Source: Geobacter sp. FeAm09 (GTDB lineage: Bacteria; Desulfobacterota; Desulfuromonadia; Geobacterales; Pseudopelobacteraceae). Taken from it: 64,000 nt of DNA. Shown here piece after piece: positions 1 through 64,000 of this stretch. The stretch is taken from positions 2,970,001 through 3,034,000 of the forward strand of contig NZ_CP042466.1 in the NCBI RefSeq assembly GCF_008330225.1, written 5' to 3'. The translations under genes were made by a program, and so were the position numbers. The notes below the pieces were generated by a model. The model made no database searches and was not told the DNA's origin. It worked only from the letters and a program-made list of their open reading frames with translations. Positions within the stretch are counted from its first letter, which is position 1; each line of letters starts with the position of its first letter.

Positions 1-108
1 GCCGAGGGTGAGGGTGCTGCCGGCGCCGAGCAGTCCGGCGCGTCGAAACACAAAGACGAAAAGGTTGTCGATGCTGATTTCGAAGAGGTGAAGGAAGAGA
101 AGAAATAG
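1..108 (+). CDS. dnaK: Molecular chaperone DnaK, C-terminal end (5' part outside window)
   Basis: The first 35 codons of the window are open and end at TAG (106-108). They encode an Ala/Gly/Lys/Glu-rich tail ending VVDADFEEVKEEKK, the typical DnaK C-terminus (the conserved VVDADFEEV). DnaK is the cytosolic Hsp70 chaperone that binds exposed hydrophobic segments of client proteins. Its co-chaperone gene dnaJ follows on the same strand, as in many bacteria, but 234 bp away because a repeat element lies between them. Only the tail is visible, so the ATPase and substrate-binding domains cannot be checked. Confidence 0.9.
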   Translation, partial: AEGEGAAGAEQSGASKHKDEKVVDADFEEVKEEKK

Positions 109-205
109 GCCGGAATAACGGGTAAACGGGTAACTTCATCAAGCACGGGCAGGCCTCCTCCGGGGGCGCTGCTCGTTGCGTTATCAGAGGCTGTTGAAAA
201 AACCC

Positions 206-326
206 AGGTTGTTCAAAAATAGTCAGATCGTCGCACCCGCAGAAGACCCTGCGGAGGCGTAGCAGCGCTACGCCGCACAAAAGGGACTTCGAGGATGGCG
301 GCGAGATGGCTGTTTTTCAACAACCT
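206..326. repeat. R1 palindromic element, copy 1 (121 bp, dnaK-dnaJ gap)
   Basis: This copy begins AGGTTGTTCAAAAAT and ends TTTTTCAACAACCT, so the termini are near-perfect inverted repeats. The centre holds the palindrome GGCGTAGCAGCGCTACGCC (256-274). An extra end-like word, AGGCTGTTGAAAAA, lies just outside at 189-202. Related copies are at 3985-4107, 22073-22193 (reverse orientation) and 55012-55170. There is no coding capacity. This is a MITE- or REP-like intergenic element. It ends 16 bp before the dnaJ start codon. Confidence 0.9.
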
Positions 327-342
327 CATCAAGGACACTATT

Positions 343-1473
343 TTGGCAAACGGCGAAAAACGCGATTACTACGAGGTGCTGGAGATCCACCGCAACGCCT
401 CCGAGACCGAGGTCAAGAAGGCCTTCCGCAAGATGGCCATCCAGTATCATCCCGACAAGAACCCGGATGACAAGGCGGCCGAGGAGAAGTTCAAAGAGGT
501 GACTGAGGCCTACGAAGTCCTTTCCGACGCCGAGAAGCGCGCCCAGTACGACCAGTTCGGCCACGCCGGCGTCTCCGGGGCCGGTTTCGGCGGTGGCGGA
601 TTCGGCGGGTTCGGGGCCGGTACCCCCTTCGGCGACATCTTCAGCGACATCTTCGGCGACATCTTCGGTGGCGGCGGGGGTGGACGCGGACGTGCCCAGG
701 GGCGGCGCGGCGACGACCTGCTCTACAACATGGAGATCAGCTTCGAAGAAGCCGCCTTCGGCACCGAGCAGAAGATCGAGGTACCCTTTGCCAAGCGGTG
801 CGGGACCTGCAACGGCTCCGGCTCGAAACCGGGCACCGAGCCGAAGGTTTGCCCCACCTGCCGCGGAGCGGGCCAGGTCCGGTATCAGCAGGGTTTTTTC
901 AGCGTCAGCAAGACCTGCGGCCAGTGCAACGGCGAAGGCAAGGTCGTGGACAATCCCTGCCCGGATTGCCGCGGCAAGGGAAGCGTCAAGGACACCAAGA
1001 CCCTCTCGGTCAAGGTGCCGGGCGGGGTGGAAACCGGGTCGCGCCTCAAGCTGACCGGCGAGGGGGGCCAGGGCAAAGGCGGCCCCAACGGCGACCTCTA
1101 TGTAGCCATCAACGTCAAGGACCACCCCATCTTCCAGCGTGAAGACAACAACGTCATCTGCGAAATCCCGATCAGCTTCATCCAGGCGTCCCTGGGATGC
1201 GAGCTGGACGTGCCGACCCTGGACGGCAAGGTCGCCATGAAGATCCCGGACGGCACCCAGTCCGGCAAGATCTACCGCCTGCGGGGCAAGGGCATCCCCT
1301 CGCTGCAGGGCTACGGCCGGGGTGACCAGTTGGTGATCATCAGGGTGGAAACCCCCACCAACCTCAACAAGAAACAAAAGGAACTGCTGGAGGAGTTCGC
1401 CAAGATCAGCGGCGAGGAGGTCCACCCCCTGAAAAAGGGGTTCCTCGACAAGGTCATGGACATCCTGAGCTGA
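343..1473 (+). CDS. dnaJ: Chaperone protein DnaJ
   Basis: DnaJ is the Hsp40 co-chaperone that delivers unfolded clients to DnaK and stimulates its ATPase. From the TTG at 343 the product has 376 residues, the usual length. It shows a J domain with the HPD motif at residues 36-38, a Gly/Phe-rich region at about 78-125, four CxxCxGxG zinc repeats ([32 protein letters not shown]) and the C-terminal substrate-binding domain. The TTG start is chosen because AAGGA lies 9 bp upstream and the protein then begins [13 protein letters not shown], as expected for the family. An in-frame ATG at 295 would add 16 residues encoded by the R1 repeat and is probably an artefact. Confidence 0.96.
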
Positions 1474-1509
1474 CGGCCCGCTGCGCCATCCTTTAAGTGG
1501 GGAACGGAT

Positions 1510-1552
1510 ACGGGATGCCCGCGTCAAATTGACTTGCCGGGCATCCCGTTTT
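1510..1552 (+). terminator. Rho-independent terminator after dnaJ
   Basis: An ACGGGATGCCCG stem arm (1510-1521) pairs perfectly with CGGGCATCCCGT (1538-1549) and is followed by a short T run. It ends the dnaK-dnaJ transcript. Confidence 0.85.
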
Positions 1553-1604
1553 GCATTACTATTCCACGAAATCGAGTCCAGACCTGTCAGAACGGAGCGC
1601 ATGC

Positions 1605-1943
1605 ATGGACAAACAGCAGCTGGCGGAAAAGGCGACCGAGACGCTGCGCCCCTTTGAAACCGCCAACCTGATGAACACGATTCAGCACCTCACCCTGAAT
1701 CAGATCTTCACCCACCCGGCGGTTTTGCTCGTTATCACGGCGGTTTTTTTCTTCGGCGTCGTCAAACGGTCGAAGACCGTCCTTTTGACGCTGTTCACCC
1801 TGATCGGGATGATCGTCATCGTCCGCTTCGCCATGCCGGCACCGGGCGAGGAATTGTCCATGAAATCCATGCTGCCGTTCATCGGCGGCGGCTTGGTCAT
1901 CGGCGGCGTGATCATCTACTTTTCGCTCATCAAGTCGGACTGA
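1605..1943 (+). CDS. Small membrane protein of unknown function
   Basis: I do not recognise the family. The product is 112 residues long. It has a polar, helical N-terminus (MDKQQLAEKATETLRPF), then two hydrophobic segments at about residues 38-75, which are probably one or two membrane helices around a short basic hinge (VVKRSKTV), then a last helix near the C-terminus (GGGLVIGGVIIYFSLI). The start at 1605 is preferred over an upstream in-frame ATG because GGAG at 1594-1597 is well placed. The gene is 24 bp upstream of a mini-cytochrome gene and shares a terminator with it. The two probably form an operon, and the protein may be a membrane partner of the cytochrome; that is inference from position only. 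Confidence 0.75.
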   Translation: MDKQQLAEKATETLRPFETANLMNTIQHLTLNQIFTHPAVLLVITAVFFFGVVKRSKTVLLTLFTLIGMIVIVRFAMPAPGEELSMKSMLPFIGGGLVIGGVIIYFSLIKSD

Positions 1944-1967
1944 ATCCAGGAGAAGGGGCGTTATTTC

Positions 1968-2234
1968 ATGAAAATCGACAAGCGGGACTGGCTGTTCATC
2001 GGGCTCATCGTTGTGGTGCTGGGGGTATTCTTCGCCATCTCCGGCAAAGAAAAGACCAAGTTCGTCCCCCTGGACGACAAGCATAAACCGTTTTACGACA
2101 CCTTCGCCCAAACCGGCAGCAAAAAGGAAGCAGAAAAGGGGTGTGAAACCTGCCACAATGAAAAAGGGGTCCCCTTCCCCCCCAACCACCCCCCCAAGAA
2201 CCGCTGCCTCCTCTGCCACAAGCTGAAACGTTGA
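1968..2234 (+). CDS. Small membrane-anchored c-type cytochrome (two CxxCH motifs)
   Basis: The product is 88 residues long. A single hydrophobic segment at about residues 9-25, after a basic N-terminus, suggests an uncleaved anchor or signal. The soluble part carries two covalent heme-binding motifs, CETCH (59-63) and CLLCH (80-84), separated by a proline-rich stretch. It would therefore be a periplasmic electron carrier attached to the inner membrane. Very short multiheme proteins of this kind are common in metal-reducing Geobacter relatives. A good ribosome-binding site (AGGAGAAGG) precedes the ATG. It lies downstream of, and probably co-transcribed with, the small membrane protein at 1605-1943. 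The redox partner is unknown. Confidence 0.85.
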   Translation: MKIDKRDWLFIGLIVVVLGVFFAISGKEKTKFVPLDDKHKPFYDTFAQTGSKKEAEKGCETCHNEKGVPFPPNHPPKNRCLLCHKLKR

Positions 2235-2243
2235 CGAGTGTTC

Positions 2244-2279
2244 AGGCAGTCTCCGCGTCAGGAGGCTGCCTATTTTTTC
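2244..2279 (+). terminator. Rho-independent terminator after the mini-cytochrome gene
   Basis: AGGCAGTCTCC (2244-2254) pairs with GGAGGCTGCCT (2261-2271), with one G-T pair, followed by ATTTTTT. Confidence 0.8.
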
Positions 2280-2497
2280 ACCTTGCTCAGACTATTTTCC
2301 CTTCACCGTGGGGCGGTATCGGACCGGCGCCACACCTAACCATTCAACCGCCGAAACGGCGGGTTGGCCACAGAGCCGCGAAGGTTCTGGGGCAAATGTT
2401 TTTCCCGGTTCAATTTAAACGGCATCTCGTTTTGGCCCTGATTTTGCTTCGTTCTTTACCGAGCCGCACACACCTCACGTAAAAAAACGAGCGCGCT

Positions 2498-3946
2498 ATG
2501 GCAGCCATCTCCTCCGACACATCCCGAAAACCCCGCATCTCCTACCACGAGTTCTATACCGATGGCTTCACCCCCCGCGAGCACTACCGGCCGTTGTGGG
2601 AGCATATCCAGTCGGTCGGCCAGAACGCCTTTGAGGCCAAGGTCCACGAATCGCAACTGGCCCTGCACGCCGAGGGGGTCACCTTTACGGTTTACGGGGA
2701 TTCGGACGAGGGGATCGAACGCATCTGGCCCTTCGACCTGATCCCGCGCATCATCCCGGCCAGCGAGTGGAACATCATCGAATCGGGCCTCAAGCAGCGG
2801 GTCCGGGCCCTGAACCTGTTCCTCAAGGACATCTACCACGACCAGCGCATCCTCAAGGACGGCGTCGTGCCGGCCGAACTGATCTACCAGGGCAAGGACT
2901 TCCGCCGGGAGATCATGGGCGTCGACCCGCCCCACGACATCTACACGCACATCAGCGGCATCGACATCATCCGGGACGAGGACGGCAAATACCTGGTGCT
3001 GGAGGACAACCTGCGCACGCCCTCCGGCGTATCCTACATGATCGAGAACCGGGTCATCGAGCGCCGCATCCTCCCCGAGTTCTTCGCCAAATACCGCGTG
3101 CGCCGGGTCGAACACTACCCGGCCCTGCTGCTTGAGGCGTTGCGGGCCGTATCGCCCCGCGGCACGGGGCAGGCCGAGATCGTCGTGCTGACGCCGGGCA
3201 TCTACAACTCGGCCTATTTCGAGCACACCTTCCTGGCCAAGGAGATGGGGGTGGAGCTGGCCGAGGGGCGCGACCTGGTGGCCAAGGACGACGTGGTCTA
3301 CCTGAAAACCACCACCGGCCTGCAGCGGGTCGATGTCATCTACCGCCGGGTGGACGACGACTTCCTCGACCCGCTGGTGTTCAGGTCCGATTCCACACTG
3401 GGGGTAGCCGGGATCATCAACGCCTGGCGGGCCGGCAACATCGCCATCGTCAACGCCCCCGGCAACGGCATTGCCGACGACAAGGCGGTCTATCCCTATG
3501 TCCCCGACATCATCCGCTACTACCTGGCCGAGGCCCCCATCCTGCAGAACGTCCCCACCTACCAGATGACCGACCCCGAGGAGCGGGCCTACGTGCTGGA
3601 CAACCTGGAACGCATGGTGGTCAAGGCGGTCAGCGAATCGGGCGGCTACGGCATGCTGATGGGGCCGGCCTCCACCCCGGCCCTGCGCAAGGAGTTCGCC
3701 GCCAAGGTGCTGGAAAATCCCCGGAACTACATCGCCCAGCCGGTGGTCCAGCTCTCGCGCCACATCTGCTACATGGACGGGGAACTGGAGGCGCGCCACC
3801 TGGACCTGCGGCCGTTCATCATCTACGGCGACGACATCGACGTGGTGCCGGGGGGGCTGACCCGCGTCGCCCTGACCAAGGGATCGCTGGTGGTCAATTC
3901 GTCCCAGGGGGGCGGCAGCAAGGACACCTGGGTCCTGGCCGAGTGA
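2498..3946 (+). CDS. Circularly permuted ATP-grasp family protein (amidoligase-type)
   Basis: The product has 482 residues. This family is predicted to form amide or peptide bonds using ATP, in cytoplasmic operons that also encode alpha-E and transglutaminase-like proteins; the substrate is unknown. Visible family marks are the N-terminal YHEFY segment, the acidic NLRTPSGVSYMIENR region, the ATP-grasp lysine and glycine loop VVKAVSESGGYGMLMGP near residues 370-386, and the highly conserved C-terminal NSSQGGGSKDTWVL. It heads an apparent operon with the alpha-E gene (4131), a transglutaminase gene (5092) and two M14 peptidase-like genes. An R1 repeat separates it from the alpha-E gene. Family assignment is firm; the reaction is inference. 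Confidence 0.9.
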   Translation: MAAISSDTSRKPRISYHEFYTDGFTPREHYRPLWEHIQSVGQNAFEAKVHESQLALHAEGVTFTVYGDSDEGIERIWPFDLIPRIIPASEWNIIESGLKQRVRALNLFLKDIYHDQRILKDGVVPAELIYQGKDFRREIMGVDPPHDIYTHISGIDIIRDEDGKYLVLEDNLRTPSGVSYMIENRVIERRILPEFFAKYRVRRVEHYPALLLEALRAVSPRGTGQAEIVVLTPGIYNSAYFEHTFLAKEMGVELAEGRDLVAKDDVVYLKTTTGLQRVDVIYRRVDDDFLDPLVFRSDSTLGVAGIINAWRAGNIAIVNAPGNGIADDKAVYPYVPDIIRYYLAEAPILQNVPTYQMTDPEERAYVLDNLERMVVKAVSESGGYGMLMGPASTPALRKEFAAKVLENPRNYIAQPVVQLSRHICYMDGELEARHLDLRPFIIYGDDIDVVPGGLTRVALTKGSLVVNSSQGGGSKDTWVLAE

Positions 3947-3984
3947 GGAAACGCGCCGCATACAGACAGGCTGTCGAAAAATCA

Positions 3985-4107
3985 AGGTTGTTCAAAAATG
4001 GTCAGATCGTCGCACCCGCTCGACAAGCCCCGAGGAGGCGTAGCAGGCCTACGCCGCACGAAAGGGCTTTCGAGGACGAAGGCCTGATGGCTGTTTTTCA
4101 ACAACCT
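3985..4107. repeat. R1 palindromic element, copy 2 (123 bp, ATP-grasp to alpha-E gap)
   Basis: It has the same ends (AGGTTGTTCAAAAAT and TTTTTCAACAACCT) and the same orientation as the copy at 206-326. An outer end-like word, AGGCTGTCGAAAAA, precedes it. The central palindrome is a variant, GGCGTAGCAGGCCTACGCC. It ends 23 bp before the alpha-E start codon. Confidence 0.9.
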
Positions 4108-4130
4108 CCCGTAATCACAGAGGACACACC

Positions 4131-5090
4131 ATGCTGAGCCGCATAGCCGATTCTATCTACTGGATGTCCCGCTATCTGGAGCGGGCCGGCGATACCGCCC
4201 GCCTGATGGAGATCAACCTGCTCTACCTGCTCGAGGCCGAGGAGGACATGTCCGAGGGGGACAAATGGCGGCCGCTGCTCAGCATCACCTCGGCGGAGAC
4301 CGCCTTCAGCGGGCTGTACGGCGAGGGGCAGCTCACCCAGGGGCGGGTGTTGCAGTTCATGACCGCCGAAAAGAGCAACGGCAACTCGATCCGCACCTGC
4401 CTGCGCCTGGCGCGGGAAAACGCGCGCATTGCCCGCGACCGCATCTCGCGGGAGATGTGGGAGGCCATCAATGAACTCTGGCTGAACGTTGACCAACAGT
4501 TGAAAACACCGCTGCATCCCCTGCGGGCCAGTCAGTTTTTCTCCTTGGTGCGCAGCGAGGTGGCCCGTTTCCACGGCCTGACCAGCACCACCATGATGCG
4601 GGGCGAGGCCTTCGGCTTCTACCGCCTGGGCACGTTCCTGGAGCAGGCCGACATGACCGCCCGCATCCTGGACGTGAAGTACCACCTGCTCCTGCCGGAC
4701 CTGAACCTGGTCGGTTCGGCCCTGGACTACTACCAGTGGGCGGCCCTCCTCAAGTCCCTCTCCGGGTACGAGGCGTTCCGCCGCAAGTACCACGCCGGCT
4801 TCCGCCCCATGGATGTGGTGGAGTTCACCATCTTCGAGCAGGAGTTCCCCCGCTCCCTGGCCTATACGGTCAAACGGATGCACCGGGCCCTGGCCGATAC
4901 CGGCATCACCGGCAAGCAACGCTCGCCGATTGCCCTGGAGCGTCTGGAGGCCATGCTGGCCGGCAACTCGGCGGAGCAGATCTTTTCCACCGGCCTGCAC
5001 GAATTCCTGGAGGAGTTCCTCGCCGCCATCGCCGCCCTCAACCAGGCGGCCCAGGCCGATTTCCTCGACACCCACATGGAAGAGCCGTGA
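4131..5090 (+). CDS. Alpha-E domain protein
   Basis: The product has 319 residues and is almost entirely helical. The N-terminal signature LLSRxADxIYWMxRYLERAxDTARL is seen here as LSRIADSIYWMSRYLERAGD, and a second conserved motif appears as MMRGEAFGFYRLGTFLEQAD. Alpha-E proteins accompany circularly permuted ATP-grasp ligases and transglutaminases in many phyla and are thought to belong to the same peptide-forming or peptide-processing system; no activity is established that I can name. AGAGGA precedes the ATG. The stop is two bases before the transglutaminase start, so the two are probably translationally coupled. Confidence 0.9.
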   Translation: MLSRIADSIYWMSRYLERAGDTARLMEINLLYLLEAEEDMSEGDKWRPLLSITSAETAFSGLYGEGQLTQGRVLQFMTAEKSNGNSIRTCLRLARENARIARDRISREMWEAINELWLNVDQQLKTPLHPLRASQFFSLVRSEVARFHGLTSTTMMRGEAFGFYRLGTFLEQADMTARILDVKYHLLLPDLNLVGSALDYYQWAALLKSLSGYEAFRRKYHAGFRPMDVVEFTIFEQEFPRSLAYTVKRMHRALADTGITGKQRSPIALERLEAMLAGNSAEQIFSTGLHEFLEEFLAAIAALNQAAQADFLDTHMEEP

Positions 5091-5091
5091 C

Positions 5092-5954
5092 ATGCGCTAC
5101 TTCATAGAACACGAAACCGTCCTGGAGTACCCGGAAGCGGTGCGCGAGCACCACGTGGAACTGCGTCTCACGCCCCGCGAGGATTCGCACCAGCGGCTGA
5201 TCGCCATAGAGCTGGCAACCGAGCCGCCGGCCGGGTTGCGCAGCTACCGGGACTATTACGGCAATCACGTCACCGCCTTCGACATCATCCGGCCCCACCG
5301 CCGCCTGGTGACCCGCATGCGGGCCGAGGTCGAAAATACGCTGGAGAACCCCTTCGACTTCCCGCCGCTCCCCCCGGCGACGAACGGGACTGGCTCCGGG
5401 AGGCGCTCCGCACGACCCCGGCATGGTACGATTATATCCTCAGCCGCAGTCCGGCCACCCCGTCTCTGGGACAGTTGGACCCGGATCTGGCCTTCCCGTG
5501 CCATGAGCCGGGCCGCACGGTGCTGGAATCGGTGCAGCGGGCCATGGCGTGGATCACGACGGTGCTCCGCTACGAAACCGGCGTGACCACCGTCCACTCA
5601 GCCCTGGCCCAGGCCCTCGCCGCCGGGGCCGGGGTCTGCCAGGATTTCGCCCATCTCCTCATCGCCATAGTCAGATCGTGGAAAATTCCCGCCCGATATG
5701 TTATGGGATATCTGGCCTCCCGGAACGAGGAGGCGCAACCGCTCGCCCCCGCAACCCATGCCTGGGCCGAGGTGCTCGTCCCCGGCCGCGGCTGGACCGG
5801 TTTCGACGCCACCCAGCAGATCCTGGCCAACGACCTGTTCATTCCCGTGGCCGTGGGGCGCGATTACCTGGATGCGGCCCCCCAGCGGGGCAGTTTCAAG
5901 GGGGATGTGGCGGGCGACGAACCGGTGATACGGCTGTCCATATCTCAACAATAA
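5092..5954 (+). CDS. Transglutaminase-like cysteine peptidase, reading frame broken at a C run
   Basis: This is a papain-fold transglutaminase/protease with the full catalytic triad: Cys in GAGVCQDFAH, His in ATHAWAEV and Asp in GFDATQ. The N-terminal beta domain (MRYFIEHETVLEYPEAV) is read from the ATG at 5092. The catalytic domain is in another frame. The switch falls at the C6 run 5370-5375: adding one C gives PPLPPGDERDWLREALRTTP and a continuous protein of 287 residues, the family's normal size. The break is therefore probably a missed base, although a real frameshift or phase variation cannot be excluded. In this operon the enzyme is likely to cleave or transfer peptides made by the ATP-grasp ligase. 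Confidence 0.85.
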
Positions 5955-5974
5955 CCCTGGAGCAACGACGCGCC

Positions 5975-6952
5975 ATGCCCGAATCATCACTCTCCATCAC
6001 CACCTCGTGCATCCTCTCCCTGGAGATGCCCTACAGCGAACGGCTCTGCATCCGCCGCACCGTGTACCGCGGCGGCAACGGCCCCCGCGTCGCCATCGTG
6101 GCCGGCATCCACGGCGACGAACTGGAAGGGCTCTACGTCTGCCAACTGCTCGCCGACTGGCTCGAACGGATGGCCCGGGAGAACCCCGCCGGACTGACCG
6201 GCACCGTGGAGCTCTACCCGGCCATGAACCCCCTCGGGCTGGATACCCTGACCCGCGCCATCCCGGTCTTCGACACCGACCTGAACCGCAACTTTCCCGG
6301 TTCGCCCAGCGGCGACCTGCCGAAGCGGATCGCCCATGCCGCCATTGGGAACCTGTCCGGCGCAGCGCTGGTCATCGACATCCACGCCAGCAACATCTAC
6401 CTGCGGGAAATCCCCCAGGTGCGGATCAACACCGATTTCGCCGACCGCCTCGTGCCCCTGGCCCAGCGCCTGAACCTGGACCTGATCTGGCTGCACGGCG
6501 CCATGACCGTGCTGGAGGCCACCGTCGCCCACAGCCTCAACAGCGTCGGCACCCCCTGCCTGGTGGTGGAGATGGGGGTCGGCATGCGTATCACCCCCGA
6601 TTACTGCCGCCAACTGATGACCGGCATCCTGACCCTCTGGAAGGACCTGGGCGTACTGGCCCCGGACGTGGAGTTGCCGTCGCTCAACCACCTCCCCCTG
6701 ATCGCCGACGACAGCAACGTTCACTACCTGAACGCCCCCACCTCGGGGCTGTTCGTGCCGGTCATCGAACACTGGACCGACGTGCGCAAGGGGCAACTGC
6801 TGGGCAACATCGTCTCCCCCCTCCAGGGGGGTATCCTGGCCGAGGTGCGCTCCCCGGTGGACGGCATCCTCTTCACCCTGCGCGAATATCCGCTGGTATA
6901 CGAAGGTTCGCTCATGGCGCGGGTCATGGCCAGGAAAGGGAGGTTGGCATGA
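5975..6952 (+). CDS. Succinylglutamate desuccinylase/aspartoacylase-family (M14) protein, copy 1
   Basis: The product has 325 residues with a zinc carboxypeptidase fold of the AstE/AspA group. These enzymes remove an acyl or amino-acid group from an amide. Predicted zinc ligands are H46 and E49 (GIHGDE) and H137 (DIHAS); the substrate-binding LNRNFPG and the general-base Glu at E199 (CLVVEMG) are present, so it should be active. The C-terminal beta domain ends at SPVDGILFTLREYPLVYEG. The start at 5975 has GGAG at 5959-5962. It overlaps the next M14 gene (ATGA). Its place behind ATP-grasp, alpha-E and transglutaminase genes suggests it trims the product of that system rather than acting in arginine catabolism. 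Confidence 0.88.
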   Translation: MPESSLSITTSCILSLEMPYSERLCIRRTVYRGGNGPRVAIVAGIHGDELEGLYVCQLLADWLERMARENPAGLTGTVELYPAMNPLGLDTLTRAIPVFDTDLNRNFPGSPSGDLPKRIAHAAIGNLSGAALVIDIHASNIYLREIPQVRINTDFADRLVPLAQRLNLDLIWLHGAMTVLEATVAHSLNSVGTPCLVVEMGVGMRITPDYCRQLMTGILTLWKDLGVLAPDVELPSLNHLPLIADDSNVHYLNAPTSGLFVPVIEHWTDVRKGQLLGNIVSPLQGGILAEVRSPVDGILFTLREYPLVYEGSLMARVMARKGRLA

Positions 6953-7893
6953 GCAGCCGCGATCTGGTACTCATGACCGCCCCGCTGCGGGAGGACTTCA
7001 CCATCCCCTGCCACGAGATCGGCCCGGCCGCGGGGAACCCGGCCGTATCGTTCGTTTCCGGCCTGCACGGCGACGAGATCAACGGCATCTACATCCTGGC
7101 CCGCCTGGCCGATTTCCTCACGGCCGTGGAGGAGGGGGCATATCCGAAGCTGCGCCTTGCGCAACGGGTGCTGATAATCCCGGCGGTCAACGTGCTGGGC
7201 GCCAACACCCTGCGCCGCGCCTGGCCCTTCGACCAGAGCGACCAGAACCGCATGTTCCCCGGCAACCAGATGGGCGAAACCACCCAGCGTATCGCCTACA
7301 CCGTGCTGGAGGCCACCAAGAAGTCCGCCTACCGCGTGGACCTGCACGGTTCCAACCTGTACTTCGAGGAGTTGCCCCAGGTGCGCCTCTACGATCCAAC
7401 CCCGGAGGAGCGGGAAACCGCGCGGCTGTTCGGGCTCCCCGCCATCATGGAGCGTTCGGTAAGCCCGGTATTCACCACGACCCTGATGTACTCCTGGAAA
7501 TACTGGCCCGGTCAGAGCTTCCTCCTTCAGGTGGGCCAGGCGGGTTCCATACAACTGCCCCACTGTCAGCAGGTCTTTCGGGGGCTGGTCGCGTTTTTGG
7601 GGAGGATCGGCGTGCTGGAAGGGGTGGAGGTGGCCGAGGCGGACCAGGAGGCCCTCTACTTCACCAGGGAGTGCTCCGTGCGCATCTATGCCGACCGGGC
7701 CGGCATGTTCGTCTCGGACAAAACTCTGGGGGGCTGGGTGAGCAAAGGGCAGGAGTTGGGGTACATCTACGACAGCTTCAACGGCGCCGTGCGCACCAGG
7801 GTCACCGCGCCGGCCGCGGGGCTCTTGACCGGCATCCGCCGCCAGCCGATGCTCTTCGAAGGGGACCTTTTGGTGCGGATTTGCACCCGGTAG
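6949..7893 (+). CDS. Succinylglutamate desuccinylase/aspartoacylase-family (M14) protein, copy 2
   Basis: The product has 314 residues and is a diverged paralogue of the upstream gene; its start overlaps that gene's stop (ATGA). Metal ligands are kept: H40 and E43 (GLHGDE) and H133 (DLHGS), and the RMFPGNQ substrate loop is present. The position of the general-base Glu is Gln194 (FLLQVGQAG), where copy 1 has VVEMG. This may abolish or change catalysis. The C-terminal beta domain (APAAGLLTGIRRQPMLFEGD) is complete. It could be a regulatory or binding partner of copy 1, or an enzyme with a different mechanism. It is the last gene of the operon, convergent with the RNA methyltransferase gene. 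Confidence 0.87.
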   Translation: MSSRDLVLMTAPLREDFTIPCHEIGPAAGNPAVSFVSGLHGDEINGIYILARLADFLTAVEEGAYPKLRLAQRVLIIPAVNVLGANTLRRAWPFDQSDQNRMFPGNQMGETTQRIAYTVLEATKKSAYRVDLHGSNLYFEELPQVRLYDPTPEERETARLFGLPAIMERSVSPVFTTTLMYSWKYWPGQSFLLQVGQAGSIQLPHCQQVFRGLVAFLGRIGVLEGVEVAEADQEALYFTRECSVRIYADRAGMFVSDKTLGGWVSKGQELGYIYDSFNGAVRTRVTAPAAGLLTGIRRQPMLFEGDLLVRICTR

Positions 7894-7948
7894 CCCTGAC
7901 GGGCCGCCCGGTTGGTTGTGGCGTGAGTAAATTCATTCTCTCACCCGG

Positions 7949-9130
7949 TCAATACAGCTCGTACTTCAACAAGCGGCATTCGATCGGCCCGTTGAAGAGC
8001 ACATAGCGGCGCGCGGCCTTCAGGCCGATGTATTTGGCCAGCTCCAGGTTGCCGGTCAGGACGAAACCGGTCCAGCCGCGGCAGCGCTTTTTCAGGACAT
8101 CGCCGATCTGGCAGTACAACTCCCGCAGTTCGTCCTCATCCCCCAGACGCTTGCCATAGGGGGGGTTGATGATCACGACCCCCGTGTCCCCCTCCGGCCT
8201 GAACTCCTCCAGGGCGGCGTGAAAAAAGTGCAACTGCCCCTCGAATCCGGCCAGCGCGGCGTTGCGGGCCGCCAGGACCAACGCCCGGCTGTCCCGGTCA
8301 TAGCCGGTGATCAGGCCGAGTGGGAGCCGCTTGATGCCGCCCTCCGCCTCCCTGAGCAACTTTTTCCACACCCTGTCGTCGAAATCCTGCCAGCGCTGAA
8401 AGCCGAAGGTGCGCTTCAGCCCCGGCGGCACATGGGCTGCCACCAGGGCCGCCTCCACCGGGATCGTCCCCGAGCCGCACATGGGGTCGGCCAGGGGGGA
8501 GGAACCGTCCCAACCGGTCAGGGCGACCACGGCGGCGGCCAGGGTCTCGCGCATGGGGGCCTCGTTGCGCTCCAGTCGGTAGCCGCGGCGGTCGAGGGCG
8601 TCACCCGAGCTGTCCAGGCTGACGGTACAGACGTTGCGGGACAGGTGGACATTGATGCGCAGGTCGGGCGCCGCCGTATCCACGCTGGGGCGGCTGCCGC
8701 ACGCCTCCCGGACCCGGTCGACCACGGCGTCCTTGGTCTTGAGGGCCACAAAGCCCGAGTGGGTCAGGACCGAGTCGCGCAGGCTGCAATCCACCGCCAG
8801 GGTCATGGCGGGGGTAATCAGCTCCGGCCAGGGGATGGCGTGCACCCCGGCGTACAGCTCGTCGGGGGACGAGCAGGGGAATACGGCGAGCTGCACCAGC
8901 ACGCGGCTGGCGGTGCGCAGCCAGAGGTTGGCCCGGTAGAGCCCCTCGCGGTTGCAGGTAAAGGAGACCCCGCCGCGACCGGCGGCCACGTCCCCCGCCC
9001 CCAACTGTTCAAGCTCGTGGGCCGCAATCTCCTCGGCGCCGCGGGGGACGGCGGCAAAGCAGGTCATCTTCGGATCGGGCCGCTCGGCCTGGCGCGGGCC
9101 GCGCCGTAGTATGTGGTTCTTTTCACTCAT
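7949..9130 (-). CDS. THUMP-domain class I RNA methyltransferase (RlmL N-domain-like)
   Basis: The product has 393 residues. An N-terminal THUMP-type RNA-binding region (about 20-180) is followed by a SAM-dependent methyltransferase domain. It shows the SAM-binding PMCGSGTIPVEA and the catalytic INPPYGKRLG motif (the NPPY of N-methyltransferases acting on guanine). It resembles the m2G2445 half of RlmL, so 23S rRNA is the likely target. The ATG at 9130 overlaps the coaE stop (ATGA). An upstream in-frame start would add nine residues inside coaE. It forms an overlapping three-gene chain with the metallo-beta-lactamase-fold gene and coaE. Confidence 0.88.
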   Translation of the reverse strand: MSEKNHILRRGPRQAERPDPKMTCFAAVPRGAEEIAAHELEQLGAGDVAAGRGGVSFTCNREGLYRANLWLRTASRVLVQLAVFPCSSPDELYAGVHAIPWPELITPAMTLAVDCSLRDSVLTHSGFVALKTKDAVVDRVREACGSRPSVDTAAPDLRINVHLSRNVCTVSLDSSGDALDRRGYRLERNEAPMRETLAAAVVALTGWDGSSPLADPMCGSGTIPVEAALVAAHVPPGLKRTFGFQRWQDFDDRVWKKLLREAEGGIKRLPLGLITGYDRDSRALVLAARNAALAGFEGQLHFFHAALEEFRPEGDTGVVIINPPYGKRLGDEDELRELYCQIGDVLKKRCRGWTGFVLTGNLELAKYIGLKAARRYVLFNGPIECRLLKYELY

Positions 9131-9744
9131 GGTGTACCGCCTGTCTCCTGTTCCCATAGTGCCGCCAGCAGGCGGCGCGTTTCCTCGGGGGTCCCGCTGT
9201 TGTCGATCACGATCCTGCCATGACGTTCCTTCTCGGCCAGAGGCATCTGGCTGGCAATGATCCGGCCGGCCTCGTCCCGGCCGATGCCGTCCCGCGCCAT
9301 GAGCCGCTCCACCTGGATCCCGGGCCGCACCGTCACCACCCAGATCTCGTCCACCCGGTCGGTGGCGCCCGCCTCGATCAAGAGAGGCGCCATGTATATC
9401 ACGATCCGCTCGCCCGCGGCCGCGGCCCGGGCGATGCGTTCCTCCGCCAGACGCCGGATCTCGGGATGCAGGACCGCCTCAAGCTGCCGCCGTTTTTCCC
9501 CGTCGGCGAAAACCATACGAGCCAGGCGCTTGCGGTCGAGGCTGCCGTCCCCGTGCAGCACACCGGTTCCGAACAGCGCGGCGAGCCGGGCCAGGCAGGG
9601 GCTCCCCGGTTCCACCGCCTCCCGGGCCAACCGGTCGGCATCGATGACCGGCACCCCCCGTTCCTCGAAGAAGCGGGCCACGCTGCTCTTGCCGGTGGCG
9701 ACCCCGCCGGTCAGGCCGATGACGCGGATTCCGGGCGGCTTCAT
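9127..9744 (-). CDS. coaE: Dephospho-CoA kinase
   Basis: The product has 205 residues. It catalyses the last step of coenzyme A synthesis: ATP-dependent phosphorylation of dephospho-CoA at the 3'-hydroxyl. The P-loop GLTGGVATGKSSVA is at residues 9-22; the DADRLAREAV substrate motif and a LIEAG lid-region motif follow. The ATG overlaps the stop of the upstream metallo-beta-lactamase-fold gene, and its own stop overlaps the start of the RNA methyltransferase gene, so the three are translationally coupled. Confidence 0.95.
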   Translation of the reverse strand: MKPPGIRVIGLTGGVATGKSSVARFFEERGVPVIDADRLAREAVEPGSPCLARLAALFGTGVLHGDGSLDRKRLARMVFADGEKRRQLEAVLHPEIRRLAEERIARAAAAGERIVIYMAPLLIEAGATDRVDEIWVVTVRPGIQVERLMARDGIGRDEAGRIIASQMPLAEKERHGRIVIDNSGTPEETRRLLAALWEQETGGTP

Positions 9745-10589
9745 TGCAGCTCCCTGAGCTCGGTGTACGCGCGGCGGAAATTGGCATCGAAAAAGGTGCG
9801 GAATCCGGGCATGGCCTGGAACTGCGGCAGGGAAAACTCCCGCTTGGCGGCGTCCGCATCCAGACCTTTCGCGGCAAGCCGCAGGATCTCGGTGGTGAAG
9901 TCGCGGAAGAAGGACTGGAACCGCCTGATGCCGTCGCCGTTCGTCACCCCCCCCAACCCCGGGACGACCGTGCGCGCCCCCACCTCGGCCAGGGTATCCA
10001 GGTCCATGAGCCAATCGCGGAAATAGCCGTCCCCCATGTAACCGCCCACATCGTTGAACAAAAGGTCGGAGGCGAACAGGACCCCGTCCTCGGGAAGGGT
10101 GACGAACACATCCCCTTCGCTGTGCCCGCGCTCGGTGGCGGTCATGACGATCTCCCGGGAACCGCGCTTGATGGTGAGCCCCTGATCGAAGAAGATCACC
10201 TGGTTTTTGATCCGGCCCGGTTCCTTTCTGAGGATCTGCCAGGTGCGCCGGGAGGTGATGATGTCGGCATTGCGCGGGAAATCCGTATCCAGGGCGTCGA
10301 AACCGCTGTGGTGGTGGGTCAGGACGACATAGCGCACCTGGAGCGGCGTTACGGTCCCGACGAAGTCGATCAGCTCCCTGGTGGTGGCCTTGGTGAAATG
10401 GGCACCGGCCAGGATAACCTGATAGTCGGCCACGACGATCAGGCAATTGCTGGCGGCCCTGCTCCCCGGCTCGGCAATGGCCGCATACACGTCATCCCCG
10501 ACCTTTTGGAACCTGAAGCTGGCCGCAGCGGCAAAAACCGGCACGGAGAGCGCAATAAAGAACACCATGGCAAAGGACGCGCGTTTCAT
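9741..10589 (-). CDS. Exported metallo-beta-lactamase-fold protein with altered metal site
   Basis: The product is 282 residues with an N-terminal signal peptide (MKRASFAMVFFIALSVPVFA), so it is probably periplasmic. The MBL fold is clear, but the usual HxHxDH motif reads HHHSGF, so the second-site Asp and His are gone, and the usual PGHG His is Leu (VVPGLGG). Other expected residues, the His in ERGHSEGD and the Asp in FASDLLF, remain. Catalysis by the normal two-zinc mechanism is doubtful. The start at 10589 has a strong GGGGGA; a longer reading would add 25 residues upstream. It overlaps coaE downstream. Function unknown. Confidence 0.8.
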   Translation of the reverse strand: MKRASFAMVFFIALSVPVFAAAASFRFQKVGDDVYAAIAEPGSRAASNCLIVVADYQVILAGAHFTKATTRELIDFVGTVTPLQVRYVVLTHHHSGFDALDTDFPRNADIITSRRTWQILRKEPGRIKNQVIFFDQGLTIKRGSREIVMTATERGHSEGDVFVTLPEDGVLFASDLLFNDVGGYMGDGYFRDWLMDLDTLAEVGARTVVPGLGGVTNGDGIRRFQSFFRDFTTEILRLAAKGLDADAAKREFSLPQFQAMPGFRTFFDANFRRAYTELRELQ

Positions 10590-10659
10590 GGTTTTCCCCC
10601 GAAAACGCATTCTAACAGAGCATCCGCCAAAAAGACAGATTTTTGGCTTGAGTTGGCCG

Positions 10660-10687
10660 TTCAATTAGTGTAATTTGTCTGGATAAT
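10660..10687 (+). promoter_or_regulatory. Possible sigma-70 promoter for tRNA-Arg
   Basis: TTCAAT (10660-10665), a 16-bp spacer and GATAAT (10682-10687) would start transcription about 20 bp before the tRNA. The -10 is good and the -35 weak. Confidence 0.4.
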
Positions 10688-10712
10688 GTTCGATGTTGGG
10701 CAGGAACGGTGC

Positions 10713-10789
10713 GGGCGGTTAGCTCAGTTGGATAGAGTACAGGCCTCCGAAGCCTGGGGTCGTGGGTTCGAATCCCATGCCGCCCGCCA
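10713..10789 (+). tRNA. tRNA-Arg (anticodon CCG)
   Basis: A full cloverleaf can be drawn. Acceptor arm GGGCGGT pairs with GCCGCCC, with a G discriminator and an encoded CCA. The D arm is GCTC/GAGT. The anticodon stem CAGGC/GCCTG encloses the loop CTCCGAA, with CCG at positions 34-36. The T arm is GTGGG-TTCGAAT-CCCAT. It reads the arginine codon CGG. Confidence 0.97.
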
Positions 10790-10855
10790 ATCCTGCAACA
10801 CGGTATGGATGTCGTACCTCTTCGTTCGTCATGGCGTCACGCGGGTAACAGTCCC

Positions 10856-11713
10856 ATGCCAACACGCGGCACATCAAGCATTTTCCACAACCTTCTCCAG
10901 CCGTCTCCAATCGCCATCTCCATCGTAAACATCGTGCTGCTGGTCATGCTCGGCTGGCTGGACTACATAACCGGCGATTACTCCCTGATCATCTTCTATC
11001 TGATCCCGGTATCGCTCGCAGCGTGGCATGCGGGCAAGGCGGTCGGTGCGTGTTTTTGCCTTCTTGCGTTCATCACCCGCCTGGTCGCCGACGGAGCCGG
11101 TACCTCATTCTCCTTTTCCTATTCACCGCTCCATTACTGGAATGTCTTTGTCGAGTTCGGCTTCCTGCTCATCATGAGCTTTCTGGTCGCGACCCTGAAA
11201 CGGCACCTGCACACGGAAAGGTCGCTGGCGAGCAACGACCCCCTGACCGGGCTGCTCAACCGGCATTCCTTCTTCGCGTCGGCCGACCACCAGGTGAACC
11301 GTTCGCGCCAGAGCGGGCATCCGGTCTCCATCGCCTGCATCGACCTGGATAATTTCAAGGAGGTCAACGACCGGTTCGGCCACCACACCGGGGACAGCCT
11401 GCTCAGGGAGGTGGCCGCCATCATCAGGGCAACCGCCCGGGAGAACGATCTCCACGCCCGGTTGGGCAGCGACGAGTTCGTCGTGCTCATGCCCGGTACC
11501 GACAGTAGCGCGGCCCTGCCGCTGCTCGAAACGCTCCACCGCCATCTGCGGCAGGCGATGGCCCACAGGGACTGGCCGGTCGGCTTCACCATCGGCGCCG
11601 TCACCTGCCGTAACGATCTGCCCGCCATCGGCGCGTTCGTCCACCGGGCCGAAGAGCTGGCGCGCAGCGCCAAGGGGAGCGGAATGGACGGCATCGCGCA
11701 TGTGGTGGTATGA
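10856..11713 (+). CDS. Membrane GGDEF-domain protein with GSDEF signature
   Basis: The product has 285 residues. Three to four hydrophobic helices at about residues 15-120 form a membrane sensor region. A C-terminal GGDEF domain (about 135-280) follows, with DPLTGLLNRHSFF, CIDLDNFKEVND and the active-site loop RLGSDEFVV. The loop has Ser in place of the second Gly of GGDEF, so cyclic-di-GMP synthesis is uncertain; RxxD was not seen at the usual inhibitory site. The start is unsure: an in-frame ATG at 10805, only 16 bp after the tRNA, would add 17 residues; neither has a strong ribosome-binding site. Transcription may run through from the tRNA. Confidence 0.85.
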   Translation: MPTRGTSSIFHNLLQPSPIAISIVNIVLLVMLGWLDYITGDYSLIIFYLIPVSLAAWHAGKAVGACFCLLAFITRLVADGAGTSFSFSYSPLHYWNVFVEFGFLLIMSFLVATLKRHLHTERSLASNDPLTGLLNRHSFFASADHQVNRSRQSGHPVSIACIDLDNFKEVNDRFGHHTGDSLLREVAAIIRATARENDLHARLGSDEFVVLMPGTDSSAALPLLETLHRHLRQAMAHRDWPVGFTIGAVTCRNDLPAIGAFVHRAEELARSAKGSGMDGIAHVVV

Positions 11714-11748
11714 TCATCTTCACATCGTGACTATCACGGAGGGATTTC

Positions 11749-12195
11749 ATGGCAAAGGGCAGTTTTGACGCAACCGATCTCTTGGCCCCGCTTATGCTGC
11801 GGATACCGCTGGGGCTGATCTTCATGGCCCACGGCTCGCAGAAACTGCTGGGCCTGTTCGGCGGGCAGGGTTTGACCGCCACCCTGAAGACTTTCGAGGT
11901 GAAGCTGGGGGTTCCGCCGATCTTCGCCCTGTTGGCGATCATTGCCGAATTCGGCGGCGGCTTCGGCGTGTTGTCCGGGTTCCTGACCCGGTTGTCGGCG
12001 GCCGGCATTTCCGCGGTCATGCTGGTGGCCATCTACAAGATCAGCTGGGTGAACGGTTTTTTCCTGAATACCTATTGCGTGCCGGGCCGCGGCCATGGCA
12101 TCGAGTTCAACATTGCGCTTTTGGGCATGGCCCTCTACCTGGTTATCGCCGGCGGAGGCCGCTGGTGCCTGGACCGCCTGGTATTCCGTTCCTAG
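11749..12195 (+). CDS. DoxX-family membrane protein
   Basis: The product has 148 residues and four predicted membrane helices. The family motif RIPLGLIFMAHGSQKLLGLFG lies near the N-terminus; AEFGGGFGVLSGFLTRLSA follows. DoxX-like proteins are inner-membrane proteins linked in various bacteria to quinone- or sulfur-related redox stress; no exact role can be given here. ACGGAGGG precedes the ATG. It sits between the GGDEF gene and prfC, ending before a hairpin at 12236-12258. Confidence 0.88.
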   Translation: MAKGSFDATDLLAPLMLRIPLGLIFMAHGSQKLLGLFGGQGLTATLKTFEVKLGVPPIFALLAIIAEFGGGFGVLSGFLTRLSAAGISAVMLVAIYKISWVNGFFLNTYCVPGRGHGIEFNIALLGMALYLVIAGGGRWCLDRLVFRS

Positions 12196-12235
12196 GGGCC
12201 GAGCACGCAGCACCTCTGAACCCATCATGAAAACC

Positions 12236-12258
12236 AAAGGCGGGCCGAGCCCGCCTTT
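12236..12258 (+). terminator. Hairpin between DoxX gene and prfC
   Basis: AAAGGCGGGC (12236-12245) pairs perfectly with GCCCGCCTTT (12249-12258) around a CGA loop. No T run follows beyond the TTT in the stem. A weak terminator or a 5' leader structure of prfC. Confidence 0.5.
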
Positions 12259-12278
12259 CGATTGCCAAAGGAGCACAC

Positions 12279-13862
12279 GTGGAAATGCATAACCAGCAGG
12301 AAGTCGGCAAGCGCCGAACCTTTGCCATCATCAGCCATCCCGACGCCGGCAAGACCACCATCACCGAAAAACTGCTGCTCTTCGGCGGGGCCATCCAGCA
12401 GGCCGGGGAGGTCCGTGCCCGGAAGAGCTCCCGCCATGCCACCTCCGACTGGATGGAGCTGGAAAAACAGCGTGGCATCTCCGTCACCTCCTCCGTCATG
12501 AAGTTCACCTATGGCGGCTGCGAGATCAACCTGCTGGACACCCCCGGCCACAACGACTTCTCCGAGGACACCTACCGGGTCCTGACCGCCGTTGACTCGG
12601 TGCTGATGGTGATCGACTCCGTGAAGGGGGTGGAGAGCCAGACCAAGAAGCTGCTGGAGGTCTGCCGCCTGCGCCATACCCCGATCATGACCTTCATGAA
12701 CAAGCTGGACCGGGAGGGGCAGGACCCCCTGGACCTGTTGGACGACATCGAGAAGAACCTGCACATGCAGACCGCCCCGGTCACCTGGCCGGTGGGGATG
12801 GGCAAGCGCTTCCGCGGGACCTACCACCTCTACACCAAGGAGCTGACCTTTTTCGACCCCGATGCGGCCAACGGCACCGGCCAGGTGCTGACCGCCACCG
12901 GCCTGGACGACCCGCTGCTGGACGAGTTGCTGGGGGGTCAGGTGGACGAACTGCGCCATAACGTGGAGCTCCTGGAGGGTGCCGCCCACCCCTTCGACAA
13001 GGAGGCCTACCTGGCCGGCCGGCAGACGCCGGTCTTTTTCGGCAGCGCCATCAACACCTTCGGCGTCCAGCAGCTTTTGGACGCATTCGTGGAGCACGCC
13101 CCCGCGCCGCTGCCCCGCGAGACGACCAGCCGCATGGTGTCGCCCTACGAGGAACCCTTCAGCGGCTTCACCTTCAAGATCCAGGCGAACATGGACCCGG
13201 CCCATCGGGACCGGATCGCCTTCTTCCGCATCTGCTCCGGCAAGTTCACCCGCGGCATGAAGGTCAGGCACGTGCGCCTGGGACGCGAGGTGCAGATCGC
13301 CAACGCCACCATCTTCATGGCCCAGGACCGGACCAACGTGGAGGAGGCCTGGCCGGGGGATATCATCGGCATCCACAACCACGGCACCATCAAGATCGGC
13401 GACACCTTCACCCAGGGGGAGGAGCTGAAATTCACCGGCATCCCCAGTTTCGCCCCGGAACATTTCCGCAAGGTCCGGCTGCTCAACCCCATGAAGTCAA
13501 AGGCCCTGGAAAAGGGGCTGGTGCAGTTGGCCGAAGAGGGCGCCACCCAGGTCTTCAAGCCGCTCATGGGGGCCGACTGGGTCATCGGGGCGGTCGGGCT
13601 TTTGCAATTCGAGGTGGTCATGCACCGCCTGGAGTTCGAATACGGGGTCAAGGTGGCCTTCGAGCCGGTCAGTTACGTGACCGCCCGCTGGGTCCTGGGG
13701 GAGAAGAAGAAGATCGAGGAGTTCGAGAAGAAGGAGGTCATGCACCTCTACATCGACGGCGAGGGGAAACTGACCTACATGGCCGGCAGCCAATGGCGCC
13801 TGGACAATACGATCGAGAACTGGAAGGAACTGGAGTTTCACGAAACCAGCGAGCATTCATGA
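12279..13862 (+). CDS. prfC: Peptide chain release factor 3
   Basis: RF3 is the ribosomal GTPase that recycles RF1 and RF2 after termination. The 527-residue product shows the G1 P-loop [16 protein letters not shown]2 in RGISVTSS, G3 [12 protein letters not shown] and G4 NKLDRE, then domains II and III of the EF-G-like fold. AAAGGAG lies upstream; the start may be the GTG at 12279 or the ATG two codons later (12285). The stop overlaps the start of a small downstream ORF (ATGA). Confidence 0.96.
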
Positions 13863-14095
13863 TCCCGAAAGCCACAGCAGAGACGCAGAAGCCCGGGGAA
13901 CGGCGGGACAGGCGCACGTTTCGGGCAACACTCGGGGCGATCCTGGATTTCCCGCTGTCGCACTTTCCGCTCTTCCTGCCTGGGGTCCACCCCATCGCCG
14001 CCTTCTTCATCCTGCGGCGGCTGAAGCGCCGGGGATACTCCAACTGCACGGTGCACACCACCGCCAAAGGGCTGGTGGTGCATGCCCAACGTTAA
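13859..14095 (+). CDS. Small hypothetical protein coupled to prfC
   Basis: The product has 78 residues and is not recognised. Its ATG overlaps the prfC stop (ATGA) and a terminator follows at 14101, so it lies inside a clear transcription unit; this is the main support. The sequence is basic at the N-terminus, with a hydrophobic middle ([20 protein letters not shown] and [14 protein letters not shown]). It might be a membrane-associated peptide. Chance translation of prfC downstream sequence is possible. Confidence 0.5.
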
Positions 14096-14100
14096 AACAG

Positions 14101-14135
14101 CGGAGGGCGGCTCCTGACAGGGCCGCCCTCCGTTT
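14101..14135. terminator. Bidirectional terminator between prfC unit and che operon
   Basis: CGGAGGGCGGC (14101-14111) pairs perfectly with GCCGCCCTCCG (14122-14132), with T-rich flanks on both sides. It serves the convergent genes. Confidence 0.8.
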
Positions 14136-14175
14136 GTTTCCCACCGTTCAATTCCCGCCCGCGGCAGCCTGACGG

Positions 14176-15270
14176 CTACCCCATGAACTTGGATATCTCG
14201 AAACCGATCTGCCCCAGGGGCAGCACCTCATCGGCCACCCCGCCTTCGACGCAGGCCCGGGGCATGCCGTAGATGGTGGACGTGGCCTCATCCTGGGCAA
14301 TGGTCAGCCCCCCCTTGCTTTTCAGGAGCTGCATCCCCTTGAAGCCGTCGTTGCCCATGCCGGTCAGGATAACCCCCAGCATGGAGCCGTTGGTTGCCTC
14401 GGCCATGCTGGACATCATCAGGTCCACCGAGGGGATGTACACGTACTGCGGATAGGCGCTGGTGGGGACGGTTTTGACCACAATGCTCGTCCCATGGCGC
14501 ACCAGGGTGGTATGCATGCCGCCGGGGGCGATCAGCGCCAGCCCCGGCTTGAGCACATCGCCATCCACCGCCTCCCGGATGGTCATGGAGCATTTGGCGT
14601 TCAGGCGGTCGGCATAGGGGCCGGTAAAGGCCTTGGGCATGTGGATGCCGACGATGATGCCGTAGGGGAAATTGACCGGAATACGGGACAGCACCTCCTG
14701 GAGCGCCACCGGCCCCCCGGTGGATGCCCCGATCCCCACGTAATTGATCTTTTTGCCGGTAAACCGCGACGCCGTGGGGCGTGTCGGAGGTGCGGCAACG
14801 GGGGTGACGCCGGCCGTCCGGACCGGGGAGGAGGCGGTTGCGACGCGCCCGACATAGGACTTGCCCGCTTCCCGGACCTTGCGCAGCAACTCCTCGCGGA
14901 AGATGTTCTGGGCCTCGGCCGAGTCGGTGACGTTCTTGGGAATGTAATCGATGGCGCCGGCATCAAGGGCTTCGAAGGTGGCCTTGGCCCCTTCGTTGGT
15001 CAGGGTGGAGACCATGAGCACCCGGGTGGGGGCCTTGGCCATGATCTGGCGCAGGGCTGCGATGCCGTCCATGCGCGGCATTTCCACGTCCATAGTGATG
15101 ACGTCCGGCTTGAGGGCAATGGCCTTTTCCACCCCTTCCATGCCGTCTGCCGCCGTGCCGACGATATCAAAGGAGGGGTCCTTGGAAAGGACGCTTCGTA
15201 TTGCCATGCGCATGAACGAAGAGTCGTCGACGATAAGTACCCGTGTTTTTCCGCTTCGGGAAGTAAGCAT
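14176..15270 (-). CDS. cheB: Chemotaxis protein-glutamate methylesterase CheB
   Basis: CheB demethylates and deamidates chemoreceptors. The 364-residue product has a receiver domain with the acidic pair VDD (14-16) and phospho-acceptor D61 (ITMDVEMPRMDG), a linker rich in Pro and Ala, and the esterase domain with Ser in GIGASTGGP, His in HMPKAFTGPYA and Asp in GMGNDG. The ATG at 15270 follows a TTG and overlaps the stop of the HDOD gene. It is the last gene of the minus-strand che cluster, whose order of transcription is cheW-cheA-cheR-HDOD-cheB. Confidence 0.95.
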   Translation of the reverse strand: MLTSRSGKTRVLIVDDSSFMRMAIRSVLSKDPSFDIVGTAADGMEGVEKAIALKPDVITMDVEMPRMDGIAALRQIMAKAPTRVLMVSTLTNEGAKATFEALDAGAIDYIPKNVTDSAEAQNIFREELLRKVREAGKSYVGRVATASSPVRTAGVTPVAAPPTRPTASRFTGKKINYVGIGASTGGPVALQEVLSRIPVNFPYGIIVGIHMPKAFTGPYADRLNAKCSMTIREAVDGDVLKPGLALIAPGGMHTTLVRHGTSIVVKTVPTSAYPQYVYIPSVDLMMSSMAEATNGSMLGVILTGMGNDGFKGMQLLKSKGGLTIAQDEATSTIYGMPRACVEGGVADEVLPLGQIGFEISKFMG

Positions 15271-16178
15271 CAATCCCCCGCCTGTTCGTGTGAAGTAAAT
15301 ATTGACCTGACCAGTTCCTTGACATCGGGAATGGCGTCGTCCAGTTCATAGCAGAAACGCTCGACATCGAGGTTTGCCAGATTCGGGGCCTCTTTTCGGA
15401 GGATCTGCCACCCTTCCTCGTCGGACAGGTTGAAACTGACCCACTCCCTGCCGCCGTAATTGAGTTCGCGCACGCTGCAGAACAGGTCCGACAGGTTGAC
15501 GATGGCGCACAGGACCGGGTCGATGGTCGCCTCGGAGGGGGTGTGGTGCTGGGAAATCAGCTCGCAGTACACCTCGGGGAAGTTCCATTTCCGGGCCATG
15601 CACAGGCCGATCTCGCAATGGGTCGTGCCCAGCCGCTCCGCCTCGGCGTCCACCAGCTTGATCGGCTTGTCCTTGATGCGGTCCAGGATCGCCTGAAAAT
15701 CTCCGCGCTGATACTGGCTCAGGAACACCACGCCCAGGTCGTGGATGATGCCGCCGATATAGGCCTTCTCGAGATCCGGGTAGCCGATCTTCTCGGCGAT
15801 GATCTTGGCGACCATGCCGACCCCGAAGGAGTGTTCCCAGAAGGCGCTGATCTGAAAATCGTCCGTATCGGAGTCAAAGGCGTTGATCAGGGAGGTGGTC
15901 AGCGCCAGTTCGCGGATATGCTTCAAGCCGAGGTAGACCAGGGCCAGCCGCAGGGAGGTGATGTCGTGGCCGGGCTTGAAGACCGGCGAGTTGACCATCT
16001 TCATCACCCGGGCGGTCATGACCTGGTCGGTCAGCATCAGGTCGGCCACATCCTCGACCCGTACGTCCGGCTGGTCCAGGAGAAGCAGCACCTGGGTGGC
16101 GACCACCGGGATCGTCGGCAACTCCTCGATGGTGCCGACCAGCTCTTCCGCTCTCTGTATCATCGCGAGCTTGTCCAT
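15270..16178 (-). CDS. HDOD-domain protein
   Basis: The product has 302 residues with an HDOD domain at about residues 15-215 (EELPTIPVVATQVLLLLDQP, KMVNSPVF, YIGGIIHDLGVVFL). HDOD is a catalytically inactive relative of HD phosphodiesterases and often acts as a signalling scaffold in bacteria. AAAGGT precedes the ATG, and the stop overlaps the cheB start. Placement between cheR and cheB suggests a role in this chemosensory pathway, perhaps as an output partner; the mechanism is unknown. Confidence 0.9.
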   Translation of the reverse strand: MDKLAMIQRAEELVGTIEELPTIPVVATQVLLLLDQPDVRVEDVADLMLTDQVMTARVMKMVNSPVFKPGHDITSLRLALVYLGLKHIRELALTTSLINAFDSDTDDFQISAFWEHSFGVGMVAKIIAEKIGYPDLEKAYIGGIIHDLGVVFLSQYQRGDFQAILDRIKDKPIKLVDAEAERLGTTHCEIGLCMARKWNFPEVYCELISQHHTPSEATIDPVLCAIVNLSDLFCSVRELNYGGREWVSFNLSDEEGWQILRKEAPNLANLDVERFCYELDDAIPDVKELVRSIFTSHEQAGD

Positions 16179-16195
16179 GGAATATACCTTTCAGG

Positions 16196-17023
16196 CTACT
16201 TTTTGTAGGTGAAACCACCGGGGAAGTGGACGGTCTTGAACTTGTCGTTGACCCCATGCAGGGACTCGGATTGGCCTACGAAGAAATAGCCGTACGGTTG
16301 CAGGTTGTTGTAAAAGTGTTGGACAACCTTGGATTTCGAAGCAGTATCGAAGTAAATCAGCACGTTGGCGCAAAAGATGAAATCGAAGCTCTTCATGAAG
16401 ATCATCTTGGAATCATCGTACAGGTTGAGCTTGTTGAAGGTGACGAACTTCTTGACCTCCGGCGAAAGGAGGAACTTGCCGTTCTCCTCCTTGATATACT
16501 TGCGCTTGTAGAGGTCGGGGATGTTGCGGACCGAATAGGCGTTGTACACCCCCTCCTTGGCCTGGGCGATGACGGTCTCGTTGATGTCGGTGCCGACAAT
16601 CTCGATAATCCAGTCCTTGAGAAGCGTCGTACGTTTTTCCAGCAGCATCATGGACATGGTGTAGGCCTCTTCCCCCGAGGAGGAACCGGCGCTCCAGATG
16701 CGCAGTTTGCGAAACCCCATTTTGTTCTTGATCTCGACGAGTTCGGGCAGAAGCTTCGTTTCCAGCGCGGTCAGTTGCGGCACGTTGCGGAAGAAGTAGG
16801 TTTCATTGGTGGTGATCTCGTCCATCAGGTACTTCAGTTCTTCGGCGCCGCGGGGCGACTTGAGGAGCTGATAGTACTCCATGTGCGTCTTGGTGCCGGT
16901 CGTCTCCATCCTCCGGCTGAGCCGGCTCTCCAGAAAATACTTCTTGGTGGTATGGAAGTACATTCCGCAGATATTGTAGATGAAGTCGCGCAGTTGTATG
17001 AAATCATTATCGGATATTGACAC
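16196..17023 (-). CDS. cheR: Chemotaxis protein methyltransferase CheR
   Basis: CheR methylates receptor glutamates using SAM. The 275-residue product has the N-terminal helical domain (FIQLRDFIYNICGMYFHTTK) and the SAM-binding domain, with LRIWSAGSSSGEEAYTMSM, the GTDIN acidic loop and CANVLIYF. The GTG at 17023 is chosen because AAAAGGA is 7 bp upstream; a longer frame adds 17 unlikely residues. It lies 173 bp from cheA with no gene between. Confidence 0.93.
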   Translation of the reverse strand: MSISDNDFIQLRDFIYNICGMYFHTTKKYFLESRLSRRMETTGTKTHMEYYQLLKSPRGAEELKYLMDEITTNETYFFRNVPQLTALETKLLPELVEIKNKMGFRKLRIWSAGSSSGEEAYTMSMMLLEKRTTLLKDWIIEIVGTDINETVIAQAKEGVYNAYSVRNIPDLYKRKYIKEENGKFLLSPEVKKFVTFNKLNLYDDSKMIFMKSFDFIFCANVLIYFDTASKSKVVQHFYNNLQPYGYFFVGQSESLHGVNDKFKTVHFPGGFTYKK

Positions 17024-17196
17024 GGTCGATCCTTTTGGGCTTATGGTTGGTGCCTGCTCCAAGAACGCCAGCATCCCTCTGACAGTTATCGGGTCGGAAA
17101 CCTTCAGTGGTACTGTTTCGTCCAGGTACTCGTTTTATGCGGGTCCAATCGCCGGCTCGGGCCGCCGGGAAGAAAACCTTGGGGCGGTGCCGCCGG

Positions 17197-19020
17197 TTAC
17201 CTGCCCGGAGCGCCTTCGCCGTCGTCGATGAGCCCGACCGGATCGACGATCAGGGTGACCCGGCCGTCGCCGAGGATGGTGGAGCCGGCAATGCCCGGGA
17301 TGTTGGCCAGGTAGTTGCCGAGCGACTTGATGGCCACCTCCTGCTGGCCCACCAGGCGCGTGACCACGAGGCCCATGCGCTTGTCCGCGGCGCCGACGAC
17401 GACCACATAGCAGAAATCGTCGTTTTCATAGCGCTGCTGCACGTTGAACTTCCGTTGCAGGCGCATGAGCGGCAGCACCGATTCGCGCAGTTTGAGCACC
17501 TCCTGACCGCCGACCATGTGGAACATGCGCTGTTCGACCCGCAGGGTCTCCAGCACCGAGGAGAGCGGAATGGAGTAGACCTCGCCCTCCACCTCCACCA
17601 AAAGCGACTGAATGATGGCCAGGGTCAGGGGGAGACGCAGGATGAATTCCGATCCCAGCCCCTTTTCGCTCTTGATCTCGATCAGGCCGTTGAGCTTCTT
17701 GATGTTGGTCTTGACCACGTCCATGCCGACCCCCCTGCCCGAGAGGTCGGAAGCCTTCTCCTTGGTGGAGAAGCCGGGCAGAAAGATCAGGTCGAAGATT
17801 TCGCGCTGGCTCATGGCGGCCAGTTGATCTTCGGAGACCAGCCCCTTTTCCACGGCCTTGCGCCCGACCCGGTCGGTGTCGATGCCGCGGCCGTCGTCCT
17901 TGATGCTGATGATGATCTGGTTCCCCTCGTGGACGGCGGCCAGGATCAGGGTGCCCACCCGCGGCTTCCCGGCGGCCACGCGTTCGTCCGGAGTTTCCAG
18001 GCCGTGGTCCATGGCGTTGCGGATCAAGTGGATGAGCGGGTCGCCGATCTCGTCCACCACCGAACGGTCCAGTTCGGTCTCCTCGCCGAAGATCTGCAGA
18101 TCGACCTCTTTCCCCAGGTCGCGGGCCAGGCTGCGGACGATGCGGGGGAACTTCTTGAAAACCTTGTCCACCGGGATCATGCGCATCTTCAGGACCTGCA
18201 TCTGCAGTTCCGAAGTGACAAAACTCATCCGCTTGGTGAGCTTGCCGAATTCCTCATTGAAATCGAGCCGCTCCGAGTCCCCCTGCTGCAGGTCCTGGTT
18301 GAGCTGGATCATGCGGTTGCGTTCGAGCACCAGTTCGCCCACCTGGTTCATCAGGTCGTCAAGGCGCTTGACATCGACGCGCACGGTGGTGTTGTCGGAA
18401 AGGTCTTCGCCCTTGCCCTCGGCCGGCTTGGGCACCGGCGCCTTCTTGGCGACCGCGTCCCCGGCCGGTTTCGGCGGTGGGACCGGCGCCACCTCCTGCG
18501 TGACCGGCGCCGGCGGCGGTTCGGCCGGCGCGGCCTCCGGGGAAGGGGCGGCGGCAGGCTCGGCAGCCGCTTGCTGGCTCGTCCCGGAAGCGGGCTCCGC
18601 CGCGGCCGGAGCCGGAGCGGCAGCGTTCTCGGAGAGAAGCGGCAGCAGCTTGGCGATGGTGCCGTCGATCTCCCGCTCCTGAATCTCACCCGCCTTGATG
18701 TCGCTCACCAGCACCTTGACCAGGTCCGTGGCTTCGAGTATGACATCCATGATCTCGGAGGTCACCGCCAGCTCCCCCTTGCGCAGGCGGTTGAGCACAT
18801 CCTCCGTCTTATGGGTCACCTTGACCAGGAGGTCGAAGCCCAGAAAGCTCGAAGCGCCCTTGACGGTATGGATCGACCGGAAAATCCGGTTGAGAAGTTC
18901 CGGGTCGTCCGAGGCCTTCTCCAAAGCCACAAGGTCGTCGTCGAGCTTTTCAAGCAACTCGGTCGTCTCGGTAAGGAAGCCTTCCAGCAGTTCCTGGTCT
19001 TCACTATCAAACGGTGGCAT
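17197..19020 (-). CDS. cheA: Chemotaxis histidine kinase CheA
   Basis: The product has 607 residues. P1 (HPt) carries phospho-site H51 (SIHTVKGASSFLGF). A long Ala/Pro-rich linker at about 128-215 replaces a clear P2 (CheY-binding) domain. P3 dimerisation (LDDLMNQVGELVLERNRM), P4 ATPase (HLIRNAMDHGLE, DDGRGID, GRGVGMDVVK) and the P5 CheW-like domain follow. It autophosphorylates under receptor control and passes phosphate to receivers such as CheB. No cheY or receptor gene is in the cluster, so the output regulator must lie elsewhere or be unusual. Confidence 0.95.
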   Translation of the reverse strand: MPPFDSEDQELLEGFLTETTELLEKLDDDLVALEKASDDPELLNRIFRSIHTVKGASSFLGFDLLVKVTHKTEDVLNRLRKGELAVTSEIMDVILEATDLVKVLVSDIKAGEIQEREIDGTIAKLLPLLSENAAAPAPAAAEPASGTSQQAAAEPAAAPSPEAAPAEPPPAPVTQEVAPVPPPKPAGDAVAKKAPVPKPAEGKGEDLSDNTTVRVDVKRLDDLMNQVGELVLERNRMIQLNQDLQQGDSERLDFNEEFGKLTKRMSFVTSELQMQVLKMRMIPVDKVFKKFPRIVRSLARDLGKEVDLQIFGEETELDRSVVDEIGDPLIHLIRNAMDHGLETPDERVAAGKPRVGTLILAAVHEGNQIIISIKDDGRGIDTDRVGRKAVEKGLVSEDQLAAMSQREIFDLIFLPGFSTKEKASDLSGRGVGMDVVKTNIKKLNGLIEIKSEKGLGSEFILRLPLTLAIIQSLLVEVEGEVYSIPLSSVLETLRVEQRMFHMVGGQEVLKLRESVLPLMRLQRKFNVQQRYENDDFCYVVVVGAADKRMGLVVTRLVGQQEVAIKSLGNYLANIPGIAGSTILGDGRVTLIVDPVGLIDDGEGAPGR

Positions 19021-19052
19021 TAACGTCTCCTTGAAAAAAACTGGACACTACG

Positions 19053-19547
19053 CTACATGGATGCGAACAGCTGCCTCTCGTCGCCGGAGAACATCTTCTC
19101 CAGGTCGAGCAGCACCAACAGGCGCTCGGCTTGGTTTATTACACCCGCAATGCACTCCTGGTCAATGCCGCTGGCAACGACCGCGGGAGAAGGCTGGATT
19201 TCGCTGCCGGAAATGCGGATGACCTCCGAAACGGCATCGACGATGAACCCCATCAACTCCCCTTCCACGTCCATGACCATAATGCGGGTCTGTTTGTCGT
19301 TGTCCACTTCCATCAGGCCGAATTTCTTGCGCATGGAGATGATCGGAATGACCTTGCCGCGCAGGTTGATGACACCGTCCACATAGGAGGGGGTATTGGG
19401 AACGCGCGTTACGTTCGGCATCCGGATGATTTCCCTGACCTTGAGGACATCGACCCCATATTCCTCCTGATCGAGATTGAAACTTACCAACTGTATCAGT
19501 TTGTCGCGAGATTCATCAGATTTCACCGGCACGAGCGCATCGTTCAT
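19053..19547 (-). CDS. cheW: Chemotaxis coupling protein CheW
   Basis: The product has 164 residues and one CheW domain (QLVSFNLDQEEYGVDVLKV, VPNTPSYVDGVINLRGKVIP, CIAGVINQAERLLVLLDLEK). It bridges chemoreceptors and CheA. The ATG at 19547 has a strong GGAGGGA; a longer frame is not needed. It is the first gene of the che operon, divergent from the sigma-54 activator gene at 19862. Confidence 0.94.
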   Translation of the reverse strand: MNDALVPVKSDESRDKLIQLVSFNLDQEEYGVDVLKVREIIRMPNVTRVPNTPSYVDGVINLRGKVIPIISMRKKFGLMEVDNDKQTRIMVMDVEGELMGFIVDAVSEVIRISGSEIQPSPAVVASGIDQECIAGVINQAERLLVLLDLEKMFSGDERQLFASM

Positions 19548-19769
19548 CGTTCCCTCCTCCCTGTGGGTAGCCATGCTCGAAATGATCAAAATAGTTATGG
19601 AAGTTTGCTGGCGCACCATTCCATAAATAAATTAGAATACTAAATTATGCCTAATATTTATCACGCAGGCCACCATTTATCAAGCACGATAAAAATATTA
19701 TTCGCGGCGGCTCGCGCCGGACGAACCAAGCCACCCGGCGATCCCGCGAAGAAACATAAAGTCATTTTC

Positions 19770-19798
19770 TTGACTTTAGTGTCAATGCGCCCTATTAT
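19770..19798 (+). promoter_or_regulatory. Sigma-70 promoter for the sigma-54 activator gene
   Basis: TTGACT (19770-19775), a 17-bp spacer and TATTAT (19793-19798), 64 bp before the ATG at 19862, in an AT-rich stretch between divergent units. The rest of the 314-bp gap (19548-19861) holds no gene; no clear promoter toward cheW was found. Confidence 0.65.
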
Positions 19799-19861
19799 TC
19801 ATTTTCACTGCCTTTCGAAAGGCACATCGCCGCGCACCTCCGTCTGCAATGGAATACGTCA

Positions 19862-21259
19862 ATGGATACTCCAGGCACCATTTTCATAGTCGAGGACGAT
19901 CGCAAGACCTGCGATCTCGTATCGGCCTTTTTGAAATACCAGGGGTACGACATCGTTCACGCCACCCAGGCGTCCACCATTTTTGACACCATCCATGAAA
20001 AGCATATCGGCATCGTGATCGCGGACTTGAAGCTGCTGGCCGATATTGCCCCGGACTTCATGGATCGGGCCAAAAAGATAAACCCGCTCCTCGTGTTGAT
20101 CGGCTACGGCAGCGACGTCCATATCGGCTCGGCGAGCGAAGAGAATGTGTTTCTCCTCTCCAAGCCCCTCAACCTGGACGAGCTGGAAAGCCTGGTCATG
20201 CGCGCCCGGGAGTTCCAGACCATGAAAATGCCCGATGCCGCGACGGTGCCGCACCCCCCGCACACGCTCTCCTCCTCCATAATCGGGAAAAGCGGCCGCA
20301 TGGTCGCACTCTTCGAATTGATCGAAAAGATAGCCGCGTCCAACGCCACCGTGTTGATCCAGGGAGAATCCGGCACTGGCAAGGAACTTGCAGCCCGTGC
20401 CATACACCAGTTGAGTTCCCGAAGCAACAGGAACTTTGTCCCGATCAACTGCGCGGCTATCCCCGAGGATCTGATCGAGAGCGAGTTGTTCGGCCACGTC
20501 AAGGGCTCTTTTACCGGCGCGTACGCCAATCGCGCCGGACGCTTCGAGATGGCGGACAAGGGCACCCTGTTCCTGGATGAGATCGGCGACATGAAGGCCA
20601 ACCTGCAGGTCAAGCTCCTGCGGGTCCTGCAGAGCAAGGAGTTCGAGCCGGTCGGATCGACGAAGTCCCAGAAGGTGGACGTCCGCATCATCGCGGCGAG
20701 CAACAAGAAGCTGGAGAACCTGGTGGAGTCCCAGGATTTCCGGGAAGACCTCTTTTACCGGCTGTCGGTCATCCCCATCACCATCCCCTCCCTGCGGGAA
20801 CGGCGCGAGGACATACCGCTGCTCATCGACTTCTTCCTGAACCGCTTCAACGGCGAGAAGCGGCACGCGGTGACCGGCTTTTCCAGCGAAACCCTCGCAA
20901 TCCTCTGCGCCTACGACTGGCCGGGGAACGTGCGGGAATTGGAGAACCTGGTGGAGCGCCTGGTGATCCTCAAGGACAGCGGCTTCATTACCCCGGATGA
21001 CCTGCCGGAGAAATACCTTGCCCGGCCGGTTCAGGTGCAGGCCCCGGCAATCCCGGACGGAAACGCGTTCCCGGAAAACGGCATCTGCCTCAACACGGTC
21101 CTCGACGAGTTCGAGAACCGGCTCATCCTCCAGGCCCTGGAGCGGACGGGGGGCAACAAGAAGGAAGCGGCCATGCTGCTGAACCTGAAACGCACGACCC
21201 TGATCGAGAAGCTGAAGAAAAAGAACCTGGCCTACGGCAAGGAGTTCGAGGCGCAATGA
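19862..21259 (+). CDS. Sigma-54-dependent response regulator (NtrC family)
   Basis: The product has 465 residues in three parts. The receiver (1-120) has the acidic pair EDD and D55, but the usual DxxMP is DLKLL, and the switch Thr is replaced (LIGYGSD). The AAA+ domain has Walker A GESGTGKELAARAIH, the sigma-54 loop GSFTGA (usual GAFTGA) and Walker B GTLFLDEIGD. The Fis-type HTH follows (GGNKKEAAMLLNLKRTTLIEK). It activates RpoN-dependent promoters. Its stop overlaps the start of the lytic transglycosylase gene. Being divergent from the che operon, it could be its output or regulator; that is inference. Confidence 0.92.
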   Translation: MDTPGTIFIVEDDRKTCDLVSAFLKYQGYDIVHATQASTIFDTIHEKHIGIVIADLKLLADIAPDFMDRAKKINPLLVLIGYGSDVHIGSASEENVFLLSKPLNLDELESLVMRAREFQTMKMPDAATVPHPPHTLSSSIIGKSGRMVALFELIEKIAASNATVLIQGESGTGKELAARAIHQLSSRSNRNFVPINCAAIPEDLIESELFGHVKGSFTGAYANRAGRFEMADKGTLFLDEIGDMKANLQVKLLRVLQSKEFEPVGSTKSQKVDVRIIAASNKKLENLVESQDFREDLFYRLSVIPITIPSLRERREDIPLLIDFFLNRFNGEKRHAVTGFSSETLAILCAYDWPGNVRELENLVERLVILKDSGFITPDDLPEKYLARPVQVQAPAIPDGNAFPENGICLNTVLDEFENRLILQALERTGGNKKEAAMLLNLKRTTLIEKLKKKNLAYGKEFEAQ

Positions 21260-22065
21260 CCATCGACATCAGCGGCAGCCTGTCGCTTCTCAAATCGGTT
21301 CTGGCGCAGGAATTGCGCAAAAACGGGTCCCAGGACGCCGCCGGACAGCCCGACGGCGTCTTCGCCGAACGGCTCGACCGCGCCCTGGAAACGGCGGCGT
21401 CGGAACAGACCCGGCAGTCCAGTGCCCAGAACCTTGCCGAGGTCCTCAGCCTGCAGATGCTCCACACCACCCTGAGCCTGGCGGGAGACGGCGCGCCCGA
21501 CGCCTCGCCGGCCCAGGCGCTCGGCGCACAGCAGCCGTCCCTGCTCCAACCCCTCATCAAGGCCTATGCCGACGCCGCCGCGCAGGCAACGCCCGGGCAG
21601 ACGTCCTCCAACAGGAGCGAATCCCCTGCGGAACCGGCCTCTGCCGCGTCTCCCTCCTCCTCGGCGCCGCTGGAAAGCGGCAAGGAGTGGCTGGAACCGA
21701 TCATCGCCAAGGCCTCGCGCCGCTACGGGGTCGATACCGGGCTCATCAAGGCGGTCATCAAGGCCGAGAGCAACTTCAACCCCACGGCAGTTTCCTCCGC
21801 CGGGGCCCGGGGCCTGATGCAGCTCATGCCCGGCACCGCCCGCTCCCTCGGGGTCAGCGACTCCTTTGACCCCGAACAGAACGTCATGGCCGGGACGCGC
21901 TTCCTGAGCGACCTGCTCGACCGCTACAACGGCGACGTGGACTCGGCCCTGGCCGCCTACAACTGGGGCCCGGGCAACGTGGACAGAAAACCGGAACGCA
22001 TGCCCCGCGAAACACGGAATTATCTGGCACGGGTCAAGCAGCTTTACGCATCGTACAGCGCCTGA
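21256..22065 (+). CDS. SLT-domain lytic transglycosylase
   Basis: The product has 269 residues. The C-terminal half (about 145-260) is a Slt70-type muramidase domain with catalytic E171 (AVIKAESNFNPTAVS), the GARGLMQLMPGTA motif and ALAAYNWGPGNV. The N-terminal 140 residues are Ala/Ser/Gln-rich, and no signal peptide is visible. This is like flagellum- or secretion-associated muramidases exported by another route. It cleaves peptidoglycan glycan strands to let large assemblies through. Translationally coupled (ATGA) to the sigma-54 activator. Confidence 0.9.
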   Translation: MTIDISGSLSLLKSVLAQELRKNGSQDAAGQPDGVFAERLDRALETAASEQTRQSSAQNLAEVLSLQMLHTTLSLAGDGAPDASPAQALGAQQPSLLQPLIKAYADAAAQATPGQTSSNRSESPAEPASAASPSSSAPLESGKEWLEPIIAKASRRYGVDTGLIKAVIKAESNFNPTAVSSAGARGLMQLMPGTARSLGVSDSFDPEQNVMAGTRFLSDLLDRYNGDVDSALAAYNWGPGNVDRKPERMPRETRNYLARVKQLYASYSA

Positions 22066-22072
22066 TTCTAAG

Positions 22073-22193
22073 AGGTTGTTGAAAAACAGCCATCTCGCCG
22101 CCGTCCTCGAACGCCCTTTCGTGCGGCGTAGCGCTGCTACGCCTCCTCAGGGCGTTCTGCGGGTGCGACGATCTGACTATTTTTGAACAACCT
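22073..22193. repeat. R1 palindromic element, copy 3 (121 bp)
   Basis: Reverse orientation relative to copies 1 and 2: it starts AGGTTGTTGAAAAA and ends TTTTTGAACAACCT. The central palindrome GGCGTAGCGCTGCTACGCC is at 22125-22143. It lies 7 bp after the transglycosylase stop and 42 bp before the chosen cobJ start. Confidence 0.92.
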
Positions 22194-22235
22194 AGCAGCC
22201 TGCTAATGCCCCACCCCAACCGAATAGGTGATTTC

Positions 22236-24731
22236 ATGCCCCCCCTGTATATTATCGGCACCGGCCCCGGAGACATCGTCCACCTGACCGATGCCGCCCG
22301 CCAGGCCCTGGCCGAAGCCACAACCATTATCGGTTACGACAGTTACCTGGAGCAGATCGCCCCCCTCCTTGCCGGGAAAGCCACGGTGGCAACCGGCATG
22401 ATGCGTGAGATCGAACGCTGCCGCGAGGCCATCGCCAGGGCGCGCGCCGGCGAGGCGGTCGCCCTGGTTTCCGGCGGCGACGCCGGCATCTACGGCATGG
22501 CCGGGCTGGTGCTGGAACTTTTGGAACACGAAGCCGAAAACGGCCAGCCCCAGCCCGATATCCGGGTCATACCGGGCATTTCGGCCATCCAGGCGGCGGC
22601 GTCCGTCCTGGGCGCACCGCTCATGCACGACTTCGCCGTCATTTCCCTTTCCGACCTGCTCACCCCCTGGGACCTGATCATGGCGCGCCTTACGGCGGCT
22701 GCCCAAGCCGATTTCGTCATCGTGATCTTCAACCCCCGCAGCGCCAAACGGGTCACCCAGATCGAGGAGGCCCGCCGCATCATCCTGGCCTCCCGGCCGG
22801 CCGGGACCCCGGCGGGCATCGTGCGCAACGCCTGCCGCCCGGACGAGCAGAGCACCGTCACCACCCTGGGGGGGCTGTTGGAGCACCGGATCGACATGTC
22901 CACCATCGTGGTCATCGGCAACAGCAAAAGCTTTGTGGACAGCCGGGGCCGCATGGTCACGCCCCGCGGCTATGCCGGCAAATACGGCATCGCCACCACT
23001 ACGGAGCCTGAAGCCGTGACACCGGAATGCCGCAGCGGCCGGAAGAGCCGGGGCCCGCACGCCGCCCATGCCGCAGCAGACCAGGCGCCATGCCGGCCCT
23101 CCGTCGGACGGCCGCCTATCTCCTTGCCGGCAAAGGCAGAGGCCTTCCGGTCGAACGGAGGCATGGAGGCGTCACGGCTTCAGACGGAACAGGATACGCC
23201 GCCGACGCCCCGGCCGGGCGCCGTCATGTTCTGCGGCACCGCGTCCGACGTGGGCAAATCGGTCGTCACGGCCGGCTTTTGCCGCCTGCTGGTCCGGCGC
23301 GGCATCAGCGTCGCCCCCTTCAAGTCCCAGAACATGTCCCTCAACTCCGCCGTCACCCCCGAGGGGGGCGAGATCGGCCGTGCCCAGGCCGTGCAGGCCC
23401 AGGCCTGCCGCATCGCCCCCCATACCGACATGAATCCGGTGCTCCTGAAGCCCAATTCCGACACCGGCAGCCAGATCATCGTCCAGGGGCGGCCGGTCGG
23501 CTCCATGAATGTGGCCCAGTACGATGCCTACAAGCCCCAGGCCTTTGCCCGGGTCACGGAGAGCTTCCAGCGCCTGAAAAGCGGATACGGCTTCATCGCC
23601 ATCGAAGGAGCCGGGAGCATTGCCGAGATCAACCTCAGGCACAACGACATCGCCAACCTCCGGGTTGCCGCCATGGCGCGCTGCCCGGTCATCCTGGTGG
23701 CCGATATCGACCGCGGCGGCGTCTTCGCCCAGATCGTCGGCACCATCGATCTGCTGGAGCCCCACGAGCGGAAGATGATCCGGGGGATCGTCATCAACCG
23801 GTTCCGCGGCGACGCCGCCATCCTGCGGCCCGGCCTCGACTTCATCACGGAGCGGACCGGCATCCCGGTCATCGGCGTCCTCCCCTGGCTCGCGGACCTG
23901 GATCTGCCGGCCGAGGACAGCATGGCGCTCAGCCGCCCGCCCCGCCCCGCCGACGGCGCAGCCGGTCCCAACGCCATCCGCATCGGAGTCGTCAGGCTGC
24001 CGCGCATCTCCAATTTCACCGATTTCGACGCCCTCGGCCGCGAACCGGACTGCGCCCTCACCTACCTGGAATCGCCCCAGCAGATGGCAGGGCTCGATGT
24101 CCTCGTCCTCCCGGGGAGCAAGACCACCATCCCCGACCTGGACTACCTGCAGGAGCGCGGCTTCTTCCCGGCGATCAAGGACTTCACGGGGCACATCGTC
24201 GGCATCTGCGGCGGCTACCAGATGCTTGGCCAGCGGGTGCTGGACCCCCACGGCGTGGAATCGGCGATCCGGGAGATGGCCGGGCTCGGCCTGCTCCCGG
24301 TGGAGACGGAACTGCTGCCGGAAAAGAGCACCCACCAGGCGGTGGCCCGCCTCGCTGCGGCCGGGCAGGCGCTCGCCCCCGGTTGCCGTGAGGAGATGGC
24401 CGGCTACGAGATCCACATGGGCATCACCACCCCGGTCGGCCCGGGGCGCCCCTTTGCCGGCATCTCCCGACGCGGGACCGCCCCGGTGGACGTCCAGGAC
24501 GGCGCCGTTTCGCCCGATGCCAGAATCTTCGGCACCTACCTCCACGGTATCTTCGACAACGCCCGCTTCCGGGAGGCCTACCTCAACCGCATCCGCGGCC
24601 CCAAAGGGCTCCCCCTGCGGCACGACGCCCACGAGCGGGATCACGGCGACCCCTTCGACCGGCTGGCCGACCATCTCGAACAGCACCTGGACATCCCCCT
24701 GCTGCTGGATATCTGCGGGCTGGCACGGTGA
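22236..24731 (+). CDS. cobJ-cobQ: Fused precorrin-3B C17-methyltransferase (CobJ) and cobyric acid synthase (CobQ)
   Basis: One 831-residue frame holds two corrinoid enzymes. Residues 1 to about 250 are CobJ/CbiH, which methylates C17 and contracts the ring: YIIGTGPGDIVHLTDAA, SGGDAGIYGMA, VIPGISAIQAAA. About 330-831 are CobQ/CbiP, the glutamine-dependent amidase that adds four amides: CGTASDVGKSVVTAGF P-loop, DIDRGGVFAQ, and a class I glutamine amidotransferase domain with nucleophile Cys in GICGGYQM and the YEIHMG motif. About 60 residues between them are encoded by a repeat element (23007-23184), so the fusion looks recent. The start at 22236 has AGGTGA; an upstream ATG (22206) is less likely. 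CobQ might also be made from the ATG at 23163. Confidence 0.92.
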   Translation: MPPLYIIGTGPGDIVHLTDAARQALAEATTIIGYDSYLEQIAPLLAGKATVATGMMREIERCREAIARARAGEAVALVSGGDAGIYGMAGLVLELLEHEAENGQPQPDIRVIPGISAIQAAASVLGAPLMHDFAVISLSDLLTPWDLIMARLTAAAQADFVIVIFNPRSAKRVTQIEEARRIILASRPAGTPAGIVRNACRPDEQSTVTTLGGLLEHRIDMSTIVVIGNSKSFVDSRGRMVTPRGYAGKYGIATTTEPEAVTPECRSGRKSRGPHAAHAAADQAPCRPSVGRPPISLPAKAEAFRSNGGMEASRLQTEQDTPPTPRPGAVMFCGTASDVGKSVVTAGFCRLLVRRGISVAPFKSQNMSLNSAVTPEGGEIGRAQAVQAQACRIAPHTDMNPVLLKPNSDTGSQIIVQGRPVGSMNVAQYDAYKPQAFARVTESFQRLKSGYGFIAIEGAGSIAEINLRHNDIANLRVAAMARCPVILVADIDRGGVFAQIVGTIDLLEPHERKMIRGIVINRFRGDAAILRPGLDFITERTGIPVIGVLPWLADLDLPAEDSMALSRPPRPADGAAGPNAIRIGVVRLPRISNFTDFDALGREPDCALTYLESPQQMAGLDVLVLPGSKTTIPDLDYLQERGFFPAIKDFTGHIVGICGGYQMLGQRVLDPHGVESAIREMAGLGLLPVETELLPEKSTHQAVARLAAAGQALAPGCREEMAGYEIHMGITTPVGPGRPFAGISRRGTAPVDVQDGAVSPDARIFGTYLHGIFDNARFREAYLNRIRGPKGLPLRHDAHERDHGDPFDRLADHLEQHLDIPLLLDICGLAR
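23007..23184. repeat. R2 inverted-repeat element inside the CobJ-CobQ linker
   Basis: CTGAAGCCGTGAC (23008-23020) is matched by GTCACGGCTTCAG (23171-23183). It shares position-matched blocks with the intergenic copy at 27249-27423: CCGGAAGAGCCGGGG begins 32 bp from the left end in both, and GGCAGAGGCCTTCCGG begins 48-49 bp from the right end in both. It is open in the cobJ-cobQ frame and codes for a low-complexity linker rich in Ala, Arg and Pro. Confidence 0.85.
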
Positions 24732-25699
24732 CGCCACTGGAGCCGGCAGTACTGTTCCTGGCCCTGGTCCTGGACCTGGCCCTGGGCGATCCCCGCCGGC
24801 TGCCCCACCCGGTTGTCCTGATCGGCCGTTTGATCACTCTCCTGGAATCAGGGCTGCGCACGGCAACCGGCCACGAGCGGGCGGCCGGCGTCGCGCTGCT
24901 GCTCCTCACCGTAGGAGCGAGCGCCGCTGCCGCCTGGTTGGCGTTGCGCGGGTTAACGGCCCTGCATCCCCTTGCCGGCCTCCTGGGCGCGGCCTACGTT
25001 TCCTACACCTGTCTGGCCGCCCGTTCCCTCCACCGGGAATCGGCCCTGGTTGCCGACGCCCTGGCGGCCGGAGACCGGGAGGCGGCGCGGCGCGGCCTGT
25101 CCCATATCGTCGGCCGGGACACCCACGACCTCGGCGATGCCGACATATGGCGGGCCCTGGTGGAAACCGTAGCGGAGAACACCGCCGACGGCATCGTGTC
25201 CCCCCTGTTCTGGCTGACCCTCGGCGGGCCGGTGGCCGGCGTGGCCTTCAAGGCGGTCAGCACCCTGGACTCCATGGTGGGCTACAAGAGCGAACGCTAT
25301 CTGCGGCTGGGGTGGGCGTCGGCCCGCATGGACGACCTGCTGAATTTCCTCCCCGCCCGCCTGACCGCCCTGCTGATGGTCATGGCGGCCCCCCTGGCGG
25401 GGCTTTCATGGCGCAACGCCGCGCGCATCGCGCTACGCGACCGCCGCAACCACCCTTCGCCCAACAGCGGCCACCCGGAGGCCGCGGCGGCCGGGGCTTT
25501 GGGGGTGCGCCTGGGGGGTGCGGCCAGCTATGGCGGCATCCCCTCCTGGAAGGAACACATCGGCGATCCGCTCCTCCCCCTTGACGGCCGGGCATACCGG
25601 AGTATGATCAGGCTGATGTACGCCACCACCCTGCTCATGGCTGCCGGCTCCATTGCCGCCGCCTGGGCGCTGAAAGGCCTCCATGTCCCGCAGCTATGA
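24728..25699 (+). CDS. cbiB: Adenosylcobinamide-phosphate synthase CbiB
   Basis: The product has 323 residues. This inner-membrane enzyme attaches the aminopropanol phosphate arm (from L-threonine phosphate) to adenosylcobyric acid. Family marks: LDLALGDPRRLPHPVVLIGR near the N-terminus, GRDTHDLGDADIWRALVETVAENTADG in short blocks, and STLDSMVGYKSERY. Several hydrophobic helices are spread along the chain. It starts at GTG overlapping the cobQ stop (GTGA) and overlaps the next gene by 17 bp, so the cobamide genes are tightly coupled. Confidence 0.95.
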   Translation: MTPLEPAVLFLALVLDLALGDPRRLPHPVVLIGRLITLLESGLRTATGHERAAGVALLLLTVGASAAAAWLALRGLTALHPLAGLLGAAYVSYTCLAARSLHRESALVADALAAGDREAARRGLSHIVGRDTHDLGDADIWRALVETVAENTADGIVSPLFWLTLGGPVAGVAFKAVSTLDSMVGYKSERYLRLGWASARMDDLLNFLPARLTALLMVMAAPLAGLSWRNAARIALRDRRNHPSPNSGHPEAAAAGALGVRLGGAASYGGIPSWKEHIGDPLLPLDGRAYRSMIRLMYATTLLMAAGSIAAAWALKGLHVPQL

Positions 25700-26762
25700 T
25701 CACGGCGGCACCATATTCGCGACGGCGCGCCGGATGGGCGTCCCGCCGTCCGCCCTGGCCGATTTCTCCGCCAGCATCAACCCGCTGGGGCCGTCTCCCC
25801 TGGTGAGATCGGCCATTGACCACGCCCTTGACAGCCTGATCCACTACCCCGACACCGGTCATGAGGAGTTGAAAGAAGCCCTGGCCCATTACCACGGGCT
25901 TCCCGCAGCCCACTTCGTTGTCGCCAACGGCTCGACGGAACTGATCTACCAACTGCCGGCCATCCTCTCCGGGAGACGCGCCCTGCTTGCCGTGCCCTGC
26001 TTCAGCGAATACGAGCGGGCCCTGGAGCGGCAGCAGTGGGAGGTGCACCACTTCCCGCTCCTGCCGCAGGACGGTTTTTCCCTGGACCCGGCGCGGCTGG
26101 AAGCGAAACTTGCCGAGGGGTACGACGCATTCTATCTCTGCAACCCCGGCAACCCCAGCGGCACGCTCTATCCGCCGCAGACGATCGAACGGGTCCGCGA
26201 CCTGTGCAGCGCCGCCGGCACTTTTCTGGTGCTGGATGAGGCATTTATGGACTTCTGCGAGGAGGCGTCCGCCAAACACGCCGTCGTCGCCGGCGGCAAC
26301 GCCCTCATCCTGCGCTCCATGACCAAGTTCTTCGGCATCCCCGGCCTGCGCCTGGGGTATGCCATGGCCAACGAGCCGTTGTGCGGGCGCCTCGACGCCC
26401 TCGGCGTGCCGTGGAGCGTCAACACCCTGGCGCAGGCGGCCGGCAGGGCAGCCCTCCGGGATGAGGAGCACAACCGGCAGACCCTGCTCTTCATCGACCG
26501 GGAACGGCGCTTTCTTGCCGACCGGCTGGCGGGCCTGCCCCGGCTCAGGGTTTATCCCGCCCGCGCCAACTTCCTGCTGGTGGAGATCACTGGCGGGATG
26601 ACGGCCCGGGAACTGGCGCAGATGCTCCTGCCCGAATTGGTCATTATCCGCGACTGCGCCAGCTTCGACGGCCTGACGCCCCGCTTTTTCCGGATTGCGG
26701 TGCGCACGCGCCCGGAAAACGAACATCTCGTCGCATGCCTGGAAAAGATCCTGACGACATAA
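25683..26762 (+). CDS. cobD: L-threonine-O-3-phosphate decarboxylase (PLP-dependent)
   Basis: The product has 359 residues, a fold-type I PLP enzyme related to histidinol-phosphate aminotransferase. It makes (R)-1-amino-2-propanol phosphate, the linker used by CbiB. Visible: [36 protein letters not shown], and the PLP lysine in [15 protein letters not shown]. Overlap with cbiB supports the cobamide role over a histidine-pathway role. NikR follows 13 bp downstream. Confidence 0.92.
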
Positions 26763-26775
26763 CAAGGGGGGAGCA

Positions 26776-27195
26776 ATGGGAGAGACCATACGTTTCGGCA
26801 TATCCATCGACGACGGGCTGTTGGAGCGCTTTGACCGGCTGGTTACGGAGAAGGGGTACATCAACCGCTCCGAGGCCATCCGCGACCTGATCCGCGACGC
26901 CCTGGTGGAGCAGACCTGGGAGGAGGGCAACGAGGAAACGGTCGGCACGGTGACCCTGGTCTACGATCACCACGTCCACGACCTGGCCGACCGGCTGACC
27001 GCCATCCAGCACGACCACCACGACCGCATCGTCTCGACCCTGCACGTGCATCTGGACCACCACAACTGCCTCGAGGTGCTGATCGTCAAGGGCAAGGCGA
27101 GTCAGATCAAGGCCATAGCCGACTCCCTGATCGGCGTGAAGGGGGTCAAGCACGGCAAACTGGTGATGACGACCACGGGGCGTGAATTGGGCTAG
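26776..27195 (+). CDS. nikR: Nickel-responsive transcriptional regulator NikR
   Basis: The product has 139 residues: an N-terminal ribbon-helix-helix ([31 protein letters not shown]) and a C-terminal ACT-like metal-binding domain. The nickel ligands are present: His in HDHHDR, the pair in [10 protein letters not shown], and Cys in HHNCLEV. It represses nickel uptake genes when nickel is plentiful. AAGGGGGGAG precedes the ATG. Association with cobamide genes here, and hyp genes further along, fits a metal-cofactor theme; target promoters were not identified in the window. Confidence 0.95.
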
Positions 27196-27248
27196 TTTCA
27201 CATCCGGATGTTCCCGATGGAAACGGGACTAAGGGACGCCACGTTTAT

Positions 27249-27423
27249 CCTGAATCCGTGACGCCTCCCTGCCTTCGTGCCCGGAAGAGCCGGGGCCTGC
27301 CCGCCGCCATGTCGTGGCATCCCACCTGCGAGTCCCGTCCGCCGCCTGATGGTCGCAAACCCTGCAAGCGCAATGGCAGAGGCCTTCCGGACGGTAGAGG
27401 CAGGGAGGCGTCACGGATTCAGG
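27249..27423. repeat. R2 inverted-repeat element, intergenic copy (175 bp)
   Basis: The 26-bp terminal inverted repeats are perfect: CCTGAATCCGTGACGCC... at the left (27249-27274) and its exact complement at 27398-27423. Inside is a second pairing, CCGGAAG with CTTCCGG. It lies 53 bp after nikR and just before the terminator at 27434. Homologous in position and sequence to the copy inside cobJ-cobQ. Confidence 0.9.
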
Positions 27424-27433
27424 CTCACAAACA

Positions 27434-27470
27434 CAAAAAAAGGGGAAGCGCGAGGCTTCCCCTTTTTTTA
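27434..27470. terminator. Strong bidirectional terminator between nikR and aroF
   Basis: A perfect 15-bp stem (AAAAAAAGGGGAAGC with its complement, 27435-27449 and 27455-27469) with A and T runs at the two ends; it works for the convergent nikR and aroF transcripts. Confidence 0.9.
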
Positions 27471-27711
27471 CTCATTCTCTCCACCCTGCCGTCGGCTAAA
27501 GGACCTCCGGCGAGTTTCCTCAACCGTGGGAGTCAATATGCTGCTTCAGGCAAATCCCGCGCAATGGGGCAGCACACCACAGCAGGGAGCGACCCCCTTT
27601 TTGTTTAGCATTCCGCCCGGGTGCTACCGCCGACCAACAGGGTAGAGAGAACGATCAGGTGGTTTCATTATTACACCGGCGGCCTGATCATTACAAGCCT
27701 TTTATCTACGG
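27471..27711. other. Non-coding gap before aroF 3' end
   Basis: No supportable gene. It contains a GATCAGG/CCTGATC inverted repeat (about 27654-27691) that could form a hairpin downstream of aroF. With the R2 copy and terminator it completes the 516-bp gap between nikR and aroF. Confidence 0.5.
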
Positions 27712-28725
27712 TCACGCATACCCGAGAAACCCGTTCAGCCGCTGCACTTCTTCCATCAGGCGGCCGAAGCCAGGGAAGGTGAGGGACTGGGGACCGTCGG
27801 AGAGCGCCTTTTCCGGTTCCGGGTGCACCTCCACCAGCACGCCGTGGGCGCCGGCCATCAACGCCGCCAGGGCCATGGGGGGCACCAGGCTGCGCTTGCC
27901 GGTGGCGTGGGAGGGATCGACCATGATCGGCAGGTGGGACATCTCCTTGATCAGCGGCACCACGGCCAGGTCGAGGGTGTTGCGGGTAGCGGTCTCATAG
28001 GTGCGGATGCCCCGCTCGCACAGGATGACCTGGTCGTTCCCCTCGGCCAGGATATACTCGGCCGCGGCCAGAAACTCCTCAACCGTGGCGCTCATGCCCC
28101 GTTTGAGCAGCACCGGCTTGCGGATCCGGCCCAATTCCCGCAGCAGGTCGAAGTTCTGCATGTTGCGCGCCCCCACCTGGAGCAGGTCGGCGTACTCGGC
28201 CACCAGCCCCACGCTGTCCGGGCTCATCACCTCGGTAACGATGGGCAGGCCGCTCTCCTTCCCCGCCACGGCGAGCAGCTTCAGCCCCTCCTCCCGCAAC
28301 CCCTGGAAGGTATGGGGACCGGTGCGCGGCTTGAACGCCCCGCCCCGCAGCATGTCGGCGCCGGCCTGTTTCACGAAGAGGGCGGTCTTGACGATCTGCT
28401 CCTCGCTCTCCACGGCGCACGGCCCGGCCACCACCACCGGCCGGCACCCCTGGCCGACACGGACCCCGCGCACATCGACGATGGTATTTTCCGGATGGAA
28501 ATCGCGGGAGACCAATTTGTATGGTTTGGAAACGTGGATCACCTGTTGTACGCCTGCCAGTTCCAGAATCTTGCTGTCATCCACATAGCCCTGGTTGCCC
28601 AGGACGCCGATGGCGGTCCGCTCGCGGCCCGGGATCGGCGCCGCCGTAAGGCCCATCTCGCTCACGGTCCGGACAACGGCTTCGATGTCCGCCGTGGTGG
28701 CATTATGACTCATGACGATCAGCAT
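27712..28725 (-). CDS. aroF: 3-deoxy-7-phosphoheptulonate synthase (DAHP synthase, AroF type)
   Basis: First enzyme of the shikimate pathway: phosphoenolpyruvate plus erythrose 4-phosphate to DAHP. The 337-residue product has an N-terminal ferredoxin-like/ACT-type regulatory domain (1-75) and a KDO8P-synthase-like TIM barrel with [43 protein letters not shown] and [10 protein letters not shown] (metal and substrate residues). This is the AroA(Ib) type found in Thermotoga, Bacillus and many anaerobes. Stand-alone gene on the minus strand. Confidence 0.95.
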
Positions 28726-28872
28726 GGATAGCTCCTTTTAGCCACATCAGACAAAAATTTACCCCAAAGAGACGGCAGCCCGCTGTCGCTGCCAAACCCG
28801 CCACCGTTCCGCCGCCCCTGATTCGGTTGGTTCTCCGCGCCGCTCCGGCTCCGCGGCAAAAACACCACGACC

Positions 28873-29562
28873 TCATTCATGGCGTTCGGACAGTTTTTGC
28901 AGCTTCTCCATCTGGTGGATCACCACCCGGCTCCCCTGGACCTCGATAATCCCCTCGTCCTTCAGTTTGCGCAGGGTGCGGGAGATGGTCTCGCTGGCGG
29001 TGCCGAGCCGCGAGGCCAGCTCCCCCTTCTTGACCCCCAGGTCGATGTAGGTGATGCCGCCGTAGCTGGCCGATTTTTCGGCGGACCGCCGGACCAGAAA
29101 GGAGGCCAGCCGCGAGGTGACGTCGGCAAAGGAGAGCTCCTCGATCTGACGGGCGAACTGCCGCAGCATGAGCGACAGGGACACCACCAGGTTGAGGGAG
29201 AAGTTGGGATTGCGCCCCATCAGCTCCAGAAACCCCTCCTTGGGCAGATAGAGCGCCTCGCCGGCCGCCAGGGCGCGCGCCTCGGCCGGATAGCGGCCGT
29301 CGCCGAAGAAGGCGGCTTCGGCAAAGGTTTCCCGGGGCTGCACGAAATGCAGCACCTTTTCCCGGCCGTCGTGGGCGATACGGCAGAGCTTGATGCTGCC
29401 CGACACCAGCAGGTAAAAACCGGTCGCCTCATCGCCTTCGCTGAAGAGGGACTCCCCCTTCCCAAACCTGCGGCGGACCGTAATGGCGGCCAGTTCAGCC
29501 AGGTCGTCATCCTTGAGACCGGAGAAGAGCAGGGATTTTTTGAGCAGTTCGATCAGTTCCAT
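28873..29562 (-). CDS. Crp/Fnr-family transcriptional regulator
   Basis: The product has 229 residues: an N-terminal cyclic-nucleotide-binding-type beta barrel (GKGESLFSEGDEATGFYLLVSG) followed by a long helix and a winged HTH (KKGELASRLGTASETISRTL). No N-terminal Fnr cysteine cluster is seen, so it is not an iron-sulfur oxygen sensor of the Fnr type; the effector is unknown. The gap of 147 bp on the aroF side holds nothing recognisable. A large inverted repeat lies immediately upstream and probably contains or displaces its promoter. Confidence 0.9.
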   Translation of the reverse strand: MELIELLKKSLLFSGLKDDDLAELAAITVRRRFGKGESLFSEGDEATGFYLLVSGSIKLCRIAHDGREKVLHFVQPRETFAEAAFFGDGRYPAEARALAAGEALYLPKEGFLELMGRNPNFSLNLVVSLSLMLRQFARQIEELSFADVTSRLASFLVRRSAEKSASYGGITYIDLGVKKGELASRLGTASETISRTLRKLKDEGIIEVQGSRVVIHQMEKLQKLSERHE

Positions 29563-29574
29563 ACTTGCACCTTA

Positions 29575-29772
29575 CATCTGCCACAGGGACACGGAGAACG
29601 TCAAAGACAGAACCGACTTTACATGGATGAACAGGATACACGGGATAACGGCCTATACAACAAACAGATGTTTATAACCTGAATCGATCTAAGATGTTAT
29701 CCCCTCCATCCTGTTCATCCATGTAAAACGTTTTTGGGTTTTCTCTGTGTCTCAGTGCCTCTGTGGCAGATG
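29575..29772. repeat. R3 large inverted repeat, copy 1 (198 bp)
   Basis: Ends CATCTGCCACAG and CTGTGGCAGATG are perfect complements. An inner pair (TTTACATGGATGAACAGGAT with ATCCTGTTCATCCATGTAAA) also matches exactly, so the whole element can fold into a long hairpin. A second copy lies at 39468-39651 and a fragment at about 41005-41023. It fills the gap between the Crp/Fnr gene and tkt. Confidence 0.9.
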
Positions 29773-29779
29773 TTCAAGC

Positions 29780-31786
29780 CTATTTTTTCAGATAAGCGGC
29801 GATCTGCTCCGCTACCTGGGGCGCGGTGAAGCCGAACTGTTCCGCCAGCACCTTGTCAGGGGCCGAGGCGCCGAAGTGTTCGATGCCGATGAACAGGCCG
29901 TCGCATCCCAGGAGCTTGCCCCAGGATTCGCCGCGGCCCGCTTCGAAGGCCACGCGGGGCACGCCGGCCGGGAGCACCTCGTCGCGGTAGGCGGCCGGCT
30001 GGGCCAGGAAGTGCCCCAGGTTGGGCACGGAGACGACGCGGGCGCCGATCCCCTGCGCCGCCAGGAGGTTTGCCGCATCGGCCGCCACGTGCACCTCGGA
30101 GCCGCTGGCCATGATGACCACGTCGGGCTTCCCGGCCGGCGAGGATGCCACATACCCCCCCTTGAGCCCATCGGCGCTGTCGAAGGAGGCGGGACGGGCG
30201 ATGACCGGCAGCTTCTGGCGGGTAAGGATCAGGGCCGTCGGCCCGTTGCCGTGCTGCAAAGCCGCCTGCCAGGCCTGCGCCGTTTCCAGGCCGTCGGCCG
30301 GTCGGATCACCTGGAGGCCGGGGATCATGCGGAGCGAGGCCACGTGTTCGATCGGCTGATGGGTGGGGCCATCCTCGCCCACAAAGAAGGAGTCGTGGGT
30401 GAAGATATAGAGCGCCTGCAGGTTCATCAGGGCGGAGAGCCGGATGGAAGGACGGCAGTAGTCGGAGAAGACCAGGAACGTGGCGCCGTAGGGGATGAAG
30501 CAGCCGTACAGGGCCATGCCGTTCACCACCGCCCCCATGGCGTGCTCGCGGATGCCGAAATGCAGGTTGCGGCCGGCAAACGCGCCCGGCTGCACGGAAG
30601 CCGCCCCCTTGATATCGCTGTTGTTGGAGGGTGACAGGTCGGCCGATCCGCCCACCAGGGCCGGAACGAGGGCGGCAGCCTTCTGGAGGGCCGCGCCGGA
30701 CAGGGCACGGGTGGCGCCGTCCTTGTCGGCAACCACGGCGAGCAATTCATCGGCCAGTGTGGCCGGGATCTGCTTGTTCCACATCTCATCCCACAGCTTG
30801 GCCTTTTCGGGATTGGCGGCATGCCAGCCGGAAAAACCGCGCTGCCAGGAGGCGTAGCGCCGCGTGAGCGCTTCCACCCGCTCACGGCAGATGGCCCGGA
30901 CCTCTTCAGGCACCTCGAAGGGGGCATGCTGCCACCCCAGGTTGGCCCGTGTGGCGGCGATCTCGTCCTTGCCCAAGGGGGAGCCGTGGGCCCCGGAGGA
31001 GTCCTGCTTGGCAGGGCTGCCGAAGGCGATGTGGGTGGTGGCGATAATGATCGACGGGCGCTCCGTCTCGGCCTTGGCCGCGGCAATGGCGGCCAGGATC
31101 TGGGCGTAGTCGTGGCCGTCGATCTTCTGCACATGCCAGCCGCTGGCGGTAAAGCGCCCGGCCACGTCCTCGGACCAGGCCAGGTTGGTCGTGCCCTCGA
31201 TGGTGATGCCGTTGTCGTCGTAGAGATACACCATGTTGCCCAGCTTGAGATGTCCGGCCAGGGCGGCGGCCTCGTAGCTGATCCCCTCCTGCAGGTCGCC
31301 GTCGCCCACCAGGGCATAGATGGTGTGGTCGATGGGGCTGAAGTCGGCGGCATTGAAACGTTCCGCAGCCATCCGGCTGGCGATGGCCATGCCGACCCCG
31401 TTGGCGAAGCCCTGGCCCAGCGGGCCGGTGGTCACCTCCACCCCGACGGTGTGGCCGAACTCGGGGTGGCCCGGCGTCTTGCTGCCCCACTGGCGGAAGC
31501 TTTTCAACTCCTCCAGCGGCAGGTCGTAACCGAACAGGTGCAGGAGCGAGTAGAGCAGCATGGAGCCGTGGCCGGCCGAGAGGATGAAACGGTCGCGGTT
31601 GGGCCAGCGGGGGTCTTCGGGATTGAAGGAAAGAAAATTGCCCCACAGGGCGAAGGCGCAGTCTGCGGCCCCCATGGGTAATCCGGGGTGGCCGGAATTG
31701 GCCTTTTCAACCGCGTCGGCGGCGAGGAAACGGATGGCGTCGGCGCAGAGCCGGGCCTTGTCTGCGGGAATGACTGCCTGCTGCAT
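29780..31786 (-). CDS. tkt: Transketolase
   Basis: The product has 668 residues. Thiamine-diphosphate enzyme moving two-carbon units between sugar phosphates in the non-oxidative pentose phosphate pathway. Visible: [13 protein letters not shown] near the N-terminus, [15 protein letters not shown], the ThDP motif [14 protein letters not shown] with downstream NNG-type [10 protein letters not shown], and [14 protein letters not shown] in the pyrimidine domain. The ATG at 31786 has AAAGGAG; an upstream frame would add 23 residues. It supplies erythrose 4-phosphate, the substrate of AroF encoded nearby. It lies 25 bp downstream of thiL. Confidence 0.96.
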
Positions 31787-31811
31787 ATCGTGTGATGCTC
31801 CTTTCGGAAGT

Positions 31812-32815
31812 TTATGTAAAGTGGTTGTATCCCTTGTGCTGCGGGGCGTAGGCACTGCCGTCGGCGAAAACGGCCGTGACCCCGGGCAAGGCTGTTACTA
31901 TACCAACAGGCCGAGCATCAATGCCACTTTTTTTCATAAGTTGGGCAATTTTTTCCCGGTTGGCAACCGGCGCGGTGAATGCCAGTTCGTAGTCTTCGCC
32001 GCCGGCCAGGGCAAGATCGTGGGGGGAGGAGGAGGGGGCGTGGAGGGCGGCGCGAAAGGCCGGCGAAAGCGGGAGGGTATCGAGGCGGATCGCACCGCCG
32101 CACGCGGACTGTTCGGCAATATGGCCGAAATCCGCCAAAAGCCCGTCGCTGACATCGATCATGGCCGACACGAGCCCCGCCTCGGCCAGAGCCCGGCCGG
32201 CAGCGGCCCGGGGGGACGGATCGAGCAGGCGGGAGGCGAGGCATTCCCTCTCCTGCGCCGTCACGTGGGGGGGGAACTCCCCCTTTTCCAGCGATTCCAG
32301 CGCCAGGGCAGCGTCGCCCAGGGTGCCGGTCACCCAGATGTCGTCATCGGGACGCGCGCCGGAGCGGCGCACGACCTTCGCCGGTTCCTGTTCTCCCATG
32401 ATGGTCACGGATATGACCAGGCCGGCGCGGGAGGAGCAGGTGTCGCCGCCGATCAGGGCCACCCCGTGTTCCGCGGCCACGGCAAGAAAGCCGCGGGTGA
32501 ACGCGTCCAGAAATTCAAGGGACAGGTCAGGGGGAATGGCGAGGGAGAGCAGCGCCCAGCGGGGGATGCCCCCCATGGCGGCGATGTCGGAGATGCTGAC
32601 CGCCAGGGACTTGCGCCCCAGGCGGCAGGGGTCGTGCCAGGCGCGGCGGAAGTGGACGTCCTCCAGCAGCATGTCGGTTGAGGTCAACAACTGCATGCCG
32701 GGGGAAAGGGCCGTAACGGCGGCGTCATCACCGATGCCGGTGATGACGCCTCTGCCGTTGGCTGCGCCGGAAGCGATACGGGAGATCAGGCCGAATTCGC
32801 CCAACTCTCCAATCT

Positions 32816-32819
<4 letters not shown>
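31812..32819 (-). CDS. thiL: Thiamine-monophosphate kinase
   Basis: Phosphorylates thiamine phosphate to thiamine diphosphate, the cofactor of the adjacent transketolase. The 335-residue product shows [38 protein letters not shown] and [12 protein letters not shown], all metal and nucleotide-binding marks of the PurM/ThiL fold. It starts at a GTG that overlaps the lon stop (GTGA), so it is coupled to lon. The thiL-tkt neighbourhood is a cofactor-to-enzyme pairing. Confidence 0.95.
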
Positions 32820-35286
<2,467 letters not shown>

Positions 35287-35290
<4 letters not shown>

Positions 35291-35727
35291 TCTGGTATCT
35301 CCTTTATCGTTACCCGCCGGTCACCGGTCTTGGGGTATCTCACCCGCAGAACGCCGTAACGGTATTCAGCCTTGATGGCGCACGTGTCAATACAACCCGG
35401 GATGTGAAGCGCATGGTGGAAACGGCCGTAACCCCGTTCGAGGCAGACATAGCGGGCGTCGCCGGCCGCCTGCTCCCGGGGGCGGTGCGCCTCGAGAACG
35501 AGGGTCGCGCCATGCTGCGTCAGGCTGATGTCCTCGATGTTGAAACCGGGGAGATCGAATTCCAGAACGATCTCGTTGCAGGTCTCGTACATATCCACCG
35601 GCGGACGGTTCTCCCCCTCGCCAAAGACATCACGAAGCTCGAGGGCATCCAGCAGGTCCCGGATCTCACCGAGATGCCGGCCAAAGAGTTCCTGCTGAAA
35701 CGGCTGTCTGCGAGAAAAACGTGGCAT
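35287..35727 (-). CDS. Small heat-shock protein Hsp20
   Basis: The product has 146 residues and an alpha-crystallin domain (about 45-140: PPVDMYETCNEIVLEFDLPG, ERGYGRFHHALHIPGCID, YGVLRVRYPK). It holds unfolding proteins in a refoldable state. The ATG at 35727 has AAGGTGG; a longer frame would add 35 unlikely residues. Its stop overlaps the lon start, so chaperone and protease are co-translated, which is consistent with a heat-shock operon. Confidence 0.92.
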
Positions 35728-35779
35728 ATGACCACCTTGCCTACCATTCGGTAATGAAACAGACTCTTGGACTGGCTGA

Positions 35780-35808
35780 AAGGTAAACATTCCCCACGAC
35801 AAAGTCAA
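35780..35808 (-). promoter_or_regulatory. Possible promoter for hsp20-lon
   Basis: On the minus strand: TTGACT (35808-35803), 17-bp spacer, TACCTT (35785-35780), 53 bp before the hsp20 ATG. The -10 is poor. No clear heat-shock sigma (CCCCAT-type) -10 was seen. Confidence 0.3.
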
Positions 35809-35931
35809 GGTACACATGCAGCGGGTACGCACAATTCGGGATGAGCCCGCGCCATCCGGCGCAATCGCTCGTCACGGCGCCATCGAACCGCCCCGAAATC
35901 GGCCCATCTCCCGGGGCATATTTTTATTTGA

Positions 35932-35960
35932 TTGACTTACTCCGTAATATTCAATAGAAG
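35932..35960 (+). promoter_or_regulatory. Possible sigma-70 promoter for speA
   Basis: TTGACT (35932-35937), 17-bp spacer, TAGAAG (35955-35960), in the AT-rich part of the 385-bp gap between hsp20 and speA. The gap holds no supportable gene. Confidence 0.4.
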
Positions 35961-36112
35961 AACAAATTTGTTCATTTTTCGTTCCCGCCCCCGGCGGGCA
36001 CATTATGTGGGTGCTGTTCGACAATTGATATGCAATAATGGGGCAGCATGCCATTCGCCCCCTGTTGCACAATGGCTTTCAGCAAATAATGACGAAAGTT
36101 GGTACACGGCCT

Positions 36113-38020
<1,908 letters not shown>

Positions 38021-38054
38021 CGAACAACCCTCCATCACTTGTAAAAGTTTTGTT

Positions 38055-38085
38055 ACGGGCATTGTGCCGACCGGCGAATGCCCGT
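38055..38085 (+). terminator. Hairpin after speA
   Basis: ACGGGCATT (38055-38063) pairs perfectly with AATGCCCGT (38077-38085), with an inner GCCG/CGGC pairing. No T run follows. A terminator or transcript-end structure. Confidence 0.45.
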
Positions 38086-38127
38086 ACTATATCTTGCCGA
38101 ACTACCCCATAAACAAGCAGCGCCGGA

Positions 38128-38225
38128 TTCGCGATGATAACGGCGACGGTGAGGAGGCAGGCCCGCAGGCGTAGCAGCGCTACGTCGAGGAGCATGCGGA
38201 CGAACCGGCGGCGTTAGGGCGCGAA
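38128..38225. repeat. R4 palindromic element, copy 1 (about 98 bp)
   Basis: Imperfect ends ATTCGCGATGATAACGGCGA and, reversed, ATTCGCGCCCTAACGCCGCC, around the core GGCGTAGCAGCGCTACGTC (38168-38186). The core is the same as in R1 elements but the arms differ. A second R4-like element is at 55194-55288. It sits just upstream of the carboxynorspermidine synthase start. Confidence 0.75.
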
Positions 38226-38256
38226 TATGACGCTGCGCCCCAGGAAGGAGTTTTCC

Positions 38257-39453
38257 GTGAGCAAAGTCCTTATAATCGGCGCCGGCGGCGTCGGCCAGGT
38301 TGTGACCCACAAATGCGCCCAGCGCCGGGATATCTTCAGCGAGATCACCCTGGCCTCCCGCACCAAATTCAAATGCGATGCCATTGCGGCCCAGATAGCC
38401 ACACCCATCGCAACCGCCCAGGTGGACGCCGACAACGTGCCGGAACTGGCGGCCCTGATCCGCCGGGTGCAGCCGGACCTGGTGATCAACGTGGCGCTCC
38501 CCTACCAGGACCTGCACATCATGGACGCCTGCCTGGAAACCGGCGTGGCTTACCTGGACACCGCCAACTACGAACCGCTGGACACGGCCAGGTTCGAATA
38601 CTCCTGGCAGTGGGCCTATCAGGAGCGCTTCAAGCAGGCCGGGATCATGGCCCTGCTCGGCTCCGGCTTCGATCCGGGCGTGACCAACGTCTATACCGCC
38701 CTGGCGGCCAAGAGCCATCTGGACGAGATCCAGGAACTCGACATCATCGATGCCAATGCCGGCTCCCACGGCCAGCCCTTTGCCACCAACTTCAACCCGG
38801 AGATCAACATCCGCGAGGTGACCGCCCCCTGCCGCCACTGGGAAAACGGCCAATTCGTCGAGACGCCGCCGCTCTCCACCAAGCGGGTCTTCGACTTTCC
38901 CGACGGCATCGGCCCCATGAGCATCTACCGCCTCTACCACGAGGAGATGGAGTCCATCGTCAAACATATCCCCACCATCAAAAAGGCCCAGTTCTGGATG
39001 ACCTTTTCGGACAACTACCTGAAACACCTGGAGGTGTTGCAGAACGTGGGGATGACCCGCATCGACGAGGTGGAGTTCAACGGCCAGAAGATCGTGCCGA
39101 TCCAGTTCCTGAAGGCCCTGCTGCCCGATCCCGGCTCCCTGGGGCCGCTGACCAAGGGGAAGACCTGCATCGGGGTCATCGCCCGCGGCCTCAAGGACGG
39201 CAAGCGCAAGCAGGTCTACATCTACAACATCTGCGACCACGAGGCCTGCTTCCGGGAGGTCAAGTCCCAGGCCATCAGCTACACCACCGGCGTACCGGCC
39301 GTGGTGGGGGCCATCATGATGCTCACCGGCAAATGGCGCAAACCGGGTGTCTGGAACATGGAGCAGTTCGACCCGGAGCTGTTCCTGGAGGTGCTGGGGC
39401 CCATGGGACTGCCCACGGTGGTCGTGGACGGCGGCGAATGGCCGGAACTGTAG
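38257..39453 (+). CDS. Carboxy(nor)spermidine synthase (saccharopine dehydrogenase family)
   Basis: The product has 398 residues. NADPH-dependent condensation of a diamine (putrescine or diaminopropane) with aspartate semialdehyde, giving carboxyspermidine or carboxynorspermidine. N-terminal Rossmann motif VLIIGAGGVGQVV; DTANYEP and GSGFDPGVTNVY are typical of the bacterial saccharopine-dehydrogenase-like branch. The GTG at 38257 is used because AAGGAG lies just upstream; a longer frame would add 10 residues. The partner decarboxylase gene follows at 39668 and speA precedes, supporting the polyamine role over lysine metabolism. Confidence 0.92.
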   Translation: MSKVLIIGAGGVGQVVTHKCAQRRDIFSEITLASRTKFKCDAIAAQIATPIATAQVDADNVPELAALIRRVQPDLVINVALPYQDLHIMDACLETGVAYLDTANYEPLDTARFEYSWQWAYQERFKQAGIMALLGSGFDPGVTNVYTALAAKSHLDEIQELDIIDANAGSHGQPFATNFNPEINIREVTAPCRHWENGQFVETPPLSTKRVFDFPDGIGPMSIYRLYHEEMESIVKHIPTIKKAQFWMTFSDNYLKHLEVLQNVGMTRIDEVEFNGQKIVPIQFLKALLPDPGSLGPLTKGKTCIGVIARGLKDGKRKQVYIYNICDHEACFREVKSQAISYTTGVPAVVGAIMMLTGKWRKPGVWNMEQFDPELFLEVLGPMGLPTVVVDGGEWPEL

Positions 39454-39467
39454 AATCAGATAAAATC

Positions 39468-39651
39468 CGCCACAGAGACACGGAGACACAGAGAAAAATC
39501 TAAAGCTAATAAATTCAAATGGATGAACGGGATAAACAGGATAAGGACTTAAAGATTTACCCAAAAACCGGTTTAAGGTTCTATCCCCTTCATCCTGTTC
39601 ATCCCTGTAAAATGGTTTTGACGTTCTCCGTGTCTCTGTGTCTCTGTGGCG
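39468..39651. repeat. R3 large inverted repeat, copy 2 (184 bp)
   Basis: Ends CGCCACAGAGA and TCTCTGTGGCG are exact complements; the inner arms contain GGATGAACGGGAT and its near complement CATCCTGTTCATCC. Related to 29575-29772. It starts 15 bp after the synthase stop and ends 16 bp before the decarboxylase start. Confidence 0.9.
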
Positions 39652-39667
39652 AAAAAGGTTTTAGACT

Positions 39668-40822
39668 TTGACCGATATCAATATCGATAAAATCTTGCAG
39701 CTCGCCCCCTCCCCGGCCTACGTGGTGGACCTGGGCAGGCTGCGCCACAACCTGGCCATCCTGGCAGAGGTCCAGAGGCGCAGCGGCGCCAAGATCCTCA
39801 TGGCGCTCAAGGCCTTCTCCATGTGGAGCGTGTTCCCCATCATCCGGGAGACCCTCCAGGGGGTCTGCGCCAGTTCCCCCTGGGAGGCGCGCCTGGGGCG
39901 GGAGGAGTTCGGAGGCGAGGTGCACAGCTTCGCCGCGGCCTTCAAGGAGAGCGACGTGGTGGAGCTGCTCTCCATCTCCAACCACCTGGTCTTCAATTCC
40001 TTCAACCAGTTGGAGCGCTTCCGCCCCCTGTGGGAAAAGGAGCGGGGACGCGTCTCCGTCGGCCTGCGGGTCAACCCCGAGCATTCCGAGGGGCAGACCC
40101 CCCTCTACGACCCCTGCGCCCCGGCCTCACGCCTGGGTATCCCGCGGGCGGAGTTCGAGGGGCGCTCCCTGGAAGGGGTGGAGGGGCTCCATTTCCACAC
40201 CCTGTGCGAGCAGTTGTTCGAACCGCTGGAGCGGACTGCGCGGGCGTTCGAGGAAAAGTTCGGCGAGTTCCTGCCCCGCATGAAATGGCTCAACCTGGGT
40301 GGCGGCCACCACATCACCCGGGACGGGTACGACATCGACGGCCTGGTGGCGCTGATGACCCATTTCAGGGAAAAATACGGCCTGGAGGTCTACCTGGAGC
40401 CGGGCGAGGCCATCGCCATCGGCACCGGCATCCTGGTGGGCGAGGTGCTGGACGTGGTGCATAACGAGCTGGATATCGCCATCCTGGACCTCTCGGCCAC
40501 CTGTCACATGCCGGACACCCTGGAGATGCCCTATCGCCCCGATATCGAGGGAGGCTTCGCCCCCGACGAGAAGGCCCATACCTACCGTCTGGGCGGCCCC
40601 TCCTGCCTGGCGGGAGATATCATCGGTGACTGGTCCTTCGACCGGCCGCTGCACGCGGGCGACCGGCTGGCTTTCCTGGACATGGCCCACTACACCATGG
40701 TCAAGACCACCACCTTCAACGGCATCCAGCACCCGGCCATCTGCACCTATGAGCCGGAAACCGGCGAATTGCGGGTGGTGCGCCGCTTCGGCTACGCGGA
40801 TTTCAAATCGCGGCTTTCGTAA
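39668..40822 (+). CDS. nspC: Carboxynorspermidine/carboxyspermidine decarboxylase
   Basis: The product has 384 residues. Decarboxylates carboxyspermidine to spermidine (or the nor-form). Alanine-racemase fold with the PLP lysine in ILMALKAFSMWSVFP, HFHTLCEQ, LNLGGGHHITRDGYD and the conserved DLSATCHMPD (the active-site Cys region). The start is a TTG at 39668 right behind the R3 element, with AAGG 8 bp upstream; no in-frame ATG is nearby. With SpeA and the synthase it gives a spermidine route without S-adenosylmethionine decarboxylase. Confidence 0.94.
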   Translation: MTDINIDKILQLAPSPAYVVDLGRLRHNLAILAEVQRRSGAKILMALKAFSMWSVFPIIRETLQGVCASSPWEARLGREEFGGEVHSFAAAFKESDVVELLSISNHLVFNSFNQLERFRPLWEKERGRVSVGLRVNPEHSEGQTPLYDPCAPASRLGIPRAEFEGRSLEGVEGLHFHTLCEQLFEPLERTARAFEEKFGEFLPRMKWLNLGGGHHITRDGYDIDGLVALMTHFREKYGLEVYLEPGEAIAIGTGILVGEVLDVVHNELDIAILDLSATCHMPDTLEMPYRPDIEGGFAPDEKAHTYRLGGPSCLAGDIIGDWSFDRPLHAGDRLAFLDMAHYTMVKTTTFNGIQHPAICTYEPETGELRVVRRFGYADFKSRLS

Positions 40823-40830
40823 ATTACACT

Positions 40831-40978
40831 CAATCTCCTGCAACAGCAGAGACAATCCCCTCTCCCTGAGGGAGAGGGCTAGGGTGAGGGGGAAGAGGTG
40901 GATAGAGCAGCACTGTTGCCCCCTCATCCGGTCTTCGGCCACCTTCTCCCTCAGGGAGAAGGGTTCAGTTGGAGATTG
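40831..40978. repeat. R5 intergenic inverted repeat (about 148 bp)
   Basis: Outer ends CAATCTCC and GGAGATTG; inner palindromes CCTCTCCCTGAGGGAGAGGG (40859 on) and CTTCTCCCTCAGGGAGAAGG, with GGGTGAGGGGG and CCCCCTCATCC facing each other. This word pattern is a common intergenic repeat type in proteobacteria. A fragment of the R3 end (GCCGCAGAGACACGG) follows at about 41009-41023. The gap 40823-41051 holds no gene. Confidence 0.8.
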
Positions 40979-41051
40979 ATACTATTCGGGCAAATTAGCT
41001 GTACCATCTGCCGCAGAGACACGGTTTGACTTTTATTTTTCGAGGTATCCC

Positions 41052-41261
41052 ATGGAACTGAAAACGAGAATATGGATGACCGGCGCTTTGGAATGGTACG
41101 GCTATGTGGGCGACCAGGAGATGTTCCTCGGCCAGCGTTCCTTCCCCAGCCCCCTGGAGGAGGGGGACGAATGGACCACCGAGATCGGCGACATGTTCAA
41201 GGTCATCGACGGCGAAATCCGCCTCATGGGGAAAACCGAGCCCCCCCGGAAATACTGGTAG
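41052..41261 (+). CDS. Small hypothetical protein
   Basis: The product has 69 residues and is not recognised. GAGGT precedes the ATG. It is acidic and rich in Trp, Tyr and Met (RIWMTGALEWYGYVGDQEMF), without a signal peptide or membrane helix, and ends EPPRKYW. It lies 83 bp upstream of priA on the same strand. Support is the ribosome-binding site and a composition unlike random GC-rich frames. Confidence 0.6.
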   Translation: MELKTRIWMTGALEWYGYVGDQEMFLGQRSFPSPLEEGDEWTTEIGDMFKVIDGEIRLMGKTEPPRKYW

Positions 41262-41344
41262 GCCCGGAGGACGGCGCCCCCGCCCTCCCCTTTTTCGCAG
41301 CTCCGCGCTTTACTTCGCGCCGGTACTCTGCTATCACCATCCCC

Positions 41345-43588
41345 ATGTCCACCCCTGCGCCCCACATCGTCGAAGTAGCCATCCCGCTCCACCTGGACCG
41401 GACTTTCCACTACCGCGTCCCGTCCGGCATGGCGGGGCAGCCCCTTGCCGGGCGGCGCGTCTTCGTCCCCTTCGGCCGCCGCAGAATGACCGGCTATATC
41501 CTGGGCGACGTTGCCGAAACCCCACCCCACGACTTGAAAGAGATCCTGGAACTGCTCGACCCCGAGCCGCTCTGGACGGACAGCGAACTGGAGTTCTTCC
41601 GCTGGGTGGCCTCCTATTACCTGCACCCTCTGGGCGAAGTGCTCAAGACGGCCCTTCCGGCCGGCATCAACATTCAGGACCGCAAAGGCTCGGACCAGAA
41701 CGCCCCAACGGTCGGCGGCGGCAAGGCCATCAAGACCGAGATGGTCTACCGCGCCGCGACGGCGCCTGAGCCCCTCCCCCACCTGGGCGCCAAGGCGGCG
41801 GCCATCCTGGATCTGCTCAGGGAGGGGAGGAGCGGTATCCCGGCGGCCGAGTTGCGGCGACGTTTCGGCACCTGTTCGCCACAGCTCGGACGTCTGACGG
41901 AACTGGGCCTGGTGACGGGCGAAGCGCGGGAGGTCTACCGCAACCCGTTCGGCGACGACGTGGTGGAACGCGACACCCCCCGGCTCCTCTCCCCCCACCA
42001 GCAGACGGCCCTGGACGCCCTCTGCGCGGCGCTGGACCGGCGCGCCTTTGCCCCCTTCCTGCTCCACGGCGTAACCGGCAGCGGCAAGACCGAAGTCTAC
42101 CTCCAGGCCATCGCCCAGGCCCTGGGACAGGACAAAACCGCCCTGGTGCTGGTGCCGGAGATTTCCCTGACCCCCCAACTGGTGCAGCGCTTCCGCGCCC
42201 GTTTCGGCCACGGCATAGCCATTCTCCACAGCGGCCTCTCCGACGGCGAACGCTATGACGAGTGGCGGCGCATCAGGCGCGGCCAGGCCCGCATCGTCAT
42301 CGGCGCCCGCTCGGCCATCTTCGCCCCCCTGGAGCGGATCGGCATCATCATCGTCGACGAGGAGCACGAGGCGTCCTTCAAACAGGCCGACGGCCTGCGC
42401 TACAACGCCCGCGACCTGGCCCTGGTCAGGGGACGGATGGAGCACACCGTGGTCCTGCTCGGGTCGGCCACGCCGCTGGTCACCAGCCGGTATGCCGCGG
42501 AGCACGGCAAACTGGCGCTGCTCACCCTGCCGGAGCGGGTTGAGCAGCGCCCCATGCCCACCGTCGAACTGGCCCCCATGAAGGGGGTCGCCACGGCCAT
42601 CAGCCCGCTCCTGATCCCGGCCCTGGAGACGACCCTGGCCGCCGGCGGGCAGGCGATCATCTTTCTCAACCGGCGCGGCTTCGCCACCTACCTGGTGTGC
42701 GCGGAGTGCGGCGCGCCCCTGGCCTGCCCCAACTGCTCCGTGTCCCTCACCTACCACCGCCAGCGGGGCCAGAGCGTCTGCCACTACTGCGACTACGCCA
42801 TCCCAGCCCCCGGCATCTGCCCGGCCTGCGGCTGCCAGGAGCTGAAGGAATTGGGGGCCGGCACCGAGCGCCTGGAGCACGACCTGCGCGAACTGCTGCC
42901 CCAGGCGCGCATCCTGCGCATGGACAGCGACACCACCGGGGGCAAGGGGAGCCACGGACGCCTCTTGGCCCGCATGTCCGACGGCAGCGCCGACATCCTG
43001 GTGGGGACCCAGATGATCGCCAAGGGGCACGACTTTCCCGGTGTGACCCTGGTGGGGGTGGTCAATGCCGAAGCCAGCCTCGGCATGCCCGATTTTCGCG
43101 CCGCCGAACGCACCTTTCAGATCCTGTCCCAGGTCATCGGCCGGGCCGGGCGGGGGGACGCCCCCGGCCGGGTGGTCGTCCAGGCCCAGAGCGGCGACCA
43201 TTACGCCATCCAGTGCGCCGTACGGCATGACGACGACGCCTTCTACCGCCAGGAGTTGGAATTCCGCCGCGAGGTCGGCTACCCCCCCTTCAGCTTTCTG
43301 GCCTGCCTCGGCTTTTCCGGCACTGCGGAGCGGCCGGTGGAAGAGCATGCCGAGACCACGGCCCGGTTGCTCATGCATCTGAAACGGGGAAAAGGCCTGC
43401 GCGTGGAGATCCTGGGGCCGGCCCCGGCGCCCCTGTACCGGCTGCGGGGCCGTTTCCGCCGCCAGATCCTGCTCAAATCCCCCACCCGTGGCGATCTGCG
43501 CCGTCTGATCGCCGCCTGGCGACAGAACCGCCCCGCCGCTTCGGCCATCCGCACGTATGTGGACATCGATCCGGTCGATATGATGTGA
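41345..43588 (+). CDS. priA: Primosomal protein N' (replication restart helicase PriA)
   Basis: The product has 747 residues. Superfamily 2 DNA helicase that recognises stalled forks and reloads the replisome. N-terminal 3'-binding domain (VEVAIPLHLDRTFHYRVP), Walker A GVTGSGKTEVYLQA, DEEH box (IIVDEEHEASFKQ), and zinc-binding cysteines in CAECGAPLACPNC, CHYCDYAIPAPGICPACG, then helicase motifs VGTQMIAKGHDF and QVIGRAGRG. The ATG at 41345 begins MSTPAPHIVEVAIP; upstream sequence in frame is not PriA-like. Convergent with the rhodanese-YceI gene. Confidence 0.95.
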   Translation: MSTPAPHIVEVAIPLHLDRTFHYRVPSGMAGQPLAGRRVFVPFGRRRMTGYILGDVAETPPHDLKEILELLDPEPLWTDSELEFFRWVASYYLHPLGEVLKTALPAGINIQDRKGSDQNAPTVGGGKAIKTEMVYRAATAPEPLPHLGAKAAAILDLLREGRSGIPAAELRRRFGTCSPQLGRLTELGLVTGEAREVYRNPFGDDVVERDTPRLLSPHQQTALDALCAALDRRAFAPFLLHGVTGSGKTEVYLQAIAQALGQDKTALVLVPEISLTPQLVQRFRARFGHGIAILHSGLSDGERYDEWRRIRRGQARIVIGARSAIFAPLERIGIIIVDEEHEASFKQADGLRYNARDLALVRGRMEHTVVLLGSATPLVTSRYAAEHGKLALLTLPERVEQRPMPTVELAPMKGVATAISPLLIPALETTLAAGGQAIIFLNRRGFATYLVCAECGAPLACPNCSVSLTYHRQRGQSVCHYCDYAIPAPGICPACGCQELKELGAGTERLEHDLRELLPQARILRMDSDTTGGKGSHGRLLARMSDGSADILVGTQMIAKGHDFPGVTLVGVVNAEASLGMPDFRAAERTFQILSQVIGRAGRGDAPGRVVVQAQSGDHYAIQCAVRHDDDAFYRQELEFRREVGYPPFSFLACLGFSGTAERPVEEHAETTARLLMHLKRGKGLRVEILGPAPAPLYRLRGRFRRQILLKSPTRGDLRRLIAAWRQNRPAASAIRTYVDIDPVDMM

Positions 43589-43630
43589 CGCTGGACCTGA
43601 AATCGGCGAATACTTTTCCGGGAGGGAAAG

Positions 43631-43660
43631 CGGCCCTTCCGTTTGGGGGAGGGGCCGGTT
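43631..43660. terminator. Hairpin between priA and the rhodanese-YceI gene
   Basis: CGGCCCTTCC (43631-43640) pairs with GGAGGGGCCG (43648-43657), with a G-T pair. Short T-rich flanks on both strands. Plausible shared terminator. Confidence 0.45.
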
Positions 43661-43687
43661 CTCATGGCGGGTGCATGCCTGGCGGGG

Positions 43688-44605
43688 TCAACTCCGGTTC
43701 GGCCGGGCGACCAGGAAGATCTCGACGGTGACGATCTCGTTCACCAGGTGCTGGCCCAGTTTTTCGAAAAACCTCCCCGAGCCGTAAATGGCCCCCCAGC
43801 GCGTGCGGTCGAGGTCGCACAACACCCTGGCCTTGAGCAGGCCATCCGGCTGGGGCGCCACTTCGGCCGTGAGCGGCAGCTCCCTTTGCACGCCCCTCAG
43901 TTCGAGACTCCCCATCACCCGGTAGACAAGGGAGCAGGCGGACGCCTCGGGCAAAAGCTCCGAACCGGCGATGTCGTAGACCGCCCACGGGTAGGAGGCC
44001 ACATCGAAGAAGTCGTCGGATTTCAGGTGGCTGACCAGCAGGCGGTTGTAGCCCTCGTCCTCCAGGTCGGCGTCTGCGATGGACCCCATGTCCAGGGTGA
44101 TGCTGCCGCCGGCCAGAACCCCGTTTTTCACCAGGACCTCCCCGCCCCATAGGGCGATGGTGCCGTAGTGCCTGCCGTTCAGGTTGCGCCCGATCCACTC
44201 CAGCCGGCTGGCGGCGCTCTCCACCACATACGCCCCGTCCTGAACGGCGGCCTCGGGGGCCGCCGGCCCCTCCCCCACCTCCAGGGCATAGCCGGCCGCC
44301 CGCCAGGCGGCCAGGCCGCCGGCCAACTCCCGCACCTCCCGATACCCCGCCCGCCGCAGCTTTTCCACCGCAACCGCGGCCTCCCGCGAGCGGGCGCTGG
44401 CGCCATACACCACCAGCGGCGTATCATGGTCGCCGACGGTCTTCGTCAAATTCTCCAGAAACGCCATCTCATACACGCACACATTGCTTGCGCCCGGGAT
44501 ATGGCATTCGCCGAAATATTCGGGGGGGAGCACGTCGATCAGGCAGACCGGGCCGCCCGAATCCAGCAAGGATTTCAATTCACCTGTCGAGATGTTGGAC
44601 AACAT
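43688..44605 (-). CDS. Rhodanese-like and YceI-like two-domain protein, rhodanese Cys missing
   Basis: The product has 305 residues. Residues about 5-110 are a rhodanese fold ([40 protein letters not shown]), but the active-site loop is [12 protein letters not shown], with Gly where Cys is expected, so sulfur transfer is unlikely. About 130-300 is a YceI-like lipocalin domain ([47 protein letters not shown]), which binds isoprenoid-type or amide lipids in known members. No signal peptide is visible, unusual for YceI proteins. The ATG at 44605 has AAGGTG; a GTG four codons upstream overlaps that site. Confidence 0.85.
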
Positions 44606-44658
44606 ACTATCACGCACCTTTCATTCCCAATGTCCGGTTCCGCAGTCGTTCATCCATA

Positions 44659-44702
44659 GCCGCCCGCTGGGCGGGCACACCTTTCGCCCAACGGGCGGGC
44701 GA
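44659..44702. repeat. GC-rich inverted repeat in divergent gap
   Basis: GCCGCCCGCTGGGCG and CGCCCAACGGGCGGGC are near complements and each arm is itself partly palindromic. It lies in the 328-bp gap between the rhodanese-YceI gene and the ABC transporter. Possibly a structured 5' leader or a REP-like unit; no other gene is seen there. Confidence 0.55.
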
Positions 44703-44852
44703 GCCACTTTCATTAACCGTCCGTTCCACCCTCCCTTTGCGGCGACGTATACACGGCGGGCGTGGCATTTTATCCCTTTGTTTTTAATTATATGTCCGCC
44801 GCGCCGCCCGTCAATCGGATTATTTCCAGCCCATGCGGCGGCCAATTTTCCT

Positions 44853-44882
44853 TTGCCCCCCGGTGCCGCTTTGTGCTATACA
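44853..44882 (+). promoter_or_regulatory. Possible sigma-70 promoter for the amino-acid ABC operon
   Basis: TTGCCC (44853-44858), 18-bp spacer, TATACA (44877-44882), 51 bp before the ATG at 44934. Confidence 0.45.
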
Positions 44883-44933
44883 AATCCTCTGATTTTGCGC
44901 AATGTTCCACCCCAATTTCGACAGGAGCCCCCG

Positions 44934-45680
<747 letters not shown>

Positions 45681-45728
45681 AACCGGATGTACCGGTCCGT
45701 ACTATCACTCTTGAAGGAGGAGTTCGAC

Positions 45729-46544
45729 ATGAGAAAACTGGCAATAGCATTCATGATTACGGTGTTGGCCGCGACGGCCGCCAAAACGGTGCTGGCCGCC
45801 GATACGCTGGCCGACGTGAAGAAAAAAGGGGTACTGGTGGCCGGGGTCAAGGACTCCCTTCCTCCCTTCGGCTATGTGGATGAGAAAACCCGCACCATCG
45901 TGGGGTACGACATTGATTTCATCAACGCCATCGCCAAGAAGCTGGGCGTCAGGGTAGAACTCAAGCCGGTCACCTCGGCCAGCCGCATGCCCCAGTTGCA
46001 GGAAGGGCACATCGACATCATCGCCGCCACCATGACCAAGAACCCCGAGCGGGCCAAACAGATCGACTTCAGCCATACCTACTTCTTTACCGGCCAGAAG
46101 TTCATCACCAAGAAGGGAACCGTCAAGAGCCTGAAGGACCTGGACGGCAAAAAGATCGGCACCGCCAAGGGTTCCACCTCGGAGCAGAACGCGAAGAAGG
46201 CCATCCCCACCGCCACCGTGCTCTCCTTTGACGACTATCCCCAGGCGCTGCTCGCCCTGGAGCAGGGCAAGGTATTCGCCGTGACGACCGACGAGGCCAT
46301 CCTGGCCGGCATCCTGGCCAAGGCCCCCAACAAGGCCCGCTTCGAGATCCCCAATGTCCAGATCTCCGACGAACCCTACGGCCTCGGCATGCGCAAAGGG
46401 GACAAGCACTTCGTGGACTTCGTCAACAAGACCATCCTGGATATGGAAAAATCCGGCGAAGCCGCCAGGATCTTCAACAAGTGGTTCGGCCCCTCCACCC
46501 AGTTCCACCTGCAGCGCAACTTCAAGATCACGGCCGGCAAGTAA
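45729..46544 (+). CDS. Polar amino-acid ABC transporter, substrate-binding protein
   Basis: The product has 271 residues with a cleavable signal peptide (MRKLAIAFMITVLAATAAKTV, cut near ALA-AD at about 23). Family-3 solute-binding protein: GVLVAGVKDSLPPFGYVDEK, the binding-pocket segment VELKPVTSASRMPQLQEGHI and NPERAKQIDFSHTYFFTGQK. It captures an acidic or polar amino acid in the periplasm. AAGGAGGAG precedes the ATG at 45729. It sits between the ATPase and permease genes. Confidence 0.94.
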   Translation: MRKLAIAFMITVLAATAAKTVLAADTLADVKKKGVLVAGVKDSLPPFGYVDEKTRTIVGYDIDFINAIAKKLGVRVELKPVTSASRMPQLQEGHIDIIAATMTKNPERAKQIDFSHTYFFTGQKFITKKGTVKSLKDLDGKKIGTAKGSTSEQNAKKAIPTATVLSFDDYPQALLALEQGKVFAVTTDEAILAGILAKAPNKARFEIPNVQISDEPYGLGMRKGDKHFVDFVNKTILDMEKSGEAARIFNKWFGPSTQFHLQRNFKITAGK

Positions 46545-46624
46545 CACGCAATTTGCAACGTTCAGCAGGCGGGGGGTGTGGAGAGGCATCCTGCCCCCCG
46601 CCCCGCTCTTCATGAGGGTTTCAC

Positions 46625-47332
46625 GTGCTTAAATATCAATTCGACTGGTCGATCGTCACCTCGGGCAAGTATTTCGAATGGCTGGTTTCTGGGTGCAAGG
46701 TTACCCTGCAGCTCTCGGCACTCTCCATCGTACTGGCCTTCCTGCTGGGGCTCCTGATCGCCGTCATGCGCATGAGCAACAACAGGCCGGTCCGCTGGAT
46801 TGCCCATGCCTATCTGGAGTTTTTCCGCAACACCCCGCTTCTGGTGCAGATATTCTTCTGGTACTTCGGGTCGTACAAGATCCTGCCGACCGCCGTCAAC
46901 GACTGGTTGAACAACACCAACTTCGAGTTCGCCGCCGCCGTGATCGCCCTGACCATCTACACCTCGGCCTTCATCGCCGAGGATATCCGTTCCGGCGTGC
47001 TCTCCATCCCCAAGGAGCAGATGGAGGCGGCCCGCAGCGCCGGGTTCTCCTACCTGCGCTCCATGCAGTACATCATCCTGCCCCAGGCGGTGCGCCTCAC
47101 GGTGCCGCCGCTGGTGAACCAGTTCCTCAACCTGGCCAAGAACTCGTCCCTGGCCATGACCATCGGCGTCATGGAGCTGACCTACCAGGCCCGCCAGGTG
47201 GAGAGCTACTCCTTCAAGGGCTTCGAGGCGTTTACCGCAGCAACCGTAGTCTATGTGGCTATTTCGCTTGTCATCACCGCCCTGGTGAACATCTACAACG
47301 AGAAAGTCCTCAACATTCACAAGGCGGCCTGA
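46625..47332 (+). CDS. Polar amino-acid ABC transporter, permease 1
   Basis: The product has 235 residues (GTG start). Inner-membrane HisMQ-type permease with about five helices; family marks are EFFRNTPLLVQIFFWYFG and the ATPase-contact EAA loop EAARSAGFSYLRSMQYIILP. Two bases separate it from the second permease gene, with which it should form the translocation pore. Confidence 0.93.
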   Translation: MLKYQFDWSIVTSGKYFEWLVSGCKVTLQLSALSIVLAFLLGLLIAVMRMSNNRPVRWIAHAYLEFFRNTPLLVQIFFWYFGSYKILPTAVNDWLNNTNFEFAAAVIALTIYTSAFIAEDIRSGVLSIPKEQMEAARSAGFSYLRSMQYIILPQAVRLTVPPLVNQFLNLAKNSSLAMTIGVMELTYQARQVESYSFKGFEAFTAATVVYVAISLVITALVNIYNEKVLNIHKAA

Positions 47333-47333
47333 T

Positions 47334-48032
47334 ATGGATCAATTCTTCAATATATCGGTGATTGCCGACAACTTCACCTACTTCATGATCGGCCGTTTCC
47401 CCCACGGTCCCCTGGGCGGCCTGGGCCTCACCCTGTACCTGGCGGTGATCTCCTGCATCCTCTCCTTCTTCGGCGGCCTGATCCTGGGACTGCTCAGCAT
47501 CTCCCGGTCCCCGGTGGTGCGCTACCCCGCCGTCGCCGCCATCAACCTCGTGCGCGGCATGCCGCTTCTGATGGTCATCTTCTGGATGTACTTCCTCCTG
47601 CCGGCCCTGTTCGGCAAGGTGGCCGAAAGCCAGACCGTCATCATGGGGCTGACCCTGTTCACCTCCGCCTACATGTCCCGCATCGTGGTGGCCGGCATCG
47701 AGGGCATCCCCAAGGGGCAGACCGAGGCGGCCATCTCCACCGGCCTCAAGCCGTGGCAGGCCATGCTCTATATCGTGCTTCCCCAGGGACTGCGCAATAT
47801 GATCCCCTCCTTCGTCAACCAGTTCGTTTCCCTGATCAAGGACACCTCCCTGGCCTTCATCGTCGGCGTATCCGAACTGACCCACGTGGGAACCCAGATC
47901 AACAACCGCACCATGGCCTATCCGACGGAAATCTTCGTCTTCATCGCCCTGGTCTATTTCATCGTCTGCTACGCCTTCACCTCCCTTTCCCGCTGGCTGG
48001 AGCAGCGGTTGGCCTGGCGCAAGGCGATTTGA
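47334..48032 (+). CDS. Polar amino-acid ABC transporter, permease 2
   Basis: The product has 232 residues, a second HisMQ-type permease: NLVRGMPLLMVIFWMYFLLP and the EAA loop EAAISTGLKPWQAMLYIVLP, plus FVNQFVSLIKDTSLAFIVGV. It ends the transporter operon. No terminator was found after it; a promoter for the next gene lies 32 bp downstream. Confidence 0.93.
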   Translation: MDQFFNISVIADNFTYFMIGRFPHGPLGGLGLTLYLAVISCILSFFGGLILGLLSISRSPVVRYPAVAAINLVRGMPLLMVIFWMYFLLPALFGKVAESQTVIMGLTLFTSAYMSRIVVAGIEGIPKGQTEAAISTGLKPWQAMLYIVLPQGLRNMIPSFVNQFVSLIKDTSLAFIVGVSELTHVGTQINNRTMAYPTEIFVFIALVYFIVCYAFTSLSRWLEQRLAWRKAI

Positions 48033-48063
48033 CACAATCTCTGGATAATTTCATTAAAGCGGC

Positions 48064-48091
48064 TTGTCACCGGTCGGATCTCTGGTAAAAT
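48064..48091 (+). promoter_or_regulatory. Sigma-70 promoter upstream of the response regulator/histidine kinase gene
   Basis: TTGTCA (48064-48069), 16-bp spacer, TAAAAT (48086-48091); both hexamers match the consensus at five of six positions. The leader to the ATG at 48341 is about 240 bp, long enough for regulation, with an imperfect ACGGATGGGCCATC/GATGGCGTCCGT hairpin at about 48101-48130. The 308-bp gap holds no gene. Confidence 0.6.
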
Positions 48092-48340
48092 TGACGTCGG
48101 TACGGATGGGCCATCCCGATGGCGTCCGTATGACATCTCTCTCGTTTGGGGAACAACGTGAACCGTCATGTCCCAGCCAATCCAGCCCCTCCCCAGCCGG
48201 GTTTTTTCCTGTTCCCCTGCCCGACGCCGGTCATGCCGGCCTCCGCACAGGCCCAATACCCCATCCTCCCGCCCCCGGCCATGATGTAGCCGGTGGTGCA
48301 TCCGCCGCCAGCAGGCTGGCCCCTCGTTGCGAGGTATGAC

Positions 48341-49883
48341 ATGACGGACGCCCCCTCCCCTGACGACGACCTCACGATCCTGTACGTAGAGGATGAAGCC
48401 ACCTCGCGGGAGCAGGTCAAACGCATGCTCGGCCTGCGCGGCTACCGGCTGATGGTGACCGAGGACGGCCGGGAGGGGCTGGCACTCTACCAGGCGCACA
48501 CCCCCGACATCGTGCTGACCGACATCATGATGCCGTTCATGAGCGGCCTGGAAATGGCCCGGGAGATCCGCAGCAGGACCCCCGATGCCCAGATTATCGT
48601 CATGACCGCCTTCAACGACATCGATTACCTGCTCCAGGCCATCGATATCGGCATCAACCAGTTCGTCCTCAAACCGGTCGCCTTCCAGAAGCTTTACGAA
48701 GCCATCGAGCGGAGCATCGCCGTCGTGAAGATGCAGCGGCAACTCCGCCGGCAAAACGAACACATCCGGCTCCTTTCCAACGCCCTCGAGCAAAGCCCCA
48801 GCATGGCGCTCATCACCGACACCACCGGCACCATCGAATACGTGAACCGCAAGTTCTGCGAGGTAACCGGCTTCGCCGCCGACGAAGCGGTCGGGCAGAC
48901 GCCGCGCATCCTCAAGTCGGGCGAGACCTCCTCCGAAACGTACCGGGAGCTGTGGGCCACCATCCTCCAGGGGAACGAATGGCACGGCAGCCTGCTGAAC
49001 CGGAAGAAAAACGGCGAGCTGTTCTGGGAGAGTGTGAGCATCTCCCCGCTCAAGGCTCCCGACGGTTCAGTCGCCAAGTTCATCAAAAACGGGGAGGATG
49101 TCACCCGGCAGAGAAAGCTGGAAGCGGAGAGCCTCCGCTCCCGGAAGATGGAAGCCATCGGCATCCTGGCCGGCGGCATGGCCCACGATTTCAACAACCT
49201 GTTGCAGGTGATCCTCGGGTACATCTCCCTGGCCAAGCTGAACATCTCCGCCCCCCAGACCATCGCCGAGATGCTCGAGATCGCCGAACAGACCTCCCTG
49301 CGCGCCAAGGAGCTCAGCCTGCGCCTGCTGACCTTTTCCAAGGGGGGGACTCCTTCGTGCATCCCGCCCCCTTGCGCCCCTGATCACGGAGGCCATCTCC
49401 GCCGCCCTCAGGGGCAAGCCCGCCATAACGAGCGAGTTCCGTATCGCCCCCGGCCTCCATCGGGTGAGGATGGACGACACCCAGATGGAGCGGACCTTTG
49501 CCAACCTGACGCACAATGCCGTCGAGGCCATGCCCCACGGCGGCACCGTGCGGGTCGAGGGGGAGAATGTGACCCTCGGCGAGCAGGACACCCTCTCCCT
49601 CCCGGCCGGCGAGTACGTTCACCTGGCGTTCCACGACACCGGAATCGGCATCCCCCCCGAGAACCTCCCCAGGATCTTCGACCCCTACTTCACCACCAAG
49701 GAGATGGGGAGCCAGAAGGGCATGGGGCTCAGCCTGGCGCTCTGCCACTCCATCATCCGCAAACACAAGGGCGCCATCACCGCCGAATCCACGCCCGGCA
49801 AAGGAACGACCTTTCACATCTATCTGCCGGCCCTTGTGGAGGGGGCGGCCGCGACGCCGGGGGAGTCCGCAAGCAAGATTTGA
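48341..49883 (+). CDS. Receiver-PAS-histidine kinase, reading frame broken near G/C runs
   Basis: An N-terminal receiver (1-115; LYVEDEATSRE, TDIMMPFMSG with the phospho-Asp, TAFND, KPVAF), a PAS domain (about 150-250; LITDTTGTIEYVNRKFCEVTG) and a HisKA region with phospho-His in GGMAHDFNNLLQVILGY lie in one frame. The HATPase domain (NLTHNAVEAMP, DTGIGIPPENLPRIFDPYFT, GMGLSLALCHSII) is in another. Adding one C at 49352-49353 and one at 49377-49380 gives KGGTPFVHPAPLRPLITEA and a 514-residue protein; removing one G from the G7 run 49342-49348 also restores frame but fits the family less well. Start 48341 has GAGGT. Signal and partner unknown. Confidence 0.85.
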
Positions 49884-50024
49884 CAAACGCCCACACACCG
49901 GATCTGGTACAGACTCGAACCCTCCAACTCTATTTGACCCTCCACCCGGCCACCCTCACTACCATTTCCCTTCCGCCGCCGATTCTGCTATTCTGGGCAC
50001 ATCCAGCACACGTTCGGAGCACCA

Positions 50025-51836
50025 ATGCACCACGGCGGCATCTATGAAGAGGAAATAGCGGGCAAGGCCTACGACACCCGCCTTTTGACCCGCTTTGCCC
50101 GCTATGTCGCCCCCCACCGCACGGCGATCGTCGCGGTGCTGGTCACCATACCGCTGGTTGCCGCCTGCCGCCTGGCCCAGCCCTGGATTATCAAGCTGGC
50201 CATCGACGGCCATATCACCACCGGCAGGTTGGCCGGGCTGGAAGGGATTGCCCTGGCTTTTCTGTCCGTCCTGCTGTCCGAATCGCTGCTCGCCTTTCTG
50301 CAGATCTACCTGCTCCAGTCCGTCGGGCAACGGGTCATGGCCGACATGCGCAACGAACTCTACCGCCATGTCATGCGCCTGCCGGTTTCCTGGTTCGACC
50401 GGGTCCCCACGGGGAGCGCCGTGACCCGCCTGACCAGCGATGTGGAGGTCCTGGGCGAGATGTTCGCCTCGGGGATCATTACCATCGTGGGTGACGTCAT
50501 GCTGCTGGCGGGCATCATCTCGGTCATGCTCTGGATGAACCTGAAGCTGTCCCTGGTGACCTTCAGCGTCCTCCCCCTGCTCCTGTACGTCGCCTGGGCC
50601 TTTCGCCGCAAGATGCGCCAATCGTTCCGCGAGGTGCGGGCGCGCCTGGGACGCCTCAACGCCTTTCTGGCCGAATCCATCGGCGGTATCGGCATCATCC
50701 AGGCGTTCAACCGCGAACGGGACGAAGAGCGGCGCTTCAGCGACCTGAACGCATCCTACCGGGACGCCAACATGCCGGTCATCTTCTGGGATGCGTCGCT
50801 GTACGCCATCGTGGAGGCCCTGTCGTCCATCGCCGTGGCCCTGATCATCTGGTACGGCGGCGGAGAGATCGTCCGGGGGGCCCTCACCTTCGGGGTGCTG
50901 GTGGCCTTCATCCAGTACATCGAGAAATTCTTCACCCCCATCCGCGACCTGTCGGCCAAGTATTCGGTCATGCAGGGCGCCATGGCGGCCCTGGAACGGA
51001 TCTTTGCCCTGCTGGACACGCCGGCGGACAAGCCGGCTCACCAGCCCCCCGCGCCCGCCTCTGCCGAAGAAGGCCGCCCGCCGGGGGGGGGAAGCTTCGG
51101 GCAGACGCCCCCCCTGATCGAATTCCGCACCGTCTCCTTTGCCTACCGCGAGGGGGAGAACGCCCTGGAGGGGTTCAGCCTGGTCGTCCGGCGCGGCGAG
51201 CGGATCGCGCTGGTGGGCGAAAGCGGCGGCGGCAAGACCACCATCACGCGGCTTCTGACGCGCCTCTACGAGATCGACAGGGGAAGCATCCTCGTGGACG
51301 GCGTCGATGTGCGCACCATGCGGGGAGGCGACCTGCGCCGGCGCATCGGCATCGTCCTCCAGGACCCCTGCCTGTTCGCCGGCACTATCGAGTTCAATAT
51401 CTGCCTGGGGGACGAGGAGGCGCGGGCGCGGGTCCGAACAGCGGCCGCCGCGGTGGGGGCCGACCGTTTCATCGAACGCTTGCCCCGGGGGTACGGGGAG
51501 GAGGTCAGGGAGCGGGGCAACAACCTCTCCGTGGGGGAAAAGCAGCTCATCTCCTTTGCCCGGGCCGTGGCCTTCGACCCCGAGGTGCTGGTGCTGGACG
51601 AGGCCACCGCCAGCGTGGACTCCGCTTCGGAGCAGATGATCCAGGACGGGATCAAAGGGCTGATGGCGGGGCGCACCTCCCTGATCATCGCCCACCGTCT
51701 CTCCACCATCCAGGACGCCGACCGGATCGTGGTCGTGCACCGGGGGCGCAACTCGGAGGAGGGGACGCACCAGGAGCTCATGGAGGCCAGGGGGCTCTAC
51801 TACCGCCTGCACCGGTTGCAGTTCAACGGCCAGTGA
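50025..51836 (+). CDS. ABC exporter, fused membrane and ATPase domains (MsbA/MdlB type)
   Basis: The product has 603 residues. Six membrane helices (about 30-320) with the coupling segment LRPVSWFD-like LPVSWFDRVPTG, then a Pro/Gly-rich linker and an ATPase with Walker A GESGGGKTTITRLL, Q-loop VLQDPCLF, signature NLSVGEKQLISFARA (LSVGE rather than LSGGQ), Walker B VLVLDEATASVD and His switch IIAHRLSTI. A homodimeric or heterodimeric exporter of lipids, peptides or drugs; substrate unknown. It lies between the kinase gene and hypB, probably its own unit. Confidence 0.92.
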   Translation: MHHGGIYEEEIAGKAYDTRLLTRFARYVAPHRTAIVAVLVTIPLVAACRLAQPWIIKLAIDGHITTGRLAGLEGIALAFLSVLLSESLLAFLQIYLLQSVGQRVMADMRNELYRHVMRLPVSWFDRVPTGSAVTRLTSDVEVLGEMFASGIITIVGDVMLLAGIISVMLWMNLKLSLVTFSVLPLLLYVAWAFRRKMRQSFREVRARLGRLNAFLAESIGGIGIIQAFNRERDEERRFSDLNASYRDANMPVIFWDASLYAIVEALSSIAVALIIWYGGGEIVRGALTFGVLVAFIQYIEKFFTPIRDLSAKYSVMQGAMAALERIFALLDTPADKPAHQPPAPASAEEGRPPGGGSFGQTPPLIEFRTVSFAYREGENALEGFSLVVRRGERIALVGESGGGKTTITRLLTRLYEIDRGSILVDGVDVRTMRGGDLRRRIGIVLQDPCLFAGTIEFNICLGDEEARARVRTAAAAVGADRFIERLPRGYGEEVRERGNNLSVGEKQLISFARAVAFDPEVLVLDEATASVDSASEQMIQDGIKGLMAGRTSLIIAHRLSTIQDADRIVVVHRGRNSEEGTHQELMEARGLYYRLHRLQFNGQ

Positions 51837-51918
51837 ACCATGGCCATGACCCTGTTGCATAACGGCGCGGAAACTGATACGGTTACACCATCATCAGGAC
51901 CCATTTTCGGAGGAACCC

Positions 51919-52758
51919 ATGTGCACCACTTGCGGCTGCGGCCCGACCGATACGCACGACCATGACCACCAGCACGGCGACCATCACCACAGTCACAGCC
52001 ATAGCCACGACCACGAGCATCAGGGCCATGATCACCAGCACGAGCACCACGACCATGATCACGCCGCCCACGACCATCACGACCACGACCACGGCGACCG
52101 GAAACGGACCGTCATAGCCATCGAAGAGGACATCCTGGCCAAGAACAACCGCCTGGCCTCCTTCAATCGCGCCCTGTTCAAGGACAAGGGCATCTTCGTC
52201 CTCAACCTGGTAAGCTCTCCCGGATCGGGCAAGACCACCCTGCTGGAACGGACCCTGCGGGACCTGGCGGAGCGGTTCCGCTTTGCCGTGATCGAGGGGG
52301 ATCAGCAGACCGACAACGACGCCCGGCGCATCGCCGCCACCGGCGTCGCGGTCCGGCAGATCAACACCGGCGCCGGCTGCCACCTGGATGCCCACATGGT
52401 CATGCACGGCACCGAGGGGTTTGATCTGGACAACCTGGACGTGCTCCTCATAGAAAACGTGGGCAACCTGGTCTGCCCCGCCTCCTTCGACCTGGGCGAA
52501 CACCACAAGGTGGCGGTCCTCTCGGTGACCGAGGGCGAGGACAAGCCGCTCAAGTACCCCCAGATGTTTCACAACTCCACGGTCATGCTGCTCAACAAGA
52601 CCGACCTGCTTCCCCACCTGGACTTCGATGTGGAAAAATGCAAGGAATACGCCCGCAGGGTAAGCCCCGGCATCATCATCTTCGAGGTGTCGGCGCGCAC
52701 CGGCGAGGGGATGGACGGGTGGTACCAATGGCTGGCAACGGGGACGGCACGGCCATAG
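51919..52758 (+). CDS. hypB: Hydrogenase maturation GTPase HypB
   Basis: The product has 279 residues. Delivers nickel to the NiFe hydrogenase large subunit. N-terminal CTTCGCG nickel site, a very His/Asp-rich stretch (about 12-60) for nickel storage, then the GTPase: P-loop SSPGSGKTTLLE, the metal-site GAGCHLDAHMV and IENVGNLVCPASFDLGE, and NKTDLL. ACCC with GGAGG precedes the ATG. It overlaps hypF by 31 bp. hypA is not next to it. Confidence 0.96.
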   Translation: MCTTCGCGPTDTHDHDHQHGDHHHSHSHSHDHEHQGHDHQHEHHDHDHAAHDHHDHDHGDRKRTVIAIEEDILAKNNRLASFNRALFKDKGIFVLNLVSSPGSGKTTLLERTLRDLAERFRFAVIEGDQQTDNDARRIAATGVAVRQINTGAGCHLDAHMVMHGTEGFDLDNLDVLLIENVGNLVCPASFDLGEHHKVAVLSVTEGEDKPLKYPQMFHNSTVMLLNKTDLLPHLDFDVEKCKEYARRVSPGIIIFEVSARTGEGMDGWYQWLATGTARP

Positions 52759-55021
52759 TCCGCAGGCGTTTCCTCATCGGCGGCATCGTCCAGGGCGTCG
52801 GGTTCCGTCCCTTCGTGTTCCGCCTGGCCGGCGAACTCGGCCTGAGCGGCTGGGTGCGCAACACCCCCGCCGGGGTGGAGATCGAGGTCCAGGGCACGGC
52901 AGACGCCCTGGCCGCCTTCCAGCGCGCCCTGGACCACGACCTTCCCCCCTGGCCGTGGTCACGTCCCGCTTCGCCGAGGACCTGTCCCCGGTCGCGGAGC
53001 GCGGCTTTGCCATCCTCCCCAGCGCCGACGGCGAAAAGAACATCCAGGTGGCGCCCGACTCCGCCCTCTGCGCCGATTGCCTAGCCGAGCTGTTCGACCC
53101 GGCGGACCGGCGCTACCGTTACCCGTTCATCACCTGCACCAACTGCGGCCCCCGCTACAGCATTATCACCGGCATCCCCTACGACCGCCCCCGGACCACC
53201 ATGGCCGCATTCCCGCTCTGCCCCGACTGCCGTCGGGAGTACGACGATCCGGCGGACCGGCGCTTCCACGCCCAGCCCATCGCCTGCCCGGTCTGCGGCC
53301 CGCAGCTGCGCCTCTTGGATGCCGATGCCGCCCCGGTCGCGGAGCGGGACGACGCCCTCGTCCAAGCCGTCGAACTCCTGCGCGCCGGCAAGATCCTGGC
53401 GGTCAAGGGGATCGGCGGGTACCACCTGGCCGTGGACGCCGGCAACCCGGAGGCGGTCGGGCGGCTGCGCGCACGGAAGAAACGGGACGAAAAGCCCTTT
53501 GCCGTCATGGCCGCCGACCTGGCGGCCGCCCGCAGGCTGGCGCTCTTGGACGACCGGGAGGAACGGCTCTTAGCCAGCCCGGAAAGCCCCATCGTCATCG
53601 CCCGCAAGACCCCGGGCTGCCCGGTCGCGCCCCTGGTGGCCCCGGCCAACGGCTGGCTCGGCCTGATGCTCCCCTACGCACCGGTGCATCACCTGCTGCT
53701 GCGCGACCACTTCCCGGCGCTGGTGATGACGAGCGGCAACGTGTCCGACGAGCCGGTGGCCTTTGAAGACAGCGACGCCCTCAAACGTCTGGCCCCTATC
53801 GCCGACTTCTTTCTCGTCCACGACCGGCCGATCCACATCCGCAGCGACGATTCGGTGCTGCGCCTCTTCCAGGGCAAACCGCTCTTCTACCGCCGGGCCA
53901 GGGGGTATGCGCCGCGGGCAGTGCGGCTCCCCTTCGCGGTTCCCCCGCTTCTGGCCGTGGGGGCCGAGCTGAAGGGGGCGGTCTGCCTGGCCCAGGGAGA
54001 ACAGGCATTCCTGAGCCAGCACATCGGCGACCTGCAGAACAGTTCCACCGCAGCGTCGTTCCGCCACACCATCGGGCACCTGTCGGGGATTCTCGAAATA
54101 ACGCCGCAGGTGGCCGCCTGCGATCTGCACCCCGATTACATCTCCTCGCTCCATGCGGCGGAATCGGGGCTGCCGCTCGTAACGGTTCAGCACCACCACG
54201 CCCACATGGCGGCCTGCATGGCCGAAAACGGCCTGGAAGGCCACGTGATCGGCATCGTCTTCGACGGCACCGGCTTCGGCACGGACGGCACCATCTGGGG
54301 CGGCGAGTTCCTGGTGGGCGGTTACGAAGGGTTCCGGCGGGCCGGCAATGTCCTTCCCGTGCCCCTGGCCGGCGGGGATGCGGCGGTGCGCGAACCCTGG
54401 CGCATGGCCCTGGCATGGCTGTACCGTTCCCTGGGCAAAGAAGCCTTCGATCTGGACCACCCGTCTGCCCGGCAGGTGGCCGATGCCCAGAAGGACATCT
54501 TTGCCGCCATGCTGGAGCGGGGCATCAACGCGCCGCTCACCTCCAGTTGCGGCCGGCTGTTCGACGCCGCGGCCGCCCTGCTGGACGTGCGGCAGACCGT
54601 ATCCTACGACGGCCAGGCGGCCATCGAGCTGGAGGCCCTGGCCGAGACCGCGGAGGTCTCGGGGACCTATTCCTTCCATATTTCCGGCAACGAGAGCCTG
54701 GTCATCGACTTCGCCCCGCTCTTCCGGGACCTCCTGGCCGATGCGGCTGCCGGCGTGGAGCGGGCGGCCATGGCCTACCGCTTTCACGCCACCGTGGCCC
54801 GCGCCGCCGTGGAGACGGCGTGCCGAATCGCGGGGCAAACCGGGCTCGACCGGGTGGTGCTCTCCGGCGGCGTTTTTCAGAATCGCCTTTTGAGCGAAAT
54901 GGTGTATACTGGTCTGCTTGATCGGGGCTTGCAAATATTCACCCACCGGCTGGTACCCCCCAACGACGGCGGCATCGCCCTCGGGCAGGCGGCGGTAGCG
55001 GGGTGGCAAGGAGGTTGTTGA
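52728..55021 (+). CDS. hypF: Carbamoyltransferase HypF, reading frame broken at a C run
   Basis: Makes the carbamoyl group that becomes the cyanide ligands of NiFe hydrogenase. The acylphosphatase domain (GGIVQGVGFRPFVFRLA) is read from the ATG at 52728. From about 52955 another frame carries zinc motifs (CADCLAEL, CTNCGPRYS, CPDCRREYDD, CPVCGP), the YrdC-like domain (GIGGYHLAVDA) and the Kae1-like domain (VQHHHAHMAACMAE). Adding one C in the C6 run 52944-52949 gives LPPLAVVTSRFAEDL and a 764-residue protein of normal size. The last codons GGT TGT TGA belong to an R1 repeat. A missed base is the likely cause of the break. Confidence 0.9.
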
Positions 55022-55170
55022 AAAAACAGCCATCAGGCCTTCGTCCTCGAAAGCCCTTTCGTGGGGCGTAGCGCTGAGGTCCCTCACCCTCTGGGGGAGA
55101 ACTCGTGAGAGGGCTGCCTCCGCAGGGTTTGTCGAGCGGGTGCGACGATCTGACTATTTTTAAACAACCT
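55012..55170. repeat. R1 palindromic element, copy 4 (159 bp), overlapping the hypF stop
   Basis: It begins AGGTTGTTGAAAAA and ends TTTTTAAACAACCT. The centre is interrupted after GGCGTAGCGCT by about 38 bp resembling an R5-type word set (CCCTCACCCTCTGGGGGAGA ... GAGAGGG), then resumes GCCTCCGCAGG. The left end encodes the last two hypF residues and its TGA. Confidence 0.88.
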
Positions 55171-55193
55171 AAGCCGCGAGGACCGCGCTCGGA

Positions 55194-55288
55194 TTTGCGG
55201 CAGATTTGACCTGGACGATTGAGCAAAACCGCAGGCGTAGCAGCGCTACGCCGAGGATTTTGCGATTGAGGCCGGGGCAAAGATGCCG
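55194..55288. repeat. R4 palindromic element, copy 2 (about 95 bp)
   Basis: The core GGCGTAGCAGCGCTACGCC (55234-55252) is flanked by imperfect arms containing GATTGAGCAAAA and, facing it, TTTTGCGATTGAGG. Next to the R1 copy, the two fill the 302-bp hypF-hypC gap. Confidence 0.7.
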
Positions 55289-55323
55289 TGAAGGCGGGCG
55301 CGGAGGAAAGGAGATAAACAGGT

Positions 55324-55554
55324 ATGTGTCTTGGTGTACCCATGAAGATTCTCAGCAGGGACGGCGACACCATCGTGGCCGAGGTGGACGGTGTGCAGAA
55401 GGAGGCCAGCGTCATGCTGCTGGGCGAGGAGGTCGGGGTGGGCGACTACGTCATCGTCCATGCCGGATTCGCCATCTCGCGCCTGGATGAGGAATATGCC
55501 CAGGAGACCCTGCGGATGATGAAAGAGGTCTTTGCCCCCGAGGATATGCGATGA
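55324..55554 (+). CDS. hypC: Hydrogenase assembly chaperone HypC
   Basis: The product has 76 residues and starts MCLGVPMKIL; the N-terminal Cys2 carries the Fe(CN)2CO unit together with HypD. The conserved GDYVIVHAGFAISRLDEEYA follows. AAAGGAG precedes the ATG. It is separated from hypF by two repeat elements but is 37 bp before hypD. Confidence 0.96.
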   Translation: MCLGVPMKILSRDGDTIVAEVDGVQKEASVMLLGEEVGVGDYVIVHAGFAISRLDEEYAQETLRMMKEVFAPEDMR

Positions 55555-55591
55555 GCGGGCGGGCGGGCGGCTCTGCCGCGGAGGAGGAAGC

Positions 55592-56683
55592 ATGAAATTT
55601 CAGGACGAATTCCGCGACCGCGAACTGGTGAAAAACATGGCCGCCAACATCCGGCGCATGGCGGAGCGGTTGACCGAACCGGTCAACTTCATGGAGGTCT
55701 GCGGCACCCACACCATGTCCATCTACCAGTTCGGCATCCGCTCCCTGTTGCCGGAGAACGTGCGGCTCGTCTCCGGGCCCGGCTGCCCGGTCTGCGTGAC
55801 CCCGGTGGGCTACGTGGACAAGGCCGTGGCCTGCACGGCCGATGCCCGCAATATGGTGGCCACCTTCGGCGACATGCTGCGCGTCCCCGGCAGCCGTTCC
55901 TCCCTGATGGAGGAGCGGGCCAAGGGCGCCGACGTGCGCATCGTCTACTCCCCCCTGGATGCGGTGGCCCTGGCGAAGTCCAATCCCGAACGCCGGGTGA
56001 TCTTCCTGGGGATCGGCTTCGAGACCACCGCCCCGACCATCGCCGCCAGCATCCTGGAGGCGACGAAACTCGGCCTGGACAACTACTACGTCCTGGCCTC
56101 CCACAAGACCATGCCGGTGCCGATGGAGATCCTCACCGCCGACCCGGACCTGGCCCTTTCCGGCTACCTCTGCCCGGCCCACGTCAGCACGGTCATCGGC
56201 GGCAACGCCTACAAGCCGCTGGCGGAGAAATACCGCATCCCCTGCGTGGTCACCGGTTTCGAGCCGGCCGACGTCATGCAGGGCATCGAGATGCTTCTGG
56301 CCCAGATCCTGGCCGGGGAAAGCCGGGTGGAGATCCAGTACAGCCGCGCCGTGAACTGGGAGGGCAACCCCAAGGCCCAGGCCATCATGGAGCGGGTTTT
56401 CGTGCCGTGCGACGCCTCCTGGCGCGGCCTGGGGATGCTCCCCGGCAGCGGCCTGGCCATCAAGCCGGAACTGGCCCGGTTCGACGCCGAAAAGGCGTTG
56501 GCCATCGAACCGGGGGAAGAGCGGGAGCACCCCGGCTGCCGGTGCGGCGAGGTGCTCAAGGGAAAACTGTCCCCCTTCGACTGTCCGCTCTTTGCCACGG
56601 CCTGCACCCCGGAATCTCCGGTGGGCGCCTGCATGGTCTCCAGCGAGGGGACCTGCGCCGCGGCGTACAAGTACGGGAGATAA
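55592..56683 (+). CDS. hypD: Hydrogenase formation protein HypD
   Basis: The product has 363 residues. Iron-sulfur scaffold on which the Fe(CN)2CO centre is built. Visible: MEVCGTHTMSIYQFGIRSLL, GPGCPVCVTP, GFETTAPT, PAHVSTVIG and C-terminal 4Fe-4S cysteines (GCRCGEVLKG, CPLFATACTPE, GACMVSSEGTCAAAY). The ATG at 55592 has GGAGGAAG; a longer frame would add 20 residues. hypE, usually next, is not in the window: a globin gene follows. Confidence 0.96.
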   Translation: MKFQDEFRDRELVKNMAANIRRMAERLTEPVNFMEVCGTHTMSIYQFGIRSLLPENVRLVSGPGCPVCVTPVGYVDKAVACTADARNMVATFGDMLRVPGSRSSLMEERAKGADVRIVYSPLDAVALAKSNPERRVIFLGIGFETTAPTIAASILEATKLGLDNYYVLASHKTMPVPMEILTADPDLALSGYLCPAHVSTVIGGNAYKPLAEKYRIPCVVTGFEPADVMQGIEMLLAQILAGESRVEIQYSRAVNWEGNPKAQAIMERVFVPCDASWRGLGMLPGSGLAIKPELARFDAEKALAIEPGEEREHPGCRCGEVLKGKLSPFDCPLFATACTPESPVGACMVSSEGTCAAAYKYGR

Positions 56684-56849
56684 CCGAACATCCCGGATGA
56701 GGAACCGGCTGTTTTCGATGCCGGAACGGACAACGGCGGGAAAGCGGAGAGAGCGCCGACCGCCGCCTACCCCGGCCCGAGGCGTGACGCCGCCTGGCGA
56801 AAAAAGAGCTGTTTTCCCATAAAACCGACTACGGAAAAGGGTTTTCGTT

Positions 56850-57749
56850 ATGACCTCCATGCAGGAACTCAAAGACCATTACGGCTTCACCGACGACGAA
56901 GAGGAATTGCTCAGGGCCTTTCAACCCCTGGCCGCCCAGCACCGGGAGCGTTTCTCCGGTGAATTCCACGACTATCTCTACGGTCTGCCCGAAACCACCG
57001 CCATCCTCAACGCCAGCAATCGCCAGCGCCTCCTCGAGATGCACAGCAACTGGTTCATGTCGCTCTTCGGCGGCACCTACGACAACAACTACCTGAACCA
57101 CCTGACCCGCATCGGCCACGCCCACGTCAAGGTCGGCCTGAATGTCCATTTCGTCAATGTCGCCATGAACCGGGTCCGCCACTTCCTGCTCAACCTGATC
57201 GACGAAAACTACCCCGACCGTGACGAGCGGCGCGCCCTGCGCGAGGCGACCGAGAAGATCCTCGACATGAACCTGGACGTCATGAGCGCCTCCTACCGCG
57301 AAGAGGAGCTGAAAAAGGTCTTTGTCTCCCGCAAGCTGGAATCCCAGCTCATCAAGCTGACCGAACGCTTCACCTACGGCCTCAACCTGGTGCTGGTGCT
57401 GGCCCTGGCCGGCGTCTCCATCTCGGTGGTCATGCTGTTCGGCTGGGACATCATCAATATCTTCCGCGGGGATGTGGAGAAGGGTATCCTGAGCGCCCTG
57501 GGGGAACTCCTGATACTCTGGATGATGATCGAGCTGATGGACAACGAGATCAAGAACCTCAAGGGGGGCAAGTTCAACATCCTGGTCTTCATCGGCGTCA
57601 TCATCGTGGCCATGATCCGGGAGATCCTGATCTCCACCCTCCGCCACGACGACCTGGCCACCCAGGCCTTCCTGGCCGGCACCCTGCTGATCCTGGGGAT
57701 ACTCTACTACCTGGTCTCCCGGGCACAGAAGGACCTGGACAAGGCCTAG
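56850..57749 (+). CDS. Protoglobin-domain membrane protein with PsiE-like C-terminus
   Basis: The product has 299 residues. Residues about 5-165 match the globin-coupled-sensor/protoglobin type: FSGEFHDYLYGLPETTAIL, HSNWFMSLFGGTYDNNY, and the proximal-His region IGHAHVKVGL with H92 as likely heme ligand. After a coiled stretch, residues about 175-295 hold four membrane helices (LVLVLALAGVSISVVMLFGW; LGELLILWMMIELM; FNILVFIGVIIVAMIREIL; AFLAGTLLILGILYYLVS), resembling phosphate-starvation-inducible PsiE proteins. It is probably an inner-membrane gas or redox sensor with heme on the cytosolic side; the output is unknown. The next gene begins four bases later. Confidence 0.85.
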   Translation: MTSMQELKDHYGFTDDEEELLRAFQPLAAQHRERFSGEFHDYLYGLPETTAILNASNRQRLLEMHSNWFMSLFGGTYDNNYLNHLTRIGHAHVKVGLNVHFVNVAMNRVRHFLLNLIDENYPDRDERRALREATEKILDMNLDVMSASYREEELKKVFVSRKLESQLIKLTERFTYGLNLVLVLALAGVSISVVMLFGWDIINIFRGDVEKGILSALGELLILWMMIELMDNEIKNLKGGKFNILVFIGVIIVAMIREILISTLRHDDLATQAFLAGTLLILGILYYLVSRAQKDLDKA

Positions 57750-57752
57750 CCC

Positions 57753-58340
57753 ATGCCCCCTTTCGCGCACGTCCTCGCCGGGTTCACCCTCGGTTTCAGA
57801 TTTCGGCAGGGGCTCGGCCAGACCCTGCGGGAAACGCCCCGCGATGCGGCCATCACGAACCTGGACCCGGAGCGGCTCGCCGCCGGGGGCATCACCGCCC
57901 TGGCCCTGGATTTCGACGGGGTCCTGGCGCCCCACGGCTTTCCCGCGCCGCTCCCCGAGGCCCGGGAGTGGCTGGCCCGCTGCTGCGCGGTTTTCGGCGC
58001 GGACAGGATCTTCATCCTCTCCAACAAGCCGACCGAGGCCCGCAGAATCTGGTTCAGGAACCATTTCCCCGGCATCCGCTTCATCTCCGGCGTCCGCAAG
58101 AAACCCTACCCCGACGGTCTCCAGAGGGTGGGCGAGTTGGCCCGCGTCCCCCTGTCCACCGTCCTGATGGTGGACGACCGCCTGCTCACCGGCTGCCTGG
58201 CGGCCCTCAACGCCGGCGCCCGCCCCCTCTACATCCGCCGTCCCTACCGTTCTTTCCGCCACCGCCCCCTGGCCGAGCTGTTCTTCATGGTACTACGGGC
58301 GGGGGAACGGGTACTTTTCAGCTTTTTTCCGCATTGTTGA
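57753..58340 (+). CDS. HAD-family hydrolase, YqeG (IIIA) type
   Basis: The product has 195 residues. HAD motifs: I ALDFDGVLAP (nucleophile and acid Asp), II ILSNKP, III KKPYPDG (Lys) and IV MVDDRLLTGCLAA. YqeG-type proteins are small phosphatases with unknown or mitochondrial phosphatidylglycerophosphate-related substrates. Nearly joined to the globin-PsiE gene, so the two are probably one transcript, linking a possible sensor to a phosphatase. Confidence 0.85.
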   Translation: MPPFAHVLAGFTLGFRFRQGLGQTLRETPRDAAITNLDPERLAAGGITALALDFDGVLAPHGFPAPLPEAREWLARCCAVFGADRIFILSNKPTEARRIWFRNHFPGIRFISGVRKKPYPDGLQRVGELARVPLSTVLMVDDRLLTGCLAALNAGARPLYIRRPYRSFRHRPLAELFFMVLRAGERVLFSFFPHC

Positions 58341-58395
58341 ATCACAACGACGCACTTCCCCCTGGGGAACCATCCGCCAAACCGTATCAATTTTA

Positions 58396-58425
58396 TTGAC
58401 CTATTACAAAAATGGAGCGTAAAAA
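58396..58425 (+). promoter_or_regulatory. Possible sigma-70 promoter for the collagen-like protein gene
   Basis: TTGACC (58396-58401), 18-bp spacer, TAAAAA (58420-58425), leaving a leader of about 140 bp before the ATG at 58572. The leader is not recognised as a known riboswitch. Confidence 0.45.
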
Positions 58426-58571
58426 GAAACGGCTCCTCGGGCTGGAGACATTTCTCTGGCGCGCATCGCCCCGCTGGCTGTCGCATTCGGAGACACGGGG
58501 ATATAGCTGCGCCCGTTGCAACCTTGTACGTTATTACCGTGCGGTCATGATCATACAGGAGGCATTACCAA

Positions 58572-60167
58572 ATGATGAGAATTTTTCTGCTGTTTGCCGT
58601 GGCGTTCCTTCTCGCCGGACGCAGCCCGGCTGTCGCGGCACCCCCGGCAACCATCACCTACCAGGGCTACCTTTCCTCGGCAACAGGCCAGGCCATCAAC
58701 AGCACGGTCACCATGACCCTGGCGCTCTATGCCGCCCCCACCGGGGGAACACCGCTCTGGAGCGAACAGCAAACTGCCGTTCAGGTGGTCAACGGTGCCT
58801 ACAGCGTCCTCATGGGAAGCGTCACGCCGATCAGCCTCCCCTTTGATGCGACCTACTACCTGGGAGTTGCCGTCGGCAGCGATGCCGAGATGACCCCCCG
58901 CCAGGAATTGTCCTCGGTACCCTATGCCTTCCGGGCCACGAGCGCCGACAAGCTCAATCAGGCCTGCGCCGATGGCGAGGTGCTCAAGTACAGCACCGCA
59001 TCATCGAGTTGGAGTTGCGCCGTTGCCGTCGGCACCCAGACCGTCGCCGTCGGGACCACGACCACGGGAGCGGCGGGGACAGCGGCCAGCGTGACGAACT
59101 CGGGAACGGGCAGCGCGGCGGTCCTCAATTTCACTATCCCCCAGGGGGCACCCGGCCCGACCGGTGCTGCCGGCCCGACAGGAGCCACCGGAGCTACCGG
59201 CACCACCGGAGCTACGGGCGCGCAAGGGCCGCCAGTCAGTTTCATGGGGACATGGAGTAGCGCGACAACGTACGCAACCGGTGATGCCGTTTCAGAGAAT
59301 GGAACAAGCTACATCGCGCTCACCATGAATATCAACACAGACCCGGCCGCGGATGTGGCAGGTTCGGGAGGGCACTGGGCGGTGTTGGCGCTGAAGGGGA
59401 CAAATGGGACGAATGGCGTAGCGGCGACCGTCTCAGTCGGTACCACAACCACGGGAGCGGCAGGGACATCGGCCAGCGTGACGAACACGGGAACGAGCAA
59501 CGCGGCGGTCCTCAATTTCATCATTCCGGCAGGGGCAACCGGAGCTACCGGCGCCACCGGAGCTACGGGCGCTACGGGCCCGCAAGGGCCGCCGGTCAGT
59601 TTCATGGGGACCTGGAGCAGCAGTACGGTATACACATCCGGTAATGCCGTGTATGAAAACGGAACAAGCTACATCGCGCTCGCGGTGAATTACAACGTAG
59701 ACCCGGCCGCGGATGTTGCCGGTTCGGGAACGACCTGGGCGGTATTGGCGCTGAAGGGTGCCAGCGGCAGCAGCCCGGACAGCGGCATCCCGTTCACCAC
59801 GGTGGTGCGCACCATCTCTTCGTACGTTTATTTCAACCCCGTGCAGGCTCTTGTCGGCGCTTCCTCTACCGACAACATGTTCACCTGGGTGCCCAGCAGC
59901 TGCACCATCTCGAAGCTCAACGTCTACTCGAAGTACAGTCAGGATCTGAAAGTAGACCTCCAGAGCAGCACCACATCCGGGACCGGCGCGTCCCTCACGA
60001 CCACGGGGTTGTCGTGTACGGTGCTGGCCGACGGAAACAGTTGCACCGCTACGGGCCCGGTGGTCGTAAGCGGAGGGTCCTTCCTCATCTTCCATATCAC
60101 CCAATCCGACGGGACCAGTGCGCCCTCGGGCAGCGGGTATCTCTGGACCGCATTCGGATGTCTGTGA
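58572..60167 (+). CDS. Secreted collagen-like repeat protein with two chitin-binding-like modules
   Basis: The product has 531 residues with a signal peptide (MMRIFLLFAVAFLLAGRSPA, cut near AVAA at about 23). An N-terminal domain (25-130, ATITYQGYLSSATGQ to SVPYAFRA) resembles surface-protein heads seen in delta-proteobacteria. Two large repeats follow: VGTTTTGAAGT block (158; 287), Gly-X-Y collagen stretches (192-220 and 321-338), and MGTWSSATTYATGDAV modules (225; 342) like ChiC/carbohydrate-binding type 5/12. The C-terminal 130 residues are a separate beta-rich domain. An extracellular filament or adhesin is likely. AGGAGG precedes the ATG. Confidence 0.88.
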   Translation: MMRIFLLFAVAFLLAGRSPAVAAPPATITYQGYLSSATGQAINSTVTMTLALYAAPTGGTPLWSEQQTAVQVVNGAYSVLMGSVTPISLPFDATYYLGVAVGSDAEMTPRQELSSVPYAFRATSADKLNQACADGEVLKYSTASSSWSCAVAVGTQTVAVGTTTTGAAGTAASVTNSGTGSAAVLNFTIPQGAPGPTGAAGPTGATGATGTTGATGAQGPPVSFMGTWSSATTYATGDAVSENGTSYIALTMNINTDPAADVAGSGGHWAVLALKGTNGTNGVAATVSVGTTTTGAAGTSASVTNTGTSNAAVLNFIIPAGATGATGATGATGATGPQGPPVSFMGTWSSSTVYTSGNAVYENGTSYIALAVNYNVDPAADVAGSGTTWAVLALKGASGSSPDSGIPFTTVVRTISSYVYFNPVQALVGASSTDNMFTWVPSSCTISKLNVYSKYSQDLKVDLQSSTTSGTGASLTTTGLSCTVLADGNSCTATGPVVVSGGSFLIFHITQSDGTSAPSGSGYLWTAFGCL

Positions 60168-60295
60168 GCCGGGCTTCCCGCTACAGCGGGGCCACCTCAT
60201 CCGGGGAGACCAAAAAACGGTAGCGGTTTGGCCAGGCCGGCCGCTACGTATCGAACTCTTTGAAGCCAGGGAAACAATCATCGGGGGAAAGCAGC

Positions 60296-60772
60296 ATGAA
60301 AACAGGCTTGGCTGCACGACTAGCCGTCACGCTTCTGCTGTTGCCCGTTGCGGCATTTGCCGCCACGAGCAGCAGCACCAACTATACCATCTCCGTCGGC
60401 CGGAGCGTCGGCGGTGGCGGCAGCGCCACCGATACCGCAGGTTTGAGCGCGACCGGAGCCGCCATCGGCCTGGGAGTGCTCATCCCGCCGAAAGGCAGCA
60501 GCAGCACCGGTTATAGCGTTACACCGGCCACCCTTGCCGCCATGCCATCGGGGACGCTTCGCAGTGGCGACATCAATGGAGACGGCGCAGTGGATGTCAT
60601 CGACGCCCTGTTGGCTCTCAAGGCCAGTGCCGGACTTGTCCAGCTCTCTGCCCCGGAAGTGACGCGCGGCGATGTTGGCCCGCTGGTGAACGGCGTACCG
60701 GTGGGGGACAACCGCATCGACATTGAGGATACCGTTTTGATTCTGCGCAAGGCGGTCGGCCTGGGCTGGTAA
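60296..60772 (+). CDS. Secreted dockerin-like protein
   Basis: The product has 158 residues: signal peptide (MKTGLAARLAVTLLLLPVAA), a Ser/Gly/Thr-rich region (SVGRSVGGGGSATDTAGLSA) and a C-terminal dockerin type I-like domain with one good calcium loop (GDINGDGAVDVIDALLAL) and a second, weaker one (GDNRIDIEDTVLILRKAVGL). Dockerins bind cohesin modules; no cohesin is seen in the window. It lies 128 bp after the collagen-like gene and may be secreted with it. GGGGAAAG precedes the ATG at 60296. Confidence 0.82.
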   Translation: MKTGLAARLAVTLLLLPVAAFAATSSSTNYTISVGRSVGGGGSATDTAGLSATGAAIGLGVLIPPKGSSSTGYSVTPATLAAMPSGTLRSGDINGDGAVDVIDALLALKASAGLVQLSAPEVTRGDVGPLVNGVPVGDNRIDIEDTVLILRKAVGLGW

Positions 60773-60784
60773 AAGCAGAGAGCC

Positions 60785-60804
60785 GTCCCGGGAAGATCCG
60801 GGAC
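60785..60804. terminator. Hairpin between the dockerin-like gene and pap
   Basis: GTCCCGG (60785-60791) pairs with CCGGGAC (60798-60804). No T run on the plus side. Weak candidate for a shared terminator between convergent genes. Confidence 0.35.
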
Positions 60805-60866
60805 ACCTTGCCGCTTCGCGCCTGTTTTCTTGTGTTCCTGCACGGCCCATCGAACGCCCGGGATGC

Positions 60867-62353
60867 TCACTTTTCCCCCAGCGCCGCCTCGATCCGTTCG
60901 CAGAGGGTCTTCAGGATCTTGATGCGGGCGTAGTACTTGTCGTTGGCCTCCACCAGGGTCCAGGGCGCGATGTCGGTGCTGGTGCGGTCGATCATGTCGC
61001 AGACCGCCACCTCGTACTCGCCCCACTTCTCCCGGTTGCGCCAATCCTCGTCCGTGATCTTGAAACGCTTGAAGCCGATCTTCTCCCGCTCCTTGAAGCG
61101 CCTTAACTGTTCCTCCCGGCTGATGGAAAGCCAGAACTTGACCACCACCGTATGGTTGCGCACGAGCTGCTCCTCGAAGTCGTTGATCTCGCCGTAGGCC
61201 CGCATCCAGTCCCCCCGGCCGCACAGCCCCTCCACCCGCTCCACCAGCACCCGGCCGTACCAGGACCGGTCGAAGATGGCAAAGCGCCCCTTGCGGGGGA
61301 TGTTGCGCCAGAAGCGCCACAGATAGGGCTGGGCCAACTCCTCGTCGGTGGGGGCCGCCACCGGGATGATGCGATAGTGGCGCGCGTCCAGGGCCTGGGT
61401 GACGCGGCGGATGCTGCCCCCCTTGCCGGCGGCGTCGTTCCCCTCGAAGACCGTCACCACCGAGAGCTTCCGGAAGCCGGCATGGCGGGTCAGCAGGTTG
61501 AGCCGCCCCTGGTATTTCTCCAGTTCGTCCTCGTAGTCGGACTTTTTCAGCTTCTTCGCCAGGTCCAGGGTTCTCAGGATCAGCAGGTTGTCGATGGTGG
61601 ACATGATGGGGGGGATCGGTTCGTCGTGGCGCGGCGGCTCGGCGGCGTCCAGCCGCTGGCGCAGGGCGGCCAACAGGGCCGTGCCGATGGTCAGGTAGCG
61701 GTAGTTGGGGTCGCTCCCCTCCACGATGGTCCAGGGGGATTCGGCGGTGCTGGTGGTGCGCAGCATCCGCTCCGAGACCTTGCGGAATTTGTCGTACAGC
61801 TTGTAATGCTGCCAGTCGGTATCGGTGACCCGCCAGCGGGTCTTGGGGTCCTTCTCCAGGCTCTTCAGGCGCTTTTTTTGCTCGCTCTGGGAGAGGTGCA
61901 GCCAGAATTTGAGGACCAGCGCCCCCTCGTTGCAGAGCATCCGCTCGAAATGGACGATGCGTTCCAGCCGCTGGTCCAGTTCGGCGTTCTTGATGGTGCC
62001 GTAGACATTTTCCAACAGGGGCGCCGAATACCAGGTGCCGATGAAGATGCCGATCTTCCCCCGGGGGGCAGCACCCGCCAGTAGCGGAACATGGAGGGCC
62101 GCTCCAGTTCTTCGTCGGTCAGGTCGCGCAGGGCGTGGGTCTCGATATGGCGCGGGTCCATCCATTCGTTGAGGAGGTTGACCGTTTCCCCCTTGCCGGC
62201 ACAATCCACGCCGGCCACCAGGAGGATGACCGGAAATTTCTTCGACTGGAGCAGGTCGAGCTGGGCGTCCAAGAGGGCCCCGCGCAGTGCGGGGACCTCC
62301 TTCTTCCAGACGGCTTTGCTGATCGCGTGTCCCAATTCTGCAGACTCGAACAT
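60867..62353 (-). CDS. pap: Polyphosphate:AMP phosphotransferase (two PPK2 domains), reading frame broken at a G/C run
   Basis: Transfers phosphate from polyphosphate to AMP, giving ADP. The N-terminal PPK2 domain (VAGVDCAGKGETVNLLNEWM) is read from the ATG at 62353; the rest, including a second P-loop (FEGNDAAGKGGSIRRVTQAL) and the lid FDRSWYGRVLVERVEG, is in another frame. The break is at 62058-62068, where C5 abuts G6 on the plus strand. One added base gives VLPPRGKIGIFIGTWY (or PPGGK), matching the family, and a 495-residue protein of normal size. GAAGGAGGAA precedes the ATG. Missed base likely. Confidence 0.88.
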
Positions 62354-62365
62354 GGCGTTCCTCCT

Positions 62366-63097
62366 TCAGTATCGCAGCACCTTGTCCAGAAACCCCCGCA
62401 GTTCGGGGGTGGCCGGCTGTTCAAAGAGCTGTGGGGCGTCCCCCCACTCCAGCACCCGCCCCTCGTGGAGAAAGACCACCTGGTCGGCCACCTTGCGGGC
62501 GAAACCAATCTCGTGGGTCACCAGCACGAGCGGCCGCCCCTCCTGGCGCAGCTCGGCGATCAGGTCCAGCACCTCCACGGTCATCTCCGGGTCAAGGGCC
62601 GAGGTCGGCTCGTCCAGGAGCAGCAGGCGCGGTTTTATGGCCACGGCACGGGCTATGGCCACCCGCTGCTGCTGCCCCCCCGAAAGCTGGGCCGGGGTTT
62701 TGAGGGCATGTCCGGCCAGGTGGAACCGGGCCAGCAGCTGCAGGGCATAGGTTGCCGCCTCGGAGGCCTCGTAGCCGTGCACCTTTTCCAGGGGGAGCGC
62801 GATGTTGTCCAGGGCGGTCAGGTGGGGAAACAGGTTGAATGCCTGGAACACCGTCCCGATCCCCCGGCGGTGGCGCAGCAGGTATGCCTCGTTGAACTGT
62901 ATCGGGTCGCCGTCCAGGGCCATCTCGCCACCGTCGGGGGTTTCCAGGCCCGCCAGGATGCGCAGCAGGGTGGATTTCCCGCTGCCGGACGGCCCCAGGA
63001 TGGCGACGGTACGGACCTGGGGGATGGCCAGGGTCACGCCGTCCAGGGCCCGATGGTCGCCGTAGGCCTTGACGATGCCGCGCGCCTCAAGTCGCAT
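62366..63097 (-). CDS. Amino-acid ABC transporter, ATP-binding protein (second system)
   Basis: The product has 243 residues. Walker [18 protein letters not shown]-loop QAFNLFPHLTA, signature [15 protein letters not shown], Walker [13 protein letters not shown] and VTHEIGFARKVAD. GlnQ-like. It overlaps the permease gene by 11 bp and is only 12 bp from pap. Distinct from the system at 44934-48032. Confidence 0.94.
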   Translation of the reverse strand: MRLEARGIVKAYGDHRALDGVTLAIPQVRTVAILGPSGSGKSTLLRILAGLETPDGGEMALDGDPIQFNEAYLLRHRRGIGTVFQAFNLFPHLTALDNIALPLEKVHGYEASEAATYALQLLARFHLAGHALKTPAQLSGGQQQRVAIARAVAIKPRLLLLDEPTSALDPEMTVEVLDLIAELRQEGRPLVLVTHEIGFARKVADQVVFLHEGRVLEWGDAPQLFEQPATPELRGFLDKVLRY

Positions 63098-63875
63098 AGC
63101 GGAACCTCTTTTCCAGGCGTTTGGTCCAGAGGGAGATGGGCAGGGTCAGGACGAGATAGCCGACCGCCAGGGGCAGGTAGCTCTCCAGGGTGCTGAAGGT
63201 GAAGGCGTTCACCTCCTGGGCGTTGAGGGTGAACTCGTTGACCGAGATGATGGAGAGCAGCGACGAATCCTTGATCAGCGAGGCGAATTGCCCGGCCAGG
63301 GGGGGAAGGACCTGGCGGGTCACCTGGGGGAAGATGACGTAGCGGTAGATCTGGGCGCGGGTAAAGCCGATGGCCCGCGCCGATTCCAACTGGGTCTCGC
63401 CGACGCTTTCGATCCCGGCCCGGATGATCTCGGAGATATAGGCCCCGGCGAACATGGCCAGGATGACGACCCCCACCAGGTAGCGGTTGTTGATCCCGAA
63501 GGCGTCGGCCACCACGTAGAAGAAGATCAGGATCTGCACCAAAAGCGGGGTGCCGCGGATGACCTCCATATACACCTGCGCCAGATACCGCACCGGCAGG
63601 AAAGGAGCCCGCTGGGCCAGGGCCGTGGCCAGGCCGGCCACCAGGCTTAACGCCATGGCGGCCGAGGAAACGGCCACCGTTATCAGCCACCCCTTCAGAA
63701 ACTTGTAGCGGTAGGCGTAGACCGCATCCCAGCCCCAGGCGAATTTGACCTGGCTGAAAGCGAACCAGAACAGCAGGGAGAGGAGCAGAAACACCGCCAG
63801 CCAACTGGCGGCGACTGCGGCAGCCGGAATCCTCTCCCCGCGGCTGTCGGGGGTGATGAAGAAGTAGCGTCGCAC
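63087..63875 (-). CDS. Amino-acid ABC transporter, permease (second system)
   Basis: The product has 262 residues (GTG start). HisMQ-type permease: membrane helix at about 20-45, VYMEVIRGTPLLVQILIFFY, EAA loop ESARAIGFTRAQIYRYVIFP and LIKDSSLLSIISVNEF. It starts 10 bp after the substrate-binding protein gene that continues off the window. Confidence 0.93.
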   Translation of the reverse strand: MRRYFFITPDSRGERIPAAAVAASWLAVFLLLSLLFWFAFSQVKFAWGWDAVYAYRYKFLKGWLITVAVSSAAMALSLVAGLATALAQRAPFLPVRYLAQVYMEVIRGTPLLVQILIFFYVVADAFGINNRYLVGVVILAMFAGAYISEIIRAGIESVGETQLESARAIGFTRAQIYRYVIFPQVTRQVLPPLAGQFASLIKDSSLLSIISVNEFTLNAQEVNAFTFSTLESYLPLAVGYLVLTLPISLWTKRLEKRFRYAT

Positions 63876-63885
63876 CGTGGCCCGG

Positions 63886-64000
63886 TTAAAAGAAGAATGG
63901 ATAGTTCAGTTCCTTGAAAGTTGCCTTCTGCTCGTGCAGCCAGGCATCGCCCAGCCGCTCGAAACCGCCCTGCGCACGGAACTCGCCCAGGAACCGGTTG
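63886..64000 (-). CDS. Amino-acid ABC transporter substrate-binding protein, C-terminal end (5' part outside window)
   Basis: On the minus strand the last codons of an open frame read NRFLGEFRAQGGFERLGDAW and end KELNYPFFF before TAA (63888-63886). The pattern ERLGDAWL matches the end of family-3 solute-binding proteins, and the gene lies directly upstream of the permease and ATPase genes. Confidence 0.75.
   Translation of the reverse strand, partial: NRFLGEFRAQGGFERLGDAWLHEQKATFKELNYPFFF

Follow-up and report, generated by a model that had tools for sequence, protein, structure and literature searches.

Probable in-frame insertion of a MITE-like element into the linker of an already existing CobJ-CobQ fusion protein

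How does a conserved biosynthetic enzyme come to carry, between its two domains, a stretch of DNA that recurs outside genes nearby? The window analysed here, 64,000 nucleotides from Geobacter sp. FeAm09 (genome of 4,099,068 bp, one contig), poses this question. Sequence comparison suggests that the genome belongs to Oryzomonas, a genus assigned to the Geobacteraceae (PMC7285026). The repeat may have made the fusion, or it may have entered a fusion that was already there. Our analysis favours the latter: with a probability of about 0.85, a MITE-like element was inserted in frame into the disordered linker of an already existing CobJ-CobQ fusion protein.

The element in the linker and its family

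CobJ and CobQ lie within a single open frame (22206/22236-24731), as a preliminary description of the locus had stated, and both domains are full, CobJ scoring 303 bits with TIGR01466 (cut-off 246) and CobQ 627 bits with PRK00784 (cut-off 273). The start at 22236 seems likelier than that at 22206, given five same-genus matches, three of which contain one TGA while two start at residue 7. Downstream follow cbiB, cobD and then nikR, a nickel regulator gene (26776-27195) directly behind cobD, 3' of the cobalamin genes. On its upstream side, cobJ-cobQ is adjoined by a second dispersed element with inverted ends, 121 bp long (22073-22193; also 206-326, 3985-4107, minus strand). This 121-bp element gives at least 31 match rows over at least 118 of its 121 bases in its own genome (20 at 91% identity or more, window copy included), and it contains GGCGTAGCGCTGCTACGCC, the central palindrome of a 24-member G. 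metallireducens family (PMC2700814).

Table 1. Features of the cobJ-cobQ locus and of the neighbouring element copy (window positions)
Feature	Position	Strand	Remarks
cobJ-cobQ fusion gene, precorrin-3B C17-methyltransferase / cobyric acid synthase, bifunctional	22236..24731	+	single frame in most relatives too
CobJ domain	22245..22976	+	residues 14-257 of the frame counted from 22206; TIGR01466
Interdomain linker	22977..23219	+	residues 258-338; predicted disordered; pLDDT <50 for residues 254-335
Left target-site duplication CGGAG	23002..23006	+	sequence; 5-bp duplication statistic
Dispersed inverted-repeat element, in-frame copy	23007..23184	+	59 codons + 1 nt
Left terminal inverted repeat, 13 bp	23008..23020	+	inverted-repeat pair I6
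ATG in frame, within the element's right end	23163..23165	+	sequence
Right terminal inverted repeat, 13 bp	23171..23183	+	inverted-repeat pair I6
Right target-site duplication CGGAA	23185..23189	+	sequence; 5-bp duplication statistic
CobQ domain	23220..24713	+	residues 339-836; PRK00784 / TIGR00313
Intergenic element copy, 3' of nikR	27249..27423	+	perfect 26-bp terminal inverted repeats

The 13-bp terminal inverted repeats reported for the in-gene copy are perfect, and the pairing extends to 24 nt at 83%. The blocks said to be shared by the two window copies do match in register (D1 78% over 60 nt, D3 and D5 92%), and the pair has an E value of 2.7e-18 in the 4.1-Mb genome. A search for further copies, which had been proposed as a check, returned 14 others for each window copy, each covering some three quarters of the query or more. 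The 17-nt end pattern occurs 67 times in the same genome with up to 3 mismatches, as against 5 times for the reversed control. The linker peptide is of simple composition, and a chance likeness in a GC-rich, low-complexity stretch might be thought of for that reason; the E value, the many copies, the excess of ends and the 5-bp duplication described below make such a coincidence scarcely credible. The neighbouring copy is an unlikely source of the in-gene one, since a closer relative lies elsewhere (81% identity for the copy at 3595665, 72% for that at 27249).

The element occurs in all six genomes of the genus. Matches at E <= 1e-5 were found in at least 15 of 57 genomes: these six, eight others of the family, in which the copies are mostly partial or fewer, and one of another family. 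After exclusion of sequence duplicates, of hits below 21 bits and of hits not spanning model positions 3-173, 71 full-length copies from the six genus genomes were listed, 70 of them distinct, with a mean length of 175 bp (range 162-180 bp). One listed copy (L236) is a second view of a copy at L215, and was left out of the trees but kept in the 71-copy frame counts; the 70 copies are partly orthologous between species, so that not all are independent. The ends are imperfect 17-bp repeats with the consensus CCTGAATCCGTGACGCC, and an autonomous partner would be expected to end in CCTGAATCCGTGACG. Among the 70 flank pairs, the 5 bp on either side agree at 63% of positions compared with 28 +/- 2% after permutation, and 17 exact 5-bp duplications were counted against 0.68 expected (maximum 5 in 2000 permutations). 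Flank agreement at lengths of 2-4 and 6 bp shows a much smaller excess, and at 7-9 bp next to none. Around the in-gene copy of the window, whose outer end pair is degraded, the duplication holds at four of five positions (CGGAG/CGGAA); in G002 it is exact (CGGAA/CGGAA; locus L043). Shared terminal inverted repeats, a constant 5-bp target duplication and short, dispersed copies with no room for a transposase are the characters of a MITE. The genus-wide copies, the inverted ends and the duplication together bear out the earlier view that the linker is built from a mobile-type repeat.

Copies of the element can also be folded. In 46 copies, 95.9% of the cells of the outer helix are paired, and covariation across the family (46 of 70 copies) comprises 12 pairs changed on both sides against 3.6 after shuffling, a number reached in 0 of 500 shuffles; since the paired changes exceed all shuffles, the copies have kept the hairpin. 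The predicted RNA fold has a z score of -5.0 for the in-gene copy and -8.4 for that at 27249..27423. When the genome of the window was scanned by the end pattern, allowing up to 3 mismatches, no longer element bounded by such a pair of ends was apparent. Rfam gave no family at gathering score for the window or for two loci, and a permissive search gave six hits, all below gathering.

Besides the five copies in CobJ-CobQ, eight lie in long open frames. On reading of the translations alone, seven of these were rejected as spurious or as lying 5' of the true start. The eighth (G001, C44 57034-57210; L165 / L292) is in frame in the signal-peptide region of a protein that its sequence suggests to be TPM-domain-like, and four other genomes of the genus with that gene have no element in the region. 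This gene of one draft genome is likely to represent a second in-frame insertion; the flanking duplication is TCTTACTG, unlike the usual 5 bp.

The fusion without the element

Of 57 genomes searched with the protein, 53 gave a match, and 48 loci were read; the five matching genomes outside this set contain only a CobQ type of 44-48% identity. CobJ and CobQ occupy one frame in 46 of the 48 loci, spread over four families of the order, and 5 of the 46 carry the element. The two loci that did not parse are G055, which meets a contig end, and G036, in which CobJ is lost except for the first residues before the linker. At the G036 locus (L268, C284 5000-7800), a CobJ-like start of ~12 residues, MSKLYVVGTGPG, is followed by a repeat-like linker and CobQ, and it looks as though the remainder of CobJ had been deleted. 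A second set of loci, in which other families of the class were included, showed one frame in 54 of 54, the class search having matched 126 genomes of which part was read, with the first 20 regions picked partly for long frames. In 17 further genomes of the family the linker measures 22-29 residues, and in the element-free G004 24, compared with 82-84 in the five carriers.

Separate CobQ genes exist among relatives. G014 and G025 have the other CobQ type (44-48% identity), with CobJ located elsewhere, and the class search showed CobQ in a 497-aa frame in G058 and G064. A CobQ type of 44-49% identity was also seen in G014, G025, G033, G072, G079-G081, G087, G089 and others; most of the open frames concerned measure ~857-1042 aa, and this type may be another fusion.

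These comparisons bear on the central proposal of the preliminary description, namely that cobJ and cobQ were separate genes until the element landed between them, which abolished the stop and so made a bifunctional protein. The position of the element, exactly between the domains and in frame, is what that course of events would leave. However, among the relatives read from the order and the class, most have the fused frame without the element, as does G004 within the genus. The comparison of the junction in relatives, suggested as a test, thus gave a fusion with a short, element-free linker and counts against an element-made fusion, which we regard as highly improbable.

An insertion into the existing fusion can be placed more closely. 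The element frame is open in five of the six genus genomes (G000, G001, G002, G003 and G005), and the element is absent from the linker of G004, a draft genome that is 83% complete. G004 groups with G001 as its sister in the joint tree (support 100%) as well as in the CobJ (98) and CobQ (100) trees. All five in-gene copies fall into a single clade with a local support of 0.90; that of G001 is 84-86% identical to the other in-gene copies, as against 84% to one copy elsewhere. The G001 linker has 279 nt and that of G004 99 nt, a difference of 180 bp, whereas exact excision of the G001 copy would remove 183.

The events may be pictured as follows. A small, non-autonomous inverted-repeat element of ~175 bp would have transposed into the linker with duplication of a 5-bp target, and as 175 + 5 = 180 bp, or 60 codons, the reading frame would have continued. 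The consensus end brings a TGA into two of the three phases, and the insertion would have occurred in the third. A single insertion, predating the divergence of the six genomes, would account for the five carriers, and G004 would then have lost the element by a net 180-bp deletion that kept the frame. We infer that the transposition was carried out by a transposase, that one gain and one loss took place and that catalysis was unaffected. Two gains, one in G001 and one in the ancestor of the other four carriers, tie with one gain and one loss by event count. The sequences make a single gain with a loss the most likely course, because site, phase and duplication agree among the carriers.

Tolerance of the added residues

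In the forward direction, 30 of 71 copies are open in frame 0, and in the reverse direction 27 of 71, compared with 3-8 of 71 for the other frames. In-gene copies are 175 or 178 bp long, one codon apart, while all copies fall into three length classes (31, 27 and 13 of 71). Over ten species pairs, dN/dS is 0.60-2.62 for the linker and 0.08-0.25 for the domains; linker dS is 0.12-0.26, lower than that of CobJ in 8 of the 10 pairs. An AlphaFold2 model built from 19 sequences (mean pLDDT 74.7, pTM 0.55) places residues 254-335 at pLDDT <50 between mostly confident domains. The open frame 0, the near-neutral dN/dS and the predicted disorder indicate a tolerated peptide, and the ~60 added residues are best seen as an unstructured, nearly neutral spacer, tolerated rather than useful.

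It may be asked whether the element has instead been retained in the gene for a role of its mRNA hairpin or its peptide, e.g., a translation pause between the domains or protection of the message. The strong fold of the in-gene copy and the covariation of the family agree with such a role, as do the low linker dS and a compensatory stem change that G000 and G003 share within the gene. However, covariation is weak in the five coding copies, where two stem pairs are changed on both sides (8 of 500 shuffles by cells, 78 of 500 by pairs), and hairpin symmetry might equally be maintained by transposition or template switching. The peptide, moreover, has a dN/dS near 1, G004 does without the element, and in the genomes read the element was seen in no linker outside the genus. 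The low linker dS and the two-sided stem changes leave some room for constraint at the nucleotide level, but retention for a function is, on balance, unlikely. A further role, additional synthesis of CobQ from the ATG at 23163, had been raised for this ATG, which lies within the element. The codon is indeed present and in frame, and it is shared by G000, G001, G002, G003 and G005. However, it is part of the element end: of 41 aligned copies located outside the gene, 26 have it, but that at 27249 does not; the ribosome-binding-like GGAGG lies just 1 nt 5' of it; and G004 and the element-free relatives lack the ATG together with the entire element. Initiation of a separate CobQ there is thus very unlikely from the sequence. 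The preferred reading therefore remains a tolerated insertion into an existing fusion.

Other linker repeats and comparison with known systems

Repeats of other kinds occur in CobJ-CobQ linkers, of which 100 from 102 loci were parsed (G036 and G055 were not). At p <= 0.01 (mononucleotide shuffles), 32 of the 100 linkers contain arrays of 7-bp units, compared with 0 of 375 equal-length CobJ windows; as several linkers come from one genus, these are not 32 events. Array periods of 4-6 and 8-11 bp were found in 0-4 linkers. Several array genomes are rich in one degenerate heptamer pattern (G042: 382 matches, 2 for the reversed control), but the tie of this pattern to the arrays is loose: it does not exceed the control in G034, G037 and G040, is rare in G049 and G050, and is common in G023 and G024 although their linkers have no array. 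Pieces of other linkers recur in their own genomes, with at least 39 match rows for G096, 6 for G067, 41 for G108, 41 for G123 and 83 for G141, counting self and both strands; the G141 query was joined from three pieces and holds more than one repeat type. For a palindrome in the G035 linker, at least 25 other matches were obtained; they are short, and most are weak, with E values of 0.007-0.1 apart from the best at 4.2e-6. G019, G021, G034 and G035 have congeners without the linker repeat, so that these look like separate gains. The linkers at L314, L315, L297, L298, L299 and L051, like the heptamer loci, contain unrelated dispersed repeats that are translated.

In other lineages, this permissive linker has taken in several repeat families that are unrelated to one another. 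A wider proposal would make it a recurrent landing pad across the class for repeats of the host's own genome (the MITE, heptamer arrays and at least four other palindromes), in which a hairpin or flexible spacer is mildly useful. We hold this to be doubtful; if true, co-translational folding or the balance of the two activities might gain. In either case the linker offers a natural experiment on selfish DNA that lengthens protein linkers, by tolerance alone or with selection as well. For annotation, linker peptides of this kind should be regarded as translated repeats and not as domains.

The nearest parallel by description is provided by the Rickettsia palindromic elements (RPE), small palindromic multicopy sequences that occur between genes and in frame in conserved genes (PMC10969869, PMC2229807, PMC3733652). 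RPE are 105-146 bp long, their target duplication is marked '?', and an RPE-bearing guanylate kinase is reported to be translated and active with a changed substrate affinity (PMC2229807). The present element agrees with RPE on the criterion of lying in frame inside a conserved protein gene with other copies outside genes, and its peptide is likewise tolerated; it differs in host lineage, length (~175 bp), the clear 5-bp duplication and its position between two domains of a fusion. It would thus work like an RPE, a comparison by description that makes no claim of membership. Bacterial MITEs, including Correia/NEMIS and ERIC, share terminal inverted repeats, target duplication, the absence of a transposase and in-frame fusions (PMC2229807). 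Most MITEs are A+T-rich with TA ends (PMC2229807), whereas the present element is G+C-rich, with CCTG...CAGG ends and a 5-bp duplication. For the Chunjie MITE of Geobacter uraniireducens, a related bacterium, a length of 178-235 bp is given, together with terminal inverted and direct repeats; it is described as disrupting an operon and as otherwise intergenic (PMC10969869), and it too is compared by description only.

Multicopy sequences inside genes were reported for Geobacter in 2009 and 2010 (PMC2700814, PMC2996986). They include a G. metallireducens heptanucleotide family (consensus GGACCGG) at 49 intergenic and intragenic places, and a G. bemidjiensis family inserted in protein-coding genes without frameshift (PMC2700814, PMC2996986). 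These families resemble the present case by description, with related hosts and intragenic repeats; no mention of the CobJ-CobQ linker was met in the text consulted or in a literature search, and that text does not name the present element (PMC2700814, PMC2996986). In-frame palindromic repeats and intragenic Geobacter repeats were therefore already known, and what is added here is the target duplication, a placed gain with a probable loss, the interdomain position and the recurrence. The locus is a clear example from nature, and from outside Rickettsia, of how a conserved biosynthetic enzyme incorporated a dispersed inverted-repeat element; a target duplication is present, a sister species lacks the element, and the selection regime can be measured.
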